From an uncultured Clostridia bacterium (GTDB taxonomy: Bacteria > Bacillota > Clostridia > Oscillospirales > Ruminococcaceae): a stretch of 64,000 nucleotides of DNA. Within the stretch, counting starts at the first letter, position 1. Each line of letters opens with the position of its first letter. Under the pieces are notes generated by a model. That model had not been told where the DNA came from. It worked only from the letters and a program-made list of their open reading frames with translations, and made no database searches. The stretch covers positions 1 through 64,000 of the forward strand of contig CANQUJ010000012.1 in assembly GCA_947627005.1 (NCBI GenBank). Direction: 5' to 3'. A program made the position numbers and the translations under genes. This document shows, one piece after another, positions 1 through 64,000 of this stretch.

Positions 1-290
1 TTTTGGGATAGGTATGTTACGCAGTAGAGGGTAAAAAGCCCTTGATTTATGCGGTATTACAAACGCAAAAACGACAGAGTAAGGGTTTTATACGTCTGCC
101 CTCAAAAATGGGCTTCTACTGCGTAACATAGTACAGAAAAAAGCAGAGAGCCAGCCACTTCTGAAAGTGATTAACTCTCTGCTTGCACCCTGTTTGTCAG
201 CGTTAATGATAAGTTGTTGTGAATACTTCCTTATCGCTATAAAATTCACTGTTGATGCGCTTGTTCCTAATTCTGCCTTCGGATATAACA
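1..290 (-). mobile_element. Possible terminal fragment of a mobile or repeated element
   Basis: Bases 1-290 have lower GC and different codon texture from the rest of the window. They contain the inverted repeat pair, and an open frame crosses them on the minus strand (88-291) without resembling a family I can name. The open frame on the plus strand starting at 167 reads straight from this sequence into a host-like C-terminus, which suggests insertion into or beside a gene. Sitting exactly at the window edge fits an assembly break at a multi-copy element. The boundary near 280-290 is an estimate from composition only. Confidence 0.35.
13..130. repeat. Pair of 16-bp perfect inverted repeats at the window edge
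   Basis: The 16-mer TATGTTACGCAGTAGA at 13-28 is repeated as its exact reverse complement at 115-130, with 86 bp between. Each arm is bordered on its inner side by a small GGG...CCC or GCCC...GGGC hairpin. Such arms are typical of the ends of small transposon-derived elements or of recombination sites, but no transposase or integrase is visible. Nothing else in this stretch could be identified. Confidence 0.6.
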
Positions 291-424
291 TTCAGACCGG
301 AGAGCACCTCAATTTCTGCTCGCCGAACAACCCCGACGTATCGGTCGGCGACACGCTGGTTGTCGAAGTCACAGAGGTATCAAGCGCTTTAGGGTCTTAC
401 ATTATTTCCTACGACAAAAAATAA
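281..424 (+). pseudogene. C-terminal remnant of an unidentified protein
   Basis: About 47 codons with host-like codon use end at a stop at 422-424. The reading includes a VGDTLVVEVTEVSS stretch that looks like a beta-rich domain end. The frame is open upstream to an ATG at 167, but codons 167-280 read through the repeat-like edge sequence, so I treat only the distal part as genuine former coding sequence. It is followed directly by an intrinsic terminator at 448-472, as expected for the true 3' end of a gene. The family is not recognised. It could also be a real 85-residue chimeric protein translated from the 167 start, although no good ribosome binding site precedes that ATG. Confidence 0.4.
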
Positions 425-447
425 TTTGCTAATCGCAATGCCGAATC

Positions 448-472
448 GCCCCCGCCCGCCGGGGGCTTTTTG
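448..472 (+). terminator. Intrinsic terminator
   Basis: GCCCCC (448-453) pairs with GGGGGC (461-466) over a 7-base loop and is followed by five T. It closes the truncated gene upstream and separates it from the promoter at 488. Confidence 0.8.
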
Positions 473-487
473 CTGCCCCCTCTCCCC

Positions 488-516
488 TTGATTTTCCCTG
501 CGCTTTGTGCTAAAAT
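488..516 (+). promoter_or_regulatory. Sigma-A-type promoter
   Basis: TTGATT at 488-493 and TAAAAT at 511-516 are separated by 17 bp. It lies 41 bp ahead of the ATG at 557 and after the terminator at 448-472. Confidence 0.7.
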
Positions 517-556
517 AGTCTTATATACGTCCTCGGCGATAAAACGGAGTGTTAAA

Positions 557-2158
557 ATGAAAGAATCTGTTTTAAAAAATAAAATATACCTCTATCTGAC
601 CGAATTTTTCGCGGGAATGTCGGTTATGGCGGTCGAGTTGGGGGCTTCAAGGCTTTTGGCCCCATATTTCAGCTCGTCGCAGATAGTCTGGACTATAATC
701 ATCGGCACGATTATGATCGCGATGGCCCTCGGTAACATCTACGGCGGCCGCTCGGCGGACAAAAACCCCGACCCGGACAGGCTCTATATCCGAATCCTCG
801 TCGCGGCGGTCTGGCTTGCCGCGATACCGGTTCTCGGAAAGTATGTAATTGTCGGCATCTCCGGCGTTATGATCTTCGCGGTAAACTCAAATCTTCTGAT
901 CTGGGCGGCGTTCGCGGCGTGTATGATAATCTTCGTCTTCCCGCTCTTTCTTTTGGGAACGGTCACCCCGTCGCTCGTAAAATATACCGTCGACAGCCTT
1001 GACAGCAGCGGCAGAACCGTCGGGCTTTTAAACGCTTTTAATACGATCGGCAGCATTATCGGGACCTTTGTGCCGACCTTTATCACTATCCCCTCGGTAG
1101 GGACCTCGGCGACATTTTTGATCTTCTCGGGGATCCTTCTTCTGCTCGCGGCGGTATATTTCGTCAGCGCCAAGAGAAAGCTCGTTCAGGTCGCCGTCGC
1201 GGTCGCGATTGCGGTCGTCTGCTGCTTCTTCGGCGCGGTTTCAAGCTTCGCCTTTTGGCAGGAAGACATCGAATACGAGGGCGAGTCGGTATATAACTAT
1301 CTTCAGGTTACCGAGGACGACGACGAGGTAATTCTCTCTACAAACGTCCTCTTCGGCGTCCAGTCGATGCTCGTAAAATCCGGCGGACTGACCGGAATGT
1401 ACTACGATATCGCGATGGCCGCGCCCTATATGGCCGGCGTTCGCGAGCGCGAAAGCCTCGACGTTTTAATCCTCGGAATGGGCACCGGGACATATGCGAC
1501 CCAGTGCTCGCGGTATTTCGACAATCTGAACTTCGAGGGGGTAGAGATCGACGAAAAGATCATCGCCCTCTCGCGAAAATATTTCGAGCTGCCCGAATCC
1601 GTCCACGTCGAGCTCTACGACGGCAGGGCGTATTTAAACGCCGTCGACAAGACCTACGACATAATTATGGTCGACGCGTATCAAGACATTACGATACCCT
1701 TTCAGATGTCGACCGTCGAGTTTTTCACCCTCGTTAAAAACCACCTTAACGACGGCGGGGTCATGGTCATGAATATGAATATGAAGACCGGCGGCAACGG
1801 CGGAATAAACGACTATCTTTGCGACACAGTCTCGGCGGTTTTTGAAGAGGTCTATACCGTAGACGTCGAGCGCTCTTCAAACGTCGAGCTTTTCGCCTCG
1901 CAAAACCCGGATATTTTATCCGTTATGACCGAAAACATCGGGCTTGAGAAGGATTTTAGGCTAAATTCGCTTATGGCCTCTACCGCCGAAAGGCTTGAAA
2001 AATATTCCGCCGGCGATAAGATCATGACCGACGACCGCGCGCCGGTCGAGCTTTTGGGAATGAGGGCGATAGACGCGCTGATTTTCGACGAGGCGGCGTA
2101 TTATAAAAACGTTTTTAAAGCAAGGGGCTTTAAGGGGCTTATAGAAAGCCTTTCGTAA
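557..2158 (+). CDS. Fused MFS-type membrane / spermidine synthase-like methyltransferase-fold protein
   Basis: This 533-residue protein has an N-terminal hydrophobic half with about seven membrane segments (roughly residues 10-245). A C-terminal SAM/dcSAM-binding Rossmann domain follows (roughly 290-480). In it one sees LILGMGTGTYA (glycine-rich loop), FEGVEIDEKI (acidic residue after strand 2), LYDGRAYL and IIMVDAYQD, which are the landmarks of spermidine synthase. Fused proteins of this kind are common in bacteria, and many lack proven aminopropyltransferase activity. The start was moved from an upstream in-frame codon to ATG 557, because ACGGAG precedes it and the extra N-terminus overlaps the promoter. 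It is followed after 21 bp by the MATE gene, so the two are probably cotranscribed. The substrate is unknown. Confidence 0.8.
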   Translation: MKESVLKNKIYLYLTEFFAGMSVMAVELGASRLLAPYFSSSQIVWTIIIGTIMIAMALGNIYGGRSADKNPDPDRLYIRILVAAVWLAAIPVLGKYVIVGISGVMIFAVNSNLLIWAAFAACMIIFVFPLFLLGTVTPSLVKYTVDSLDSSGRTVGLLNAFNTIGSIIGTFVPTFITIPSVGTSATFLIFSGILLLLAAVYFVSAKRKLVQVAVAVAIAVVCCFFGAVSSFAFWQEDIEYEGESVYNYLQVTEDDDEVILSTNVLFGVQSMLVKSGGLTGMYYDIAMAAPYMAGVRERESLDVLILGMGTGTYATQCSRYFDNLNFEGVEIDEKIIALSRKYFELPESVHVELYDGRAYLNAVDKTYDIIMVDAYQDITIPFQMSTVEFFTLVKNHLNDGGVMVMNMNMKTGGNGGINDYLCDTVSAVFEEVYTVDVERSSNVELFASQNPDILSVMTENIGLEKDFRLNSLMASTAERLEKYSAGDKIMTDDRAPVELLGMRAIDALIFDEAAYYKNVFKARGFKGLIESLS

Positions 2159-2179
2159 TAAAATTCTGAGGAGAAGGAA

Positions 2180-3670
2180 ATGGAAGAAGAAAAGCTTGCC
2201 TCCGCGCAAAAATCGGCGGCGGAGGCAAAATACATAAGAATGACCACCGAGCCGGTCGAAAAGCTTGTCGCCCAGCTCGCCGTGCCGACTATAATCAGTA
2301 TGCTCGTGACTTCGTTTTACAATCTTGCGGATACGTTCTTCGTCCGCCAGCTTGAAAGCGATTCGATGATAGCCGCAGTCGGAATAGTCTTCCCGCTGAT
2401 GGCGATAATACAGTCCTTCGGGTTCTTCTGCGGCCACGGCTCGGGGAACTATATCTCGCGCGCGCTCGGAAGAAAAGACTATTCCGACGCCGAAAAGATG
2501 GCCGCCACCGGCTTCGGCTATGCGGTTATCTTCGGCCTTGCGATATGCGTTCTCGGGCTTTTGTTTAAAAACCCGTTCGTGACCCTTCTCGGCGCAAAAA
2601 CCGAAGCCGCGGCCTCGGCCTCGCTCGATTATATGCAGTGGATACTCATCGCCGCGCCCTTTATGACCGGCGCTTTCGTGCTTAACAACCAGCTGAGAAT
2701 GCAGGGCAACGCCTTTTTCGCGATGCTCGGGCTGACCTCCGGCGCGATACTCAACTTGGTCTTGGACCCGCTCTTTATCTTTAAAAAAGGCGACCTTTTA
2801 TTCGGCGGCGCGGTAAAAATGCCCTTCGGGATAGGTATGGCGGTCGGCGGGGCGGCCCTCGCGACCGGAATAAGCCAGCTCGTAAGCTTCGTTATACTCT
2901 TTTTGGGGATACATTTCAGCGACAATATAAAGATAAAGCTTCGCAACTTTACCTTTAAGCCCTATTATTTCAAGGGAATCGTGCAGGGCGGGCTGCCCTC
3001 GCTCGTAAGGCAGGGGCTCGCAAGCGTTGCGACTATGTCTTTAAACCACGCCGTCGGGCTTTATGTAGTCGGAGGAGAGACGATAGACGCCGTCCAGGCG
3101 GCGATGACCGGCGTTTCAAAGATCATGAACGTCGCTTCTTCGGCGCTTATCGGCTTCGGGCAGGGGTTCCAGCCGGTCTGCGGGTTCAACTACGGCGCGA
3201 AAAAATACAACAGGGTCAAAAAGGCTTTCTATTTCTGCGTAAAGGTCGGGTTTGCGGCGCTCGTTCTGCTCTCGGCGGTCGGAATTATCTTCTCCGGCCC
3301 GATAACCGCCGCGATCGCCGGTTCGAGCGAGCTCGCGCAGTCGATAGCTTCGTTCACCCTAAAGGTCCAGCTCGCGGTGTTCCCGCTTATGTCTTGGGTC
3401 ATGCTGATAAATATGATGCTTCAAAACATCGGAATGACCTTAAGCGCGACGGTGGTCGCGATGACGAGGCAGGGGCTTACCTTTATCCCCTGCGTTCTGG
3501 GGCTTCCTTTATTGGCGAAGCTTTGCGGGCTCGACCCTGTTTTGGGCCTTGAATTTGCCCAGTTTTTCGCCGATTTGTTCGCGTTTATAATCTCCTTCCC
3601 GATAGGCGTTCACGTTTTAAGGGGAATGAAGGAAGACCCGGCCGACGAAACTGTTGCAAAATCGAAATAA
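2180..3670 (+). CDS. MATE family multidrug/cation antiporter
   Basis: This 496-residue integral membrane protein has about twelve hydrophobic segments arranged in two similar halves, the usual MATE size and layout. The opening segment reads LAVPTIISMLVTSFYNLADTF, the classic N-terminal MatE signature with a conserved Pro. A second-half equivalent occurs near QGLASVATMSLNHAV. Family members export cationic drugs or metabolites in exchange for Na+ or H+; the substrate here cannot be told. The start ATG 2180 follows GAGGAGAAGG with good spacing. It lies 21 bp behind the spermidine-synthase-like gene, which could link it to polyamine-like cation export, but this is only an inference from position. 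Confidence 0.9.
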   Translation: MEEEKLASAQKSAAEAKYIRMTTEPVEKLVAQLAVPTIISMLVTSFYNLADTFFVRQLESDSMIAAVGIVFPLMAIIQSFGFFCGHGSGNYISRALGRKDYSDAEKMAATGFGYAVIFGLAICVLGLLFKNPFVTLLGAKTEAAASASLDYMQWILIAAPFMTGAFVLNNQLRMQGNAFFAMLGLTSGAILNLVLDPLFIFKKGDLLFGGAVKMPFGIGMAVGGAALATGISQLVSFVILFLGIHFSDNIKIKLRNFTFKPYYFKGIVQGGLPSLVRQGLASVATMSLNHAVGLYVVGGETIDAVQAAMTGVSKIMNVASSALIGFGQGFQPVCGFNYGAKKYNRVKKAFYFCVKVGFAALVLLSAVGIIFSGPITAAIAGSSELAQSIASFTLKVQLAVFPLMSWVMLINMMLQNIGMTLSATVVAMTRQGLTFIPCVLGLPLLAKLCGLDPVLGLEFAQFFADLFAFIISFPIGVHVLRGMKEDPADETVAKSK

Positions 3671-3682
3671 GTGTGATATAGT
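3654..3682 (+). promoter_or_regulatory. Extended -10 promoter overlapping the end of the MATE gene
   Basis: TTGCAA (3654-3659), a 17-bp spacer, then TGA-TATAGT (-10 at 3677-3682). The expected transcription start near 3689 lies only a few bases before the TTG at 3695. It probably drives the small membrane protein and proS. Confidence 0.7.
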
Positions 3683-3694
3683 TTATAAAAACCT

Positions 3695-3925
3695 TTGAAA
3701 GGGGCGATTTATACGGAGCTCGGGGCTTGGGGCATCTTCTTTCTTAAACTGTTCGTTCTCTTCGCGGGGGTGTATGTGATAATCATTCTTACGCCCAAGA
3801 TAGCCGCGCTTATCGACAAACACAAAAAAGCCGCCGAGCAGGAGCCCGAGGCGCCTCGACCCGAAAGGGTGGAAGATGACGACAAAAACGAAGAAAATAA
3901 CGATGACAAAGAGTTTAAATCTTAA
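3695..3925 (+). CDS. Small single-pass membrane protein with acidic tail
   Basis: This is a protein of up to 76 residues with one transmembrane helix (about residues 12-34, [18 protein letters not shown]). A very acidic, Lys-rich, probably disordered C-terminus follows ([14 protein letters not shown]). No family is recognised. The start is uncertain: TTG 3695 is the only canonical start in frame, but no Shine-Dalgarno sequence precedes it. AAAGGGG (3698-3704) lies just inside the frame and would suit a non-standard start such as ATT 3707 or ACG 3713. The promoter at 3654-3682 puts the mRNA 5' end almost at the TTG. The ORF ends 26 bp before proS and is probably its upstream operon partner. 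Confidence 0.6.
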
Positions 3926-3951
3926 TAAATATTAAAGGGAGTATAAAAGTT

Positions 3952-5394
3952 ATGGCTAAAAATGAAAAACTTGTCGCCTCGATAACCTCGATGGACGAGG
4001 ATTTTGCGCAGTGGTACACCGACATTGTAAAAAAAGCGGAGCTTATCGAATACACCTCGGTCAAGGGCTGTATGGTGATCCGCCCTTACGGCTATGCGAT
4101 TTGGGAGAATATGCAGAAGATTCTGGACTCTAAGTTCAAAGAGCTCGGACACGAGAACGTCTGTATGCCGATGTTCATTCCCGAAAGCCTGCTGAACAAA
4201 GAAAAAGACCACGTCGAGGGCTTCGCGCCCGAAGTCGCGTGGGTAACTCACGGCGGAAACGAAAAGCTTGAAGAGCGCCTCTGCGTCCGCCCGACTTCCG
4301 AGACTCTTTTCTGCGAGCACTACGCCAACATCGTCCACAGCTACCGCGACCTTCCAAAGCTTTATAACCAGTGGGTCTCGGTCGTAAGATGGGAGAAGAC
4401 CACCCGGCCGTTTTTGCGCTCGCGCGAGTTTTTGTGGCAAGAGGGTCACACCATTCACGCCACCGCCGAGGAGGCAATCGAAGAGACCGAGAGAATGTTA
4501 AACGTATACGCCGACTTCTGCGAGCAGTCCCTCGCGATGCCGGTAGTCAAGGGCAAAAAGACCGAGAGCGACAAGTTCGCCGGCGCGGTATCCACCTACG
4601 CCATCGAGGCGCTTATGCACGACGGCAAGGCGCTTCAGGCCGGAACCTCTCACTATTTCGGCGACGGCTTCGCAAAGGCTTTCGGAATCACCTATACCGA
4701 TAAAAACAACACCGTTCAGGTCCCGCACCAGACCTCTTGGGGGGTCACCACCCGCCTTATCGGCGCGATCATAATGACCCACGGCGACGACAACGGCCTT
4801 GTTCTTCCGCCCGCCGTGGCGCCGATACAGGTAGTTATAATCCCGGTCGCGCAGCACAAAGAGGGGGTCCTTGAAAAGGCGAACGAGCTTTATAACGAGC
4901 TTAAGGCCGCCGGAATAAGAGTCAAGCTCGACGACTCGGAGCAGTCGCCGGGTTGGAAATATTCGGAATACGAGATGAAAGGCGTTCCGCTTAGAATCGA
5001 GATCGGTCCGAGGGATATCGAAGAGGGGCACTGCGTGGCGGTCGAGCGGCACAACCGCAACAAGACCTTTATCCCCCTCGGCGAGCTTGTAGAGCGCGTA
5101 AACGAGCGGCTTAAGGCGGTTCACGACGGAATGTATCAAAAGGCGCTCGAAAATCAGCAGAGAAGGACCTACGCCTGCAAGTCGATCGACGAGATAAACG
5201 CGGCCCTCGCCGAAAAGGGCGACGGCTTCGTCAAGGCGATGTGGTGCGGCAGCGAAGAGTGCGAGAAAAAGGTCAAAGAGCTCACCGGCGCCGGTAGCCG
5301 CTGCATACCCTTCGAGCAGGAGCATATCGATGACAAATGCGTTTGCTGCGGCAAGCCCGCCGAATGTATGGTAATCTGGGGAAAAGCCTATTAA
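3952..5394 (+). CDS. proS: Prolyl-tRNA synthetase (short, eukaryote/archaea-like type)
   Basis: This class II aminoacyl-tRNA synthetase of 480 residues charges tRNA-Pro with proline. Its length and its C-terminal zinc-type Cys cluster ([10 protein letters not shown] ... [18 protein letters not shown]) match the type 3 ProRS, which lacks the bacterial editing insertion. Class II motifs are visible: motif 2 as [12 protein letters not shown] with the following [22 protein letters not shown], and motif 3 near [13 protein letters not shown]. The terminal Tyr is typical of the type. It starts at ATG 3952 after AAAGGGAG and ends at a strong terminator (5404-5432). It shares a promoter with the small membrane protein upstream. 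Confidence 0.95.
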
Positions 5395-5403
5395 ATGTAA
5401 AAA

Positions 5404-5432
5404 AGCCCTTGATACGTTCAAGGGCTCTTTTA
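5404..5432 (+). terminator. Intrinsic terminator after proS
   Basis: AGCCCTTGA (5404-5412) pairs with TCAAGGGCT (5418-5426) over a 5-base loop and is followed by a T-rich run. The next promoter begins two bases later. Confidence 0.85.
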
Positions 5433-5433
5433 A

Positions 5434-5462
5434 TTGACAAAAATATCAGGTTATGATAGAAT
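5434..5462 (+). promoter_or_regulatory. Strong promoter of the small hydrophobic peptide mRNA
   Basis: Perfect TTGACA (5434-5439), a 17-bp spacer, and TAGAAT (5457-5462) preceded by TGA, giving an extended -10. It predicts a leader of about 120 nt before the ATG at 5591. The leader holds a hairpin at about 5477-5499 that begins with CCGCTTT and ends with AAAGCGG. Confidence 0.75.
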
Positions 5463-5590
5463 AGCCGAGAGGAGACCCCGCTTTTATGCGAATAAAGCGG
5501 AAAACGGCGTGGCGCTGAAATGCCCTTCGGGGAATTCACCCATTGCTTGTACATCGCCCGAGGGAGTAAGTAGCCGAGGGAGGTATGTGC

Positions 5591-5689
5591 ATGACAGCTT
5601 TTCTTGAAATTGTCGCCGACGTTTGCAGCATCATAAGGTTCGTTTTAGACCTGTTGATATACATATCGAAGCGCGAAGATAAAAAGTGA
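5591..5689 (+). CDS. 32-residue hydrophobic peptide, candidate type I toxin
   Basis: ATG 5591 is preceded by GAGGGAGG with 7-base spacing, one of the best ribosome binding sites in the window. The peptide has a short hydrophilic start, a central hydrophobic helix broken by Asp, Arg and Asp (residues 4-25), and a charged KREDKK end. Membrane peptides of 25-60 residues with this plan are the toxins of Firmicutes type I systems such as TxpA, BsrG and Fst. The stop codon overlaps the first base of a hairpin (5689-5715), and a convergent consensus promoter lies 100 bp downstream on the other strand. An in-frame ATG at 5585 is too close to the ribosome binding site. I see no direct proof of toxicity; it may be a membrane regulator or a chance ORF. 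Confidence 0.6.
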   Translation: MTAFLEIVADVCSIIRFVLDLLIYISKREDKK

Positions 5690-5776
5690 GCCGTTTGTCT
5701 GACACACAAGCGGCTCTTGTCAGTATAATCTGACATTTGTTCCTTGCCGTTCAGCGACCCGTCGGGTCTCCTCGCT
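5681..5776 (-). ncRNA. Predicted antisense RNA over the 3' end of the peptide mRNA
   Basis: A transcript from the promoter at 5783-5810 should start near 5776, run leftward, and stop at the hairpin 5689-5715, which is followed on this strand by five T (5685-5681). The RNA would be about 95 nt. It would be fully complementary to the 3' untranslated region and stop codon of the peptide mRNA, the same geometry as RatA/txpA and SR4/bsrG in Bacillus. A 66-codon frame starting at 5736 on this strand would run through the terminator and is not considered real. Confidence 0.55.
5689..5715 (-). terminator. Hairpin terminator of the antisense RNA, shared by convergent transcripts
   Basis: AGCCGTTTGT (5689-5698) pairs with ACAAGCGGCT (5706-5715) over a 7-base loop with one G-T pair. 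On the minus strand it is followed by ACTTTTT. On the plus strand a second small stem, TGTCAG (5718-5723) with CTGACA (5730-5735), is followed by TTTGTT and may finish the peptide mRNA. Confidence 0.65.
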
Positions 5777-5782
5777 ACTTAT

Positions 5783-5810
5783 ATTATACCACACATTTAA
5801 TCTTTGTCAA
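5783..5810 (-). promoter_or_regulatory. Perfect-consensus antisense promoter
   Basis: Read on the minus strand: TTGACA (5810-5805), 16 bp, and TGG-TATAAT (-10 at 5788-5783). Both hexamers match consensus exactly with an extended -10, and no coding gene needs a promoter in this direction. Confidence 0.8.
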
Positions 5811-5832
5811 GCGCTTTGCGGAAAGGCTTAAA

Positions 5833-6318
5833 GTGAAAAAATTATCAAAATCGGCAAAGGGCAAGATTTATATAATAATCTGCTTTTTGGCCGCAATTAT
5901 TTTCTGCATACTCTGGCTTTCGACCAAAATCGACATCAACAAATATATCAAGTGGAACCGCCTTTACTACGAGACCCATCTTTCCTCGGCGGCGGATTCC
6001 CTTGAAAAATACGTTTCGGGAGGAGATATCGCCGACTGGAACGCCGCGGCAGAGGATTTTCACGCATACGCCGTTTTAATGACCGAATCCGCACTTCGGA
6101 TCGACCGCAACCCGAATATGAAAGGGGCGGACCCTTTCGTTGCAAAGGCCTGCTATTCGGCCTCGGAGGCTATGCTCATCAACCGGGGCGAAACGCTTTC
6201 GCATGCCGAGGAGATACTTTCGGCGCTGCGGCTTTTAGAGAAGGACGAAAACAGCCCCGAGGCGGCGAAGATTTTAGAGGAAATAGCCGAGAGCGCCCCC
6301 GGCGGCGCGGAAGAATGA
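5833..6318 (+). CDS. Single-pass membrane protein of unknown function
   Basis: This is a 161-residue protein with a Lys-rich start, one transmembrane helix (about residues 11-31), and an exported or cytosolic helical domain of about 130 residues rich in Ala, Glu and Ser. No known family is recognised. GTG 5833 is chosen because GGAAAGG lies 6 bases upstream; the longer open frame would run back through the antisense promoter. No clear dedicated promoter is seen, so transcription may come from the peptide promoter at 5434 by read-through. A strong terminator follows at 6326. Its closeness to the peptide/antisense locus may be chance. Confidence 0.7.
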   Translation: MKKLSKSAKGKIYIIICFLAAIIFCILWLSTKIDINKYIKWNRLYYETHLSSAADSLEKYVSGGDIADWNAAAEDFHAYAVLMTESALRIDRNPNMKGADPFVAKACYSASEAMLINRGETLSHAEEILSALRLLEKDENSPEAAKILEEIAESAPGGAEE

Positions 6319-6325
6319 TAAAAAT

Positions 6326-6358
6326 TCCGACTTAGCGATTGCCAAGTCGGATTTTTTT
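6326..6358 (+). terminator. Intrinsic terminator
   Basis: TCCGACTT (6326-6333) pairs with AAGTCGGA (6344-6351), followed by seven T. Confidence 0.85.
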
Positions 6359-6387
6359 GTATTAAATGCCGAAACAGCGCGGTTTTA

Positions 6388-6416
6388 TTGACTTTGCCGC
6401 GGGTTTCTGATATATT
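6388..6416 (+). promoter_or_regulatory. Extended -10 promoter of the phosphodiesterase gene
   Basis: TTGACT (6388-6393), 17 bp, TGA-TATATT (-10 at 6411-6416). The expected start near 6423 argues for translation from ATG 6452 rather than ATG 6422. It may also serve adhE. Confidence 0.75.
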
Positions 6417-6451
6417 GTAATATGTATAAGCAGGCGGCGAGGGGTGAGAAT

Positions 6452-6991
6452 ATGAAAATAATGATAGCTTCTGATATCCACGGCTCGGCCGAATATTGCC
6501 GAAGGCTTCTCGACCGTTTCGACTCTTCGGGTGCCGAAAAGCTTCTTCTTTTGGGGGATATCCTATACCACGGCCCGCGAAACGGCCTTTGCGATGGGTA
6601 CGACCCGAAAGCCGTCGCCGATATGTTAAACGGCTATGCCGAAAAAATCGTCTGCATAAAGGGCAACTGCGACAGCGAAGTCGACCAAATGGTTCTCGAT
6701 TTCCCGATAACGAGCGAGACCGCGATCATATTTAACGAAGGCGTCGCCGCGCTCGCAATTCATGGGCACAAAAACATGGAAAATCTTCCCCTTTGCGGGG
6801 TGAAGATCCTGTTTTACGGGCACACGCATGTCCCCGACAATACCGTTAAAAACGGCGTTATCTACGCAAACCCCGGGTCGGTATCCGTCCCGAAAGAGGG
6901 CAGCCCCAAAGGCTTTATTCTTTGGGAGGGCGAAACCCTTAACTGGATCTCTCTTTCCGGCGATTGGTACGACTCGCGGGAAATTGGCTAA
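6452..6991 (+). CDS. YfcE/MJ0936-type metallophosphodiesterase
   Basis: This 179-residue calcineurin-like phosphoesterase probably cleaves phosphodiester substrates using two metal ions; its natural substrate is unknown. The metal-binding motifs appear in the correct order: ASDIHGS near the N-terminus, LLLGDILYHGPRN, CIKGNCDSEVD, AIHGHK and YGHTHVPD, followed by NPGSVSVPK. These are the YfcE subfamily hallmarks, and the size matches. ATG 6452 follows GGCGAGGGGTGAG. The in-frame ATG at 6422 sits on the predicted transcription start and is rejected. The adhE gene begins 33 bp downstream without its own clear promoter, so both may share one mRNA. Confidence 0.9.
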   Translation: MKIMIASDIHGSAEYCRRLLDRFDSSGAEKLLLLGDILYHGPRNGLCDGYDPKAVADMLNGYAEKIVCIKGNCDSEVDQMVLDFPITSETAIIFNEGVAALAIHGHKNMENLPLCGVKILFYGHTHVPDNTVKNGVIYANPGSVSVPKEGSPKGFILWEGETLNWISLSGDWYDSREIG

Positions 6992-7024
6992 GGCTCTTTT
7001 ATAATTTTATATAGGAGGATATAT

Positions 7025-9643
7025 ATGGAAAAAAGAAAGTATGAGACCGTCGACAGTGTTCCCAAGCTCGAAGAAACGCTTAAGCGCGTCCGCAAGGCGC
7101 AGGCGCGTTTTGCCGAGTATTCTCAGGAAGAGGTCGACAAGATCTTCCTTGCAGCGGCGACCGCCGCCAACCGCCAAAGGATCCCGCTCGCAAAAATGGC
7201 GGTTGAAGAGACCGGCATGGGAGTAGTCGAAGACAAGGTCATCAAAAACCACTACGCGAGCGAATATATCTACAACCAGTACAAAGACTTTAAAACCTGC
7301 GGAGTTATCGAAGAGGACAAGGCGGGCGGAATGATGAAGGTTGCCGAGCCGATAGGCGTTATCGCGGCGGTAATTCCGACCACCAACCCGACTTCTACCG
7401 CGATTTTTAAAACGCTCATCTCGTTAAAGACCCGCAACGGAATCATCATCAGCCCCCACCCGAGGGCAAAGAAGTCGACCATCGAGGCGGCGAAAATCGT
7501 TTTAGAGGCCGCAGTAGAGGCCGGAGCGCCGGAGGATATAATCGCTTGGATCGACGTCCCGACCCTTGAAATGACCACCCTTTTGATGCGCGAGGCGGAT
7601 ATAATCCTTGCCACCGGCGGCGCGGGAATGGTCAAATCGGCATATTCGAGCGGCAAGCCCGCCCTCGGCGTCGGCGCGGGGAACACCCCGGCGATAATCG
7701 ACGACACCGCCGACATTCTTCTGGCGGTAAACTCGATAATCCACTCCAAGACCTTCGACAACGGAATGATCTGCGCTTCGGAGCAGTCGGTTATCGTCCT
7801 CAAGGGCGTATACGAAAAGGTCAAAGAGGAATTTAAAAAGCGGGGCTGCTATTTCCTGAACCCCGAGGAGACCGACAAAGTTCGCCACACGATGATAATT
7901 AACGGCGCGCTTAACGCGAAGATAGTCGGCCAAAAGGCCGCGACTATCGCCGAGCTATGCGGAGTCAGCGTTCCTAAATCCACAAAAATTTTGATCGGCG
8001 AGGTCGAGAGCGTCGAGCTTTCGGAAGAATTCGCCCACGAAAAGCTTTCGCCGGTTCTCGCGATGTATAAAGCCAAAGACATTGAAGACGCCTTTAAAAA
8101 GGCCGAAAGGCTTATCGCCGACGGCGGATTCGGGCACACCTCTTCGATATACCTTAACACCGCGACCGAGGGCGAAAAGCTTCACGAGTTTGCCGAGCGA
8201 ATGAAGACCTGCCGAATTTTGGTGAACACCCCCTCGTCGCAGGGCGGAATCGGCGACCTTTACAACTTCAGGCTCGCCCCTTCGCTCACCTTGGGCTGCG
8301 GCTCGTGGGGCGGCAACTCGGTTTCGGATAACGTAGGCGTTAAGCACCTTCTGAACATTAAAACAGTCGCCGAAAGGAGAGAGAATATGCTCTGGTTCCG
8401 CGCACCCGAAAAGGTGTATATCAAAAAGGGCTGCCTGCCCACCGCTCTTTCGGAGCTTTCGGATATGGGCAAAAAGCGCGCGTTTATAGTCACCGACAGC
8501 TTTTTGTATAAAAACGGCTACACCAAGCCGATAGAAGACAAACTTACCGAGCTCGGGATAAGATATACCTCCTTCTTCGACGTCGAGCCCGACCCGACCC
8601 TTGCTTCCGCAAAGGCCGGCGCAAAGGCGATGCAAAACTTCGAGCCGGACGTTATCATAGCGCTCGGCGGCGGCTCGGCGATGGACGCCGCAAAGATAAT
8701 GTGGGTTCTTTACGAGCACCCCGAGGCCGATTTTGCCGATATGGCGATGAGATTTTCGGATATAAGAAAGAGGATATACAAGTTCCCGACTATGGGCGAA
8801 AAGGCCTATTTCGTCGCGATACCGACTTCTGCCGGTACCGGCTCGGAAGTAACTCCGTTCGCGGTCATAACTGACGAGACTACCGGGGTAAAATACCCGC
8901 TCGCAGACTATGAGCTTCTGCCGGATATGGCGGTTATCGACACCGACTTCCATATGAGCGCGCCGAAGGGGCTTACCGCTGCCTCGGGAATCGACGCCGT
9001 CACCCACGCGCTCGAGGCTTACGCTTCGGTCATGGCGACCGACTATACCGACGGCCTCGCGATCCAGGCGCTTAAGATAATCTTCAAATATCTTCCTATC
9101 GCATATAAAGACGGCTCGAACGTCGAGGCTCGCGAAAAAATGGCCAACGCCGCGACTATGGCGGGCATGGCCTTTGCGAACGCCTTCCTCGGGGTCTGCC
9201 ACTCGATGGCGCACAAGCTTGGGGCGTATCACCACATCGCCCACGGAATCGCGAACGCGCTTTTGATCGACGAGGTTATAAGATTCAACTCCGCCGAAGT
9301 CCCGCAAAAGATGGGCACCTTCCCGCAGTACGCCTATCCCCACGGCCTTGAAAGATACGCCGAGATTGCCGACGCACTCGGTATCAAGGGCGCGGACGAC
9401 CAAAAGAAGGTCGCAAACCTCATCAAGGCCATCGACTCGCTTAAAGAAGAGATCGGCATAAAGCCGACTATCCGCGACTATGTTCCGGACGAGAAGGACT
9501 TCCTTGACAGGCTCGACAGCATGGTAGAGAACGCCTTCGACGACCAGTGCACCGGCGCGAACCCGCGCTATCCGCTTATGAGCGAAATCAAACAAATGTA
9601 TCTCAACGCATATTACGGCAAGAAATGGAGTGAAGAAGCATGA
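7025..9643 (+). CDS. adhE: Bifunctional acetaldehyde-CoA / alcohol dehydrogenase
   Basis: This 872-residue cytosolic fusion reduces acetyl-CoA to acetaldehyde and then ethanol with NADH; it usually assembles into spirosomes. The N-terminal aldehyde dehydrogenase half (about 1-440) carries LGVGAGNTP and the catalytic Cys250 in FDNGMICASEQ. The C-terminal iron-dependent alcohol dehydrogenase half (about 450-865) carries GGGSAMDAAK, GTGSEVTPFAV and the metal-binding His cluster in GVCHSMAHKLGAYHHIAHG. Length and domain order match the family. ATG 7025 follows AGGAGG. It overlaps the next gene by four bases (ATGA), so translation is probably coupled. I saw no Rex-type operator in the short upstream gap. 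Confidence 0.97.
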   Translation: MEKRKYETVDSVPKLEETLKRVRKAQARFAEYSQEEVDKIFLAAATAANRQRIPLAKMAVEETGMGVVEDKVIKNHYASEYIYNQYKDFKTCGVIEEDKAGGMMKVAEPIGVIAAVIPTTNPTSTAIFKTLISLKTRNGIIISPHPRAKKSTIEAAKIVLEAAVEAGAPEDIIAWIDVPTLEMTTLLMREADIILATGGAGMVKSAYSSGKPALGVGAGNTPAIIDDTADILLAVNSIIHSKTFDNGMICASEQSVIVLKGVYEKVKEEFKKRGCYFLNPEETDKVRHTMIINGALNAKIVGQKAATIAELCGVSVPKSTKILIGEVESVELSEEFAHEKLSPVLAMYKAKDIEDAFKKAERLIADGGFGHTSSIYLNTATEGEKLHEFAERMKTCRILVNTPSSQGGIGDLYNFRLAPSLTLGCGSWGGNSVSDNVGVKHLLNIKTVAERRENMLWFRAPEKVYIKKGCLPTALSELSDMGKKRAFIVTDSFLYKNGYTKPIEDKLTELGIRYTSFFDVEPDPTLASAKAGAKAMQNFEPDVIIALGGGSAMDAAKIMWVLYEHPEADFADMAMRFSDIRKRIYKFPTMGEKAYFVAIPTSAGTGSEVTPFAVITDETTGVKYPLADYELLPDMAVIDTDFHMSAPKGLTAASGIDAVTHALEAYASVMATDYTDGLAIQALKIIFKYLPIAYKDGSNVEAREKMANAATMAGMAFANAFLGVCHSMAHKLGAYHHIAHGIANALLIDEVIRFNSAEVPQKMGTFPQYAYPHGLERYAEIADALGIKGADDQKKVANLIKAIDSLKEEIGIKPTIRDYVPDEKDFLDRLDSMVENAFDDQCTGANPRYPLMSEIKQMYLNAYYGKKWSEEA

Positions 9644-10395
9644 ATCTTAAAAACGCCGAAATAATCGCCGAAAGGGCGACCAAAACCGTTTATCGCGACG
9701 GAAACAGATGTATCAAGCTTTTTGTCGAGGGCTATTCAAAGGCGCTGATTTTAAACGAAGCCCTTAACCACGCCCGAATCGAAGAGACCGGAATCAAAAT
9801 GCCGAAGCTGCTCGAAGTCACTACCGTCGACGGCCGCTGGGCGATCGTCACCGAATATATCGAAGGCAAGACCCTTGCCGAGCTTATCGAGGAGCACCCC
9901 GAAAAGAGCGCGGAATACCTTGAAACGTTCGTAGACCTTCAGATCTCGGTTCAAAACCACGTCTGCCCGATGCTTAACAAGCTTAAAGACAAGATGAACT
10001 CAAAGATCTCGCAGGCAAGGCTCGACGCCACCACAAGATACGAGCTTCACGTCCGCCTCGACGGCATGCCGAAGCACAATAAGGTCTGCCACGGCGACTT
10101 TAACCCCTCTAACGTTATAGTCTCCGAATCGGGCGAGCTTTATATAATCGACTGGGCCCACGCGACCCAGGGCAACGCCTCGGCCGACGCCGCAAGGACC
10201 TATCTTCTCTTCTGCCTCGACGGAAAATTCGAGACCGCGAAGAAATATCTCGACCTTTTCTGCAAAAAATCGGACACCGCGAAGCAGTACGTCCAGAAGT
10301 GGATGCCGATAGTCGCGGCCTCGCAGTCGGTCAAAGAAAAAGAAAAAGAGCGCGACTTCCTTCTTAATTGGGTCAACGTTGTAGATTACGAGTGA
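9640..10395 (+). CDS. Aminoglycoside phosphotransferase-fold small kinase
   Basis: This 251-residue protein-kinase-like phosphotransferase shows CHGDFNPSNVIV, the Brenner-type catalytic loop (Asp, Asn), and IIDWAHA in place of the DFG metal loop. Near the N-terminus it has a beta-strand Lys in NRCIKLF. Upstream, VTEYIEGKTLAEL marks the hinge. The family phosphorylates small molecules such as choline, sugars or antibiotics, and the TIGR02172-like subgroup is common in fibre-degrading gut bacteria without known substrate. It overlaps adhE by four bases and is 24 bp before the DAHP-synthase-like gene. Real antibiotic resistance is unlikely given its housekeeping setting; a metabolic kinase role is inferred. 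Confidence 0.8.
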   Translation: MNLKNAEIIAERATKTVYRDGNRCIKLFVEGYSKALILNEALNHARIEETGIKMPKLLEVTTVDGRWAIVTEYIEGKTLAELIEEHPEKSAEYLETFVDLQISVQNHVCPMLNKLKDKMNSKISQARLDATTRYELHVRLDGMPKHNKVCHGDFNPSNVIVSESGELYIIDWAHATQGNASADAARTYLLFCLDGKFETAKKYLDLFCKKSDTAKQYVQKWMPIVAASQSVKEKEKERDFLLNWVNVVDYE

Positions 10396-10419
10396 TCCCT
10401 ATACGCCGAGAGGTACGAT

Positions 10420-11448
10420 ATGGTAGTTATCCTTAAAGAAAACCCCGACAAGGCCCAGCTTCGCGGGCTTATGACCTGGCTCGAATCGAAGGGCGTAAGC
10501 GTACACACGACGGTAGGCGCAAGGCAGACCATTCTCGGCCTTGTGGGGGATACCTCGGCCCTTGATATAGACCTTATCTCCGCGCTCGATATAGTCGAGG
10601 CGGTAAGGCGAGTACAAGAGCCTTATAAAAACGCAAACCGAAAGTTTCACCCGGCGGACAGCGTTGTAGAAGTCGGCGGGGTAAAGATCGGCGGCGGAAG
10701 CGCGGTTAATATCGCCGGCCCCGGGGCGGTGGAATCGGAAGAGCAGATTTGCGCCCTCGCGCAGATTTTAAAGGACTGCGGCGCGGATATTCTTATGGGC
10801 CCCGCGTTTAAATCGCGGACCTCGCCCTATTCCTTCCAGGGTCTCGGAAAGGACGGCCTTAGGTATCTTTCCTCCGCGAAAAGGCTTACCGGCCTGCCGA
10901 CCGCTTCCGAGATCACCGACCTTTCGCAGCTTGGGCTTTTCGACGACGTTGACCTTATCGTCGTCGGATCGAGAAATATGCGCAACTACGAGCTTTTAAA
11001 GGCATTGGGGCAAACCGAGCGCCCTATACTTTTAAAGCGCGGCGTTTCGGCGACCTATGAAGAGCTTTTGATGAGCGCGGAATACATAATGGCGGGCGGA
11101 AACCCGAACGTCATCCTCTGCGAGCGCGGAATACGAACCTTCGAGCCCTATACCGCCTATACCTTCGACGTCTCGGCGATACCCGTTTTAAAACAGCTTT
11201 CACACCTTCCGGTGGTCGCAGACCCGAGCATAGCCGCGGGGAAATACTCACTTGTAGAGCCGCTTTCTCTTTCGGCTGCGGCGGCGGGCGCGGACGGAAT
11301 CATAACCTTCGTCCACCAAGACCCTGCGCACGCGCTTTGCGACGGCCCTCTTTCGGTCAAGCCGGAGAGGTTTAGAGAGGCCGCGAAAAAGCTTTCTTCG
11401 CTTCGCTCGGCGATATCGGGCGAAAAAGACCTTAGCGAAAGGACATAA
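10420..11448 (+). CDS. DAHP synthase-like (AroF/AroA-beta type) protein with altered active site
   Basis: This 342-residue protein has the full length of type I-beta 3-deoxy-7-phosphoheptulonate synthases: an N-terminal ferredoxin-like domain (1-75), then a TIM barrel. Family landmarks are clear: PYKNANRKFHP, FKSRTSPYSFQGLG, ILLKRGVSAT and LCERGIRTFE. Yet catalytic positions differ. The metal-ligand Cys of GPCAVE is Gly102. The His of DPSHATG is Ile271. The Glu before the HPDP-like stretch is Phe297; only Asp308 remains. The PEP-contacting Arg before the GAFKPRT stretch is Met126. It lies 4 bp before pheA in the same operon. It is therefore either a non-catalytic or regulatory paralogue, or an unusual metal-independent enzyme. 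The frame is intact with normal codon use. Confidence 0.85.
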   Translation: MVVILKENPDKAQLRGLMTWLESKGVSVHTTVGARQTILGLVGDTSALDIDLISALDIVEAVRRVQEPYKNANRKFHPADSVVEVGGVKIGGGSAVNIAGPGAVESEEQICALAQILKDCGADILMGPAFKSRTSPYSFQGLGKDGLRYLSSAKRLTGLPTASEITDLSQLGLFDDVDLIVVGSRNMRNYELLKALGQTERPILLKRGVSATYEELLMSAEYIMAGGNPNVILCERGIRTFEPYTAYTFDVSAIPVLKQLSHLPVVADPSIAAGKYSLVEPLSLSAAAAGADGIITFVHQDPAHALCDGPLSVKPERFREAAKKLSSLRSAISGEKDLSERT

Positions 11449-11452
11449 AAAG

Positions 11453-12589
11453 ATGGAGCTTGACGAAATAAGAAACGAAATCGACAGACTTGATAAAGAG
11501 CTCCTGCCCATTATTTTAAAAAGAATGAAGCTTTCGGCCTCGGCCGCCGATACCAAAGCCCTTTCACCGGCCGAGATAAAATCCCGCGAGCGTGAGCTTT
11601 TAAAGTGGGCCTCAGAGCAGAACTGCGGCGATATGGAGCAGTATATCCACCGCTTCTATTCCTCTCTGTTCGAGCTTGGGCGGGCCTATCGCGAGACCTG
11701 TTCGCCGGTAGGGGGAACGGTCCGTGAGCTTATTAAAACCGCCCTCTCGCGGGATTGCGGAGAATTTCCGCAGACCGGCACGGTGGCGGTCCAAGGGGTA
11801 GAGGGCGCGAACTCGCAGATGGCGGCGGACAGCCTTTTCCCCCGGGGGAACCTCATCTTCTTCAAAAGCTTCGAGGCGGTCTTCGACGCGGTCGAAAGCG
11901 GACTTTGCCGCTTCGGCGTTCTTCCGATAGAAAACAGCTCCAACGGCTCGGTTAGGGCGAATTACGACCTTTTAAACCGCAAGAACGTAAAAATCGTCCG
12001 CTCTACCCGCCTTTGCATCCGCCACGAGCTTTTGGCCAAGCCGGGCGCGACTTTGGACGGAATAAGAGAGATTCGCTCGCACGAACAGGCTCTCGGCCAG
12101 TGCTCCGAATTTTTGAAGTCTCTCGGCGACAGGGTCAAGGTCGTTCCCTGCGCCAACACCGCTATGGCGGCCGAGCTCGCCTCAAGATCCGAATTCGGCG
12201 ACATCGCGGCGATAGCCTCTCACCCCGCCTGCGAGCTTTACGGCCTTGTTCCCATCGCGAAAAACATTCAGAACAGCGACAATAACTACACCCGCTTTAT
12301 CTGCATCTCAAAAGACTGCGATATCTATCCGGGGGCGGACAGGATCAGCCTTATTTTGGCGCTTAAACACCGCCCGGGCGCGCTTTACGAGATTCTGGCG
12401 AAGCTTACCGCGCTCGAGATCAACCTCATCAAGCTTGAAAGCTGCCCTATTGTCGGGCACGATTTTGAGTTTATGTTCTTCTTCGAGATGCAGGGCTCCG
12501 TCCACGACCCGAAGGTCGCGGCGATGCTCGAAAGCCTTGAGCAGACCTGCGAGAGCTTTAAATTCTTGGGCAACTACGCGGAGGCATAA
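11453..12589 (+). CDS. pheA: Bifunctional chorismate mutase / prephenate dehydratase
   Basis: This 378-residue P-protein turns chorismate into prephenate and then phenylpyruvate for phenylalanine synthesis. The N-terminal helical chorismate mutase (about 1-85) has IRNEIDRLDKELLPIILKRM and a later SRERELL. The dehydratase domain (about 105-285) has VAVQGVEGANSQMAA, GVLPIENSSNGSV, HEQALGQC and the catalytic Thr in NYTRFI. The C-terminal ACT domain (about 295-375) has RPGALYEIL and LESCP at 329-332, where Cys331 replaces the Arg of the usual Phe-binding ESRP. It starts at ATG 11453, 4 bp after the DAHP-synthase-like gene. It is probably cotranscribed with it. Confidence 0.95.
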   Translation: MELDEIRNEIDRLDKELLPIILKRMKLSASAADTKALSPAEIKSRERELLKWASEQNCGDMEQYIHRFYSSLFELGRAYRETCSPVGGTVRELIKTALSRDCGEFPQTGTVAVQGVEGANSQMAADSLFPRGNLIFFKSFEAVFDAVESGLCRFGVLPIENSSNGSVRANYDLLNRKNVKIVRSTRLCIRHELLAKPGATLDGIREIRSHEQALGQCSEFLKSLGDRVKVVPCANTAMAAELASRSEFGDIAAIASHPACELYGLVPIAKNIQNSDNNYTRFICISKDCDIYPGADRISLILALKHRPGALYEILAKLTALEINLIKLESCPIVGHDFEFMFFFEMQGSVHDPKVAAMLESLEQTCESFKFLGNYAEA

Positions 12590-12590
12590 A

Positions 12591-12704
12591 ATAATCGCGG
12601 CGCTTGTTTTGGCTGCCGCGACGATTTTTGCCGCCCCGAGATTTTTAAGCAGACTTCCCGAAACAATTCGGTTTGAATATTCCGAAAATCAGCCGGTAAG
12701 GTGA
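12591..12704 (+). CDS. Possible 37-residue membrane peptide with non-canonical start
   Basis: An open frame between pheA and bioY reads a hydrophobic Ala/Leu/Ile helix (residues 1-15) and then RFLSRLPETIRF and a polar end. It has no ATG, GTG or TTG. GGAGG at 12580-12584, inside the end of pheA, lies six bases before ATA 12591, so an AUA start or reinitiation after the pheA stop is possible. Its TGA is embedded in the AAGGTGA that serves bioY, which would couple the two. An alternative reading is purely non-coding: the same bases form a TCGCGGC/GCCGCGA hairpin followed by GATTTTTG, an attenuator or weak terminator after pheA. Low confidence. Confidence 0.3.
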   Translation: MIAALVLAAATIFAAPRFLSRLPETIRFEYSENQPVR

Positions 12705-12708
12705 TAAG

Positions 12709-13242
12709 ATGTTTAATACAGATAACAGAATCAAGCTTAAAGAAATGACCGTTATCGCGGTATTTTCTGCGCTTTTGTGCATAATTTCGCCCTTCGCCGT
12801 GCCGATAGGGCCGATTTCCATAACCCTTGCGACCTTCGGGGTATATCTCTCCGGGGCGGTCCTCGGCTCGAAAAGGGGCGGCGCCGCCGTCGCGATATAC
12901 CTTATGCTCGGGTTCGTCGGCCTGCCCGTTTTTTCGGGCTTTTCGGGCGGAATTCAGAAGCTTTTCAGCGCCACGGGCGGCTATCTTGTCGGCTATATCA
13001 CCTGCGCCGCGATAACGGGCCTTTTCGCCGATAAATTCAAAAAGCCTTGGGCCTGCCCTCTCGGAATGATCGCGGGGACTGCGGCGCTCTATTCTTTCGG
13101 GACGGCTTGGTATTGTATTCTGACCGGCTCTAAGCTTTTGCCCGCGCTGTCGCTCTGCGTTCTGCCGTTTTTGGCCGGCGACGGAATAAAGATCGCCTGC
13201 GCCTCGGCCTTGGCGATAAAGATAAAATCGAGGGGGAGGTAA
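12709..13242 (+). CDS. bioY: Biotin transporter BioY (ECF S-component)
   Basis: This 177-residue membrane protein with about six helices imports biotin, normally together with the shared ECF ATPase and T subunits, which are not in this window. Family features include the N-terminal MTVIAVFSALLCIISPFAVP, then ISITLATFGVYLSGAVLG and LMLGFVGLPVFSGFSGG with the conserved Gly-rich turn. A late CVLPFLAGDGIKI helix carries the Asp-Lys typical of the biotin site. It starts at ATG 12709 after AAGGTGATAAG and is followed by a bidirectional terminator. No biotin-repressor operator was found nearby; transcription likely comes from the pheA operon. Confidence 0.93.
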   Translation: MFNTDNRIKLKEMTVIAVFSALLCIISPFAVPIGPISITLATFGVYLSGAVLGSKRGGAAVAIYLMLGFVGLPVFSGFSGGIQKLFSATGGYLVGYITCAAITGLFADKFKKPWACPLGMIAGTAALYSFGTAWYCILTGSKLLPALSLCVLPFLAGDGIKIACASALAIKIKSRGR

Positions 13243-13262
13243 ACTTTCCCCCAAAAAAACCT

Positions 13263-13294
13263 ATACCCCCCGCTTTATGGCAGGGGGTATTTTC
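13263..13294. terminator. Bidirectional terminator between bioY and the DUF378 gene
   Basis: ATACCCCC (13263-13270) pairs with GGGGGTAT (13283-13290). It is followed by TTTT on the plus strand and by a seven-T run slightly further out on the minus strand. Confidence 0.75.
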
Positions 13295-13305
13295 ATCTTT
13301 CGCCG

Positions 13306-13515
13306 CTACTCTTCGATAAGTCTCGAATTTCTGAAGTAGAGCGATATGCACCATATCGCGCAGAGCGATACGACGATATAGATTATTCTCGAGATAAGCC
13401 CCGCAGAGCCCCCGAACAGATAGGCGACAAGGTCGAATTTGAATATTCCGACAAGTCCCCAGTTGACCCCGCCCACTATAAGAAGAAAGAGCGCGATTTT
13501 ATCCAATATTTTCAC
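13306..13515 (-). CDS. DUF378 family small membrane protein
   Basis: This 69-residue protein has two transmembrane helices. The first half holds the family core LLIVGGVNWGLVGIFKFDLVA, and the second helix is rich in Ile, Val and Ser. It matches the usual 65-80 residues. Members are widespread in Firmicutes; the function is not known. The start is GTG 13515 behind AAGGAAGG. It is transcribed alone, converges on bioY, and diverges from the cellobiose phosphorylase gene. No clear promoter could be fixed in the 200-bp divergent gap on this strand. Confidence 0.9.
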   Translation of the reverse strand: MKILDKIALFLLIVGGVNWGLVGIFKFDLVAYLFGGSAGLISRIIYIVVSLCAIWCISLYFRNSRLIEE

Positions 13516-13650
13516 TTTTCAGCCTTCCTTTCAAATCAAGGTTTCCCTTGTATCTCTAAGGTTAATGCGCCGATGTTTACAATCGGTCGTTTATATTCTT
13601 GCCGCTCGGCGCGATTTTATACCGAACAGGCAAAAAATTCAAATTTATAT

Positions 13651-13678
13651 TTACAAAGTCGAAAAACTATTGTATAAT
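13651..13678 (+). promoter_or_regulatory. Promoter of cellobiose phosphorylase gene
   Basis: TTACAA (13651-13656), 16 bp, perfect TATAAT (13673-13678), 44 bp before the ATG. No obvious operator repeat is attached. Confidence 0.7.
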
Positions 13679-13721
13679 TATTCCGACGCAATGCGATTTT
13701 TTTGTGATCGGGAGGAACGAC

Positions 13722-16163
13722 ATGAAATTCGGTTATTTCGACGATAAAAACAAAGAATACGTTATAACAAGCCCGAAAACGCCCTACCCTTGGATCAACT
13801 ACCTTGGGACGGACGGCTTCTTCGGCCTTATCTCAAACACCGCGGGGGGATATTGCTTCTATCGCGACGCAAGACTCAGAAGGATCACCCGCTACCGCTA
13901 CAACAACGTCCCGGTTGATATGGGCGGGCGGTACTACTACATAAACGACGGCGGCTCGGTATGGAGCCCCTCGTGGTCTCCGATAAAGCGCGACCTCGAA
14001 GACTATTCCTGCCGCCACGGAATGGGCTATACCGTGATAACCGGCGAATCTGCCGGTATCCGCGCCGAGATAACCTATTTCGTCCCGGTCGGCTATAACG
14101 GCGAGGTCCATAAGCTTAAGCTTAAAAACACCTGGGGCAGGGCGAAAAGCTTCTCGGTATACAGCTTTGTCGAATGGTGCCTTTGGGACGCCAACGACGA
14201 CTCTACAAACTTCCAGCGCAACTTCAACACCGGCGAGGTAGAGATCGAAGGGTCGACTATATACCACAAGACCGAATACCGCGAGCGCCGCGACCACTAC
14301 GCCTTCTTCAGCTGTTCCGAGCCTATTTCCGGCTTCGACACCGACCGCGAGGCTTTCTTGGGGCTTTATAACGGCTTCGAGCGGCCCGACGCCGTCTTTG
14401 AAAACCGCTCGCGCAACTCCGTCGCCCACGGCTGGTCTCCGATAGCTTCTCATCGCCTCGATATAACCCTTGCCCCCGGCGAGGAGAAAGAAATAGTCTT
14501 TATCCTCGGCTACGTCGAAAACCCGGTCGACGAAAAATTCAACCCGGACGGAACGATAAACAAAACCCGCGCGCATAAGATGGTCTCGATGTTCGACAAG
14601 CCCGCTAAGGCGGATTCCGCGCTTTCAGAGCTTAAAAAATACTGGGATTCGCTTCTTTCGCAGTTCAGCGTCAATTCGCCCGACGAGCGGGTCGACCGGA
14701 TGGTGAATATCTGGAACCAATACCAGTGCATGGTAACCTTTAATATGTCCCGCTCGGCCTCGTATTTCGAGAGCGGGATCGGCAGGGGAATGGGCTTTAG
14801 GGACTCTAACCAAGACCTTTTGGGCTTTATGCACCAGATCCCCGACCGCGCCCGCGAGCGGCTTATCGACCTCGCGTCGACCCAGATGCCGGACGGCAGC
14901 TGCTATCACCAATATCAGCCGCTGACCAAAAAGGGGAACGGCGAGATAGGCGGAAACTTCTCTGACGACCCGCTTTGGATGATCCTCGCCGTAGCGCAGT
15001 ATATAAAAGAGACCGGCGACTACGGAATCTTGAACGAATCGGTGCCGTATGATAACGACCCCGCGCTTGCGCAAAGCCTTATGCACCACCTTAAGATGAG
15101 CTTTAAGCGCGTCGCCGAAAACCTCGGCCCCCACGGCCTGCCGCTTATAATGCGCGCCGACTGGAACGACTGCCTTAACCTTAACTGCTTCTCTACCGAA
15201 TCGGGCGAAAGCTTCCAGACCACCACCTCTAAAGACGGCAAGGTCGCAGAATCTGTCCTCGTCGCCTGTATGTTCACCTTTATCGTTCCCGAATATATAA
15301 AATTATGCCTCCACGAGGGGCTTAAGGCCGAAGCCGAAGAGGCCGCCGCCGCGGTCGACAAAATGTCGGAGGCGGTAATGCGCGACGGCTACGACGGCGA
15401 ATGGTTTATCAGGGCATACGACGACTTCGGAAGAAAGATCGGCTCTAAAGAATGTGAAGAGGGCAAAATCTTCATCGAGCCGCAGGGGTTTGCGGTCCTC
15501 TCCGGCCTCGGAAAGAAGCAAGGGGCCGACCTTAGAGCCCTTGAAAGCGTTAAAAAATACCTCGACTGCGAGCGCGGCTTGGTTCTTTTGAACCCTTGCT
15601 ATACCCGCTACTACGTCGAATACGGCGAAATCTCGACCTATCCGGGCGGATTTAAAGAAAACGCCGGCGTATTCTGCCACAACAACGCCTGGATAATCTG
15701 CGCCGAGGCTTTCGTCGGCCACGGCGACAGGGCCTTTGAATATTATTCCAAGATCGCCCCCGCCTTCTTGGAGGACATCTCCGAGATCCACCGAACCGAG
15801 CCCTATGTATACGCCCAGATGGTCGCCGGAAAAGACGCCCCGAGCGCAAGCTTCGGCGAGGCCAAAAACAGTTGGCTTACCGGCACCGCCGCGTGGAATT
15901 TCGTCGCGATATCGCAGTATATCCTCGGAATCGCGCCGGACTACGACGGATTGCGTATCGACCCGTCTATCCCCCAAAGCTGGAGCGGCTTTAAGGCGAC
16001 GAGGCTTTTCAGGGGAGCGAGGTATAACATCACCGTCAACAACCCCGACGGCGTTTGCAAGGGCGTCAAAACCCTCATCTGCGACGGCGTAAGGATAGGC
16101 GGAAACGTCCTGCCGGTGTTCGAGGCCGGAACCGAGCACGAGGTCGAAGTAACCCTCGGATAA
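13722..16163 (+). CDS. Cellobiose phosphorylase (GH94)
   Basis: This 813-residue cytosolic enzyme splits cellobiose with phosphate into glucose 1-phosphate and glucose, saving ATP. Length and sequence match clostridial GH94 cellobiose phosphorylases. The N-terminal beta-sandwich (about 1-290) begins with [20 protein letters not shown], and the (alpha/alpha)6 barrel follows. The general acid is Asp483 in [11 protein letters not shown]. Other conserved parts are [14 protein letters not shown] and the late [19 protein letters not shown] 13722 was chosen over an upstream in-frame start because GGGAGGA precedes it and the promoter lies just upstream. It is monocistronic and ends at the terminator 16221-16254. 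Other GH94 activities such as cellodextrin phosphorolysis are possible but the length favours cellobiose. Confidence 0.93.
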
Positions 16164-16220
16164 AACGTTAAAGTTTTCGGGCAATAAAAATATTCCCGGC
16201 TGTAATTTTAACAATATTGC

Positions 16221-16254
16221 GCGGGCGGATTGTTGAAAATCTGCCCGCCTTTTC
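16221..16254 (+). terminator. Intrinsic terminator after GH94 gene
   Basis: GCGGGCGGATT (16221-16231) pairs with AATCTGCCCGC (16238-16248) with one G-T pair, followed by CTTTT. Confidence 0.75.
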
Positions 16255-16338
16255 ATATTCAAAGGGCGGTTTAAAGGGATTTGTCAACATTTTCAACATT
16301 ATTTTCAACCGTTTTCCTCGGAATACCGACGGTAAAAC

Positions 16339-16373
16339 ATAAAAAGCCCGCCCGCTTAATTTAGCGGACGGGC
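16339..16373 (-). terminator. Terminator of the long minus-strand operon
   Basis: GCCCGCCCGCT (16346-16356) pairs with AGCGGACGGGC (16363-16373) with one mismatch. On the minus strand TTTTTAT follows. It lies 15 bp behind the 90-residue protein gene. Confidence 0.8.
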
Positions 16374-16387
16374 GGAGTTTTTATCAA

Positions 16388-16660
16388 TCAGTTTCTGTGG
16401 CCGATCCAGTCGTAGGCCAAATCCAAAGCCTCGAAAAGACTCGGCTTAACGGCGGTTTTGGTTATTCTCTGCATAACCGGAACGCTCTCGTCGGTCAACA
16501 TTCTGTAAAGCTGAACCTTTGTCGCGACCTCTATCCCGCCGACTTCCTTCTTTCCGCCGAGCTGCATCATAACAACCTCCGGGTCCCCCATCGAGCCGTA
16601 GTAGAGCTCGTTGCCCTTTCTTACGAGCGGCAGGCCCTTGTATTCAAAATATTTCGCCAT
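16388..16660 (-). CDS. Conserved small protein of unknown function
   Basis: This 90-residue soluble protein begins MAKYFEYKGLPLVRKG and continues YYGSMGDPEVVMMQ. It has no signal peptide or membrane segment and no metal-binding residues. It looks like a compact alpha/beta fold. I recall similar short proteins in Oscillospiraceae but cannot assign a family or function. It lies 35 bp behind the DUF4340 gene and before the operon terminator, so it is the last gene of the Gld-type ABC cluster. GGAGGAGTTTATT provides the ribosome binding site. Position suggests a cytosolic accessory of the transporter, or merely an operon passenger. Confidence 0.75.
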   Translation of the reverse strand: MAKYFEYKGLPLVRKGNELYYGSMGDPEVVMMQLGGKKEVGGIEVATKVQLYRMLTDESVPVMQRITKTAVKPSLFEALDLAYDWIGHRN

Positions 16661-16695
16661 AATAAACTCCTCCGTTTTTTAAAGTGATTTTACGT

Positions 16696-18159
16696 TTACC
16701 AAACTTCCAAAAGCGCCTCTTTGTTCATAAACAGCTCGATGTTCTGCTTCAAAACGTTGATATATCCAATCGGCTGACTGAACGAAGTCTGCCCGTTAAG
16801 CTTTACCGCGACCCTGTTGTTTCCGAGGTCGTAGAATCCGAGGGAGTCGTCGTTGCCGTCGCTGCGGTGGAATATCATCTCGGCAATCTTTGCGTCTTCG
16901 CTCGGGTCTTCAAAGCAAAGGTCGTCTATCGGGCATTTCAGCATAAACTGATAGAGCTTTTTAAAGTCTTCTTCTTCAAATTCCTCGCCGTTGACCGTCC
17001 CGGTGAGGTATTTTTCCTCCATATTCGGCGAAAGGTCGAAGTGGAAGGCCTCTTTGTCGCCGGTAAGGTAGTTTACGTCGATATAGTCGAGGGTATAGAT
17101 ATAGTTCGCGGTCATCATCGACGAGAGAATGTCTATCGGCATAAAGGTCGCCCAAGGGACTTCACCCGATTCAAAGACGTAGATAATGTCTATCCCCTGA
17201 TAGTAGCAATAGAAGGTCGCGGGGATAGAGGTGGGCTCTCCGTTTTCGTCGAGCTGATACGCCGCGACGTTTCCGATCTTGATGTTATAAGTCTGAAGCT
17301 CGGCCTCAAGGTTTACTTCGCAGAACGGGTCGCTAAGGCCGTATTTTTCAAAGTCCTCTTCTGTCGGGTGAACCTTTTCGACGTCGTAGGCGGTAAGCCC
17401 CCAAAGGCCGTACATAATCGCGTTGGAGTTTGTAATGTCAAGATATGCGTATACCGGAGAGATCATAACCTGCGCCGAGGCCATCGAAATGTCGTCTATC
17501 GAATAGTTTTTGCTGTCGTCGATAAATTCGATGTCGTAGTCGAGGTCTTTTCTTTTGATGACCATTCGGTCAAGGGTCGGCGCGGTGTTATTGTTTGTAA
17601 GCTCGTCGGTGACCACAAGGCTGATAAAGTCTTTGTCCGCGTTGTAAAAATACCCAGAGCTGTTGATCAAAACGGTATAAACGTCCCGCGAGTCCGCAAG
17701 TCTGACGTATCTCGTTTTTCCGTCCGGCGCGTCTATCCCGAAGTATACCGAATACTTTGTGCCGTCTTTAAGCTCGATATCGCATGAAGCCTTTGGCGAA
17801 CCCTCGGCGAGGCCGTATTTTTCAAGGTCCTGCGCGTTTTCTTCGACAAGCGCCTGCGCCGTAAGCTCGGTCGCGCAGCGAACCGCCGCGCCCATGGTGG
17901 TCGAATTTTGCCTGAAGCCGTTGAACTTGTCTATAACAAAGCCGGAAACGCCGTTTCTTATGGTGTATTCGCCGGTCTCGTTTTTAATCGTCGCCGTAAG
18001 GGCGTCGTCGCGGTTATAGTTTAAAAGCTGAATGGTCTGATCCTCGGTCGTCTCCTCAACTTCTTCCTTCGGCTGGGTAAGGACCAAAACGAGCAGCACG
18101 ATCGCCATGCTTAATATAAAAATGCCGATGACGATAAGGTTTCTTATCCGCTTGCTCAT
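16696..18159 (-). CDS. DUF4340 domain membrane-anchored protein
   Basis: This 487-residue protein has one N-terminal transmembrane helix (about 8-30, NLIVIGIFILSMAIVLLVLVL), then a long exported domain made of repeated beta-rich DUF4340 units. Patterns such as TVYFGIDAPDGKTRYVRLADS and YNIKIGN recur, as in the family. DUF4340 proteins typically sit beside GldA/GldF/GldG-type ABC genes, as here; they are thought to form the outer part of that complex. The ATG overlaps the stop of the GldG-like gene by one base (TAATG), so translation is coupled. The substrate and role are unknown; gliding itself is not implied in Firmicutes. Confidence 0.88.
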   Translation of the reverse strand: MSKRIRNLIVIGIFILSMAIVLLVLVLTQPKEEVEETTEDQTIQLLNYNRDDALTATIKNETGEYTIRNGVSGFVIDKFNGFRQNSTTMGAAVRCATELTAQALVEENAQDLEKYGLAEGSPKASCDIELKDGTKYSVYFGIDAPDGKTRYVRLADSRDVYTVLINSSGYFYNADKDFISLVVTDELTNNNTAPTLDRMVIKRKDLDYDIEFIDDSKNYSIDDISMASAQVMISPVYAYLDITNSNAIMYGLWGLTAYDVEKVHPTEEDFEKYGLSDPFCEVNLEAELQTYNIKIGNVAAYQLDENGEPTSIPATFYCYYQGIDIIYVFESGEVPWATFMPIDILSSMMTANYIYTLDYIDVNYLTGDKEAFHFDLSPNMEEKYLTGTVNGEEFEEEDFKKLYQFMLKCPIDDLCFEDPSEDAKIAEMIFHRSDGNDDSLGFYDLGNNRVAVKLNGQTSFSQPIGYINVLKQNIELFMNKEALLEVW

Positions 18160-19718
18160 TATTTGTGCCTCCTTCTAAGCCAAACCGCCGTGCCGACGAT
18201 AAGTATCGCCGCGGGGATAATCAGAGAGAAGACGAGAGTAAGGGTTCTGGTCTGGGCCTCGGTGATGTCGAAGGTCCCGCCGGTAACCTCTTTCGGCTTG
18301 ATGGTTATTCCCTCGGTCTTGCCGGTGATCTCGTTTATCATGCTCAAAACAAAGTCGCCGTTGTTGAACGAGGCGGTGCTCATCAAGGTCGAGCTCAGCA
18401 TAAGATCCGAGCCGAAGGCGATAACGTGGGTAAAGGTCGAAATATGGGTGTCTTGGTTAAGCTTTTCCTGCTTTCCGACGACCACGGTATTAAAGCTTCC
18501 GCGCTCCTCGGCGTTCTCTGGCGTCCAGCCGTCGTCCTCGGTGAACATATCTTTTAAGACCGAGGTCGCGCTCGAGGCGATGACCGGCTCGCAGCTGTAA
18601 GTCGAGTCGACGTTTCCGAATCTTGCTGTGACCGGCCTCGAATCCGGGACGAATATCGGGCGGTCGAGCGAGGTCATATCCTCAAGATAGTTTTCGGTGA
18701 CTATGTCCTGAATCGTATATGTGTCAAGATTCGAGTATCTCGCAGTTGAGGTCTCATGAATGACCTTATATTCTACCGTCAGCCCGTATTTATAGAGCAG
18801 CGCGTCAAGGTTAGGGGTCTCGCCCTGCTCCGTCGAGGCGACGTATATAACGTCTTTTTCAAGCATACCTCCGCCGAATATCCAATTTTCTATCTTGTCG
18901 ATGATCTCGGTCGGATAGTCTATCTTCGGCGCGGGGATGATTATAAGGTCTATATCGTCGCTAAGCTCGTCGGCCTGAATGTCGAGGTTTTCGATAAGGT
19001 ATCCGTTGGTGTCCATAAGGTCGGTAAGGCCCGAGACGTCCGATTCGTCGCCGCCCGGATAGCTTAATACCGCGACGGTGATCGGGTTGGCGTCGGTGAC
19101 CGTCATAATGGCCGAGGTTATCGCCTGTTCTGCCGACGAAGAGCGGATAAGCCCATAGGCGTTCAGCATCGAGTGCATATAATCCGAGCCGTAGTTAGAG
19201 GTATAGGTCGACCCGAGATACGCCTCGTAGCCGTCTTCGACAACGATAATGTCGGTCAATGTTATGACCTTGACCCTGTCGTGAAGTCCGTCGTCGAGCT
19301 CGACGATAATGTCGCCGTTGTTAAGCTCTTGCGTATAGTTCGCGACGAAATCCGGGTTAGAGAGAAGGTCCATAAATTTAAGCGAGATCCCGCCGTTGTG
19401 CTGTGTATAATTCTTTAAAAGCTCCACCGTCTGGGCGGTATAGCTGCTTATCGAGCGATATTCCTCTTCGGTCGCCAAAACGGTTATCGCGACCGGGCTT
19501 TCTATCCCCTCGATATATTCCGCGGTCTCTTCCGAAACGGTGTATATGCTCCCGGAGGTAAGGTCGAGGGTTATCGGGAAGCGGTCGAAGAGCATCGTTG
19601 CGACTATGTTTATCAAAACTATCGCCGCGATGAACAAAACCGTCAGCGCGGTTGCCAGCGAGCCGTATTTTAAGCGGCGCTTGTTTGTATGAGCTTTAAC
19701 AAATTCCTTCAATTTCAT
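18159..19718 (-). CDS. GldG-type ABC transporter auxiliary protein
   Basis: This 519-residue protein belongs to the ABC_transp_aux (GldG) group. It has an N-terminal transmembrane helix (about 22-45), then LDLTSGSIYTVSEETAEYI, the strongly conserved opening of the extracytoplasmic domain, and a central alpha/beta region with DIDLIIIPAPKIDY and a Gly-rich loop at FGGGM. A C-terminal helix (about 492-512) ends in RRRHK, so both ends are anchored. It is the partner of the ATPase and permease encoded upstream. Known members take part in gliding and secretion in Bacteroidetes; the role in Clostridia is unknown. It starts 15 bp behind the permease gene. Confidence 0.9.
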   Translation of the reverse strand: MKLKEFVKAHTNKRRLKYGSLATALTVLFIAAIVLINIVATMLFDRFPITLDLTSGSIYTVSEETAEYIEGIESPVAITVLATEEEYRSISSYTAQTVELLKNYTQHNGGISLKFMDLLSNPDFVANYTQELNNGDIIVELDDGLHDRVKVITLTDIIVVEDGYEAYLGSTYTSNYGSDYMHSMLNAYGLIRSSSAEQAITSAIMTVTDANPITVAVLSYPGGDESDVSGLTDLMDTNGYLIENLDIQADELSDDIDLIIIPAPKIDYPTEIIDKIENWIFGGGMLEKDVIYVASTEQGETPNLDALLYKYGLTVEYKVIHETSTARYSNLDTYTIQDIVTENYLEDMTSLDRPIFVPDSRPVTARFGNVDSTYSCEPVIASSATSVLKDMFTEDDGWTPENAEERGSFNTVVVGKQEKLNQDTHISTFTHVIAFGSDLMLSSTLMSTASFNNGDFVLSMINEITGKTEGITIKPKEVTGGTFDITEAQTRTLTLVFSLIIPAAILIVGTAVWLRRRHK

Positions 19719-19733
19719 TTAGTCCGCACCCCC

Positions 19734-20438
19734 TTAAGACCATCTGCGGCGTTCCAGAATACGGATCGTCAGAAACAGAAAGATTATCGCCGCGCTGATA
19801 AAGAAGAGAACGTTCGAGAAGTCGAACACTCCGTAGGTAAACGGCGCGTATCGTGACGAGAACGAAAGCTCGGTGAATATCGAGGCTATCCAGTCCACCG
19901 GGATTATCTGCGCGATAGAGCCTATCAAAAACAGAACCAGCATAGCCGCAAAGCCGCCAATCGCCGCGATGACCTGGTTTTCGGTCAGCGACGACACCAT
20001 TATCCCGACCGCGATATATGCCGCGCCCAAAAGCATAAGCCCGACCGCGTTGCCGAGAACGGTAAGCCAAGAAACCACCCCGAAGAACGACGCCACGACC
20101 GCGTAAACCACCGTCATGCAAACGCCGATGCCGTAGATTATAAGCGCCGCGAAGAATTTTCCCAAAACGAGGGCCGAAAGGCTTATCGGCGCGGTCAAAA
20201 GAAGCTGATCCGTCTTCTGCCGCTTTTCTTCCGAAAGGGTTCTCATCGTCAAAATCGGTATCAGAACCAAAAGAATGTAGAACAGGCCGGAATACATTCC
20301 GGACATATCCGTCGAGCCGTATTGAAGCGAAGAAACGCTGAACAAAACGCCCGAGCCCGCAAAGAACGCCGTCAGAAAGATATATCCTATCAGCGAATCG
20401 AAATAGGCGCGTATCTCGCGCTTTAAAATCGCGGTCAT
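19734..20438 (-). CDS. ABC transporter permease (GldF-like, ABC-2 type)
   Basis: This 234-residue membrane protein has six predicted helices. The start MTAILKREIRAYFDSLIGYIF is typical of GldF-type permeases, and LIPILTMRTLSEEKRQKTDQLLLTAP is the conserved cytoplasmic elbow of the ABC-2 family that contacts the ATPase. The size matches GldF. Its ATG overlaps the end of the ATPase gene by four bases (ATGA), so the two subunits are probably translated in fixed ratio. The complex likely moves an unknown substrate across the membrane or extracts a membrane component. Confidence 0.92.
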   Translation of the reverse strand: MTAILKREIRAYFDSLIGYIFLTAFFAGSGVLFSVSSLQYGSTDMSGMYSGLFYILLVLIPILTMRTLSEEKRQKTDQLLLTAPISLSALVLGKFFAALIIYGIGVCMTVVYAVVASFFGVVSWLTVLGNAVGLMLLGAAYIAVGIMVSSLTENQVIAAIGGFAAMLVLFLIGSIAQIIPVDWIASIFTELSFSSRYAPFTYGVFDFSNVLFFISAAIIFLFLTIRILERRRWS

Positions 20439-21439
20439 GAATTATCCCCCTCTTCTTTATAGCGCTCTTCAAGGTCGTCGGCCTTGTCGGCCAAAAATTC
20501 GGTTACGCTTTCGCCCATCGTAAGCTTTAAGAAGATATCCTCAAGCGAAAGCTCGCTCGAGCGAAGGCCGAGTATATACCAGTTTCGCGACATAAGCCTT
20601 CGGTTGAGCTCGCGCCGAATGTCCGTCCCCTCTATCGCCTCGATGTTATATTCCCAAACTCCTCTTTCTCGCTGAAGGTCGGCGACCACCGAAACGACCC
20701 CCGGTATAGTCTGAACAAGCTTGATGACTTCGTCCTTCGGGCCGTCGATTCGTGCGATAAGCTTGTGGTCGGCGGTAAGCTCTCTCGAAAGATTGTCCGC
20801 CGTGTCGTCGGCGACTATTTTGCCTTGGTTGATGACCACAATCCTGTCGCAAACCGCCTGGACTTCGGAAAGTATATGCGAAGAAAGAATGACGGTGTGG
20901 TTCTTCCCGAGCTTTTTGATAAGCGTTCTAATCTCGATTATCTGCTTCGGGTCGAGCCCGACGGTCGGCTCGTCGAGTATCAAAACGTTCGGGTTGCCCA
21001 CAAGCGCCTGCGCAAGCCCGACGCGCTGTTTATACCCCTTTGAAAGATTGTTTATCCGCCGGTCGTATACGTTGTCTATCTTAACAAGCTCGCAGATCTC
21101 TTTAAGATGGGTGTTCCGCGGAAGGGTGCACCCCCTAAGCTCGTATACGAAATAAAGGTATTCCTTTACCGTCATATCGAGGTATAGCGGCGGAAATTCC
21201 GGAAGATAGCCTATCTCTTTTTTCGCGGCGATAGGGTCTTCGAGTATGTCGTGCCCGTTGATATAAGCCTCGCCCGAGGTCGACGAAAGATACCCGGTAA
21301 GAATGTTCATCGTCGTCGATTTTCCGGCGCCGTTCGGGCCCAAAAACCCGAGTATCTCGCCGTCTTGGGCTTTAAAGCTTATCCCCGCGACGGCAAGCTT
21401 GTCGCCGTAAGACTTCACCAAGTTTTTAACTTCAATCAT
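20435..21439 (-). CDS. ABC transporter ATP-binding protein (GldA-like)
   Basis: This 334-residue ATPase powers the GldF-like permease. Walker A is GPNGAGKSTT, the Q-loop region IGYLPEFPPLY, the signature LSKGYKQR, Walker B VLILDEPTVGLD and the H-loop ILSSHILSE. About 100 residues after the nucleotide-binding domain form the C-terminal extension typical of GldA and other DrrA-like ATPases. The start ATG 21439 follows GGAGGGGATAT. It lies 49 bp after gltX with no promoter or terminator seen between, so the transporter genes appear to be the tail of the large translation operon. Confidence 0.94.
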   Translation of the reverse strand: MIEVKNLVKSYGDKLAVAGISFKAQDGEILGFLGPNGAGKSTTMNILTGYLSSTSGEAYINGHDILEDPIAAKKEIGYLPEFPPLYLDMTVKEYLYFVYELRGCTLPRNTHLKEICELVKIDNVYDRRINNLSKGYKQRVGLAQALVGNPNVLILDEPTVGLDPKQIIEIRTLIKKLGKNHTVILSSHILSEVQAVCDRIVVINQGKIVADDTADNLSRELTADHKLIARIDGPKDEVIKLVQTIPGVVSVVADLQRERGVWEYNIEAIEGTDIRRELNRRLMSRNWYILGLRSSELSLEDIFLKLTMGESVTEFLADKADDLEERYKEEGDNS

Positions 21440-21488
21440 ATTTCTATATCCCCTCCGATGGGAAATTTAAAACAGGAAAAAAGGGCGC

Positions 21489-22937
21489 TTAAGCCTTAAG
21501 CTTTTCTATCGAGCGCTTCATTCTTGAAAGCGTTTCGTCCTTTCCGATAATGTCGGCGATCTCTACCGCGCCGCCCGGGGTGAACTGTTTGCCGCTTATC
21601 GCAATCCTTACCGGCCAAAGAACATATCCGTTTTTGACCCCCATCTCCGCCACAAGATTAAACAGAGAGTCGTGAACAGAGTCAAAATTCCAGTCAGTAA
21701 TATTTTCCAACACCGGCAGGGCCCTTTCAAGGGCCTCGAGGGCGGTCTCGCGGTTGGTCTTCATCTTCTTGTTTTCGTAAAGAGAAAGATCATAGTCCGG
21801 CATCTCGTCGAAGAAGTCAACCTGGTCGGGTATCTCGGATAAAACTTCCGTCCTCGGCTGCAAAAGCGCCGAGATCTTTTTAAGGTCGAAGTCTCCCTTA
21901 CAGGTCTGCCGAATATAGGGCTCGGCGTATTCCGCAAACTTTTCTGGGCTTAGCGCTCTGATGTATTCGCCGTTTATCGCCCTAAGCTTAAGCGGGTCGA
22001 AGATGGCGGGGGACTTTGAAAGCCCAGAAATGTCGAATTCTTCGACAAGCTCTTTAAGCGAGAATATCTCCCTCTCGCCCTTCGGCGACCAGCCCAAAAG
22101 CGCGATATAGTTTACGATAGCCTCGCTTAAATACCCCTTTTTGATGAAGTCCTCATACGAGGCGTCGCCGTCCCGCTTTGAAAGCTTGTGCTGCTTGTCG
22201 CGCATAATGTGCTCGACGTGGATATAAACCGGCTCTTCCCAGCCGAAAGCTTCGTATAAAAGCGTATATTTCGGCGCCGAGGCGAGATATTCGTTTCCTC
22301 TGACTACGTGGGTTATCCCCATCAAGTGGTCGTCGACTACGTTCGCGAAGTTATAGGTCGGAAGTCCGTCCGTCTTTAAAAGAATCTGGTCGTCAAGGGT
22401 GGAATTTTCAACCGTAATATCGCCGTATAAAACGTCGTGGAAGGTGGTAGTCCCCTCAAGCGGGACTTTCTGCCTTATAACATAGGGAATCCCGGCTTCG
22501 AGCTTTTGCTTTATCTCCTCCTCCGAAAGATTGCGGCAGTGCCGGTCATACATCGGGTTTACCCCCGAGGCTTCTTGAACCGCTTTTAATTCCGCAAGCC
22601 TGTCCTTGTCGCAGAAGCAATAATAAGCTCCGCCGAGCTCTACAAGCTTTTCGGCGTATTCTTTGTAAATTCCCTGTCTCTCGGTCTGAATGTAGGGCCC
22701 GTAGTTTCCGCCTACGTCCGGCCCCTCGTCCCAGTCAAGTCCGACCGCCCTGAGCGTGCGGTATATAACCTCGTTCGCGCCCTCGACATATCTCTGTCTG
22801 TCGGTGTCTTCGATACGAAGAATAAACTTTCCGCCCGCCTTTTTCGCGATGCAGTAGGTAAACAGCGCCGTCCTAAGCCCGCCTATATGAAGATACCCGG
22901 TGGGGCTCGGCGCAAATCTTGTTCTGACTTCGCTCAT
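21489..22937 (-). CDS. gltX: Glutamyl-tRNA synthetase
   Basis: This 482-residue class I synthetase charges tRNA-Glu. The HIGH motif is PTGYLHIGGLRTALF near residue 10-24, and the KMSKR motif is KLSKRDGDASYEDF near 250. The C-terminal anticodon-binding helical domain fills the rest, which is the normal bacterial length. In many Clostridia GltX also mis-charges tRNA-Gln for repair by GatCAB; this cannot be decided here. It overlaps ribF by four bases. The unusual placing of gltX after ribF, inside the infB operon, suggests shared control with translation genes. Confidence 0.96.
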   Translation of the reverse strand: MSEVRTRFAPSPTGYLHIGGLRTALFTYCIAKKAGGKFILRIEDTDRQRYVEGANEVIYRTLRAVGLDWDEGPDVGGNYGPYIQTERQGIYKEYAEKLVELGGAYYCFCDKDRLAELKAVQEASGVNPMYDRHCRNLSEEEIKQKLEAGIPYVIRQKVPLEGTTTFHDVLYGDITVENSTLDDQILLKTDGLPTYNFANVVDDHLMGITHVVRGNEYLASAPKYTLLYEAFGWEEPVYIHVEHIMRDKQHKLSKRDGDASYEDFIKKGYLSEAIVNYIALLGWSPKGEREIFSLKELVEEFDISGLSKSPAIFDPLKLRAINGEYIRALSPEKFAEYAEPYIRQTCKGDFDLKKISALLQPRTEVLSEIPDQVDFFDEMPDYDLSLYENKKMKTNRETALEALERALPVLENITDWNFDSVHDSLFNLVAEMGVKNGYVLWPVRIAISGKQFTPGGAVEIADIIGKDETLSRMKRSIEKLKA

Positions 22938-23803
22938 ATCCCGTAAAACTCCTTTGCTTTGTTTATATCTTTCGCAACGGTCTCTTTAAGCTCTTCCAAA
23001 GAGCCGAAGCGCTTTTCTTCTCTGTAAAATTCCATAAGCCCGACCTTCGCTTTCGCGCCGTAGACTTCTCCGCAGTCGGTAAGAATATGGGTCTCTATAA
23101 CTATTTTTCCGTCGCCGTGAACCGTCGGCCTTTCGCCGATATTGGTAACGCTCGGGTAAATTTCCCCCGAAATCTCCGTCTTTGAAAGATAAACGCCCTT
23201 TTTCGGCAGCGCCCTTTTTTCGTCGAAGTCTATGTTTACGGTCTTAAACCCCATCTTCGAGCCCAAGCCGTATCCGTGAGATATCTCGCCCTCAAAGCCG
23301 TATTCATACCCGAGAAGCTCGTTCGCGCGGACTATTTCCCCGCGCTCGATAAGCCCGCGTATCCTCGTCGTGCTGACGGGCTCGCCCCCGTCGTAAACCG
23401 TCGGGACTATAACAGCCGCCGCCCCCGAGGCTTCGCAGATTTTTCTAAGCTCCTCCGCTCCGGCGGCTCCGCCCTTTCCGAAGCGAAAATTTTCGCCGCA
23501 GACGACGGTTTTTGCGCAAAGCCCGCCGATAATCGTGTTTTTTATAAAATCTTCCGCCGAAATATTTTTAAATTCGGCGAAATCCCGCGAGACGACCTCG
23601 TCTATCCCCAGCCCCAAAAGCCTTTCGCGCTTTTCAAGGTCGGTGGTCAAAAGCCCCCGCGCGCCCTTTGTGTCCATCGAAAGAGAGTCGAAGGTGAAGA
23701 CTATTTTCTTTTTTCCGCGCTGATTCAAAAGGCGGTCTATCGCGCTCATATGCCCGCGGTGAAGCCCGTCGAACAGCCCCAAAAGAACCGCCGAGTCAGT
23801 CAT
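22934..23803 (-). CDS. ribF: Bifunctional riboflavin kinase / FAD synthetase
   Basis: This 289-residue enzyme converts riboflavin to FMN and then FAD. The N-terminal adenylyltransferase domain shows GLFDGLHRGH (HxGH-type nucleotide loop) and STTRIRGLIERGEI. The C-terminal kinase domain begins near YGLGSKMGFKTVNI, where the usual GRxxGFPTAN motif is altered (the Pro-Thr-Ala part is less conserved), and contains GVYLSKTEI and ETHILTDCGEVYG. It is slightly shorter than the usual 305-315 residues. It overlaps truB by eight bases and gltX by four, the common truB-ribF pairing of Firmicutes. Confidence 0.93.
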   Translation of the reverse strand: MTDSAVLLGLFDGLHRGHMSAIDRLLNQRGKKKIVFTFDSLSMDTKGARGLLTTDLEKRERLLGLGIDEVVSRDFAEFKNISAEDFIKNTIIGGLCAKTVVCGENFRFGKGGAAGAEELRKICEASGAAAVIVPTVYDGGEPVSTTRIRGLIERGEIVRANELLGYEYGFEGEISHGYGLGSKMGFKTVNIDFDEKRALPKKGVYLSKTEISGEIYPSVTNIGERPTVHGDGKIVIETHILTDCGEVYGAKAKVGLMEFYREEKRFGSLEELKETVAKDINKAKEFYGI

Positions 23804-24692
23804 TTTCAGACCCCCAAAAGCTTTTATAAACCCTTAAAGCGCCGGCTTTGATCTCTCCGAGTCCCAAAAATTCGCTCCCGCAGATTCGGTAGATTCCGTC
23901 TTCCGCCGCAAACCCGAGCGATTTTTCATCGAGAACGACCCCGCATTTAAAGCGCCTTTCCGTCCGCTCGTCAAGTTCGATCTTCGGGTAAGCCTTAAAG
24001 CAGCCTTCGACCGAAAGAACAAGCTTCTCTATCTCTTTGTTCTTCGCCGCAAGCTCGACTTCTTCAAGGGCATAACACCCCGAAATCTCAAATCCTTGGG
24101 TGTAGGTCCGTCTAAGAGAGGTCATCGCGCCGAAAGCCCCGAGCCGCTCGCCGAGGTCGTTAATGACGGTTCTGATATAAGTCCCCTTAGAACACTCGAT
24201 CTCGATCTCTCCGCTCCGCTCGGCCTCGTTATAAGCCGTAAGCCTCGCGCCGAAGATCTCAATTTCCCGCGGCTTCCGCTCGACCGTCTCACCTCTTCTT
24301 GCAATATCGTAAAGCCGGCGGCCGTTGATTTTTATCGCCGAATACATCGGCGGAAGCTGCTCTTGCTTCCCGATAAACCCCAAAAGCGCCGCCTCGACTT
24401 CTTCTTTATTCGGGCGCTTTTCGCTTTTTTCGATAATTTTCCCGGTGATATCCTGCGTGTCGGTAGAAAATCCGAGCGCAAACCCGGCGGTATAGCGCTT
24501 TTTATTGTCCGGAATAATGTCCGCCGCGCGGGTGGCCTTTCCGATAAAAACCGGCAAAACCCCGGTCGCTAAAGGGTCTAAAGTCCCCGAATGTCCGAGC
24601 CGCCTTATTTTCAAGATCCCCCTCAATTTCGCGATAACGTCGAACGAGGTGAATCCCGCCGGCTTGTCAATCGGGATAACTCCGCTTATCAT
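23796..24692 (-). CDS. truB: tRNA pseudouridine-55 synthase
   Basis: This 298-residue enzyme makes pseudouridine at position 55 of tRNAs. Motif I is IDKPAGFTSFDVIAKLR, and the catalytic Asp lies in LGHSGTLDPLATGVLPV, followed by KRYTAGFALGFSTDTQD. A PUA-like tail follows. The start is placed at ATG 24692, which overlaps the nrnA stop (ATGA), although the open frame continues 22 codons upstream with a very basic non-homologous stretch. The infB-rbfA-nrnA-truB-ribF order is the standard Firmicutes arrangement. Confidence 0.95.
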   Translation of the reverse strand: MISGVIPIDKPAGFTSFDVIAKLRGILKIRRLGHSGTLDPLATGVLPVFIGKATRAADIIPDNKKRYTAGFALGFSTDTQDITGKIIEKSEKRPNKEEVEAALLGFIGKQEQLPPMYSAIKINGRRLYDIARRGETVERKPREIEIFGARLTAYNEAERSGEIEIECSKGTYIRTVINDLGERLGAFGAMTSLRRTYTQGFEISGCYALEEVELAAKNKEIEKLVLSVEGCFKAYPKIELDERTERRFKCGVVLDEKSLGFAAEDGIYRICGSEFLGLGEIKAGALRVYKSFWGSEND

Positions 24693-25639
24693 AGATATTT
24701 TTCCGCGACGGCGATGATTTTTTCGGCGACTTCGTCGAGCTCGCCGGAAATAGAACACCCCGCCGCGCGAATGTGCCCCCCTCCGCCGAAATTCTGCGCG
24801 ATAGCGCTTGCGTCGGCGTCAAGGGTTCTTATAGATACCTTAAACAGCCTCTCGTCTTCGGGCTGCTGCTTAAGGGTTATGCCTATTCTTACCCCTTCGA
24901 CGGTAAGCGGTATCGCCGCAAAGCCGTCAAGGTCCGCCCTGTCGACCCCGAAATTGTCAATAATGTCGTTGGTGATGGCTATAAGCGCGATGCTTCCGCT
25001 GTCCGCAAACTTCATAGTCCCGATCATCTTTTGCTCCGCGAAGATTCTTCCGCGCGACTTGATCTGGAACATGCTGCGGTTTATCGCCGAGGCGTTCGCT
25101 CCGAGCTCGATAAGGTCGGCCGCCGCCCTGTGCGCCTCCGGCGAGGTGCTCTCATACATAAAGCAGCCGGTGTCGGTCGATATCCCGGTGTATAAACAGT
25201 CCGCCATAAGCGGGGTGATCTTCGCCTTTAAAGTCTTCAAAAGATCGTAGATGATAAGGCAGGCCGAGCAGCAGCCGCCGTCGATAAAGCTTTCTTTTGC
25301 AAAAAGCCTGTTCGAGGCGTGGTGGTCGATGCAGATATCGACCTTATCGGCATAGCTTTCAAGCGCCGGGCCGAGCAGTTTCGGGTCCGCGACGTCTACC
25401 GATATGACCGCCTCTTCTTCAAAGTCTTGGTTCTTGTAGTCTTTAAAAAGATAGGCGAATTTAGCGGGAAATTCCTCGGAATTTTTAACGTTGGCCATAA
25501 CGCCGACGCTTCTAAGGTAGTAGCAGAGCCCGAAGCCCGCTCCGATAGTGTCCCCGTCGGGGTGGTAGTGGGTCAAAACGGTGACGTTTCGACAGCTTTT
25601 GATCTTCTTTGCCAAAGCTTCAAGCATCTGTTCCGTCAT
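24689..25639 (-). CDS. nrnA: DHH/DHHA1 phosphoesterase, NrnA-type nanoRNase
   Basis: This 316-residue phosphoesterase removes short RNA oligonucleotides and often also converts pAp to AMP. DHH motifs are THYHPDGDTIGAG, SVDVADPKLLG, CIDHHASN and YTGISTDTGCF. The DHHA1 domain ends with the characteristic GGGGHIRAAGCSI. Length is typical. It overlaps rbfA by 20 bases and truB by four. Activity on cyclic dinucleotides or pAp cannot be separated from sequence alone; the operon position between rbfA and truB is the conserved place for nrnA in Firmicutes. Confidence 0.93.
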   Translation of the reverse strand: MTEQMLEALAKKIKSCRNVTVLTHYHPDGDTIGAGFGLCYYLRSVGVMANVKNSEEFPAKFAYLFKDYKNQDFEEEAVISVDVADPKLLGPALESYADKVDICIDHHASNRLFAKESFIDGGCCSACLIIYDLLKTLKAKITPLMADCLYTGISTDTGCFMYESTSPEAHRAAADLIELGANASAINRSMFQIKSRGRIFAEQKMIGTMKFADSGSIALIAITNDIIDNFGVDRADLDGFAAIPLTVEGVRIGITLKQQPEDERLFKVSIRTLDADASAIAQNFGGGGHIRAAGCSISGELDEVAEKIIAVAEKYL

Positions 25640-26009
25640 TATCCTTTTCCTCCGTTTCGCCTTCGGAAATATTCAAATCCTTCAGCATTTTTGAAATGTG
25701 CGCGGAATATTCCGCCGAATCGTCGGCGATAAATCTAAGCTCGGGGGCTTTTCTGATTCCCAGAACCGCGACGATCTCATGCCGCAAAAGCCCCGAGGCG
25801 CTTTCAAGCCCCTTTATCGCGCCCTTTGCGGAATTTAAACCGTCGAGGCTCGAGACGTATACCCTTGCGACCGAGCGGTCCCTTGAAACGTCGACTCGAA
25901 CGACGGTAAGCCGCTCGGCGTTGATCCTCGGGTCTTTTAAGTCTCTGAGCTTTCCGCCGATGATTCTCTGTATATCCGACGCGAGCCGCGCGGACTTGAA
26001 ATCAGCCAT
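25620..26009 (-). CDS. rbfA: Ribosome-binding factor A
   Basis: This 129-residue KH-like protein binds the immature 30S subunit and helps 16S rRNA 5'-end maturation. It has the family opening ARLASDIQRIIGGKLRDLKDPRI, then VVRVDVSRDRSVARVYVS and a C-terminal RKAPELRFIADDS. The last 15 or so residues are acidic and poorly conserved and overlap the nrnA start by 20 bases. The gene lies 19 bp behind infB. Confidence 0.95.
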   Translation of the reverse strand: MADFKSARLASDIQRIIGGKLRDLKDPRINAERLTVVRVDVSRDRSVARVYVSSLDGLNSAKGAIKGLESASGLLRHEIVAVLGIRKAPELRFIADDSAEYSAHISKMLKDLNISEGETEEKDNDGTDA

Positions 26010-26028
26010 ATTTTTTCTCCTTTACAGA

Positions 26029-28482
26029 TCATCGCGCCTCTTCGCTCATAATATATCCCTCGAAGATGTCGCCCTCTTTGAAGTCGTTGAACTTTTCAAG
26101 GGTTATGCCGCATTCAAATCCGGCCGCGACCTCGCGCACATTGTCTTTAAATCTCTTAAGGCTCGACATCTTGTCGTCCGCGATGATAATGCCGTCGCGA
26201 ACGATTCTGACCTGGTCGTTTCTTGATATCTTGCCGTCCAGAACATAGCACCCCGCGACCGCGCCGACGCCGGTAATCTTATATACCTGCCTGACTTCGA
26301 CCCTCGCGGTGTCGACTTCTTTGAATTTCGGCGCGAGCATGCCCTTCATCGCGGTCTCTATCTCTTCGATGGCGTCATAGATGACCCTGTAAAGCCTCAT
26401 ATCCACTCCGTCCCGCTCGGCGTTCGCCTTTGCGACCGGGTCCGGCCTTACGTTGAACCCGACGATGATGGCGTTAGAGGCGCTCGCGAGCATAACGTCG
26501 CTCTCCGAAATTGCGCCGACTCCGCCGTGGATGACCTTAACTCTGACTTCGTCGTTAGAGATCTTTTCAAGCGACTGTTTGACCGCCTCTACCGAGCCCT
26601 GAACGTCGGCTTTGATGACTATCGGAAGCTCTTTGATGTCGCCCTCCGAGATCTGGTTGAACAGGTTGTCGAGCGTGACCTTCTTGTATTTGCTGAAGAC
26701 TTCCTCCTTGGCCTCCTGCTTGCGCTGTTCGACCAATTCTCTCGCAAGCTTTTCGTCGGCGACGGCGTTGAATACGTCCCCCGCAGCCGGGACTTCGTCG
26801 AGGCCGGTGATCTCAACCGGAACGGCGGGCCCCGCCGAGCTGACGGCCCTGCCCTTGTCGTCGGTCATCGTTCTGACTCTTCCGACCGCAGTTCCCGCGA
26901 TGATTATGTCTCCCGAGTGAAGCGTGCCGTTCTGAACCAAAACGGTCGCCACCGGGCCGCGCCCCTTGTCAAGCCTCGCTTCAATGACCGAGCCCTTCGC
27001 AAGGCGGTTCGGGTTGGCCTTAAGCTCCAAAACGTCGGCGACCAGAAGAACATTCTCCAAAAGCTCGTCGATTCCCTCGCCGGTCTTCGCCGAGACCGGA
27101 ACGCAGACCACGTCGCCGCCCCAAGCCTCGACCACGAGGTCGTGCTCGGTAAGCTGCTGCATGATTCTGTCGGGGTTCGCGCCCTCTTTATCCATCTTGT
27201 TTATCGCGACGATGATAGAGACCCCCGCGGCTTTCGCGTGGTTTATGGCCTCGATCGTCTGCGGCATGATTCCGTCGTCCGCCGCGACGACGAGTATCGC
27301 GATATCCGTCACCATCGCGCCGCGAAGCCTCATCGCGGTGAACGCCTCGTGCCCCGGGGTGTCGAGGAAGGTTATCTCCCTTCCCTTGACCGAAACGCGA
27401 TAAGCGCCGATGTGCTGGGTGATTCCGCCCGCCTCGGTCGCGGTGACGTTTGCGTGGCGAATTTTATCCAAAAGCGAGGTCTTTCCGTGGTCGACGTGGC
27501 CCATGACGACTACGACCGGGCTTCTTTCTACAAGGTCTTCCGCCTTGTCCTCTTCGTCGACTATAAGCCGCTCCTCGATGGTCACGACTACCTCTTTTTC
27601 GACCTTCGCGCCGAGTTCTTCCGCGACGAGCGCCGCGGTGTCAAAGTCTACGGTCTCGTTTATGGTCGCGAAAACGCCGAGCCCCATAAGCTTTTTGATG
27701 ACCTCCGTCGCGGCGGTCTTAAGGCGGGTCGCAAGCTCGCCGACTGTTATTTCGTCGGGTATGGTTATCCTGAGCTGCTGTTTTCTCGCCCTTTCAAGCT
27801 CAAGTCTGCGAAGCTTTTCGGCCTCGGTCTCGCGCTTGGTCGAAAGCTGCTGCTTTTTCTGCTGCTTCGATTTTTGAACGAGTTTCTGCTTTTTCTGGTA
27901 GTTTTCGTTGTTTTTGCGGCCGTTGTCGGCAAGATTGTCGTATCTGTCGTTGTACTTGTCGATATTGACGTAGCTTCCGCGGGTGTCGACTACCCGCTGC
28001 TTCTCGTTCGCCGAAGAAGCCGCCCCCGTTCCGCTCGAAACAAGCTTCTGCCGCTCGCCGTGCTCCTGCTTTTTGGCGGGCTGCTTTTTCTCCTCGCGCT
28101 TGGGCTTGGGCTTCGGCGCCTCTTTTTCGATCGGCTTGGGCTTTTCGGCCTCGGCCTTCGGCTTTTCCGGCTCGGCCGGCTTTTGCTCTTTTTCGGGCAG
28201 GGGCTTTTCTTCCTCTTTTTTGACCTCCGCCGCAGGCTCTTTTTTCGGCTTGGGCTTTTTGGGCTCCGGCTTTTTCGAGGCCGTCTTGTCGGCAAAATAG
28301 GGCTCGAAGCTCTCGACTTGGTTTTTAGAGGTGTAAAGCTCCAAAACAAAGTTGACCTCCTCCGGCGCAAGCGAAGCGCCGGTCTTCTTCGCGCCGAACT
28401 GCGGGGCAAGAGCCTCGATGATTTCGGCGCTCGTAAGGCCGAGGTCTTTGGCAAGGTCTGAAAGTTTGTATTTTGTAATCAT
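26029..28482 (-). CDS. infB: Translation initiation factor IF-2
   Basis: This 817-residue GTPase delivers initiator tRNA to the 30S subunit. The IF2_N domain starts at [17 protein letters not shown] long low-complexity linker rich in Lys, Pro, Glu and Ala follows (about 65-230). The G domain has [22 protein letters not shown] and NKMDKEG, then domains II, III and IV. ATG 28482 is chosen because AAGGAG lies 8 bases upstream; a TTG two codons earlier is too near. The linker explains why the opposite strand shows long misleading open frames. It follows ylxQ by 46 bp. Confidence 0.97.
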
Positions 28483-28528
28483 AGGCAAAACTCCTTAACA
28501 GATTTCGGATGTCTAAATCGAAAAGCGC

Positions 28529-28831
28529 TCAATCGCTTGAAAGCTTTTTTAAAATCGCCTTCGCAAAGCCCGGGTCGGTGATCGCGACTACCGCCCAGCG
28601 CTTTCCGATACACGCCCCAAAGTCGTCCGCCGTTTCCGGGGCGACCGCGAGCGGGGCCTTTTCCCTGTCGCAAATAAATTTTATTTCTTTAAGCGACTTC
28701 CCGGAGATGTCCGAAGCCGCGATAACCAGCCGGGCCTCTTTTCTTCGGCAGGCGGCTTTAACTTCGTCCGCCCCGCCGATAAGCTTTCCCGCCCGGCGGC
28801 AGATAGAAAGGGTTCCTTTAATGTCAGCCAT
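28529..28831 (-). CDS. ylxQ: YlxQ-like ribosomal L7Ae-family RNA-binding protein
   Basis: This 100-residue L7Ae/L30e-fold protein shows LSICRRAGKLIGGADEVKAACR at the N-terminus, LVIAASDISGKSLKEI in the middle and GKRWAVVAITDPGFAKAIL near the end, the normal YlxQ layout. It probably binds kink-turn RNA, though its role in cells is not defined. It overlaps rnpM by eight bases, as is typical in Firmicutes nusA-infB operons. Confidence 0.9.
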   Translation of the reverse strand: MADIKGTLSICRRAGKLIGGADEVKAACRRKEARLVIAASDISGKSLKEIKFICDREKAPLAVAPETADDFGACIGKRWAVVAITDPGFAKAILKKLSSD

Positions 28832-29105
28832 CTTTTACCCCGAGCCTTGAAAGCTCCGCCTCAAGGGTTTCGTAAACCTCGGGCGCTATTTCGGTCTCAA
28901 GGCTTTTTTCAAGGCGCTTGGCCTTTCTTGCCTTTTTAAGACATTCGATGTTAGGGCAGATATAAGCCCCTCTGCCGGATTTTTTTCCGTTAGGGTCGAA
29001 GCTTATTTCGCCCTCGGGCGAGCGCACCACGCGCAAAAGCTCTTTTTTGGGCTTGGATTCGTAGCACCCCACGCAAGAGCGCATCGGAATTTTACGCTGT
29101 TTCAA
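28824..29105 (-). CDS. rnpM: RNase P modulator RnpM (YlxR)
   Basis: This 93-residue basic protein opens with PMRSCVGCYESKPKKELLRVV, the signature of the YlxR family, and continues KKSGRGAYICPNIECLKKA. Four Cys residues in two CxxC-like pairs are typical of the clostridial versions. In Bacillus it binds RNase P RNA and moderates its activity. Glu-rich residues follow at the end. It sits 32 bp behind nusA and overlaps ylxQ. Confidence 0.92.
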   Translation of the reverse strand: MKQRKIPMRSCVGCYESKPKKELLRVVRSPEGEISFDPNGKKSGRGAYICPNIECLKKARKAKRLEKSLETEIAPEVYETLEAELSRLGVKDG

Positions 29106-29137
29106 GCTATCCCTTCCTTTCAGCGGCTTACGCCGAG

Positions 29138-30190
29138 TCAGACGGTTTCTTCTTTATTAAGGGGAACTATGTCTATTTTATATCCCGTAAGCCTTGCGGC
29201 AAGCTTTGCGTTCTGGCCCTTGTTTCCTATCGCAAGGGAAAGCTGGTTGTTCGGAACTACCGCAGTGCAGCTTCTCGTTCCGTCGTCGGCGAGGGTTACG
29301 CTTATGACCTCCGCCGGGGCGAGGGATTTGGAGATGAATTCCGCGTCGTCCTCGCTGTAAGGGATAAGGTCTATCTTTTCGCCGCCAAGCTCGCTCATAA
29401 CCGCCGAAATCCTTGAGCGCTTCGGCCCGATGCAAGAGCCTATCGCGTCGACGTCCGGGTTTTTAGAGTATACCGCTATCTTGCTTCGCGAGCCCGCCTC
29501 TCTCGATATCGCCTTGATCTCTACCGTTCCGTCGTAAATCTCCGGCACTTCGAGCTCGAACAGGCGCTTTACAAAGTCCTTATGGGTCCTCGATACTTTG
29601 ACCGAGGGCTTTTTGTCCGGGTTGACCACCCCGACGACGTAGACTTTTATGATATCCCCGGCACGATAGCTTTCGCCGGGAATTTGCTCAATCCTCGGGA
29701 AGTATACCTCGTCTTTGTCGATGGTTATGATCGCGTTGCCGGTTCCGGGCTCGATCTTTTGAACGGTCGCCGAAACAAGCTCGTGCTCTTTGTCTTTATA
29801 CTGCTCGACAAGCCTGTCGCGCTCGAACTGCTTGATGTCCGAGCGAATCGACTGTTTCGCCGAGCTTGCGGCGACTCTTCCGAAAGCCGCGGGGTTCAAA
29901 ACTATTTCGCAAACGTCGCCGACCGCGATATTTTCGCTGCGGGTCCTCGCTTCGTCGAGTGAGATTTCGTTCGCCGGGTCCTCCGGCTCGCCCTCTACCA
30001 CGGTTTTCAAAATCGCCATTTCAAACTTTTCGGTCTCGGGGTCGAGGTCGATCCTGATGTTTTCCGAGTCGGGGTAATCCCTCTTTACCGCCTTTAAAAT
30101 CCCGCTTTTGATTTTTTCGATGAGAATGTCCGCGGGAACTCCGCTCGCGAGCTCTATTCCTTTAAGAGCTTCAAAAATTTCCTTGCTCAT
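29138..30190 (-). CDS. nusA: Transcription termination/antitermination factor NusA
   Basis: This 350-residue factor binds RNA polymerase and nascent RNA. The N-terminal domain (about 1-125) is followed by an S1 domain (ELVSATVQKIEPGTGNAIITI), KH1 (VDAIGSCIGPKRSRISAVMSEL) and KH2 (LSLAIGNKGQNAKLAARLTG). Length fits Firmicutes NusA, which lacks the acidic repeats of E. coli. The open frame continues 37 codons upstream, but homology begins at MSKEIFEALKGIEL, so ATG 30190 is preferred; AAAGGATTGG lies 11-14 bases before it, a rather long spacing. An alternative start is MINIERIG 11 codons upstream. Confidence 0.95.
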   Translation of the reverse strand: MSKEIFEALKGIELASGVPADILIEKIKSGILKAVKRDYPDSENIRIDLDPETEKFEMAILKTVVEGEPEDPANEISLDEARTRSENIAVGDVCEIVLNPAAFGRVAASSAKQSIRSDIKQFERDRLVEQYKDKEHELVSATVQKIEPGTGNAIITIDKDEVYFPRIEQIPGESYRAGDIIKVYVVGVVNPDKKPSVKVSRTHKDFVKRLFELEVPEIYDGTVEIKAISREAGSRSKIAVYSKNPDVDAIGSCIGPKRSRISAVMSELGGEKIDLIPYSEDDAEFISKSLAPAEVISVTLADDGTRSCTAVVPNNQLSLAIGNKGQNAKLAARLTGYKIDIVPLNKEETV

Positions 30191-30266
30191 GATTTTGTGA
30201 CCAATCCTTTCAATATTTATCATGCGGAAGGACCCGCTCGGGCCTCCGCGAAGCTTTAAATTTCGG

Positions 30267-30749
30267 TTATACCCCCGCGAAAAGGTCTTCGTCGTCGTCA
30301 AGCTTGACGAACGCGCAATCCGAAAGCGAAACGCTTTCCTCCTCGCCGAGGTCGTTTATAACGGCGATAGCGCCGTCGTTATAGGATTTAAGAGTGCGAA
30401 TGATCTCTTTTTCGCCGTTTTTAGGGCGAATGAACCGAATCTTGATTTTGTCCCCTTCGCAGACTTCAAAGTGTTCCGGCCGCTCAAGCCTTCTTCCGAG
30501 CCCGGGCGAGCACACCTCGAAAATATAGCTCTCGGGTATCGGGTCGTATTCGTCCAAAAGGCGGTCGAGCGGGCGATGAAGCGCCTCGCAGTCGTCGATG
30601 GATATCCCGCCGTCCTTGTCGATATAAACCCTAAGATATCTGTCCGCCCCCTCTTTTTCAAACTTGACGTCCCATAAAAACAGGCCGAGCTGCTCGCAAA
30701 GAGGGGCCGCAAGCTCGCGGACCTTTTTTACCGCGGCGCCGTCCGCCAT
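30267..30749 (-). CDS. rimP: Ribosome maturation factor RimP
   Basis: This 160-residue factor is needed for 30S subunit assembly. Family hallmarks are LFLWDVKFEKEG, LRVYIDKDGGISIDDCEALHRPL and YIFEVCSPGLGRRLERPEHF, followed by the SH3-like C-terminal domain with KIRFIRPKNGEKEI. It is the first gene of the large minus-strand operon. Translation starts at ATG 30749 after CGGAGG. A leader of about 65 nt containing a GGCCGGAACT-type imperfect hairpin lies between promoter and start. Confidence 0.94.
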   Translation of the reverse strand: MADGAAVKKVRELAAPLCEQLGLFLWDVKFEKEGADRYLRVYIDKDGGISIDDCEALHRPLDRLLDEYDPIPESYIFEVCSPGLGRRLERPEHFEVCEGDKIKIRFIRPKNGEKEIIRTLKSYNDGAIAVINDLGEEESVSLSDCAFVKLDDDEDLFAGV

Positions 30750-30823
30750 AAGTCATTCCTCCGATTCAAACAAGAAAGGCCGGAACTCTAATTCCAACCT
30801 TTCCGTAATCTTATCCAAGTAAT

Positions 30824-30851
30824 ATTATACCACTTATTTTCAAAAATGCAA
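30824..30851 (-). promoter_or_regulatory. Promoter of the rimP-nusA-infB operon
   Basis: On the minus strand: TTGCAT (30851-30846), 16 bp, TGG-TATAAT (-10 at 30829-30824), an extended consensus. It is the only strong promoter seen for the 14 kb that follow down to the terminator at 16339. Confidence 0.75.
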
Positions 30852-30992
30852 GGGTTTTAGCAAACTTTTTTTATTTTATCCGGCGGAACCCCCGCTCGGT
30901 CGATATTTCGGTTGACTTGCCGCCGATTCGGTGGTAAAACCGCTTGCCGAGCCGCCTTTTCCGCTTGAAAGCTTAACGCCCGAAACCGAGTG

Positions 30993-31029
30993 ATAAAAAC
31001 AAACAGCCGAAGAAATTCGGCTGTTTGTT
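30993..31029 (-). terminator. Terminator after glycyl-tRNA synthetase
   Basis: A 14-bp perfect stem, AACAAACAGCCGAA (30998-31011) with its complement at 31016-31029, has a GAAA-type tetraloop and is followed on the minus strand by TTTTAT. Confidence 0.85.
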
Positions 31030-31038
31030 AGTCTTTTC

Positions 31039-32418
31039 TTAGAAGTTTATCCTGCTTGCGATATAGTCGCCGACCTCGGAGACAGGCATCCTGACCTGCT
31101 CCATGGTGTCGCGGTCGCGAACGGTTACGCAGCCGTCGGTCTGCGAATCGAAGTCGTAGGTCACGCACCACGGCGTGCCGATCTCGTCCTCGCGGCGATA
31201 GCGCTTGCCGATCGAGCCGGTTTCGTCAAAGTCGGTCATAAAGCGCTTCGAGAGCTCGTTATAGACATTCAAGGCGTCCTCCGAAAGCTTCTTTGAGAGC
31301 GGCAGAACCGCGCACTTATACGGCGCGACGACCGGGCTTAGGTGCAAAACGGTGCGGACGTCGTTCTTCTCGGCGTCGATGACCTCTTCGTCGTAGGCCT
31401 CGCACAAAAGCGCAAGAACGGTTCTGTCAAGGCCGTAGGTCGACTCGATTATATAAGGTATGAACCTCTCGTTGGTGTCGGGGTCGAGGTAGCTCATATT
31501 CGTGCCGCTGTATTCCTGGTGGCGGGTGAGGTCGAAGTTAGTGCGGTTGTGGGTGCCGTTGATCTCTCCCCAGCCGAACGGGAAGAGGAATTCGATATCG
31601 CAGGCTGCCTTGGCATAGTGGGCGAGCTTTTCGTGGTCGTGGAAGCGCAGGTGGTCGGCGGGAATCCCGAGGTCTTCAAAGTATCTGCGGCCGTACTCCT
31701 TGAAGTATTCGTAGAGCTCGCCGTCGGTGCCCTCTTTGCAGAAGGTCTGGAACTCCATCTGCTCGAATTCTATCGTTCTGAAGGTGAAGTTGCCGGGGGT
31801 TATCTCGTTTCTGAAAGCCTTGCCGATCTGCCCGATAGAAAACGGCAGCTTCGCGCGCATCGTGCGCTGAACATTCAAGAAGTTGACGTATTCGCCCTGC
31901 GCGTTTTCGGGGCGAAGATAGATCACGCTTTTAGAATCGTTAGTGACCCCGCGGAAAGTCTGGAACATAAGGTTGAACTCGCGGATATCGGTGAAATTGT
32001 GTTTGCCGCACTTCGGACAGGGGATGTGATGGTCTTTGATGTATTGGAACATCTCTTCTTTGGTCATGCCGTCGGCGTGGGCTTCGGGGTCGAAGGAATC
32101 AATAAGGTTGTCGGCGCGGTGGCGGGTCTTGCACTCGCGGCAGTCCAAAAGCGGGTCGGAAAAGCTTGCGACATGGCCCGATGCCTCCCATACGCGGGGG
32201 TGCATAAGAATATCCGCGTCGACCTCGTAGCTGTTCTTTCGCTCTTGAATAAAGCGTTTGCGCCATGTATCTTTTACATTATTCTTTAAACGCGAGCCGA
32301 GCGGCCCATAGTCCCAGGTGTTGGCAAGGCCGCCGTAGATATCCGAGCCGGGGAAGATGAACCCGCGCCCTTTGCAAAGCTCGACTATTTTCTGCATTGA
32401 TTTTTCGGTGTTGCGCAT
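31039..32418 (-). CDS. glyQS: Glycyl-tRNA synthetase (homodimeric class II)
   Basis: This 459-residue class II enzyme charges tRNA-Gly. It is the dimeric, eukaryote/Firmicutes type, not the alpha2beta2 bacterial form. Seen are GFIFPGSDIYGGLANTWDYGPLG (N-terminal signature), two Cys pairs around CRECKTRHRAD and CPKCGKH, motif 2 FRNEITPGNFTFRTIEFEQMEFQ, and motif 3 near ESTYGLDRTVLALL. The C-terminal anticodon domain begins at PYKCAVLPLSKKL. Monocistronic with its own promoter (32455-32483) and terminator. No T-box leader is visible; the leader is short. Confidence 0.96.
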   Translation of the reverse strand: MRNTEKSMQKIVELCKGRGFIFPGSDIYGGLANTWDYGPLGSRLKNNVKDTWRKRFIQERKNSYEVDADILMHPRVWEASGHVASFSDPLLDCRECKTRHRADNLIDSFDPEAHADGMTKEEMFQYIKDHHIPCPKCGKHNFTDIREFNLMFQTFRGVTNDSKSVIYLRPENAQGEYVNFLNVQRTMRAKLPFSIGQIGKAFRNEITPGNFTFRTIEFEQMEFQTFCKEGTDGELYEYFKEYGRRYFEDLGIPADHLRFHDHEKLAHYAKAACDIEFLFPFGWGEINGTHNRTNFDLTRHQEYSGTNMSYLDPDTNERFIPYIIESTYGLDRTVLALLCEAYDEEVIDAEKNDVRTVLHLSPVVAPYKCAVLPLSKKLSEDALNVYNELSKRFMTDFDETGSIGKRYRREDEIGTPWCVTYDFDSQTDGCVTVRDRDTMEQVRMPVSEVGDYIASRINF

Positions 32419-32454
32419 ACTTTCAAGTCTCCTTCAAAAAAATCTTCGTATTGT

Positions 32455-32483
32455 ATTTTACCGCCCCGATTGACGGAAGTCAA
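32455..32483 (-). promoter_or_regulatory. Promoter of glyQS with a palindromic -35 region
   Basis: On the minus strand: TTGACT (32483-32478), 17 bp, TAAAAT (32460-32455). The -35 lies in a perfect small palindrome, ATTGAC-GGAA-GTCAAT (32469-32484), which could be a chance feature or an operator. Confidence 0.7.
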
Positions 32484-32564
32484 TAGATTTTCGCCTGTTT
32501 TTCCGTCAAAATTCATAAACCGAGAGGTCAAAAACCGAAAAATTAACGAAAATCAAAAAAATAC

Positions 32565-32593
32565 TTGACAATCCCGCGCGATTGTGGCAATAT
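32565..32593 (+). promoter_or_regulatory. Promoter of the secreted Cys-rich protein gene
   Basis: Perfect TTGACA (32565-32570) and CAATAT (32588-32593), 17 bp apart; the -10 is weak. The leader of about 70 nt ends with TAGGAGGT, an excellent ribosome binding site. Confidence 0.6.
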
Positions 32594-32667
32594 TAAATCG
32601 TGGCATCGTGCCGAATAGGGCGCGACCTTATTGAAAAAATGAAAAAATGAATTAGGAGGTCATTATA

Positions 32668-34434
32668 ATGACTAAAAGAATTTTGGCAGCGCTTCTTGCG
32701 CTGGCAATGGCTTTGTCATTGTGCAGTTTTGAAGTGTTTGCGGCTGACATGGAAGTTGTCTACGATTCCGACGAAGTAAGCTTTGGACCGGACACTTGGA
32801 AAGGCTTTGACAGCTATCTCGACTCTGCCGAACTTGCTAAACTTTTAGAGGCAGTAAATAAAGACGGCGCCGAGCTTACCGTTTCGTTTAACGCTGCTGA
32901 AGACGGCGGCATGCTCAAAATTGTTTTTAACGGCGCTTACGAAGACAATGACAAGTGCCTTGTTAAGGGTATCGCTAAATCCGGCGACTACGAGGCGACC
33001 GCCGTTGTTTCCGAAAAATGCGCGGACAAGGTTACTTCTCTTTTAAACAACAGCAGCGGCAAAATCGTTATTACCCGGATTGTTGTTAAGGCTCCCGCTT
33101 CTTCGTCCGCTACTCTTCCCTCCGGCAAGGTTACTCTTGACGGCAACGACGGTTACTGGGCTGAATATCCGATTAGCACAACTGCCGCTTTGGCCGACTT
33201 GAATAAAGCTTTAACCGAATATGCCGGCAAGCCGGGCTACATGGTAGTCATTACTTCTAAAGAAAGCGTTTCAGTCGGTTTCAATACCACAGCTCCGGAA
33301 GGAGATTGGGCGCAACCCGAACTCGGAACCACCATTAAATTCGGCACCGAGGCTTACAGCCCCAGCGAGATTGATAAAGTTTGCCTTAATACCAACGCAA
33401 AGAATGTTGAAATTTCTTGGGAAATCATCAAGGAAGAGTGTAAACACAAAAATCTTTCCTACGTTGTAAACGAAGACGGCACTCACAGCGCTATTTGCAA
33501 AAACTGCTGCCTTTACATTAAATCCGAATACAAACAGGCTCATACCTTTACAAACGGCAAGTGCACCAAGTGCAAAACTCCCGAAGTAGAAGATCCCGAC
33601 AAGGTTGTGTTGGGCGTTCAGGTTTACGTTCAAGAAACCGTTGGATGGACCGGCGCATATAAAGGACTTAAGACCGGCAAAGAAGTAGAGTTCGAATTGA
33701 CCAACGAGGCTGCTTTGGCTGAAATGGCAGATATTGTTGCCAAGCCCGAAGTTACTAAAAATTACACTCAAGCTCCCGTCTTTGCGCTTCAAGTTGCTAT
33801 AAACGACTGCGACTATAACACCAAAGAGGTAGACGGAAAATATCCTACCGTTGATTTCGCTTTCCATTACGGCGATATCACTATAAAGGCCAAGGGATTT
33901 GAAGACGTTGTTATCCCCGGCGACAGCGTAAATGTAACTCTTACCGCAGAAAAAACGGGATGGGGCTTCGATAAAACTTCTACTACCATTGACCTTTACA
34001 GCGCGGTTATGAAGCTTAAGGATATGACGTTAGAGAAATTCTGCAAAGAATATCTCCCCGCGATTACCTCGATCACCTGCGATTTAGAGTATGACAGCCT
34101 CACCTGCCATCACGACGTTAAGACCTATAAGAGCAACAAAGACAAGGCTACCCACACCGTAACCTGCGCCTTCTGCGGCGAGGTTATCGACGCGGCCGAA
34201 GCCCACGACGGCGATCCTTGCTCTAAGTGCAACTTTACCGCCGCTGAAAAAGATTCCAAGAAGAAAACCAACTATCCCGGCTACGTTGTTCAGCTCGGCG
34301 AAGAGTATCACGGTTTCTTCATGGGCGGCTTTATGATCACCATGCCTCACACCTTCGTCGGCGACGAGTGCACCCAGTGCGGATATATCCGCCCCGCCGC
34401 GGTTGAAGAGGCCCCCGCCGAAAGCGCGGAGTAA
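32668..34434 (+). CDS. Secreted protein with repeated His/Cys-pair motifs
   Basis: This 588-residue exported protein begins with a clear signal peptide (RILAALLALAMALSLCSFEVFA, cleavage near residue 25 before ADMEV). No LPXTG, SLH or dockerin is visible. Three to four copies of a His-x-phe plus CxxC unit occur: CKHKNL...CKNCCLY, HTFTNGKCTKC (about 290-310), HTVTCAFCGEV...DPCSKC, and HTFVGDECTQCGY at the C-terminus. These look like short metal- or disulphide-stabilised hairpins seen in Ruminococcaceae surface proteins. Ala/Glu-rich PAAVEEAPAESAE ends the protein. Codons ending in T or A (GCT, GTT, AAA) are much more common than in the neighbours, as in a strongly expressed or transferred gene. 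The function is unknown. Confidence 0.8.
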   Translation: MTKRILAALLALAMALSLCSFEVFAADMEVVYDSDEVSFGPDTWKGFDSYLDSAELAKLLEAVNKDGAELTVSFNAAEDGGMLKIVFNGAYEDNDKCLVKGIAKSGDYEATAVVSEKCADKVTSLLNNSSGKIVITRIVVKAPASSSATLPSGKVTLDGNDGYWAEYPISTTAALADLNKALTEYAGKPGYMVVITSKESVSVGFNTTAPEGDWAQPELGTTIKFGTEAYSPSEIDKVCLNTNAKNVEISWEIIKEECKHKNLSYVVNEDGTHSAICKNCCLYIKSEYKQAHTFTNGKCTKCKTPEVEDPDKVVLGVQVYVQETVGWTGAYKGLKTGKEVEFELTNEAALAEMADIVAKPEVTKNYTQAPVFALQVAINDCDYNTKEVDGKYPTVDFAFHYGDITIKAKGFEDVVIPGDSVNVTLTAEKTGWGFDKTSTTIDLYSAVMKLKDMTLEKFCKEYLPAITSITCDLEYDSLTCHHDVKTYKSNKDKATHTVTCAFCGEVIDAAEAHDGDPCSKCNFTAAEKDSKKKTNYPGYVVQLGEEYHGFFMGGFMITMPHTFVGDECTQCGYIRPAAVEEAPAESAE

Positions 34435-34477
34435 TTACATTCGACATCCTCGTAATTGTATAAACCACTTCTTGCAT

Positions 34478-34510
34478 CGAGAGCGTCCCGCGTGGGCGCT
34501 CTCGGTGTTT
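34478..34510 (+). terminator. Probable terminator after the secreted protein gene
   Basis: CGAGAGCG (34478-34485) pairs with CGCTCTCG (34497-34504) over an 11-base loop. The following GTGTTTA is only weakly T-rich. Confidence 0.5.
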
Positions 34511-34600
34511 ATGCGGGTTCGCGCGGTGCTTTAGTCTGCGAATCGGCGAATCATACAAATTCGGCGATATACTGTGGTAAAAAATTTTGTTTTCGAGCGA

Positions 34601-34629
34601 TTGACACTTGTGCGCGAGGGGAGTATAAT
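34601..34629 (+). promoter_or_regulatory. Perfect-consensus promoter of serC-serA
   Basis: TTGACA (34601-34606), 17 bp, TATAAT (34624-34629), both exact consensus. The leader is about 30 nt and short, with no riboswitch-like structure. Confidence 0.85.
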
Positions 34630-34664
34630 CAAAACAATCACTTTATTACTTTGGAGGAGATTAC

Positions 34665-35744
34665 ATGAGAGTTTACAATTTCAGCGCGGGCCCCGCAATG
34701 CTGCCCGAAGAAGTCCTTAAAAGAGCGGCCGACGAAATGCTCGAATACGGCGAGACCGGCCAGTCGGTTATGGAGATGTCGCACCGCTCGAAGGAATATC
34801 AGGCGATCATAGACTCTGTCGAGGCCAAGCTCCGCGAGGTTATGAACATTCCCGAAAACTATAAGGTTCTGTTCCTTCAAGGCGGCGCTTCAAGCCAGTT
34901 TGCGATGGTTCCGCTAAATTTAATGAACGGTTCGGGCAAGGCGGATTTCGTCCTTACCGGCCAGTGGGCGACCAAGGCGTATCAAGAAGCCTCGAGATAC
35001 GGCGACTGCAAGGTAGTCGCGAGTTCGAAAGACAAGACCTTCAGCTACATTCCCGAGCTCAATAAGGCCGACTTCACCCCGGACGCCGACTATTTCCACA
35101 TCTGCTACAACAACACCATCTACGGCACCAAATTCTCCGAGCTGCCCGACACCGGCAGCGTTCCGCTCGTCGCGGATATGTCGAGCTCGATCCTCTCCGA
35201 GCCGGTAGACGTCTCGAAGTTCGGGCTTATCTATGCCGGCGCGCAGAAGAATATGGGTCCCGCCGGTCTGACCGTAGTTATAATTCGCGAAGACCTCATC
35301 GGCAAGGCGAGAGACATCACCCCGACTATGTTCAACTACCAAACTCATGCCGACAACGGCTCGATGTATAACACCCCGCCGACCTACGGAATCTATATCC
35401 TCGGCCTCGTGCTCGACTGGGTCAAAGAAAAGGGCGGACTTGAAGCCATGGCAAAGATCAACGCCGAAAAGGCGAAGCTCCTCTACGACTTCTTGGACGG
35501 CTCGAAGCTCTTCAAGCCCACCGTTCACGGCAAAGACCGCTCGATGATGAACATTCCGTTCGTAACCGGCTCAGACGAGCTTGACGCCAAGTTTGTTTCG
35601 GAGGCGAAAAAGGCCGGGCTTATCAACATCAAGGGGCACCGCTCGGTCGGCGGAATGAGAGCCTCTATCTACAACGCCATGCCCAAAGCCGGAGTTGAAA
35701 AGCTGGTCGAATTTATGCGCAAATTCGAGGCCGAAAACGCTTAA
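34665..35744 (+). CDS. serC: Phosphoserine aminotransferase
   Basis: This 359-residue PLP enzyme makes 3-phosphoserine from 3-phosphohydroxypyruvate with glutamate. It has VYNFSAGPAMLPEEVL at the start, LFLQGGASSQFAMVP, the PLP-Lys195 in YAGAQKNMGPAGLTV, and the RSVGGMRASIYNAMP substrate region at the end. Length is standard. GGAGGAGATTAC precedes ATG 34665. serA follows after 12 bp, so the first two serine pathway enzymes are coexpressed; serB is not in the window. Confidence 0.96.
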   Translation: MRVYNFSAGPAMLPEEVLKRAADEMLEYGETGQSVMEMSHRSKEYQAIIDSVEAKLREVMNIPENYKVLFLQGGASSQFAMVPLNLMNGSGKADFVLTGQWATKAYQEASRYGDCKVVASSKDKTFSYIPELNKADFTPDADYFHICYNNTIYGTKFSELPDTGSVPLVADMSSSILSEPVDVSKFGLIYAGAQKNMGPAGLTVVIIREDLIGKARDITPTMFNYQTHADNGSMYNTPPTYGIYILGLVLDWVKEKGGLEAMAKINAEKAKLLYDFLDGSKLFKPTVHGKDRSMMNIPFVTGSDELDAKFVSEAKKAGLINIKGHRSVGGMRASIYNAMPKAGVEKLVEFMRKFEAENA

Positions 35745-35756
35745 GGAGATAACGAT

Positions 35757-36911
35757 ATGTTCAATATTTTAACTTTAAACAAGATCGCCGCCTGCGGGAC
35801 CGACCTTTTCGACCGCGCGCGCTATAACGTTTCGGATTCCGAAAAAGAGCCGGACGGAATAATGGTTCGCTCCTACAATATGCTCGAAGACGAGTTTTCC
35901 CCCAACCTTAAGGCTGTCGCGAGGGCGGGCGCGGGCGTGAACAACATCCCCGTCGACCGCTGCTCCGAATCCGGAATCTGCGTATTCAACACCCCCGGCG
36001 CCAACGCCAACGCAGTCAAAGAGCTTGTCATCGCCGGCCTTTTGATGACTTCGAGAAAGATCCCCGCCGCCATCGACTGGGCGAAGACCCTTAAGGGCAA
36101 GGGCGACGAAGTTTCGAAGCTCGTAGAAAAAGGCAAGGCAGCCTTCGCAGGGCCCGAGATTATGGGCAAAACCCTCGGAATTGTCGGCCTCGGCGCCATC
36201 GGCGTTAAGGTCGCGAACACCGCGCTCTCCCTCGGAATGAAGGTCGTCGGCTACGACCCCTTCCTCTCGGTCAACGCCGCCCTCGGGCTTAAGCCGAACG
36301 TCACCGTAGTAAAATCTCTTGCCGAGGTTTACTCTTGCGCCGACTATTTGACCCTCCACCTGCCCTATAATAAAGACACCAAGGATACCGTCTGCGCCGA
36401 AAGCCTTTCGAAAATGAAGGACGGCGTAAGAATCCTCAACTTCGCGCGCGGCGAGCTTGTCAACACCGGCGACCTTTTGGCCGCTCTCGCAAACGGCAAA
36501 TGCGCTGCCTATATCACCGACTTCCCGAACGACGCGCTCATCGGGGTCGAGGGAGTAGTCGCGATACCCCACCTCGGGGCGTCGACTCCCGAGTCGGAAG
36601 ACAACTGCGCCGTTATGGCCGCCCGCGAGCTTATCGACTATTTAGAGAGCGGAAAGATCACAAATTCCGTGAACCTGCCCGACTGCGAGCTTGCCAAAAC
36701 CGCCGACTGTTTGGTCTGCGTGATTCACAAAAACGTTCCCGCGATCATAACCCAGATCACCGGCGTTATCTCTGCCGGCGGCGGAAACATCGAGAATGTC
36801 GCCTCTAAATCCAAGAAGGATTGGGCCTATACGATGCTCGACGTTACCGGCGTCGTCACCCCCTCGGATATCGAAAAGATCGAGGGCGTTACCGGCGTTC
36901 GCGTTCTGTAA
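35757..36911 (+). CDS. serA: D-3-phosphoglycerate dehydrogenase
   Basis: This 384-residue NAD-dependent enzyme oxidises 3-phosphoglycerate for serine synthesis. Substrate and NAD domains show GAGVNNIPVDRCSESGICVFNTPGANANAVKE, VGLGAIGVKVANTA, the catalytic ARGELVN Arg, and the Glu/His pair around HLGASTPESEDN. A C-terminal ACT domain (about 315-384, CVIHKNVPAIITQITGVIS) should allow feedback by serine. The intervening ASB domain of longer enzymes is absent. It starts 12 bp behind serC with AAGGAGATA and ends at terminator 36937. Confidence 0.95.
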   Translation: MFNILTLNKIAACGTDLFDRARYNVSDSEKEPDGIMVRSYNMLEDEFSPNLKAVARAGAGVNNIPVDRCSESGICVFNTPGANANAVKELVIAGLLMTSRKIPAAIDWAKTLKGKGDEVSKLVEKGKAAFAGPEIMGKTLGIVGLGAIGVKVANTALSLGMKVVGYDPFLSVNAALGLKPNVTVVKSLAEVYSCADYLTLHLPYNKDTKDTVCAESLSKMKDGVRILNFARGELVNTGDLLAALANGKCAAYITDFPNDALIGVEGVVAIPHLGASTPESEDNCAVMAARELIDYLESGKITNSVNLPDCELAKTADCLVCVIHKNVPAIITQITGVISAGGGNIENVASKSKKDWAYTMLDVTGVVTPSDIEKIEGVTGVRVL

Positions 36912-36936
36912 TTCGCAAAAAATCGCAATAAAAAAG

Positions 36937-36966
36937 CCGCGAAGTAAAACTTCGCGGTTATTTTTT
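36937..36966. terminator. Bidirectional terminator between serA and flavodoxin
   Basis: CCGCGAAG (36937-36944) pairs with CTTCGCGG (36950-36957). T-rich tails stand on both sides: TTATTTTTT on plus and CTTTTTTATT on minus. Confidence 0.85.
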
Positions 36967-36972
36967 GTGCTT

Positions 36973-37461
36973 TTACCCGAGCTCTTTGAGGTGTTTTATC
37001 CATTCGTCGAGCTCCGATTTAGGCGAGACGAGCCCGCTTTTTCCGAATTCGAGCCGCAGCCCGCTGAAGAGCATAGCGCCTTTGGCCTCTTTTCTCATAT
37101 CCGAGATGACGTGGCCGGGCTGGCCGGCGTGGGTCTGAAAGGGCGCGACGGTTTTTCCGGCGAAGTCGGTCTTGCGCATAAAGCTTAATACCGCCGGAGC
37201 CATGGTATACCACCAGGTCGGCGTTCCGATTACGATGACGTCGTAGTCGGCGGGGTTGTGGCTAAGGGGCTTAAGCTCGGGGCAGAAGCCGCTTTCGGCC
37301 TCGCGCTTTCCCTGCTCGACCGCTGCGTCGTAGTCGGCTGGGTAGGGGGTTGCGGTCTCGAGCCGCTCAAGGTCGGCCCCGAGGGCGGCCGCAAGCTCTT
37401 TAGAGACGCTTTCGGTGTCCTTTCCCGAAAGAGAATAGTATACAACAAGCGTTTTGGGCAT
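36973..37461 (-). CDS. Flavodoxin-like FMN protein
   Basis: This 162-residue flavodoxin-fold protein has the FMN phosphate loop YYSLSGKDTESV near residue 8-19, DYDVIVIGTPTWWYTMAPAV (second FMN loop with Trp) and a later PFQTHAGQPGHVISD. It is probably a small electron carrier or an NAD(P)H-type reductase rather than a classical long-chain flavodoxin. The open frame runs 75 codons upstream without homology, and ATG 37461 after AAAGGAGG is the true start. It has its own promoter (37493-37521), so it is monocistronic. Confidence 0.92.
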   Translation of the reverse strand: MPKTLVVYYSLSGKDTESVSKELAAALGADLERLETATPYPADYDAAVEQGKREAESGFCPELKPLSHNPADYDVIVIGTPTWWYTMAPAVLSFMRKTDFAGKTVAPFQTHAGQPGHVISDMRKEAKGAMLFSGLRLEFGKSGLVSPKSELDEWIKHLKELG

Positions 37462-37492
37462 AAATGTTGCCTCCTTTATCATTTCTGAAATT

Positions 37493-37521
37493 ATTTTAAA
37501 CCTTTCTCTTCGATATGTCAA
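37493..37521 (-). promoter_or_regulatory. Promoter of the flavodoxin gene
   Basis: On minus: TTGACA (37521-37516), 17 bp, TAAAAT (37498-37493). It diverges from the gltA promoter 185 bp away. Confidence 0.75.
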
Positions 37522-37578
37522 GCGCGAGCGAAAGTTTGAAAGAGATATCTGCTTTCCGACCTCTGTTTTCTGTTCTCT

Positions 37579-37599
37579 TTTTGCCGTGAAACGGCAAAA
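37579..37599. promoter_or_regulatory. 21-bp palindrome between divergent promoters
   Basis: TTTTGCCGT (37579-37587) and ACGGCAAAA (37591-37599) form a perfect inverted repeat around GAA. It sits between the flavodoxin and citrate synthase promoters with no T-run to make it a terminator. A regulator dimer site is possible. The remaining intergenic sequence of this 315-bp gap shows nothing else I can support. Confidence 0.4.
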
Positions 37600-37705
37600 T
37601 GAACAATCGCGGCGAAATCCTGCAATTTTTGCGCGATTATGCAGTCTGCACACCCTATAAGCGCGGCAAATTTGAATTTTCGGCAATTATTTTATGCAGA
37701 ATTGA

Positions 37706-37734
37706 TTGACACTTTAATTTTTATATGGTAAAAT
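37706..37734 (+). promoter_or_regulatory. Promoter of citrate synthase gene
   Basis: TTGACA (37706-37711), 17 bp, TGG-TAAAAT (-10 at 37729-37734). Confidence 0.8.
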
Positions 37735-37776
37735 ATAAGCACTCACTTTTAACGGCCTTATGAGAAAGGAAACAGG

Positions 37777-39141
37777 ATGAAGCTTAATATCGACGAACAA
37801 TACAGAAACGCGCTCGGCTCGGCTATTATGAGCAACAACAGGATCGAGCCGAAATACTACTCCAAATACGACGTTAAGCGCGGGCTTCGCAACGCCGACG
37901 GAACCGGCGTGGTCGCCGGGATAACCAACATCTGCAACGTCCACGGATACGTTATGAACGAGGGCGAAAAACAGAATATCGAGGGCGAGCTTTATTATCG
38001 CGGATACAACATCAAGGATATAGTCGAATCGGTCGAGAAGGAAGACAGATTCGGATACGAAGAGGTCGTTTATCTTCTTTTGATGGGCAGGCTGCCGGAT
38101 ATCGAAGAACTTAGAAGGTTCAACCTTGCCATTTCTCGCAACCGCGAGCTGCCGGACGGATTTTTTGAAGATATGATCCTTAAAGCCCCGTCGAGGGACA
38201 TTATGAACAAGATCGCCAGGTCTATCCTCGCGCTTTATTCATACGACGACTCGCCCGAGACCAAAGCCCCGGTCGACGAGCTTATGACCGCAATCTCGAT
38301 AATCGCAAAGCTGCCGGTCATAGTCGCCGCGGCGTATCAGGCGAAGAGAAGATTTTACGACGGCGAAACGATGTATATGCACCAGGTAAGGCCGGAGGAA
38401 TCGACCGCCGAGACTCTTCTTTCGCTTTTAAGATTCGACCGCAAATTCACCTTTGAAGAAGCCAAACTTTTGGACCTTATGCTTATGCTGCACGCAGAGC
38501 ACGGCGGAGGAAACAACTCCGCCTTCGCTTGCCGCGTTCTGACCTCTTCGGGGACCGACCCCTATTCCGCATATTCGGCGGCAATCGGCGCGCTTAAGGG
38601 GCCGCTTCACGGCGGCGCGAACCAAAAGATTTTGGAGCAGCTCGACTACTTAAAAGCCAATATCCGCGACTGGCGGGACGAGGGCGAAATAAGGGATATG
38701 CTCAAAAAGATCCTCTTGAAAGAGGCCGGGGACCGCTCCGGAAAGATCTACGGCATGGGCCACGCGGTATACACCCTTTCCGACCCGCGCGCGGTCATAC
38801 TAAAGCGCGAGGCAAGAAAGCTTGCCGCAGGGACCCCTTACGAGGCGGAGATCGGGCTTCTCGAAGCGGTCGAGCGCAACGCGCAGGAGGTTTTCACCGA
38901 AGTCACCGGAAGCGAGAAGACCTTGTGCGCGAACGTGGATATGTACTCCGGAATGTGCTACCGCATGCTCGGAATACCCGACGAGCTTTGCACGCCTTTG
39001 TTCGCGACCGCGAGGATAGCAGGCTGGTCGGCGCACAGGATAGAAGAAAGGCTTACCGGCGCAAGGATCATTCGGCCGGCCTATAAAGCGGTCAGCAAAC
39101 CGAGGGAATATCTCCCTCTTTCGGAGCGCGCGCGGCAATAA
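37777..39141 (+). CDS. gltA: Citrate synthase
   Basis: This 454-residue enzyme condenses oxaloacetate with acetyl-CoA; a 2-methylcitrate synthase activity cannot be excluded. Active-site parts are seen: HGGGNNSAFACR and LKGPLHGGANQKILE (His), MGHAVYTLSDPRA (His), and NVDMYSGMCYRMLGIPDELCTPLFATARIAGW with the late catalytic Asp/Arg set. It is somewhat longer at the N-terminus than type I enzymes, as in several Clostridia. Only partial TCA enzymes appear in the window (fumC, malic enzyme), so it likely supplies 2-oxoglutarate for glutamate. AAAGGAAAC precedes ATG 37777. Confidence 0.94.
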   Translation: MKLNIDEQYRNALGSAIMSNNRIEPKYYSKYDVKRGLRNADGTGVVAGITNICNVHGYVMNEGEKQNIEGELYYRGYNIKDIVESVEKEDRFGYEEVVYLLLMGRLPDIEELRRFNLAISRNRELPDGFFEDMILKAPSRDIMNKIARSILALYSYDDSPETKAPVDELMTAISIIAKLPVIVAAAYQAKRRFYDGETMYMHQVRPEESTAETLLSLLRFDRKFTFEEAKLLDLMLMLHAEHGGGNNSAFACRVLTSSGTDPYSAYSAAIGALKGPLHGGANQKILEQLDYLKANIRDWRDEGEIRDMLKKILLKEAGDRSGKIYGMGHAVYTLSDPRAVILKREARKLAAGTPYEAEIGLLEAVERNAQEVFTEVTGSEKTLCANVDMYSGMCYRMLGIPDELCTPLFATARIAGWSAHRIEERLTGARIIRPAYKAVSKPREYLPLSERARQ

Positions 39142-39156
39142 TTATCCTTCAAACTC

Positions 39157-39185
39157 TTGCAACATTGATAAATATGTGGTAAAAT
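39157..39185 (+). promoter_or_regulatory. Promoter of the lipoprotein/two-component operon
   Basis: TTGCAA (39157-39162), 17 bp, TGG-TAAAAT (-10 at 39180-39185). The -10 touches the palindrome at 39184-39208. Confidence 0.75.
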
Positions 39186-39219
39186 AAGATAGGTACACCC
39201 TATCTTATTTTATTTTTCG
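39184..39219 (+). terminator. Palindrome over the start site: terminator of gltA or operator
   Basis: ATAAGATAGG (39184-39193) and CCTATCTTAT (39199-39208) form a perfect 10-bp stem with a 5-base loop, followed by TTTATTTTT. It can end transcripts from gltA. As it also begins within the -10 and covers the predicted start site of the next promoter, it could equally be an operator. Confidence 0.6.
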
Positions 39220-39230
39220 GGGGTTTGGCG

Positions 39231-40514
39231 ATGCGCAGGCTTTGGATAATTCTTATATGTCTGCTGCTAAGCGGCTGTCAGTCCGTGACATTTTCGGTAG
39301 ACGGCCTTTTAAGCGCGCCGAACATCGCGGACGAGCAGTCGGCGATATATCAGGCGCTGATAGAAAGCGCCGGAAGAAACATCACCCTCGAATACCCCAG
39401 AAGCGGCGAATACCGCTCGGCTTTCGTGGCGTATGACATCGACGGCGACAAAGAGGAGGAGACCCTCGCTTTTTATTCCGTAAGCTCGGTCGCGGATTCT
39501 AACGTTAAAATCTCGGTTTTGGACCGCGACGGCGACGGCGCGTGGCACTCTACATTCGAGCTTGCCGGGGCGGGGAATTCAGTCGAGACGGTGGAATTTT
39601 TGGGCTGCGACGCGATAGTCGGCTATGCCGCGCAGGAATACGAAGAAAACACCCTCGGGATATACCGCTTTGAAAACGGAACTCTTCAGCCGATCTATGA
39701 AGACAGTTACAGTTTTATGGAGACCGTCGACCTTGACGGCTGCGGAACAGAAGAGATCGCGACGGTCGGCCGAAGCGGCCTTGGGATGGAGATCACCGTT
39801 TTAAAGCCGGGGGAGAGCGGGGTATATACCAAATACGACTATAACCTTGAAAGCGGCGAGGCGGCGGTTTACGGCTGCAAAATCGGCGAGCTCGGCGGGG
39901 CAAAGGCCCTTTATATCGACCTTGCGGCGGACGCCGGAAGGCTTTATACCGAGCTGTTTTTGCTTAAAGAGGGCGGAATTTTCGCCCCGATAAACAGCGC
40001 CGGAACGGAGGCGCTTACTCTGCGCCCCTCGGGCTATCCTTCTTCCGACTACGACGGCGACGGGCAGATCGAAATACCCACCGTTTCGCCATTTTACGGC
40101 TACGAATCTTCGGACCGCGCGCCGACCGAATATATGACCTCGTTTTGGGCCTATAACGAAGAAACCATGTCGCTCGAATTTGAGTCTAACGCATACTGCA
40201 ACATCTCCGACGGCTACGCGTTTACCATTCCGAACCGCTGGCTCAACGTCGTAACCGTATTAAAAGACGGCAGCACCGGTGAAGTCACCTTTTACCGCTA
40301 CGACCCCGCAGCCGAGCGGATATCGGATATGTCGCCGATTATAACCTTCGCCTCGGCCGAAAGTTCGGGCGGAAGGGCGTATGAGACCGCGGGGTATACC
40401 CTTTTGAAAGAGACCGATTCCCGCTCGTACTACTTTATCGTAAGGGCCTCGGGCGACGAACCCCTCGTTCTTACCTTTGACGAAATAAGAGATAATTTCC
40501 GCGTTTTTGAATAG
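39231..40514 (+). CDS. Lipoprotein of unknown function preceding a two-component system
   Basis: This 427-residue exported lipoprotein has a short signal (RRLWIILICLLLSGC) with lipobox LLSGC and lipidated Cys at about residue 16. The mature part is beta-rich and holds two calcium-binding-like loops, DIDGDKEEE and DYDGDGQIE, of the kind seen in FG-GAP/VCBS-like repeats. No named domain is recognised. ATG 39231 follows GGGGGTTTGGCG. A response regulator and sensor kinase follow after 38 bp, so the lipoprotein may act as an extracellular sensor or output of that system. A minute stem (AGCG/CGCT, 40513-40524) with six T lies in the gap and could lower read-through. Confidence 0.8.
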   Translation: MRRLWIILICLLLSGCQSVTFSVDGLLSAPNIADEQSAIYQALIESAGRNITLEYPRSGEYRSAFVAYDIDGDKEEETLAFYSVSSVADSNVKISVLDRDGDGAWHSTFELAGAGNSVETVEFLGCDAIVGYAAQEYEENTLGIYRFENGTLQPIYEDSYSFMETVDLDGCGTEEIATVGRSGLGMEITVLKPGESGVYTKYDYNLESGEAAVYGCKIGELGGAKALYIDLAADAGRLYTELFLLKEGGIFAPINSAGTEALTLRPSGYPSSDYDGDGQIEIPTVSPFYGYESSDRAPTEYMTSFWAYNEETMSLEFESNAYCNISDGYAFTIPNRWLNVVTVLKDGSTGEVTFYRYDPAAERISDMSPIITFASAESSGGRAYETAGYTLLKETDSRSYYFIVRASGDEPLVLTFDEIRDNFRVFE

Positions 40515-40552
40515 CGCGAACGCTTTTTTAAAACTATTACAGGGGGCAGAAT

Positions 40553-41254
40553 ATGAAGCGCATAATCGTTTGCGAGGACGAAGACTCGATCAGAGAATTT
40601 ATTGTTTTAAACCTTAACCGCAGCGGATACGAGGTCACCGACGTCAGCCGGGGAGAGGACGCCGTCAAGGCGTTCAAGGAATCCGGCGGGGCCTACGACG
40701 TCGCGCTTTTGGACATTATGATGCCCGGCATCGACGGCTTCGAGGTCTGCAAAAGACTGAGAGAGATGTCGGACAAGATCGGGATAATAATGCTCTCGGC
40801 GAAGTCGCAGGAGATGGACAAGGTCAGCTCGCTTATGATGGGCGCGGACGACTATATCACCAAGCCCTTTTCGGTTACCGAGCTTGTCGCAAGAGTCGAC
40901 GCGGTTTGCAGAAGAGTCAATATGACCGCAGACCGCCCCTCGAGCCTTGGAACTATAAAATCCGGGCCGTTTACCGCCGACCTTAAAAGCCGGACGGTTT
41001 ATAAAAACGGCGTACCGATAGACCTTACGCAAAACGAATATCAGATAGTCGAATTTTTCCTTAAAAATCAGAACACCGCGCTCGACAGAACGAGTATTCT
41101 TCGCTCGATCTGGGGGGACGACTATTACGGCGAAAAGATTGTGGACGTGAACATCAGGCGGATAAGAATGAAGATAGAAGACGAGCCGACCAACCCCAAG
41201 TATATAACCACGATTTGGGGCTACGGTTATAAGTGGTGCAGCCCCGAGGAGTAG
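40553..41254 (+). CDS. OmpR/PhoB-type response regulator
   Basis: This 233-residue DNA-binding regulator has a receiver domain (1-118) with acidic pocket CEDED, phospho-Asp54 in LLDIMMPGIDGF, Thr/Ser in IIMLSAK and Lys in DDYITKPFSV. A winged-helix domain (about 135-228) with RTVYKNGVPIDLTQNEYQIV and a VDVNIRRIRMKIEDEP recognition helix region follows. It starts at ATG 40553 after AGGGGGCAG and is six bases before the kinase gene. The target genes are unknown; autoregulation of the lipoprotein promoter is a natural guess. Confidence 0.95.
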   Translation: MKRIIVCEDEDSIREFIVLNLNRSGYEVTDVSRGEDAVKAFKESGGAYDVALLDIMMPGIDGFEVCKRLREMSDKIGIIMLSAKSQEMDKVSSLMMGADDYITKPFSVTELVARVDAVCRRVNMTADRPSSLGTIKSGPFTADLKSRTVYKNGVPIDLTQNEYQIVEFFLKNQNTALDRTSILRSIWGDDYYGEKIVDVNIRRIRMKIEDEPTNPKYITTIWGYGYKWCSPEE

Positions 41255-41260
41255 ACCGCG

Positions 41261-42679
41261 ATGCGGAAGATCGGCATTAAAAAGTCAATAACGGTTAGGT
41301 GGGCGGTAAACACCCTCGGTCTTGTTATACTTATTCTTGCCGCCGCGGTTATTCTCACCGTTTTTATGGCGAGAAACTACTATGAAAACACCGCCGAGCA
41401 ATACCTCGTCTCGCGAATGGACACCATAACCTCGGCTTTGTCGCAGTTTACCGGCGCTTCTTCCTATCGCTCGGGGGTAAGAAATACCGTCGAAAGATTT
41501 TCCGAAAAAGACCGCTTCGAGCTTATAGTTTTAAGCGACGGAGGGGAGGTCACCCTTACAAGCTCGGGCTTTCAGCCCTCTTCATGGCTTAAAACCGACG
41601 GTTTTGCCTCCGCCCTCGAATCGGAGGACGGAACCTCTCTTTCTGACGTCACCCTTTTAAACGGCGAGCATGTTTTATATTATACCTCTCTCCTTCCGGC
41701 GCTTTCAAAAGAATATTCCGCGATGATGATAATGACCTCTCTGGATATGATAGACGGGCAGGTTTCGGCCTTGGCGGCGATTCTTACCGGCGCCGTGGCG
41801 CTTATAGTCGTTTTGATGCTCGCCTCGGGACTATATTTTGTAAAGTCGATAGTTCTGCCGGTGCGGCAGATTAGCGAGATAGCCCGAGGATACGCCGACG
41901 GCGACTTTTCGAGAAGAATAGAAAAGCGGACCGACGACGAGCTCGGCGACCTTGCGGATTCGATAAACTATATGGCCGGCGCCCTTGAAAACACCGAAAA
42001 GATGAAGAACGAATTTATTTCATCCGTCTCTCATGAGCTTCGCACGCCGCTTACCGCGATAAAAGGCTGGAGCGAGACGCTTTGCGAAGTCGGCGACGAC
42101 CCGGAGACTTTTAAGAAGGGAATGAGAGTCATCACCGGCGAGACCGAGCGGCTTTCCGAGATGGTCGAAGAGCTTTTGGATTTCTCTCGAATCCAGGACG
42201 GAAGATTCACCCTTACGAAGGGAACTACCGACATTTTGGCCGAGCTTGGCGACGCGGTTTTGATCTATACCGAGCGGGCAAAGGCCCTTGGGATAGATAT
42301 AGAATACTTCGAGCCGGAAATGCTGCCCTTCGTATACGGCGATGCTTCGCGGCTTAGGCAGGTTTTCATCAATATAATCGACAATGCGGTAAAATATTCC
42401 AACCCGGGCGGAAAGGTATCTATCGAAGCCTTTGCCGAAAAAGACGAAGTCATCGTTCTGGTATCCGACACCGGCGTGGGGATATCGAGCGAAGATTTGC
42501 CGAAGGTAAAAACCAAATTCTACAAGGCGAATCAGACCCGCCGCGGCTCGGGTATCGGGCTTGCGGTCGCGGACGAAATAATAGAAATGCACGGCGGAAG
42601 CCTTATGATAAACAGCGAGCTCGGCAAGGGCACGACGGTAAGGATATCGCTTCCGGCGCAGAATCAAAACAAAGCTTGA
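41261..42679 (+). CDS. Membrane sensor histidine kinase
   Basis: This 472-residue kinase has a transmembrane helix (about 14-36), an extracytoplasmic sensor of about 130 residues without known domain, a second helix (about 165-190) and HAMP (KSIVLPVRQISEIARGYADGDF). HisKA has SSVSHELRTPLTAIKGW (phospho-His), and HATPase shows N, G1 and G2 boxes INIIDNAVKYSNPGG, DTGVGISSEDL and GSGIGLAVADEI. The layout is PhoR/WalK-like. GAGGAGTAGACC precedes ATG 41261; the gene follows the regulator by six bases and is probably translated with it. Confidence 0.95.
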   Translation: MRKIGIKKSITVRWAVNTLGLVILILAAAVILTVFMARNYYENTAEQYLVSRMDTITSALSQFTGASSYRSGVRNTVERFSEKDRFELIVLSDGGEVTLTSSGFQPSSWLKTDGFASALESEDGTSLSDVTLLNGEHVLYYTSLLPALSKEYSAMMIMTSLDMIDGQVSALAAILTGAVALIVVLMLASGLYFVKSIVLPVRQISEIARGYADGDFSRRIEKRTDDELGDLADSINYMAGALENTEKMKNEFISSVSHELRTPLTAIKGWSETLCEVGDDPETFKKGMRVITGETERLSEMVEELLDFSRIQDGRFTLTKGTTDILAELGDAVLIYTERAKALGIDIEYFEPEMLPFVYGDASRLRQVFINIIDNAVKYSNPGGKVSIEAFAEKDEVIVLVSDTGVGISSEDLPKVKTKFYKANQTRRGSGIGLAVADEIIEMHGGSLMINSELGKGTTVRISLPAQNQNKA

Positions 42680-42713
42680 CCCGCGTTTTTGCGGAAAGAA
42701 AGGAAAGGTTTAT

Positions 42714-43664
42714 ATGGCTGAAAAATTCAAGACCCAGATAGGCGGGCAGGCGCTTATCGAGGGGGTTATGATGCGCGGACCGGAGGTTCAGGCCATGGCC
42801 GTAAGGCTTCCGAGCGGAGAGATAGACGTCGAAAAGTGGGACTTGAAGCCCGCAAAGTGGTACCGAAAGATACCCTTTATCCGCGGGCCCTTCAACTTTG
42901 TTTTTTCGATGGTCGACGGCTATAAGTGCCTCTCGAAATCGGCGGATAAGTCGATGCAGGGGGTGGAGTCGGAGGAGCCCTCGAAGTTTGAAAAGTGGCT
43001 GACCGACAAGCTTGGCGACAAGCTTATGGCCGTCGTTATGGTCGTCGCGTCGGTGCTCGGGGTGGCGCTGGCGCTCGGGCTGTTTATGTGGCTTCCCGCG
43101 ATGGCGACAAAGGGGATCACCGCTTTGGCCGGAATGTTCGGCCTCGGGATATCAGACTTCGTTAAAACCTGTATCGAGGGGATCATAAAAATATTCATCT
43201 TTGTCTGCTATATCGGGCTTACCGCCCTTTTAAAAGACATTCGGCGGACCTACGAATACCACGGCGCCGAGCATAAGACCATCGCCTGCTACGAGGCCGG
43301 CGACGACCTTACCGTCGAAAACGTTAAAAAGCACTGCCGCTTCCACCCTCGCTGCGGAACATCGTTTATGTTTTTGATTCTTTTCATCAGCATAATCGTC
43401 TTTTCGCTCTTCCGCGTACCGTGGGACAATCTTGCGCTAAGAGTTCTGCTAAAGCTCTGCGTTCTGCCGGTAATCGTCTCGATAGCCTACGAGATTATAA
43501 AGCTCGCCGGGCGGTATGACAATATTCTGACGAGAATAATCTCCGCCCCCGGGCTGTGGATTCAGCGGCTTACCACCCGCGAGCCGGACGATTCGCAGAT
43601 CGAGTGCGCCATCGCGGCGTTTATCCCTTGTATTCCGAAGGAAAAGGGCGCAGATAAGTGGTAA
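42714..43664 (+). CDS. DUF1385 family membrane protein
   Basis: This 316-residue protein opens with the family signature GGQALIEGVMMRGPEVQAMAVR and later shows RTYEYHGAEHKTIACYEAG, the His/Glu/His motif, then CRFHPRCGTSFMFLILFISI. It has about four transmembrane helices. DUF1385 is nearly always next to prmC and prfA in Firmicutes, but its molecular role is unknown. It overlaps prmC by seven bases. AAGGAAAGG supplies the ribosome binding site, 34 bp behind the kinase gene. Confidence 0.93.
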   Translation: MAEKFKTQIGGQALIEGVMMRGPEVQAMAVRLPSGEIDVEKWDLKPAKWYRKIPFIRGPFNFVFSMVDGYKCLSKSADKSMQGVESEEPSKFEKWLTDKLGDKLMAVVMVVASVLGVALALGLFMWLPAMATKGITALAGMFGLGISDFVKTCIEGIIKIFIFVCYIGLTALLKDIRRTYEYHGAEHKTIACYEAGDDLTVENVKKHCRFHPRCGTSFMFLILFISIIVFSLFRVPWDNLALRVLLKLCVLPVIVSIAYEIIKLAGRYDNILTRIISAPGLWIQRLTTREPDDSQIECAIAAFIPCIPKEKGADKW

Positions 43665-44491
43665 GCGCTTTAAAACGAGAGCTTTCGCAGAAGCTTTCTA
43701 AAGTCACCGAAGACCCGGATTTCGAGTCGCTGGTTATTTTACAGACGGTCTTCGGGAAGGATTTTCGGGAAAAAGCCCTTACGGGGAAGCTCGCCGAGCC
43801 GACGGAATCCGAGCTTAGGCGAGTCGACGAAATGTTAAACCGCAGACTTCGCGGAGAGCCGCTTCAATACATCGTCGGGGAGTGGGAGTTTTACGGCCTC
43901 GATTTCAAGGTCGGCGAGGGGGTGCTGATCCCCCGGCAGGACACCGAAACGGTCGCCGAAGCCGCGATAGAGTTTATAAAAAACGAAAAAAGCCCGAGGG
44001 TCGCGGATCTGTGCTCGGGGACCGGCTGTATCGCCGCGGCGATTAAACACTCAATCCCCGGGGCGGAGGTTTGGGCGATCGAGCTTTGGCCGAAGGCGTA
44101 TGAAATCCTTTGCGAAAATTCAAAGAGATACGGCCTTAAGCCCCTTTTGGCGGACGTTTTGAGCCGCGAGACCGCCGAAAAATTCAAGGATTTGGACCTT
44201 ATAACCGCAAACCCGCCCTATCTTACCGCCGAGGATATGAAAAATCTTCAGCGCGAGGTTAAGTTCGAGCCGAAGACCGCGCTTTTCGGCGGGCCCGACG
44301 GGCTTGACTACTACCGAAAAATATCCGAAGCTTGGCGTGAATCATTAAAGCCGGGCGGGCATATGGTCTTCGAGATCGGCCTCGGAAGAGAAAAAGAGGT
44401 CGAAGATATCCTCGCCGGGGCGGGGTATAAAAACATTAGGCATATTAACGACCCGACCGGCCGCGCAAGGGCCGCGGTCGCGGAAAGATAA
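43658..44491 (+). CDS. prmC: Release factor glutamine methyltransferase
   Basis: This 277-residue SAM methyltransferase modifies the GGQ glutamine of release factors. The N-terminal helical domain is followed by YIVGEWEFYGLDFKVGEGVLIPRQDTE, the SAM loop VADLCSGTGCIAAAI and the catalytic ITANPPYLTAEDM. GTG 43658 is the start, inside the end of the DUF1385 gene. A weak stem, GTCCG (44492-44496) with CGGAC (44503-44507) and GTTTT, follows the stop and may end the transcript before recA. Confidence 0.95.
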   Translation: MVSALKRELSQKLSKVTEDPDFESLVILQTVFGKDFREKALTGKLAEPTESELRRVDEMLNRRLRGEPLQYIVGEWEFYGLDFKVGEGVLIPRQDTETVAEAAIEFIKNEKSPRVADLCSGTGCIAAAIKHSIPGAEVWAIELWPKAYEILCENSKRYGLKPLLADVLSRETAEKFKDLDLITANPPYLTAEDMKNLQREVKFEPKTALFGGPDGLDYYRKISEAWRESLKPGGHMVFEIGLGREKEVEDILAGAGYKNIRHINDPTGRARAAVAER

Positions 44492-44585
44492 GTCCGTATT
44501 TTCGGACCGTTTTGGGCTTAGTATATATTTGCGGCGGCCGCGCCGATAAAACTTTTACAACGATTTTACACTGGAGGTCAAACTT

Positions 44586-45773
44586 ATGGCAACAAAAAAA
44601 CCCGCCGAAAAAAAGGCAGTCCCGCTTGCGCAGCAAACCAAAGAAGAGAAGAAAAAGGCGCTTGAAACCGCCATCGCCCAGCTTGAAAAGACTTACGGCG
44701 CGGGCGCGGTAATGCGGCTTGGGCAGACGACCACCCTTAACGTAGAGGCTATACCGACCGGCTCGATGACTCTTGACATCGCGCTCGGCATCGGCGGCGT
44801 TCCGCGCGGAAGAATAGTAGAGATCTACGGCCCCGAAAGCTCGGGCAAGACTACCGTCGCGCTGCATATTATCGCCGAGGCGCAGAAGATGGGCGGAGAG
44901 GTCGCTTTTATAGACGTCGAGCACGCGCTCGACCCGATATACGCCGAGCAGCTCGGCGTCAATATAGACAATATGCTCGTCTCTCAGCCGGATTCCGGCG
45001 AGCAGGCGCTTGAAATAGCCGAGGCGCTTGTGCGCTCCGGCGCTATCGACGTTATAGTTCTCGACTCTGTCGCCGCGATGGTCACCAAGGCCGAGATCGA
45101 CGGCGAAATGGGCGACGCCCACGTCGGCCAGCTTGCAAGGCTTATGTCGCAGGCGATGAGAAAGCTTACGAGCGTCATCTCAAAATCCAACTGCGTGGCG
45201 GTGTTTATAAACCAAGTCCGCGAGAAGATAGGCGTTATCTACGGCAACCCCGAGACTACCCCGGGCGGCAGGGCGCTTAAGTTCTATTCCTCCGTCAGAA
45301 TCGAAGTCAGAAAGGGCGAGATCATCAAGAACGGCTCGGAACCCATCGGAAACAGGGTTCGCTGCAAGGTGGTAAAGAACAAAGTCGCCCCGCCTTTTAA
45401 AGAGGCCGAGTTCGATATGCTCTACGGCAAGGGAATCTCGCGGATCGGCGAGGTGGTCGACATCGCGACCGACCTCGATATAATCCACAAATCCGGCGCG
45501 TGGTTCAGCTATGAGGGCAACAAGATCGGCCAGGGTCGCGAGAATACCAAAGACTTTTTGCTCGCGCACCCCGAAATGCTCGCCGAAATCGAAGAAAAGG
45601 TCTATAAAAACAAAGACTCCGTCGCTTCGGCCTCGAAAAATTCGAGGAAAGAGGCCGAGCTTAGCGCGGCGGCCTCGGCGGCTTCTTCCCAAAAAGGAGG
45701 AGAGCCGACCTCGGTCATAGTCGACGCGGAGGACGACTTTGAGGAGTTCACCCCGGTAGTAGATGAGCAGTGA
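44586..45773 (+). CDS. recA: Recombinase RecA
   Basis: This 395-residue ATPase drives homologous recombination and SOS induction. Walker A is [13 protein letters not shown], followed by [11 protein letters not shown], the L1/L2 DNA-binding loops around [22 protein letters not shown] and [27 protein letters not shown]. The C-terminal tail (about 335-395) is acidic and Ala-rich, longer than in E. coli. CTGGAGGTCAAACTT precedes the ATG. No GAAC-N4-GTTC LexA box was found in the 94-bp gap upstream. It overlaps recX by 11 bases. Confidence 0.97.
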
Positions 45774-46386
45774 AAAATACAGGGTCTCGGAAATATCCCG
45801 CTTTAAAGGAGAGACCTTAAGGATAGACTTTGACGGCGAGCGCGAGCCGATATTTATAAACGCCTCGGTGGTATACGACCTCGGAATCTCTGCCGGAAAG
45901 CTTATGAGCGAGGAAGAAATTCTTTTCGCAGAGGAGAGGAACGACTATCGCCGGGCGCGCGAGCGGGCGCTCTATCTTCTTGACGACCGCGACTACGGAT
46001 ATGTCGAGCTTTTTAAAAAGCTTGAAAAAAACTACCCCGAGAGTATCTGCTACGAGGTCGCGAACAACCTTGCGGAATTGGGGCTTATCGACGACAGGCG
46101 ATATGCCAAAAAGTGCGCGGAATATTTTGTCGTCACCAAGATGCGCGGAAAATACCGCGCAAGTGAGGAAATGCGCCAAAGGGGGATTCCGAGAGAGCTT
46201 ATCGACGAGGCGCTTTCGGAATATGAAGACTCTTCGGATGAGCGCCTTAAAGAGCTTATCGAGAAGAAATACGCAAGAAGGCTTTTAGAAGAAAACGGCG
46301 TAAAAAAAGTCAAGGCCGCCCTTATAAGGCAGGGCTACGGCTTTGATGAGATAAACGCCGCGCTTAAAGAATTTGAGGAAGAATAA
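45763..46386 (+). CDS. recX: Regulatory protein RecX
   Basis: This 207-residue helical protein restrains RecA filaments. It has the repeated three-helix units of the family: [22 protein letters not shown]-like, [20 protein letters not shown] and [23 protein letters not shown], then [34 protein letters not shown] 45763 lies within the end of recA, so translation is coupled. Length is typical of Firmicutes RecX. Confidence 0.9.
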
Positions 46387-46404
46387 CTTAATGGGGGGAT
46401 TTTC

Positions 46405-47727
46405 TTGCCTATAAGGGTTGGAATGGTGTCTCTCGGCTGCCCGAAAAACCAGGTCGACGCCGAGCATATGATATATAACCTTCGCGAAGAGGGATTTGAG
46501 ATTATCGCCGACGCCGCTTTGGCAGACGTCGCTGTTATCAACACCTGCGGGTTTATAGAATCGGCGAAGCAAGAGGCTATCGACACTATTTTGGAGTTCT
46601 GCACCCTTAAGCAGGAGGGCAGGATCAAGGGCGTTATCGTTACCGGCTGCCTTGCAGAGAGATATTTTAAAGACATAAGAGCCGACCTTCCCGAAGTCGA
46701 CGCGGTTTTGGGCCTTGGGGCGGACGAATTTTTGGGCGAGGCCGTCAAAAAAGTCATGGGCGGCGAAAGCTTCGACCTTATGGGGGATAAATATTCCCTT
46801 TTGATCGACTCAAGAAGGGTCATCTCGACCGAGACATACGCCTACATAAAAATCGCCGAGGGGTGCGACAATCGCTGCACCTACTGCGCGATTCCTTCGA
46901 TCAGGGGGAAGCTTAGAAGCAGGAAGATCGAGAGCATTGTAGACGAGGCGAAGTGGCTTGCAAAGGTCGGGTTTAAAGAGATCGTTCTCGTCGCGCAGGA
47001 CACTACGGTCTACGGGCTCGACATCTACGGCGAGCCGAAAATATGCGAGCTTCTGCGCGAGCTTTGCAAAATCGACGGGCTGAAATGGATAAGGACGCTT
47101 TACAGCTACCCCGAAAGGATTACCGACGAGCTTATCGGGCTTATCGCGGGGGAAGAAAAGCTTGTAAAATATCTCGATATCCCGATTCAGCACTGCAACG
47201 ACCGCGTTTTAAAGCGAATGAACCGAAAGAGCACCAAAGCCGAGCTTGTTTCGCTTATAAAAAAGCTTCGAGAGAGGATTCCGGATATAACCCTCAGAAC
47301 CACCCTTATCGCGGGATTCCCGGGAGAGACGGAGGAAGAATTCGACGAGCTCTGCGAGTTTGTAAACGAAATGAAGTTCGACCGCCTCGGGTGCTTCGCA
47401 TATTCTCAAGAAGAGGGGACAGCGGCGGCTCGGCTTCCGGAGCAGATAGACGAGGAAGAAAAACAGCGCCGCGCGGATATAATCATGCAGTCGCAGATGA
47501 TTATAAGCGACCGATTGAACCAAAACCGCCTCGGTAAGGATATCGAGGTAGTAGTCGAGGGGTGGGACCGCTACGCCGAGTGTTATTTCGGCAGAAGCGC
47601 CGCCGAAGCGCCCGAGATCGACGGAAAGATATTCTTTACCTCCGGCGAGAAGCGCTCTGTCGGCGAATTTGTCACCGTTCATATAGAAGAAACGATGGAT
47701 TACGACCTTTTGGGGAGTGTTGTATAA
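46405..47727 (+). CDS. rimO: Ribosomal protein S12 methylthiotransferase
   Basis: This 440-residue radical-SAM enzyme adds a methylthio group to Asp of ribosomal protein S12. The N-terminal MTTase domain shows MVSLGCPKNQVDAEHM and VINTCGFIESAKQE, the radical-SAM cluster is CDNRCTYCAIPSIRGKLRSR, and a C-terminal TRAM-like domain (about 375-440) closes it. The CPKNQVDAE reading separates RimO from MiaB. The start is TTG 46405, with GGGGGGA five bases upstream. pgsA follows at once. The order recA-recX-rimO-pgsA is a variant of the usual pgsA-recA cluster. Confidence 0.94.
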   Translation: MPIRVGMVSLGCPKNQVDAEHMIYNLREEGFEIIADAALADVAVINTCGFIESAKQEAIDTILEFCTLKQEGRIKGVIVTGCLAERYFKDIRADLPEVDAVLGLGADEFLGEAVKKVMGGESFDLMGDKYSLLIDSRRVISTETYAYIKIAEGCDNRCTYCAIPSIRGKLRSRKIESIVDEAKWLAKVGFKEIVLVAQDTTVYGLDIYGEPKICELLRELCKIDGLKWIRTLYSYPERITDELIGLIAGEEKLVKYLDIPIQHCNDRVLKRMNRKSTKAELVSLIKKLRERIPDITLRTTLIAGFPGETEEEFDELCEFVNEMKFDRLGCFAYSQEEGTAAARLPEQIDEEEKQRRADIIMQSQMIISDRLNQNRLGKDIEVVVEGWDRYAECYFGRSAAEAPEIDGKIFFTSGEKRSVGEFVTVHIEETMDYDLLGSVV

Positions 47728-47728
47728 A

Positions 47729-48292
47729 ATGAATCTTCCGAATAAGCTTACTCTTTTGCGGGTTATAATGATACCCTTTTTCGCGTTTTTCCTTTTGTGG
47801 CAGTTTACAAAGTGGAACATTCTGATCTCGCTTTTGATATTCGCGGCGGCCTCGCTTACCGACCTTTTCGACGGCAAGATCGCGAGGAAATACAACCTTA
47901 TCACCAATTTCGGCAAGTTTTTGGACCCTCTTGCCGATAAAGCCCTTGTTATGGCTGCGCTGGTCGCTTTTATCGAGCTGGGCTGGTGTTCGTCGGTGCC
48001 GGTGATGATAATTTTGTTCCGCGAATTTATGGTCTCGGCCCTGCGGCTGGTGGTCAAATCGGGGGACGGAATAGTCGTTCCGGCCGGCTGGTTCGGAAAG
48101 ATAAAGACCTCGTTCACTATGGTCTCTTTGGTCGCAATTCTTCTTCTTCGAGGGCTCGAGCCCTTCGGGATAGAGATCCCGCACATCTACGGGATCTCCG
48201 CCGCGCTTATATGGATCTCCGCCGCGCTTACCGCCGGCTCGGGGCTTCAATATCTTGCGGCCTATCGTAAGGTCATCGACCCGAACAAATAA
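47729..48292 (+). CDS. pgsA: CDP-diacylglycerol-glycerol-3-phosphate 3-phosphatidyltransferase
   Basis: This 187-residue membrane enzyme makes phosphatidylglycerol phosphate. The CDP-alcohol phosphatidyltransferase motif DGxxAR...G...D...D is seen as DLFDGKIARKYNLITNFGKFLDPLADKAL near residues 45-75. About five helices follow, and the start MNLPNKLTLLRVIMIPFF is typical. ATG 47729 is preferred over TTG 47717, which overlaps the rimO end; GGGGAG lies 11 bases upstream. Confidence 0.95.
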   Translation: MNLPNKLTLLRVIMIPFFAFFLLWQFTKWNILISLLIFAAASLTDLFDGKIARKYNLITNFGKFLDPLADKALVMAALVAFIELGWCSSVPVMIILFREFMVSALRLVVKSGDGIVVPAGWFGKIKTSFTMVSLVAILLLRGLEPFGIEIPHIYGISAALIWISAALTAGSGLQYLAAYRKVIDPNK

Positions 48293-48302
48293 GGAGCGCA
48301 AA

Positions 48303-48950
48303 ATGGCTAAAAAAGAGAAAAAAGAGAGAAAGCTTACCCCGGCAGAGCTGGCGAGGCGTGAGCGATATATCGAAATAAGCGAGCGGCTTGCCGAAGAGGG
48401 GTATAAAAAAACCGAGCTTACCGTCGGCGTAGTCAAGGCGAACATCTTGGCTTATATAGTTATGCTGCCCTTCGTCGTCGCCGCGCTGATAATTTTCTTC
48501 GCGGTGAACCCGATTGACGGGCTTGAAACGCCTTCTAATCTCGATAAATACCTTATGTTTCTGCTCGGGATAATAGTTCTCGCGGTGGTCCACGAGGGTA
48601 TCCACGGGCTTACTTGGGGCATCTTCGCCGAGGGGCATTTTAAGTCGATTCAGTTCGGAATAATCTGGAAGATGCTGACGCCTTACTGCGCCTGCTGTTC
48701 GCCGCTTAAAAGGTGGCAATATATCCTGGGCTCGGCTATGCCGACGATAATTTGCGGCTTCGGGCTTGCCGCCGCCGCGACCGCTTTGGCCGACTTTTTG
48801 ATGTTCGCCCTCGCCGAGCTTATGATTCTTGGCGGCGGAGGGGACTTTATAATCATCTGCAAAACGCTCGCATATAAAAGCGGAGGGGGAGAGCTTTTGT
48901 TCTACGACCACCCCTACGAATGTGGCGTTGCGGCTTTTGAAAAGCAATAA
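48303..48950 (+). CDS. DUF3267 membrane protein with HExxH motif
   Basis: This 215-residue protein has a Lys/Glu-rich cytoplasmic start, four or five transmembrane helices, and HEGIH (97-101) inside the second helix, the core of DUF3267 and of membrane metalloproteases. A second metal-ligand candidate is near the Cys-rich PYCACCSPLKRWQY. The family is annotated as putative zincin, but its substrate is not known. ATG 48303 follows AAGGAGCGC, ten bases after pgsA, so it is the last gene of the recA operon. Confidence 0.85.
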   Translation: MAKKEKKERKLTPAELARRERYIEISERLAEEGYKKTELTVGVVKANILAYIVMLPFVVAALIIFFAVNPIDGLETPSNLDKYLMFLLGIIVLAVVHEGIHGLTWGIFAEGHFKSIQFGIIWKMLTPYCACCSPLKRWQYILGSAMPTIICGFGLAAAATALADFLMFALAELMILGGGGDFIIICKTLAYKSGGGELLFYDHPYECGVAAFEKQ

Positions 48951-48986
48951 AAGCAAACTCATCGGTTTTTCAAGGAGGTAAATTCA

Positions 48987-50180
48987 ATGAAAAGATTTTT
49001 GTCACTGTTTCTGATATTCGCGCTCGCGATATCTCTCTGCGCCTGCGGGGGCGGGGAAAAGACACCCGATTATGTTCCGAATAACGCCCATTCCGACGTA
49101 TCGGTTGAAGCTAAAAGCATAGAGATGGACGAACTTTTGTCCGAAATGGGCGTTGGGTGGAACCTCGGAAACGCGCTTGACGCGCCCGAGGGCGAGACCG
49201 ATTGGCATATGCCGGCGACTACGCCCGAGATGATAGACAAAATCCACGAGCTCGGCTTCAATACTATCCGCATACCGACCTCTTGGGGGCTTCATACCTC
49301 CGGCGCGCCGGATTACACCATCGACGAAGAATGGTTCGCAAGGGTGGAAGAGGTCGTGAACTACGCGCTCGACAACGATATGTACGTCATTTTAAACTCT
49401 CACCACGATAACGACTTCTACTATCCCTCCCGCTCTCACGAGGAGGAGACCTATAACTACATCGAAAAGATATGGACCCAGATCGCCGAGCGCTTTAAAG
49501 ACTATGACCAGCACCTTATCTTCCAGTCGATGAACGAGCCCCGCCTTTCGGGGACCGACTATGAATGGTGGGTCGATTACAACAACCAAGACTGCCTTGA
49601 CGCGCTTGAAATCATCAGCAACTGCAACCAGAAGTTTGTGGATATAGTCCGCTCTTCGGGCGGAAGAAACGAAGACAGATATCTTCTCTGCGCGGTATAC
49701 TGCGGCTCGGGGTATTACGCCCTTGAAGAGCCCTATAAGCTTCCGAACGATACAGTCGACGGCAGGCTTTTGATCTCGGTTCACGCCTATACCCCCTATG
49801 ACCTTGCGATGGACGGCAACCTCAGCATAAAAAGCTTCGGCGCCGCGCAAAGGCAGCCTATCGACGACGTTATCGACAAAAACTATGAAAAATTCGGCAA
49901 AAACGGCGTAGGCGTTATCATCGACGAAATGGGTATCACCAACAAAAACAACCCCTACGACCGCCAGGATTGGGCGACATATTTCGTCGCAAAGGCGAAG
50001 AGCCGCAATCAGGTCTGCATTTGGTGGGACAACGGCAACACCGCCGCCGGAAGCGAGGCATACGGCCTGTTCGACCGCAACAACCTTGAAATATTCAGCG
50101 AAAGCAAATCGGCCTACGACGGGCTTATGGCCGGCCTTACCACCCCGCTCGACGAGGTTAAATCTTCAAGACCGGAGTAA
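48987..50180 (+). CDS. GH5 family glycosidase lipoprotein (endoglucanase-like)
   Basis: This 397-residue exported enzyme starts with a signal and lipobox (LFLIFALAISLCACGGG, lipidated Cys about 20). The GH5 barrel carries MGVGWNLGNALDAPEGE, NTIRIPTSWG, the HHD loop in LNSHHDNDFY, the acid/base Glu184 in QSMNEPRL and the nucleophile Glu314 in VIIDEMGIT. There is no carbohydrate-binding module, dockerin or anchor besides lipid. It would attack beta-glucan or similar polymers at the cell surface. AAGGAGGT precedes ATG 48987. A second GH5 gene follows 29 bp downstream. Confidence 0.9.
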   Translation: MKRFLSLFLIFALAISLCACGGGEKTPDYVPNNAHSDVSVEAKSIEMDELLSEMGVGWNLGNALDAPEGETDWHMPATTPEMIDKIHELGFNTIRIPTSWGLHTSGAPDYTIDEEWFARVEEVVNYALDNDMYVILNSHHDNDFYYPSRSHEEETYNYIEKIWTQIAERFKDYDQHLIFQSMNEPRLSGTDYEWWVDYNNQDCLDALEIISNCNQKFVDIVRSSGGRNEDRYLLCAVYCGSGYYALEEPYKLPNDTVDGRLLISVHAYTPYDLAMDGNLSIKSFGAAQRQPIDDVIDKNYEKFGKNGVGVIIDEMGITNKNNPYDRQDWATYFVAKAKSRNQVCIWWDNGNTAAGSEAYGLFDRNNLEIFSESKSAYDGLMAGLTTPLDEVKSSRPE

Positions 50181-50209
50181 AGACGGCCCTTATCGAAAGG
50201 AGAAAGCTT

Positions 50210-51232
50210 ATGAACGGCATTGAAGCGGCCGAGCTTGTTAAAAAAATGCGCCTCGGGTGGAACCTTGGGAACACCTTTGACGCCCCCGCCGGCGAAACCT
50301 CTTGGGGCAACCCTATTACCACCCGCGAGATGATAAAGGCCGTCCATGCCTTAGGGTTCGAGACCTTAAGGCTTCCGGTTTCGTGGCATGGGCATGTAGA
50401 TGAAAACGACATTATCCTGCCCGAGTGGCTCGACAGGGTCAACGAAGTCGTCGACTATGCCTACGACGACGGAATGTTCGTTATTTTAAACATTCACCAC
50501 GACGACCGGCGCTTTCAGCCCACCGCCGAGGGGCTTGAGGGCGGGCTGAAATATATCCGCGCGATATGGTCGCAGCTTTCCGAAAGATTCAAAGACTACG
50601 GCGAGCGGCTTATATTCGAGGCTATGAACGAGCCGAGAATGGTCAAGACCAAATACGAGTGGAACCTTGACCTTAGCGAACAGCTCTGCCTTGACGCGAT
50701 AGAGTATATAAACCGCTACAACCAAGCCTTTGTGGATACAGTCCGCGCGGGAGAGGGGGACAATAAGACGAGGTTTTTGATGACCCCTTCGTACGCCGCC
50801 GCCCCGCACCACACCTTTATCCCGGCGTTTAGGCTTGCGAGCGACCCGGCCGAGAGGATAGTCGTTTCGGTACATTCTTATCAGCCGATAGAGCTTTGCC
50901 TTATGCCCAACCCCGACGTTTCAAAATTCACCGAGACCGGCGAGCGCGAGCTTTCATACACCTTCGAGCGCCTTAAAAAGCGGTTTATCGAAAGCGGCGT
51001 TCCGGTAGTTATCGGCGAGATCGGAATGGTAGACAAGCAGAACCCCGAGGAGCGAAGAAAATGGGCGGAATATTTCGTCTCTAAGGCAAAAGAGAACGGA
51101 ATGGTCTCGGCCTGGTGGGACAATGGGGGAAGGGAGTTTAAGCTCTTCGACCGCAGAAATCTTCGGCTTTATAAAGAGGGCGAAAGCGTTTTGGCCGGGC
51201 TTTTAAAGGGCGCGGAACAGAAAAATTCATAA
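50210..51232 (+). CDS. Cytosolic GH5 family glycosidase (endoglucanase-like)
   Basis: This 340-residue GH5 enzyme lacks any signal peptide and begins directly in the catalytic domain: MRLGWNLGNTFDAPAGETSWGN, TLRLPVSWHG, NIHHDDRRF, acid/base Glu141 in EAMNEPRM, nucleophile Glu270 in VIGEIGMV, and the substrate Trp in VSAWWDNGG. It is a close relative of the lipoprotein upstream, seemingly a tandem duplicate. Being cytosolic, it probably cuts imported cello-oligosaccharides, which fits the GH94 enzyme encoded at 13.7 kb. AAAGGAGAAAG precedes ATG 50210. It ends at terminator 51238. Confidence 0.9.
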   Translation: MNGIEAAELVKKMRLGWNLGNTFDAPAGETSWGNPITTREMIKAVHALGFETLRLPVSWHGHVDENDIILPEWLDRVNEVVDYAYDDGMFVILNIHHDDRRFQPTAEGLEGGLKYIRAIWSQLSERFKDYGERLIFEAMNEPRMVKTKYEWNLDLSEQLCLDAIEYINRYNQAFVDTVRAGEGDNKTRFLMTPSYAAAPHHTFIPAFRLASDPAERIVVSVHSYQPIELCLMPNPDVSKFTETGERELSYTFERLKKRFIESGVPVVIGEIGMVDKQNPEERRKWAEYFVSKAKENGMVSAWWDNGGREFKLFDRRNLRLYKEGESVLAGLLKGAEQKNS

Positions 51233-51237
51233 AAAAT

Positions 51238-51270
51238 CCGCAGGGACTACCCCCCTGCGGCATTATTTTA
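51238..51270. terminator. Bidirectional terminator between GH5 and GNAT genes
   Basis: CCGCAGGG (51238-51245) pairs with CCCTGCGG (51253-51260), with ATTATTTTATT on plus and ATTTTTTATG on minus. Confidence 0.8.
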
Positions 51271-51700
51271 TTATCATTTCGAGATAGCCGAGCTCTTCAA
51301 AGCCGGAGCTTTTATAAAGCGCCACCGCCGAAAGATTCTCCCTCTCGGCCTCAAGCCTTAAAACGCTTTCCGGGAACTTTTCTTTCAAAAGCCCGAAAAA
51401 TTCCCGCCCGAAGCCCTTTCTTCGGTATTCCGGCTTAAGATAGATGTCCTCTATCCAAACGCAGGGCTTGCCGAATTCGGTCGAAAAGCTGTGCGCAAGC
51501 ATCGCGTAGCCCGCAATCTCTTCGCCCTGCTCGAAGATAAAGCCCTCTAAAAAAGGGGAATCCGAAACGCAGGCCGAAAAGTCGGCGGAAAATATCTCCT
51601 CCGAGCCGTTGGTCATAACCGCCGCCGAGGAATAGAAAACCCTCATCATTCCGAGAACCTCGTCGCGGTCTTTTAAAAGCATTTTTCTTATATTTTTCAT
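51263..51700 (-). CDS. GNAT family N-acetyltransferase
   Basis: This 145-residue acetyltransferase shows the acetyl-CoA loop PEYRRKGFGREFF (R/Q-x-x-G-x-G/A form) and the conserved beta-bulge YAMLAHSF...CVWIEDIYL. The C-terminal ALYKSSGFEELGYLEMII is typical. The substrate is unknown. It is 11 bp behind rlmH, so it likely shares its mRNA. The 3' end overlaps the terminator 51238-51270. Confidence 0.9.
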   Translation of the reverse strand: MKNIRKMLLKDRDEVLGMMRVFYSSAAVMTNGSEEIFSADFSACVSDSPFLEGFIFEQGEEIAGYAMLAHSFSTEFGKPCVWIEDIYLKPEYRRKGFGREFFGLLKEKFPESVLRLEAERENLSAVALYKSSGFEELGYLEMIIK

Positions 51701-51711
51701 TCTTTCACCCG

Positions 51712-52194
51712 CTATTTGTGGTATTTCCCGCCGCCGATGATAGAAAACGCGCGGTAGATCTGTTCGAGCAAAACCACCCTCGCAAGCTGGTGCGGCAGGG
51801 TCATTTTTGATATCCCGAGCCTAAGGTCGCAGCTTTGTTTGACGTTTTCGTCCAGCCCGAACGAGCTTCCGACGACGAAATTGATAACGCTTGCCCCGCC
51901 GACCGAAACGTCTTCTATCTTTTTTGAAAGGGCCTCGCTCGAAAGCTGCCCGGCCTCTATGCAGAGGGCGACGCTGTATGAATTTTTTACGCCGAGGTAT
52001 TTTAAAATCGCCTTTCCCTCGGCCGAAAGCGCGGCCCTGATTTCTCCCTCCGAGGGCTTTAAAGAAAGCCGCGATTCGGGCAGCTCGATTATATTTATCC
52101 TGCAATAGGCGCCGAGGCGCTTTTCGTATTCGGCGCAGGCATCGCGCCAATAGCTCTCTTTAAGTTTGCCGACGCAGACTACGTTTACGTCCAT
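51712..52194 (-). CDS. rlmH: 23S rRNA pseudouridine-1915 N3-methyltransferase
   Basis: This 160-residue SPOUT methyltransferase modifies pseudouridine 1915 of 23S rRNA. Seen are VVCVGKLKESYWRDACAEYEKRL at the start, VALCIEAGQLSSEALSKKI, FVVGSSFGLDE (SAM knot; the usual GGxxG is VGSSFG) and the C-terminal ISKMTLPHQLARVVLLEQIYRAFSI...YHK. The TGATG overlap with the upstream metallo-hydrolase gene shows translational coupling, the common walJ-rlmH order. Confidence 0.95.
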   Translation of the reverse strand: MDVNVVCVGKLKESYWRDACAEYEKRLGAYCRINIIELPESRLSLKPSEGEIRAALSAEGKAILKYLGVKNSYSVALCIEAGQLSSEALSKKIEDVSVGGASVINFVVGSSFGLDENVKQSCDLRLGISKMTLPHQLARVVLLEQIYRAFSIIGGGKYHK

Positions 52195-52973
52195 CAGAAC
52201 ACCACCTCTAACCCCGAAGTTTCTACCGGCGCGATATAAAGCATATAGTCGCGGTTGCGGACGAAATCGCCGCCGAGAGTTCTTAAAAGGGTGTTTTCCG
52301 CGATTCGCGGGGTGTTGTTCTCGCGGCTCAAATGCCCGAGGATTATCCTGCGGGTCCCGCCGGATATCAGCCTTTTGACCTCTTTTGCGCTGTCGGAATT
52401 TGAAAGGTGCCCGAATTTCGAGGCTATGCGCTGCTTAAGCGGATAGGGGTAGCTTCCGTTTCTTAACATCGACTCGTCGTAGTTAGACTCCAACAAAACG
52501 AGATCCGAGCCGGAAAGCTCTCTGTCTATTTCGTCGGAGACATAGCCGAGGTCGGTGCATACGCAGCAGACCTTTCCGTCCGGGGTATGTATTTTATATC
52601 CCACGCTGTCGACGGCGTCGTGCGGGGTCTTAAAGGCGGTCACGAAAAAGCCGTCTATATCCGCCCCAGAGCCGATTTCTTTCGCCGCGCCGCAGATGAA
52701 GTCGTGATCTTTTAAAAACCCGAGAGTTCCCGCCGAGGCGAAGACGGGCGTGTTAAAGCTTTTTGAAAAAACCTTAAGCCCGCCGATATGGTCGGAGTGG
52801 TCGTGGGTTATGAAAACCGCGCGAACGGCTTCGGGCGGGATTCCGTTTTGACGGAGCGCGTATACAAGCCTTTTGCAGCTCGCGCCCGCGTCGATCAAAA
52901 TTCCGCCCTCGGGGGTTCCGATAAAGTGGGAATTTCCGGAACTTGAAGAAAAAAGCGGGTAAATCCTTGCCAA
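52194..52973 (-). CDS. walJ: MBL-fold metallo-hydrolase, WalJ/YycJ type
   Basis: This 259-residue beta-lactamase-fold protein has FSSSSGNSHFIGTPEGGILIDAGAS at the start and the intact metal motif THDHSDHIGG, then VCVCTDLGYVSDEID and HLSRENNTP. It matches YycJ (WalJ), a putative nuclease near rlmH in Firmicutes, although the wal two-component genes are not adjacent here. Its substrate is not settled. AAAGGAAGA precedes ATG 52973. Confidence 0.9.
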   Translation of the reverse strand: MARIYPLFSSSSGNSHFIGTPEGGILIDAGASCKRLVYALRQNGIPPEAVRAVFITHDHSDHIGGLKVFSKSFNTPVFASAGTLGFLKDHDFICGAAKEIGSGADIDGFFVTAFKTPHDAVDSVGYKIHTPDGKVCCVCTDLGYVSDEIDRELSGSDLVLLESNYDESMLRNGSYPYPLKQRIASKFGHLSNSDSAKEVKRLISGGTRRIILGHLSRENNTPRIAENTLLRTLGGDFVRNRDYMLYIAPVETSGLEVVF

Positions 52974-52990
52974 ATCAGTCTTCCTTTCAA

Positions 52991-53016
52991 AATAAAAGCT
53001 GTCAGAGAGACAGCTT
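52991..53016 (-). terminator. Terminator after murA and the small ORF
   Basis: On minus: AAGCTGTC (53016-53009), loop TCTCT, GACAGCTT (53003-52996), then TTATTTTG. The stop codon of the 33-codon ORF spans the edge of the loop. Confidence 0.8.
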
Positions 53017-53103
53017 GGGCTTTAAATGTTTCAAAATAATTTCGACGTTTTCCTCGATCGGTTTTTCGCCGTCAAGCTCGTAAAACGGCAGATTATATCG
53101 CAA
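53002..53103 (-). CDS. Possible 33-residue peptide behind murA
   Basis: A TTG at 53103 lies six bases after the murA stop and opens a 33-codon frame. Its middle reads YELDGEKPIEENVEIILKHL, an amphipathic acidic-basic helix. Codon use is like the neighbours. The stop lies in the terminator hairpin, as often for true genes. No strong ribosome binding site is seen beyond GCGGGA, so it would need reinitiation after murA. I know no family for it. It might also be the mere 3' untranslated region of murA. Confidence 0.4.
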   Translation of the reverse strand: MRYNLPFYELDGEKPIEENVEIILKHLKPKLSL

Positions 53104-53109
53104 TCCCGC

Positions 53110-54390
53110 TCATCCGACTCTTCGGGCTTTGTCGAAGTCGTTCACTCTGGTGATATCCGCGCCGAGAGCGCGAAGCTTTTCGTCGATGTTTTCATATCCG
53201 CGCTCGATGTGGTATATCTCTTCGACTACCGTCGTTCCGCTCGCCATAAGCCCCGCGATGACAAGGGCGGCGCCTGCGCGAAGGTCGGTCGCCTTAACGG
53301 TCGCGCCGGAGAGTTCGGATACGCCCTGGATAACGGCGGTGGTGCCCTCGACTGTTATGTCCGCGCCGAAACGCCTAAGCTCGTTGACGTATCTGAAGCG
53401 ATTGTCGAAGATATTGTCGGTGACGACGCTCGTGCCGTCGGCGGTGGTCAGCATAGTCGAAAATTGTGGCTGCATGTCGGTCGGGAATCCGGGGTGGGGC
53501 AGGGTCTTGAAGCTGGTCTTCATAAGCCGCCCCTCGCTCTTGACGTGTATGCACTCGTCAAACTCTTCGACGAAAGCCCCCGCCTTGCGAAGCTTGTCTG
53601 TGATCGACTCGAGGTGCTTCGGAATGACGTTTTTGACGTATACGTCGCCTTTGGTCGCCGCTGCGGCGACCATATAGGTTCCGGCCTCGATCGGGTCGGG
53701 AATGATTCCGTAGGTTACGCCGCGAAGGTATTTTACCCCTCTGATCTTGATAACGTCCGTCCCGGCGCCCATAATATCCGCGCCCATAGAGTTCAAAAAG
53801 TTGGCGAGGTCGACAATCTGCGGCTCTTTCGCGGCGTTTTCGATGACGGTAAGCCCCTCGGCCTTGACGGCCGCGAACATCGCGTTGATGGTTCCGCCGA
53901 CCGTTACGATGTCGAAATAAATCTGGCTGCCGATAAGCTTGTCCGCCTTAAGGCTTACTACGCCGCCGTCGATGGTGTGCCTCGCCCCGAGAATGTTAAA
54001 GGCTTTAAGGTGTTGGTCGATAGGTCGGTCTCCGAGGTCGCAGCCGCCGGGCATAGGAACGTCCGCCTTGAGGAACCGGCCCAAAAGGGTCCCGAGAAAA
54101 TAGCTCGAGGCGCGGCAGGCCCTTGCGAGTTCGTACGGAACAACGGGGTCGCTGATGCCGCGGGTGTCAATGCGGATGGTGTTTTTATCTATGATTTTGA
54201 TGCTCGCTCCCATTTCGTAGAGGATCTTTACGCAGACGTTGATATCCTGAATTTCGGGAACGTTTTCCAATACGCAGGGTTCGTCGGCCAGAATGGCGGC
54301 GGCGACTATCGCGACCGCGGCGTTTTTGGCCCCGCTTACGGCGACTTCGCCTTTAAGGGGCTTTCCGCCGTGAATAACAAACTTTTCCAT
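53110..54390 (-). CDS. murA: UDP-N-acetylglucosamine 1-carboxyvinyltransferase
   Basis: This 426-residue enzyme adds enolpyruvate to UDP-GlcNAc, the first step of peptidoglycan synthesis and the target of fosfomycin. The catalytic Cys lies in MPGGCDLGDRP, about residue 115, and thus keeps the fosfomycin-sensitive Cys rather than Asp. Other marks are GAKNAAVAIVAA at the start and RASSYFLGTLLGRF. It is probably the MurAB/MurZ-type paralogue; only one copy is in the window. Its own promoter is 54441-54469. CGGAGATAG precedes ATG 54390. Confidence 0.96.
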   Translation of the reverse strand: MEKFVIHGGKPLKGEVAVSGAKNAAVAIVAAAILADEPCVLENVPEIQDINVCVKILYEMGASIKIIDKNTIRIDTRGISDPVVPYELARACRASSYFLGTLLGRFLKADVPMPGGCDLGDRPIDQHLKAFNILGARHTIDGGVVSLKADKLIGSQIYFDIVTVGGTINAMFAAVKAEGLTVIENAAKEPQIVDLANFLNSMGADIMGAGTDVIKIRGVKYLRGVTYGIIPDPIEAGTYMVAAAATKGDVYVKNVIPKHLESITDKLRKAGAFVEEFDECIHVKSEGRLMKTSFKTLPHPGFPTDMQPQFSTMLTTADGTSVVTDNIFDNRFRYVNELRRFGADITVEGTTAVIQGVSELSGATVKATDLRAGAALVIAGLMASGTTVVEEIYHIERGYENIDEKLRALGADITRVNDFDKARRVG

Positions 54391-54440
54391 AATTTCTATC
54401 TCCGATGGGCAGACGCCCGAATTTTTTATTTGACTAAGCT

Positions 54441-54469
54441 ATTGTAACACGCTTTTTCAAAAATAGCAA
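54441..54469 (-). promoter_or_regulatory. Promoter of murA
   Basis: On minus: TTGCTA (54469-54464), 17 bp, TGT-TACAAT (-10 at 54446-54441). Confidence 0.65.
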
Positions 54470-54628
54470 TTACAAAACAGTAACAAATGCAAAAAAATTT
54501 CAAAAATTTTCGATTTTTTGCGATTTCAACCTCGATTTTTCGCCGACCGGGGGCAAATCGCCGAAGAACGAGAGGGGTTTCGGACTCCGGGGAGCGCGAA
54601 TCGCCGGATTAAACTGAAAGTTTTCGAT

Positions 54629-54861
54629 CCAACCTTTTTCAAAAGGTTGGCGGGGCGATTAAAAGTTTTCGGTCAAGCCTTTTCTAAAAGGCTTGCGGGA
54701 TTCCAAAGGGCGGCGCCCTTTGGTCGCAGCCCGCAGGCTGCGAAACACCTTTACTAAAAATAGCGCAGGAAGGGGAGCGAAAATCTGTCCGGCGGACAGT
54801 TTTCGCGTGGGGGAACCCTCGCCGGGGGTTCCCCCAAAATTCACAGCTCCGGCAGGAGCTG
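54629..54861. repeat. Tandem array of seven perfect or near-perfect hairpins
   Basis: Within 233 bp stand seven consecutive palindromes: 54629-54650, 54674-54695, 54703-54723, 54725-54742, 54778-54805, 54809-54835 and 54844-54861. Stems are 7-13 bp with 2-8-base loops. They differ in sequence, so this is not a simple repeat; each arm matches only its partner. No promoter points through it and no convincing ORF is present. It fills the 540-bp gap between murA and the sugar kinase; the rest of the gap holds only the two promoters. Confidence 0.85.
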
Positions 54862-54921
54862 CGCGCCCTAACGCCGGGTCCTCGCCTCTTTAATTCCCGC
54901 CCCCGACCGAAGCCGCGAATC

Positions 54922-54949
54922 TTGACATCTCCGCCCATTCTGCTATAAT
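54922..54949 (+). promoter_or_regulatory. Perfect-consensus promoter of the FGGY kinase gene
   Basis: TTGACA (54922-54927), 16 bp, TGC-TATAAT (-10 at 54944-54949). The start codon is 38 bp downstream. Confidence 0.85.
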
Positions 54950-54987
54950 AAAACTATAATTTGGAACATTAACGGAGGTAATCGGCA

Positions 54988-56547
54988 ATGAAAAAAACAT
55001 ATCTCGGAATAGAATTCGGCTCGACGAGGATCAAGGCGATCTTGATCGACGAAAAGGCGAACGTAGTCGCTTCGGGCGCCCACGATTGGGAAAACAGGCT
55101 CGAAAACGGGGTCTGGACTTACAGCCTCGAGGATATTCGCGGCGGCCTTCAAGACGCTTACGCAAACGTCGCGAAGGATTATAAAGAAAAGACAGGCGAG
55201 ACCCTTACGACGGTCGGCGCGATGGGAATCAGCGCGATGATGCACGGCTATATGCCGTTTGACGAGGGCGGAAGGCTTTTGACCCCGTTCCGCACTTGGC
55301 GCAACACCATAACCGCCGAGGCTTCGGAGAAGCTTTCTAAGCTGTTCGGGTTCAATATCCCCCAGCGCTGGTCGATAGCCCACCTTTACCAGGCGATTTT
55401 AAACGGCGAGGAGCATGTCGCCGAGATCAAGAGCGTTCTCACCCTTGCGGGGTATATCCAGTGGGTTTTGACCGGCGAAAAAACAGTCGGCGTGGGCGAA
55501 GCCTCGGGAATGTTCCCGATAGACTCGAAGACCTGCGGCTATGACGAAGAGATGATGAAAAAATTCGACTCGCTTATCGCCGAAAAGGGCTTTAAATGGA
55601 AGCTGCGCGAGGTTTTGCCGAAGGTCGCGGTCGCGGGCGAGACCGCGGGAACGCTCACCGAAGAGGGCGCGAAATTCCTCGACCCGACAGGCAATCTTAA
55701 GGCCGGGATACCCCTTTGCCCGCCGGAGGGCGACGCGGGGACCGGAATGGTCGCGACGGACAGCGTCAGGGCGCGGACCGGCAACGTTTCGGCCGGGACC
55801 TCGGTCTTCGCGATGATAGTTCTTGAAAAGGCGCTTTCAAAGCTCTACCCCGAGATAGATATGGTCACCACCCCGAGCGGCGCGCCGGTCGCGATGGTGC
55901 ACTGCAACAACTGCTGCACCGACCTCGACGCCTGGATGAAGATTTTTATGGAATTTGCCGAGCTCTCCGGTCACCCGATGCGCAAGCCCGACCTCTACGA
56001 CCTTCTTCTTAAAAACGCGATGAACGGCGACCCGGACTGCGGCGGGCTGACCTCTTGCAACTATTTCTCGGGCGAGCCGATAACCCACCTCGACGAGGGC
56101 AGGCCGATGCTTTTAAGGCGGCCGGATTCCGCCTTTAACCTTGCGAACCTCATCAGAAACAATCTGTTTTCGGCCCTCGCGACCCTTAAGATCGGCCTCG
56201 ATATCCTTCTTGAAGAGAAGGTCGAGATAGATAAAATTCTCGGCCATGGCGGATATTTCAAGACCAAAGGGGTCGGCCAGAAGCTTTTGGCCGCCGCGAT
56301 GAGAACCCCGGTCTCGACTATGGAGACAGCGGGAGAGGGCGGCGCCTGGGGAATGGCGATTTTGGCGAAATATTCGGCCGACGGCGCGGGGCAGAGCCTT
56401 GAAGACTACCTCGACGAAAAGATCTTCGCGGGAATGAGCGCGGTCACCGAGCAGCCCGACCCCCGCGACGTTGCGGGCTTCGAGGCGTATATGAGCAACT
56501 ACGCGAAGATGCTTAAGGCCGAGACCGAAGCGGTTAAAAGCTATTGA
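54988..56547 (+). CDS. FGGY-family carbohydrate kinase
   Basis: This 519-residue sugar kinase has the ATP-binding start [17 protein letters not shown] and the [14 protein letters not shown] substrate-loop region. Further on come [10 protein letters not shown] and the second ATP domain with [33 protein letters not shown] and [12 protein letters not shown]. It resembles xylulo- and ribulokinases in length, but the signature positions do not tell the sugar. No sugar isomerase or transporter is adjacent, which is unusual for the family. It is monocistronic, behind a perfect promoter and before a hairpin at 56624. AACGGAGGTAATC precedes the ATG. Confidence 0.88.
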
Positions 56548-56623
56548 GCGAAGATAAATAAAATAAAAGCAGTCCGCAAAGCCCCTCTTCCACAAGAAAA
56601 CAAACCCGCATAATCTAACTCAA

Positions 56624-56655
56624 AGCCGCCAACTTCTGTGTTGGCGGCTCTTGCA
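56624..56655 (+). terminator. Hairpin after the sugar kinase gene
   Basis: AGCCGCCAAC (56624-56633) pairs with GTTGGCGGCT (56640-56649), followed by CTTGCATT. A second stem, GCCGCC with GGCGGC around TTGAATTT, lies near 56681-56700. The T-run is poor, so termination is uncertain. Confidence 0.5.
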
Positions 56656-56798
56656 TTACATACAGTAGCGCGTGCGAGCCGCCGCCTTGAATTTGGCGGC
56701 TCTGCGCGATTATGCGGCGCTTCGCGGTGCCCACAGAGCACCTTTGTTTTCTTATGTCAGAGGGGCTAAGGGCTGCTTTTTTGCGTTTTTCTCTTTTG

Positions 56799-57479
56799 TC
56801 AGTCGCACAAAAACGTCGCGACTCCCATGTCGTAGGCCTTTATCGTATTGCCGAAGACCTGTTCTTCGGCCGGCTCGGCCTCGCCCGAAAGTATCTTTTC
56901 GGCGGCGGCCATAAGCTTTGGGATTATATCCGCCTTAAGCGGGAAGCTTCCGTGAGAGGGGTAGATCTCGTCGAACTCGCCCGAAAGCTGCTCGACCCTT
57001 TCGAGGCTGCGCAGATAGGCGTGCATTTCTCGCTGAACGCCGAACATAAAAATTCTGCCGTCCTGTATCGGGTCGCCGGTGAAGATCCTGCGGGTTTTAA
57101 GGTCGAGCAGGGCGATACTTCCGGGGGTGTGCCCCGGGGTCTCGATCACCCTTATTTTCCTGTCGCCGAGGTCGATCTCGTCGCCGTCCCGGACCGGCTC
57201 GAACTCGCCGGTTCCGCCCGAGCGGTAGTAGTTTGAACATTCGGCGGGGGACATATAGAACCGCGCAAATTCGGCGTTGCTCGCGGTGTGGTCCCTGTCG
57301 GCGTGAGTGTTTATAAGCTCGATCGGAAGCGAGGTTATCTCTTCGGCGAGCTCTTTTGCGTTGCGGGTCTTCATTCCGCTGTCGATCATAAGCGCGCGCT
57401 CGGTTCCTATCAAAAGAAAGAACCTTACCCCGCCTTCGTCGAAGACCCAAGTGTCGTTTGAAAGTTTAATTTTGTTCAT
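56799..57479 (-). CDS. MBL-fold hydrolase with altered metal motif
   Basis: This 226-residue beta-lactamase-fold protein has ALMIDSG, then THADRDH at 58-64, where the usual second His of HxHxDH is Asp61. Later landmarks are intact: ETPGHTPGSIALLD, IFTGDPIQD and YPSHGSFPL. It is probably a glyoxalase-II-like or quinolone-type hydrolase with an unknown substrate. ATG 57479 after AGGAAGG is preferred over a longer frame. It overlaps the CmpB-type gene by 14 bases, so the two form an operon from the promoter 58540-58568. Confidence 0.85.
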   Translation of the reverse strand: MNKIKLSNDTWVFDEGGVRFFLLIGTERALMIDSGMKTRNAKELAEEITSLPIELINTHADRDHTASNAEFARFYMSPAECSNYYRSGGTGEFEPVRDGDEIDLGDRKIRVIETPGHTPGSIALLDLKTRRIFTGDPIQDGRIFMFGVQREMHAYLRSLERVEQLSGEFDEIYPSHGSFPLKADIIPKLMAAAEKILSGEAEPAEEQVFGNTIKAYDMGVATFLCD

Positions 57480-58509
57480 AATTCTGTCCTTCCTCCGCCG
57501 GTGAAGCCTCGCCGAATTCCATATTTGCGAAAATTCTCTCCATTCTGCTGTCCGGGAATCTTTCGTCGACAAATTCCCAGAAGCCGTTCGAGGCCGGCTT
57601 TCCGTCTATTCTTGAAGACCACCTTGCGAGCGCGACGGCGGTTACGCATGCGTCGACTATCAAAAACGCGGTTATAACGCAGGTTATAATCCTTCCCGCG
57701 CGGTTCGGTATCTTAAGTATAAGCTTTGCGGCGCGGGGGTAGATGTCTTTTATCCACAATACCCCCAGAACGCCCCAGAAGACGGAATAGGCAAGACAGA
57801 TTCTTCCGTTTATGTTCAAGGGCATATCGCTGTAATCCCAGGAGCGGGAGCCGAGCAAAACCTCTTGACCCCAAGAACAGAGGTATTCGAGCAGGCTGCC
57901 GACGACGAATCCTCCCAAAAAAGACCAGATATAGCCGCGGTTACGGAACTTGTAGAGGGTAAGGGTCAGAAATACCGCGCCCGCGCCGTATAAAAGATTG
58001 AACGGCCCGTAGACCAGCCCCCTGCGGCTTTCGAGGTATCCCCTTGTAAGATAGCACCAGAGCATCTCTACTATAACCCCGGCGAAGCTTCCCACCGCCA
58101 AAAGAAGCAGAAGCTTATAAAGGTTCATTCCGCGGGCGAAGTGGTCTTTTCGCTCCTCTTCGAGGTCGATAGAGCCGTTGGCCGGCGGGTTCAGCGCCTG
58201 AAGCTTTTTGTGCTTCTGGCTTCGGCGGGCGTCATGCGTTCGGGCCTTAAGCTCGTCTTCCATCGCCGAAACCGTCTGATAAGACTGCAAAATGCTGTGC
58301 GCCGCACGGTGCAGCGAATCTATTTCGTTTTTGGCGTCTTCAAGCCGCGCGGAGTCTGAGGTGTGTTTAGAAGCCTCTTCGGCAAGGGGGATGTAATATC
58401 TTTCCTCGAGGCCGGCTTCGATATCCTTCGCGGTTTGGGCGAGCTCGAGGCTGCTCTGTTCGAGCCTGCCAGAAACCGCCGCCCTCGCGATTTTTTGCTG
58501 TTCGTCCAT
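57466..58509 (-). CDS. Putative ABC-transporter type IV (CmpB-like) membrane protein
   Basis: This 347-residue protein has a cytoplasmic coiled-coil-like N-terminal half (1-130, rich in Glu, Lys and Ala) and then five or six transmembrane helices. The membrane part matches the CmpB-like family: LRGLVYGPFNLLYGAGAVF-like, FVVGSLLEYLCSWGQEVLLGSRSWDYSDMPLNINGRICLAYSVFWGVLGVLW. That last stretch is the strong family hallmark. A coiled-coil in front is less usual. Despite the name, transport has not been shown. ATG 58509 is preferred after GAGGAG; an open frame continues 14 codons upstream. Confidence 0.85.
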   Translation of the reverse strand: MDEQQKIARAAVSGRLEQSSLELAQTAKDIEAGLEERYYIPLAEEASKHTSDSARLEDAKNEIDSLHRAAHSILQSYQTVSAMEDELKARTHDARRSQKHKKLQALNPPANGSIDLEEERKDHFARGMNLYKLLLLLAVGSFAGVIVEMLWCYLTRGYLESRRGLVYGPFNLLYGAGAVFLTLTLYKFRNRGYIWSFLGGFVVGSLLEYLCSWGQEVLLGSRSWDYSDMPLNINGRICLAYSVFWGVLGVLWIKDIYPRAAKLILKIPNRAGRIITCVITAFLIVDACVTAVALARWSSRIDGKPASNGFWEFVDERFPDSRMERIFANMEFGEASPAEEGQNYEQN

Positions 58510-58539
58510 TTTAAACTCCTCGTAAAAAGTGATAGTACC

Positions 58540-58568
58540 ATTGTAGCACATATGGGAGGGAAATGCAA
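58540..58568 (-). promoter_or_regulatory. Promoter of the CmpB-like / MBL operon
   Basis: On minus: TTGCAT (58568-58563), 17 bp, TGC-TACAAT (-10 at 58545-58540). Confidence 0.7.
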
Positions 58569-58630
58569 TCGGGGGAGCAATTTTAGAGATGAAATCGCAG
58601 AGGATAAAAGATGCTCGGCAAAGGCGAGGA

Positions 58631-59412
58631 GGATTTCTATTGCATACTCACTGTGCTTACGACTAAAATAAAATGATTTCCCGCCCGCCGTCCCCTTGCT
58701 ACAAAGGTATTCGCTTCGCTCATACTATTTTAGACGCCCACCCCCTGCCCCCTCCCGCGGGGAGGGGGAATTTACATCAAACGCTGTGGTATATTAAAAC
58801 CAGGGAGTTTTCCCGCTCGCCGCCCCCATTGCTAAAAGGAATTCGCTGCGCGAAAGGGGCTTAAAGCACTTGGCAGAACAAAGTCAAGTACTTCCCACCC
58901 GCCGAACCATTGTTAAAAGGTACTCGGCTTCGCCGAGCGCTATTATAAACGCCCACCCCCCTCCCTCTCCCGCGGGGAGTGGGATTCGGCACACAGCCGC
59001 ACGATGTGAAAAGGTGTTCGGCTGCGCCGAGGGGTATTTCTATTGCACACTAACTGGGTACAAACTTAAAAGCAAGAATTATCCCCGCCCGCCGACCCGC
59101 GCATAAAAGGAATACCCGCGAACTCGCTAACCGCTCGTTCGGGGGTATGCTATTTTTAGCCACCTCTCCCCCTGCCCCCTCCCCTCGAGGGGAGGGGGCG
59201 GCGCTATTTCACACTTTCGCACAAAGACTGGCGGGGGTGGGGTGACTTAAGATAGTATCCCCTCGCGAAGCGGGGGATACCTTTTTTACGCCATAGTGAA
59301 CGCATTGTTTTCTTGCTGCACTCTTTTTTCTTTTGTTCCCCTCCCTGCGGGAGGGGGTTAGGGGGTGGGCGTTTTAAATAGTATGAGCGTAGCGAATACC
59401 TTTTTTACACCG
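58631..59412. repeat. Cluster of degenerate palindromic repeat units, direct and inverted
   Basis: A unit of about 90 bp recurs. It runs CCCGCCCGCCG, then TTGCTAMAAAGG, then GTATTCGCTTCGC, then TATTTTAGACGCCCACC, and ends in a CCCTCCCGCGGGGAGGG hairpin. Direct copies lie at about 58677-58768, 58809-58860 (short), 58891-58983 and 59080-59200. Inverted copies lie at about 59231-59290 (short) and 59338-59412. The leader TTTCTATTGCA-ACT also recurs at about 58634 and 59038. No ORF here has coding features. This 1-kb gap separates the CmpB-like gene from the ArsP_2-type gene; its remaining bases show nothing else. Confidence 0.85.
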
Positions 59413-59530
59413 ACCGGCTGCGGGTGGGCAAAACTATCAGTGTTCTGTAATCGTTTACAGCGCCCAAAAATAGCCTTCGCCCGCGCGCCTTTTATATGGC
59501 TTCATCTTCTCACAAAAAGCTTACCCTTTT

Positions 59531-60385
59531 CTACCCCGCCGCGTTTATCGCTATCCCCGCAAGGGCGCCGATCAAATACAGCGCCGCCGCGACGGAGAGG
59601 TTCTCTTTTAAATTTTTGTTCGCCTTAAAAAGCACCATAAGCCCGAGGCCCGCGCCGGTCGATAGCCCGGCTATCACCGAGCCGAAGCTAAGGCTTCCGG
59701 CGGCGTAAAGGTCGGTCAAAACCACCGAGGCGGCGCAGTTCGGGATAAGCCCTATCAGCGCGGTTATAAAGGGCTGAAGCGGGCTGTCGGTCATCAATAT
59801 CCGCTTTATCGAATCCTCGCCCAAAAGCTCTATCCCAAGGCCGAGAATAAGCGAAGCCGCAAAGACGAATACGGTAATCTTGACGGTGTGCATTATCGCG
59901 GAATAGACTACGCCGTGCTCGTCGCAGCCGCAGTCTTCGCAAAGGTCGCGATAGGGCTCGGCCTCTTCGTTGCGGCGGCCTTTTGTAAGTCTGACGATAA
60001 GGTCGACCGCTATCCCCCCTGCTATCGCTACGATTATTTTTATCCCGATAAGGGGGAGGATCTTCTTCGCACCCTCGGGGTGTGAAAGAAGAATAGGAAC
60101 GGCTTCGTCCGAGGTCGCGACAAAGACGGCAATCAATGTCCCGAGACTGATAAGTCTGCCGGAATAAAGATTAGAGGCCGCGACCGAAAAACCGCATTGC
60201 GGAATACAGCCGAGCGCCGCGCCGCCTATCGGGCCGAACGGGCCGAGCTTACGCAAAAGGTTCGGAAGCCTGTCCGAAGCCTTGTGCTCGAAATATTCTA
60301 TTAAAAGATAGACGCCGAACAAAAAAGGCAGCATTTTCGCGGTGTCGACAGCTGCGTCGGCGAGCACGCCGAGAAAAAGTTTCAT
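59531..60385 (-). CDS. ArsP_2-type permease (putative manganese or arsenical transporter)
   Basis: This 284-residue membrane protein has eight to ten helices in two halves, each with a similar motif: GCIPQCGFSVAASNLYSGRLISLG and LIPNCAASVVLTDLYAAGSLSFG. The repeat suggests internal duplication. A cytoplasmic loop in the middle carries CEDCGCDEHG, a Cys/His cluster which may bind metal. Members of this family are called arsenic efflux or putative manganese transporters; the substrate is not settled. The leader from its promoter is about 25 nt, so no yybP-ykoY riboswitch fits. The start is ATG 60385 after AAAGGAAA. Confidence 0.88.
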   Translation of the reverse strand: MKLFLGVLADAAVDTAKMLPFLFGVYLLIEYFEHKASDRLPNLLRKLGPFGPIGGAALGCIPQCGFSVAASNLYSGRLISLGTLIAVFVATSDEAVPILLSHPEGAKKILPLIGIKIIVAIAGGIAVDLIVRLTKGRRNEEAEPYRDLCEDCGCDEHGVVYSAIMHTVKITVFVFAASLILGLGIELLGEDSIKRILMTDSPLQPFITALIGLIPNCAASVVLTDLYAAGSLSFGSVIAGLSTGAGLGLMVLFKANKNLKENLSVAAALYLIGALAGIAINAAG

Positions 60386-60414
60386 AATTTTTTCCTTTCG
60401 GATTTTTTCACCTA

Positions 60415-60474
60415 ATTATAGTGCGATTTTGTGCCGCTTGTCAAGTTGATTTCCGCAAAGATATATGCTATAAT
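60415..60474. promoter_or_regulatory. Divergent promoters for the ArsP_2 and maf genes
   Basis: On minus: TTGACA (60444-60439), 18 bp, TATAAT (60420-60415). On plus: TTGATT (60446-60451), 17 bp, TGC-TATAAT (60469-60474). The two -35 boxes are one base apart, so both genes could share a control site. Confidence 0.75.
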
Positions 60475-60545
60475 AGCCGTAACTCTTGCAAAGCTGCGGT
60501 CGTTGTTTGTTTTTGACCGCAAAACTTTTCAAAAAAGGCGGTGCG

Positions 60546-61133
60546 ATGATGTTTGACGGCGTTAAAATAGTTCTCGCCTCTCAATCGGCAAGAAGAAAAG
60601 AGCTTTTAAAATATCTGTTTGAAGATTTCGAGATTATCCCCTCCGGGGCGGACGAGACCCCGCCCGAGGGCGTTTCGGCGGAGGATGTTCCCGAAATTCT
60701 CGCGGTTAGAAAGGCCCGCGACGTTTCGCAAAATATGCCCGACTGCCTTGTCATCGGCTGCGACACCGTGGTCATTCTCGACGGAGTCATCTTCGGCAAG
60801 CCGCACGATCTCGCCGAGGCGGCGGATATGCTCTCCTCTCTTTCCGGGCGGACCCACAGGGTGGTCAGCGGGGTGTGTTTCTGTTATAAGGGCAGAACGA
60901 TGTCTTTTTCGCAGACCACCGAGGTTACCTTCTATCCCCTTTCGGCCGAGGATATAATCGGCTACATCGCCGAAAGCTCGCCGCTCGACAAGGCGGGCTC
61001 CTACGGAATTCAGGACAGGGGCGGTCTTTTTGTCGAAAAGATAAGCGGCGACCACTACAACGTCATCGGCTTCCCGATTGCGAGGATAAAGGCCGAGCTT
61101 AAACGATTTGAAAAGATTATAGGGGGCGAATGA
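60546..61133 (+). CDS. maf: Maf-type nucleoside triphosphate pyrophosphatase
   Basis: This 195-residue house-cleaning pyrophosphatase acts on dTTP/UTP or modified nucleotides. It has ASQSARRKELLKYL at the start, the catalytic Lys/Asp set in SGADE, IGCDTVVILDG and GRTHRVVSGVC, and DKAGSYGIQDRGGLFVEKI with GDHYNVIGFP at the end. The start ATG 60546 after AAAGGCGG is chosen over an upstream frame that would cross the promoter region. It ends one base before the nudix gene, so the three genes to 61911 form an operon. Confidence 0.93.
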   Translation: MMFDGVKIVLASQSARRKELLKYLFEDFEIIPSGADETPPEGVSAEDVPEILAVRKARDVSQNMPDCLVIGCDTVVILDGVIFGKPHDLAEAADMLSSLSGRTHRVVSGVCFCYKGRTMSFSQTTEVTFYPLSAEDIIGYIAESSPLDKAGSYGIQDRGGLFVEKISGDHYNVIGFPIARIKAELKRFEKIIGGE

Positions 61134-61134
61134 T

Positions 61135-61584
61135 TTGCCGAAGTTTGAACAGGTCGAGCTTACCAACCTCTGCCTTTTGCACCGGGGCGACAGCTATCTT
61201 CTGCAAAACCGCGTCGCGAGCGACTGGGGCGGCTACGCCCTGCCCGGCGGCCACGTCGAGCCGAACGAGTCGATAGTCGAGTCGGCGATTAGAGAAATGC
61301 GGGAGGAAACCGGCCTCGAGATAAAAAATCCGCGGCTCTGCGGGGTCAAGCAGTTTCCGAAAAACGGCGGAAGATATTTAGTCTTTTTGTTTGAGACGAC
61401 CGAATTTTCCGGCGAGCTGCGCTCTTCCGAAGAGGGCGAAATGCGCTGGGTGAGCCGCGAAGAGCTTAAGTCGCTTAAAACCGTCGACGACCTTGAAATT
61501 CTCATAGATATGATGCTCGACCCGCAAAAAAGCGAATTTCAATATGAAATAGAAAACGGCGAATGGCTCGTCAGGCTTAGATAG
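61135..61584 (+). CDS. Nudix hydrolase (MutT/8-oxo-dGTPase-like)
   Basis: This 149-residue Nudix protein carries the box GGHVEPNESIVESAIREMREETGLEI in full GX5EX7REUXEEXGU form. After it come YLVFLFETTEFSGEL and EEGEMRWVSREELKSL, typical of 8-oxo-dGTP diphosphatases. Substrate preference is inferred. Together with maf it hints at nucleotide-pool cleaning. The start is TTG 61135, one base behind maf, with GGGGGCGA as ribosome binding site. Confidence 0.9.
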   Translation: MPKFEQVELTNLCLLHRGDSYLLQNRVASDWGGYALPGGHVEPNESIVESAIREMREETGLEIKNPRLCGVKQFPKNGGRYLVFLFETTEFSGELRSSEEGEMRWVSREELKSLKTVDDLEILIDMMLDPQKSEFQYEIENGEWLVRLR

Positions 61585-61593
61585 GAGGGCCCC

Positions 61594-61911
61594 ATGGGGA
61601 TTTTCGGAAAGAAGGACAAATACGCGCTTTCCCGCAAGGAGCTTGAGCGCTTTAACGGCAAGTCGATAATCTACGCCGTCGAGCGGATCGACGGACAGGA
61701 AAAGGTCCTCGGCAAAGAGGGCGGAATCATCGTTTTGGACGACGTCATCGTCGTTATGTGCGAGGCGCACGAGGTCTTTCGCTGCAAAATAAAGGGCGCG
61801 ACCGTCGCCGAGCTTCTTTCCGGCAACGGCGTTGAAATCTCGGGCTTTGACGCCTATACCGGCGAGAAGAGGTATGTCGTGGCGCATTATTCTTATTACA
61901 GGAAGGTGTAG
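61594..61911 (+). CDS. Small conserved protein of unknown function
   Basis: This 105-residue soluble protein begins MGIFGKKDKYALSRKELERFNGK and continues with beta-rich LGKEGGIIVLDDVIVVMCEAHEVFRCKIKGATVAELLSGNGVEI. I do not recognise a family; its compact alpha-beta form could be an OB- or roadblock-like fold. It stands nine bases behind the nudix gene with AGGAGGGCCCC as ribosome binding site, so it is part of the maf-nudix operon. The clover-leaf palindrome lies after its stop. Confidence 0.75.
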   Translation: MGIFGKKDKYALSRKELERFNGKSIIYAVERIDGQEKVLGKEGGIIVLDDVIVVMCEAHEVFRCKIKGATVAELLSGNGVEISGFDAYTGEKRYVVAHYSYYRKV

Positions 61912-61981
61912 CCGGAGAGCGGAAGGCAGAAGTCGGAGAGCGGAGCGCTCGACCGAAACGTTGAGCGCAGCTAAGGCTTGG

Positions 61982-62067
61982 GGCGAAGCCCCCGCCGGCC
62001 CCGAAGGGGCCGGCGCGCCCGCGCCCCGCGGGGCGCGGGCGGCGCGCGAAGCGCGCGGGGCTTCGCC
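61982..62067. repeat. Clover-leaf palindrome upstream of fumC
   Basis: An 11-bp outer stem, GGCGAAGCCCC (61982-61992) with GGGGCTTCGCC (62057-62067), encloses three hairpins that nearly touch: 61994-62014, 62017-62040 and 62042-62056. All stems are perfect GC-rich pairs. The purine-rich lead (about 61912-61950) has repeated CGGAGAGCGGA. No ORF is plausible in these 210 bp. Confidence 0.85.
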
Positions 62068-62121
62068 TGCGCGAACGCACGATTTTCGGCAAAGTAAAAA
62101 ATACAAAGCGAGGTATAAAAT

Positions 62122-63495
62122 ATGGACAACTACCGCATCGAACACGATTCAATGGGCGAGGTGAAAGTCCCCGCAGAGCGGCTTTGGGGCGCGCAGACAC
62201 AGCGCAGCTTTGAAAACTTTAAGATCGGGGTTGAAAAAATGCCGCCCGAGCTTATCCGCGCGTTCGCGATTCTGAAAAAATCCTGCGCCGAGGCCAACCG
62301 CGAGCTTCTGCCCGAAAAAATGACCGAAGAAAAGCTTTCGGCGATATCCGCCGCCTGCGACGAGATAATCGCGGGCAAGCTGCCGAACGAGTTCCCCCTC
62401 GCGATATGGCAGACCGGCTCGGGCACCCAGACCAACATGAATTTAAACGAGGTCATCGCGAACAGGGGCAACCGAATCGCCGGCAAAAAGCTTTTGCACC
62501 CGAACGACGACGTGAATATGTCGCAGTCTTCAAACGACACCTTCCCCGCGGCGATTCATATCGCGGCGATCTGCGAGACGAAAAGGACGCTTTTGCCCGC
62601 GCTTTCGGGGCTGATCGACGAATTTTCCCGCCTCGAAAAGGAAAACGAGGGGATCTTGAAGTGCGGCAGGACCCACCTTCAAGATGCCGTGCCGATACGA
62701 TTTTCGCAGGAAATAAGCGGCTGGAAAGCGCTTTTAGACCGCTCCCGCGAGCAGATCATTCTCTCGTTTGAAACGCTTTCAAACCTCTCTTTAGGGGGGA
62801 CGGCGGTCGGAACCGGCCTTAACGCGCCGAAGGGGTTCGACAGGCTCGTCGCCGAAAAAATTTCGACTGCGACGAATCACCCCTTTAAAACCGACCCGAA
62901 CAAGTTCCACAGCCTAAGCTCGCAGGACGAGGCGGTCTTCGCGCACGGGGCGCTTAAAGCCCTTGCGGCCGACCTTATGAAGATAGCTAACGATATCCGC
63001 TGGCTGGCCTCTGGCCCGAGGACCGGCCTCGGCGAGATAACCATTCCCGCGAACGAACCCGGCAGCTCGATAATGCCGGGAAAGGTTAACCCGACCCAGT
63101 GCGAAGCGGTCACTATGGTCGCGGCGCAGGTTATGGGCAACGACGCGACCGTCGGCTTTGCGGCCTCGCAGGGGAATTTTCAGCTGAACGTCTTCCTGCC
63201 GGTCATCGCTTACAATTATTTACAGTCGGTTCGCCTTTTGGGCGACGTCGTCGAAAGCTTCCGCAAAAACTGCGTTTCGGGGATAAAGCCGAACGTCGAA
63301 AAGATGACCGAAAACGTAAACAAGTCGCTGATGCTCGCGGCGGCGCTGAACCCGTCTATCGGCTACGAAAACGCCGCGAAGACCGTCAAACGCGCCTTTG
63401 AAAAGAATATCACCCTTAAAGAAGCTGCCGTCGAGCTCAGGTTTTTGAGCGAAGAGGAGTTCGACAGGGTGTTCAGGCCGGAGGAAATGACCTGA
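62122..63495 (+). CDS. fumC: Class II fumarate hydratase
   Basis: This 457-residue tetrameric enzyme interconverts fumarate and malate. It has KVPAERLWGAQTQRSFENF at the start, WQTGSGTQTNMNLNEVIANR, HPNDDVNMSQSSND, GRTHLQDAVPI and the signature GSSIMPGKVNPTQCE. Length is standard for FumC. A malic enzyme gene begins 150 bp downstream, so the pair can turn fumarate into pyruvate. The gene lies between two palindromic repeats. The ribosome binding site is AGCGAGG, and no strong promoter is seen. Confidence 0.96.
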   Translation: MDNYRIEHDSMGEVKVPAERLWGAQTQRSFENFKIGVEKMPPELIRAFAILKKSCAEANRELLPEKMTEEKLSAISAACDEIIAGKLPNEFPLAIWQTGSGTQTNMNLNEVIANRGNRIAGKKLLHPNDDVNMSQSSNDTFPAAIHIAAICETKRTLLPALSGLIDEFSRLEKENEGILKCGRTHLQDAVPIRFSQEISGWKALLDRSREQIILSFETLSNLSLGGTAVGTGLNAPKGFDRLVAEKISTATNHPFKTDPNKFHSLSSQDEAVFAHGALKALAADLMKIANDIRWLASGPRTGLGEITIPANEPGSSIMPGKVNPTQCEAVTMVAAQVMGNDATVGFAASQGNFQLNVFLPVIAYNYLQSVRLLGDVVESFRKNCVSGIKPNVEKMTENVNKSLMLAAALNPSIGYENAAKTVKRAFEKNITLKEAAVELRFLSEEEFDRVFRPEEMT

Positions 63496-63557
63496 TAGAG
63501 GATAGAAGACAGAGGTCGGAAGCCGGAATTTTGTTTCAAGCCGAAACATGGCGGTTC

Positions 63558-63591
63558 GGCGAAGCCCACGGCGGGCGGGCGGGGCTTCGCC
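63558..63591. repeat. Reduced copy of the clover-leaf palindrome
   Basis: GGCGAAGCCC (63558-63567) pairs with GGGCTTCGCC (63582-63591), the same outer stem as at 61982-62067. The core is a short GC-rich stretch without the three hairpins. A purine-rich AGAAGACAGAGGTCGGAAG lead stands before it, similar to that before the first copy. Confidence 0.75.
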
Positions 63592-63644
63592 CCCGCAGTC
63601 TGCGAAAATTCAAACCCGCAACATTAACATAAAGGAGTATAAAT

Positions 63645-64000
63645 ATGACGATCAACGAAGAATCGCTTCAAAAGCATTACGAATGGAAGGGCAAGATCGA
63701 GGTGGTGCCGAGGTGCAAGATCGAGGACTGGCACGACCTCTCGGTGGCGTATACCCCGGGGGTTGCCGAGCCTTGTCTCGAGATTCAAAAAGACTACGCG
63801 AAGTCCTTCGAGCTCACTCGGCGTGGCAACCTTATCGCGGTAGTGACCGACGGCACGGCGGTCCTCGGGCTTGGGGATATCGGCCCCGAGGCGGGTATGC
63901 CGGTTATGGAGGGCAAGTGCGCCCTCTTTAAAACCTTCGCCGACGTCGACGCTTTCCCGATATGCGTCCGCTCGAAAGACGTCGACGAGATAGTCAGAAC
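63645..64000 (+). CDS. NAD-type malic enzyme, N-terminal part
   Basis: The first 118 codons of a malic enzyme run off the window edge. The reading starts [17 protein letters not shown] and shows the family hallmarks [46 protein letters not shown] and FADVDAFPI. The enzyme decarboxylates malate to pyruvate with NAD(P)+. AAAGGAGTATAAAT precedes ATG 63645. It stands behind fumC, so both probably serve the same fumarate/malate branch. Because it is truncated, cofactor type and C-terminal domains cannot be seen. Confidence 0.93.

Follow-up and report, generated by a model that had tools for sequence, protein, structure and literature searches.

What is encoded between proS and a gene for a small membrane protein, where two promoter-like sites point towards one another across a very short hydrophobic reading frame, is the question raised by this locus. 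It occupies positions 5434–5815 of the window, by which we mean the whole stretch of DNA analysed, 64,000 nucleotides in length. Judged from its sequence, the locus is very probably a chromosomal type I toxin–antitoxin-like module of a new family that would work most like par/Fst; the family is apparently undescribed and apparently spread across many Clostridia. The reading draws on convergent promoter-like sites, a Shine–Dalgarno (SD) sequence followed by a peptide ORF with its stop codon built into a shared terminator, a putative antisense gene, the same motif at the 5′ end of both predicted RNAs, and the joint conservation of these elements, which are arranged as follows.

3952–5394, plus strand: proS, the upstream neighbour, found in 31/31 genomes of the genus.
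5434–5462, plus strand: promoter of the toxin-like mRNA, TTGACA-17-TAGAAT with a TG-extended −10 (promoter scan, 11/12).
5471–5477, plus strand: GGAGACC, the first arm (X) of the toxin mRNA's 5′ motif, with a same-sense copy in the antisense RNA and counterparts in the mRNAs of relatives.
5478–5500, plus strand: hairpin insert (predicted fold) that splits the mRNA 5′ motif into its two arms, variable among relatives.
5503–5517, plus strand: second part of the mRNA 5′ motif, AACGGCGTGGCGCTG, matching GACGGTTGCC elsewhere (motif comparison).
5523–5566, plus strand: predicted leader hairpin CCCTTCGG/CCGAGGG, ending in an SD-like GAGGGAG without a start codon.
5576–5583, plus strand: SD sequence GAGGGAGG, 7 nt before the ATG and predicted to fold against the early coding region.
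5591–5689, plus strand: ORF of the toxin-like peptide MTAFLEIVADVCSIIRFVLDLLIYISKREDKK, with its TGA stop at 5687–5689 and a second in-frame ATG at 5585.
5678–5776, minus strand: antitoxin-like antisense RNA of about 95–100 nt, its ends placed from promoter and terminator.
5688–5716, both strands: shared terminator stem-loop GAGCCGTTTGT/ACAAGCGGCTC, with a T-run on the minus strand.
5718–5735, both strands: hairpin TGTCAG/CTGACA in the middle of the antisense RNA, possibly a second terminator for the mRNA; the stem sequence varies among relatives.
5754–5771, minus strand: predicted 5′ hairpin of the antitoxin, GG-A-GACCC-GAC-GGGUC-G-C, with an A·G mismatch.
5783–5810, minus strand: promoter of the antitoxin-like RNA, TTGACA-16-TATAAT with a TG-extended −10 (promoter scan, 12/12).
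5833–6318, plus strand: gene for a small membrane protein with a GTG start, the downstream neighbour, which also flanks the locus in genomes G028, G015, G022 and G020.

A preliminary description of the window had proposed two facing consensus promoters, a structured leader of about 120 nt, a ribosome binding site with a 32-residue hydrophobic peptide bearing a charged tail, and a minus-strand RNA of about 95 nt that ends in a hairpin beside the peptide stop. Each element was recovered at the locus: the plus promoter (5434–5462) scores 11/12 and the minus promoter (5810–5783) 12/12, some 122 nt separate the likely +1 from the ATG at 5591, the SD sequence (5576–5583) and the ORF (5591–5689) are both in place, and the terminator stem overlaps the stop codon, its 5′ arm on the plus strand starting within the TGA. 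The convergent 3′-overlap geometry is also as proposed, the putative antisense RNA covering the 3′ end of the mRNA. Seven promoter-like sites fall between 4800 and 6500, against 1.5 (sd 1.3) in shuffled sequence. Assuming that promoter sites are independent, 0.14 convergent pairs 150–450 bp apart with both members at ≥11/12 would be expected in the 64-kb window, where a single pair occurs, and 0.98 at ≥10/12, where there are two, both of them this locus. The antisense RNA has three predicted hairpins and a fold that beats 200/200 shuffles (z −3.2); the mRNA fold stands out less (z −1.8), 7/200 shuffles folding as well. The 32-residue peptide reaches a hydropathy of 2.2 over 15 residues and carries a net charge of +2 in its tail.

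Locus-like DNA is present in 6/31 genomes of the genus, compared with 31/31 for proS. Four of these genomes have the peptide (G000, from which the window derives, G028, G015 and G004), and two, G022 and G020, the antisense RNA only. Searching with the peptide in 99 genomes, its own included, returned seven matches at E ≤ 1, four real (E ≤ 5.2e-8) and three due to chance (E 0.29–0.89). The peptide frame is under purifying selection: the six pairs formed by the four same-genus loci gave dN/dS values of 0.19, 0.32, 0.59, 0.26, 0.61 and 0.22, which runs counter to the outcome that the preliminary description had named as refuting, a frame without conservation. Both promoters and the hairpin are retained alongside the peptide, the co-conservation for which the preliminary description had asked, with the plus promoter at 11/12 in G028 (L093) and G004 (L101) and at 10/12 in G015 (L109). 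The proposal of a type I toxin–antitoxin locus thus gains support from a small hydrophobic ORF, opposed by a putative antisense RNA gene, that is conserved in relatives. The interval from proS to the next gene holds, in G004, a complete pair and a further copy with just the two ends of its toxin gene left; in G022 it holds one, and in G020 two, antitoxin genes without a toxin, adjoining a different pair that belongs to a second family (below). The window copy is the sole A-type copy in its own genome (E 2.8e-14; next match E 0.5).

The family extends well beyond the genus. A covariance model built from eight antitoxins (R1) found multicopy loci with a related peptide in another genus (G127, G220); in the family it matched 36/395 genomes at E ≤ 0.1, of which 14 were read, five proving real and, of the nine more, only L060 (G083). 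When a genome collection was scanned for the antisense −10 box together with its hairpin, 33 stretches were recovered. The shared terminator is present in 28 of them; the five that lack it (L104, L114, L115, L116 and L119) are taken as chance. The records are of uncultured Clostridia, Clostridiales, Oscillospiraceae, Candidatus Caccousia avicola, Anaeromassilibacillus sp. An200 and Evtepia gabavorous. A viral collection held two stretches with the antisense pattern, one with the leader pattern and none with the window-type hairpin. The genome collection, the two viral stretches and the window together supplied 38 distinct antisense copies, the basis of a second model, R2, which matched 17/394 genomes of the order and 14/391 of the class (the window's own genome in each). 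Thirteen and eleven of these, respectively, were real and four and three false, G037, G572, G611 and G767 (order) and G952, G973 and G1086 (class) being chance terminators on inspection; the marginal R2 matches inspected (L140–L143, L172, L174, L170 and L171) have no 5′ hairpin and are taken as chance terminators. One class-sample match, G1071 (L169), is an antitoxin without a toxin frame. A regular expression for the motif was not used as a criterion, since it missed the true loci L139 and L146–L148. Toxin frames lie opposite the RNA under 13 family labels (f1, f2, f13, f14, f17, f18, f24, f36, f40, f42, f43, f55 and f92). Anaeromassilibacillus sp. An200 carries a complete copy (L111) and is a possible test organism, and in E. 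gabavorous KLE1738 (L123) an antitoxin and the end of a toxin are present on a cut contig.

Across these relatives the antitoxin comprises a 5′ hairpin of the form GG-A-RACC..GGYY-G-CC with a recurrent A·G mismatch, a middle hairpin and the terminator. The antisense promoter scores ≥10/12 in 36/38 copies (the exceptions being L098 and L126), the conservation of −10 box and hairpin being by construction, as the query selected for both. The middle hairpin averages 6.1 Watson–Crick pairs over the 38 copies, as opposed to 2.6 in shuffles, and has at least six pairs in 29/38, as opposed to 8.8% of shuffles; there are 25 distinct stems, and in 4/38 copies the script found none. Neither the collection scan nor the R2 search used the toxin promoter, mRNA motif, leader, SD or ORF as a query, yet these recur: the mRNA 5′ motif lies upstream of an ORF in 23/38 copies, 21 of which have a toxin promoter at ≥10/12 (not L092+2826 or L103, and the motif of L103 may be chance). 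In the mRNAs of relatives the motif is split by an insert that varies; next come the leader stem, the true SD and the ORF, whose stop lies within the terminator stem. In an alignment of 28 of 40 pattern matches (A4, from which seven chance, four window-genus matches and L146 were excluded), seven of the eight pairs of the analogous leader stem show changes on both sides, a value reached by 0/500 shuffles; the number of further pair types is not exceptional (69/500 shuffles). Within this covarying hairpin, 5′ of the true SD, lies an SD-like run, GGAAUGGAGGCG (L125, 485–602; alignment A4). The enclosed run might be a decoy or a standby site.

The peptides themselves share a CSI...YI..K.K pattern between the window and toxins of other families, for example MEALSFLGDLCSIAGLIFAVYVYIVSVRKEK and MNTLTLLGSVCSIAGVILTIAIYIKSNKKK. 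At the start position of 36 toxin loci we find ATG in 13, ATT in 8, ATA in 5, ATC in 4, TTG in 3, GTG in 1 and other codons in 2, the last being L109 (with an in-frame GTG upstream) and L168 (start ambiguous); L118 was left out of the count, its upstream stretch being identical to that of L117. AUU, AUA or AUC hence replaces AUG in 17/36 (for example L096, L108, L125, L161 and L162), which are not independent observations because the loci are related. In all 17 the codon lies 7–11 nt past the core of a strong SD; L125, L099, L102 and L129 have an in-frame GTG touching or overlapping the SD, and L139 an in-frame ATG near its SD. This pattern suggests near-cognate initiation at many of the predicted toxins, and that some tiny membrane peptides escape annotation. 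The frames of L146 and L118 run past the terminator without a stop and may be broken or mis-sequenced.

A striking property of the locus is a motif, GGRRACC...GACGGYYGCC, found at the 5′ end of both the toxin mRNA and the antitoxin, in the same sense, and varying in concert. The preliminary description had remarked on a short purine-rich piece recurring near both RNA 5′ ends and at the ribosome binding site. The mRNA and antisense copies stand, the repeat being kept in 4/4 same-genus toxin loci (runs GAGGAGACCC, GAGGAGACCC, AGGGAACCC and AGGAGACCC); the third copy is not conserved, and that part of the claim is unsupported, since the run at the ribosome binding site is 8 nt long in the window alone (TAGCCGAG) and 4–6 nt in the other three loci. 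In the window genus the second part of the mRNA motif pairs poorly with the first arm (4/7). Over 31 loci, antisense and mRNA copies from one locus show 0.87 differences in 14 positions, as opposed to 1.83 when partners are permuted (0/5000), and 0.75 as opposed to 1.32 without the window genus (0/5000); possible trans pairs between the copies number 11.45 of 14 against 11.25 permuted (31 loci; 0/5000), in a table read by hand, with the second arm of L148 aligned by eye and with permutations that ignore kinship. L135 and L147 have GGAAGCC..GGCUGCC in both RNAs. The first arm of the mRNA could pair with the second arm of the antisense RNA at 5–6 of 7 positions in 31/31 loci, as follows from both RNAs sharing the hairpin. 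The energies of 5′–5′ duplexes were no better than those of shuffled leaders (19 loci, 200 approximate dinucleotide shuffles each); at no locus were as few as 10/200 shuffles as good, the lowest values being 14 (L093), 18 (L099) and 25 (window). Why a toxin mRNA and its antitoxin should begin alike becomes a concrete question that can be tested. The motif is real, and it may serve to exchange arms, to bind a shared factor or to protect the 5′ ends; that the matching hairpins are functional in regulation is a tentative proposal, to which we incline slightly less than to its opposite.

A similar sharing of 5′ ends is seen in a second, unrelated toxin family, the pair that adjoins the lone A antitoxins of G022 and G020 and has a 23-residue peptide, MEELILI(V/I)VLAFIILEIFKTIKK. 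DNA matches to it occur in 18/395 genomes of the family, the window's own included, many over a short stretch only. In ten complete pairs (L182, L183, L186, the first of L193, two in L194, L195, the first of L196, L014 and L028) the mRNA and the antisense RNA share a run of 8–12 nt at their start, partly by construction, as the script sought GCARRGAK at both ends; the count omits the lone antitoxin of L193 compared with its neighbour's mRNA, the second pair of L196, and L184. In the distant L186 both 5′ ends read GCAGGGATACC. A twin 5′ motif is thus seen a second time, in toxins unrelated to the first. Other features of the second family, whose pairs lie beside an A locus or apart from one, are an SD within a C-rich/G-rich hairpin and a shared GTAACCGCC-type terminator (L013 about 1668–1900, L014, L182, L183, L186, L195 and L196). 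The window genome has, outside the window, two second-family pairs in tandem in L194 (G000:C5:26700-27500) and a pair plus a lone antitoxin in L193 (G000:C11:18900-19700). A THF riboswitch (Rfam match) lies near the second-family locus L184, at 2782–2883. A broader picture would be a class-wide type I family of Clostridia in which matching 5′ hairpins regulate beside the 3′ overlap, through an arm-exchange heteroduplex or competition for one RNA-binding factor, with the rule holding in two unrelated toxin families and many AUU, AUA or AUC starts hidden from gene callers; we regard it as plausible, though not the likelier outcome.

Taken as a toxin–antitoxin module, the locus would operate as follows. 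Both RNAs would be transcribed, and the peptide would insert into the cell's own membrane and be toxic if over-made. The mRNA leader would delay translation through the folded SD. The antisense RNA, which has the better promoter, would make its first contact with the mRNA at the terminator region, where the two are perfectly complementary, and the duplex would be degraded or remain untranslated. The matching 5′ hairpins may either swap arms, giving a second point of contact, or be recognised by a single shared factor.

The same architecture would also suit a non-toxic small membrane protein under antisense control, a regulator or a stress protein. Its chromosomal site beside proS fits such a role, as do the phage and plasmid queries that found no match and the one viral contig with the leader pattern. 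Association with mobile elements as a rule was rejected on these queries: DNA of L125, the window and L117 had no match in phages, DNA of L125 and L160 none in plasmids, and an L165-type peptide none in either. Against a benign product, the distribution is patchy (6/31 in the genus; 13 and 11 real matches in the two wide samples), which together with tandem and multi-copy arrays fits tight control of something harmful, as do loss of the peptide with the RNA kept, near-cognate starts and a folded SD. We think a regulator or stress protein unlikely; the patchy occurrence is also a point against the toxin–antitoxin reading.

At least 11/38 antisense copies have no toxin ORF (L092 first, L094, L095, L097, L098, L101 second, one in L102, two in L105, L112 and L120; L106, L122, L123 and L126 are partial or cut by contig or stretch ends), and the RNA may thus have other roles. 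Lone antitoxins, some beside remnants of deleted toxins, are found at L012 (about 1905–2100), L085, L086, L087, L090, L091 and L060. The extreme case would be a minus-strand RNA acting mainly in trans, as an sRNA, with the peptide ORF incidental; it would account for antitoxin-only copies (G022, G020, G083 and others) that retain promoter, hairpins and terminator, promoter and hairpins being features for which the query selected. It accords poorly with the conservation of toxin frame, promoter and leader wherever these are present, with the toxin tail or leader remnants beside some lone RNAs (L101 second copy, L092 first copy), and with the loss of the promoter from the lone copy L090, and we consider it very improbable. 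That promoter-like and ORF-like sequences came together by chance, as convergent promoter-like pairs do in AT-rich gaps, is refuted by conservation across families; the 0.14 pairs expected also count against it, and its likelihood is negligible.

The toxin–antitoxin reading being preferred, it remains to place the module among known systems. Rfam gave no match at gathering score across the window; the matches at the locus with E ≤ 5 were two to SpF51 over the proS terminator and one to ylbH over 5395–5502 (E 1.8; 13.9 bits, the gathering score being 50). Over 25 related loci there were six Rfam matches, none covering the loci. Neither Pfam nor NCBIfam matched the window peptide or its relatives at cut-off, and the suggestion that the family is new is strengthened by this lack of a model in any of the three collections. 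Sub-cut-off Pfam listings of relatives are Phage_holin_2_2, Hol_Tox, IncE and FeoB_associated. Fst_toxin (PF13955) matched none of the peptides and nothing in the genome over cut-off, but 0/14 control genomes had a match over cut-off either, which makes the control a weak one; Hol_Tox (PF16935, TxpA/BsrG) failed to match the window peptide and had nothing over cut-off in the genome, with 2/14 controls over, and L117 reached E 0.069, below cut-off. Four LQD/LQE-type relatives (L107, L108, L121 and L125) weakly resemble the PHROGs ‘holin’ profile phrog_920 (E 1.4e-4 to 0.066), covering less than half of its 67 positions; the window peptide is unmatched. Literature searches found no paper on the family of the 5434–5815 locus, one large earlier in silico survey being outside their scope.

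The preliminary description had likened the geometry to that of two Bacillus subtilis systems, txpA/RatA and bsrG/SR4, whose toxin mRNA and antisense RNA converge and overlap at their 3′ ends, as here. We know of no twin 5′ motif in either. The convergent 3′ overlap holds; the closest architecture is that of par/Fst, and not of those two systems alone, given a stop codon at the shared terminator and relatedness of the 5′ parts.

In Clostridia few type I systems are described, according to PMC6563280, and an apparently unannotated type I-like family there would be of interest. Compared by description only, the CD2517.1/RCd8-type modules of Clostridioides difficile have in common with the present locus their occurrence in Clostridia, the convergent overlap and a lysine-rich tail; their toxins are described as having 50–53 residues (47 in two prophage modules), several being prophage-linked (PMC6563280).

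For Fst/Ldr peptides, PMC7472228 and PMC8147318 give a signature of a W between transmembrane helix and charged tail and a (P/D/S/T)XXXG motif, the W being absent from founding Fst itself; the window peptide contains no W and no G, and so lacks both marks. With the par/Fst system of Enterococcus plasmid pAD1 and its Fst/Ldr chromosomal relatives, as set out in PMC7472228, PMC3543317 and PMC8147318, the locus shares convergent promoters, a bidirectional terminator, a membrane peptide of about 30 residues with a charged tail, a predicted mRNA stem sequestering the SD, and a second region of relatedness in the 5′ parts of the RNAs. The par/Fst repeats lie over the start codon (PMC7472228, PMC3543317 and PMC8147318), whereas the repeats described here sit tens of nucleotides before it, at the 5′ end of the mRNA, and, unlike in par/Fst, both RNAs bear the motif in the same sense.
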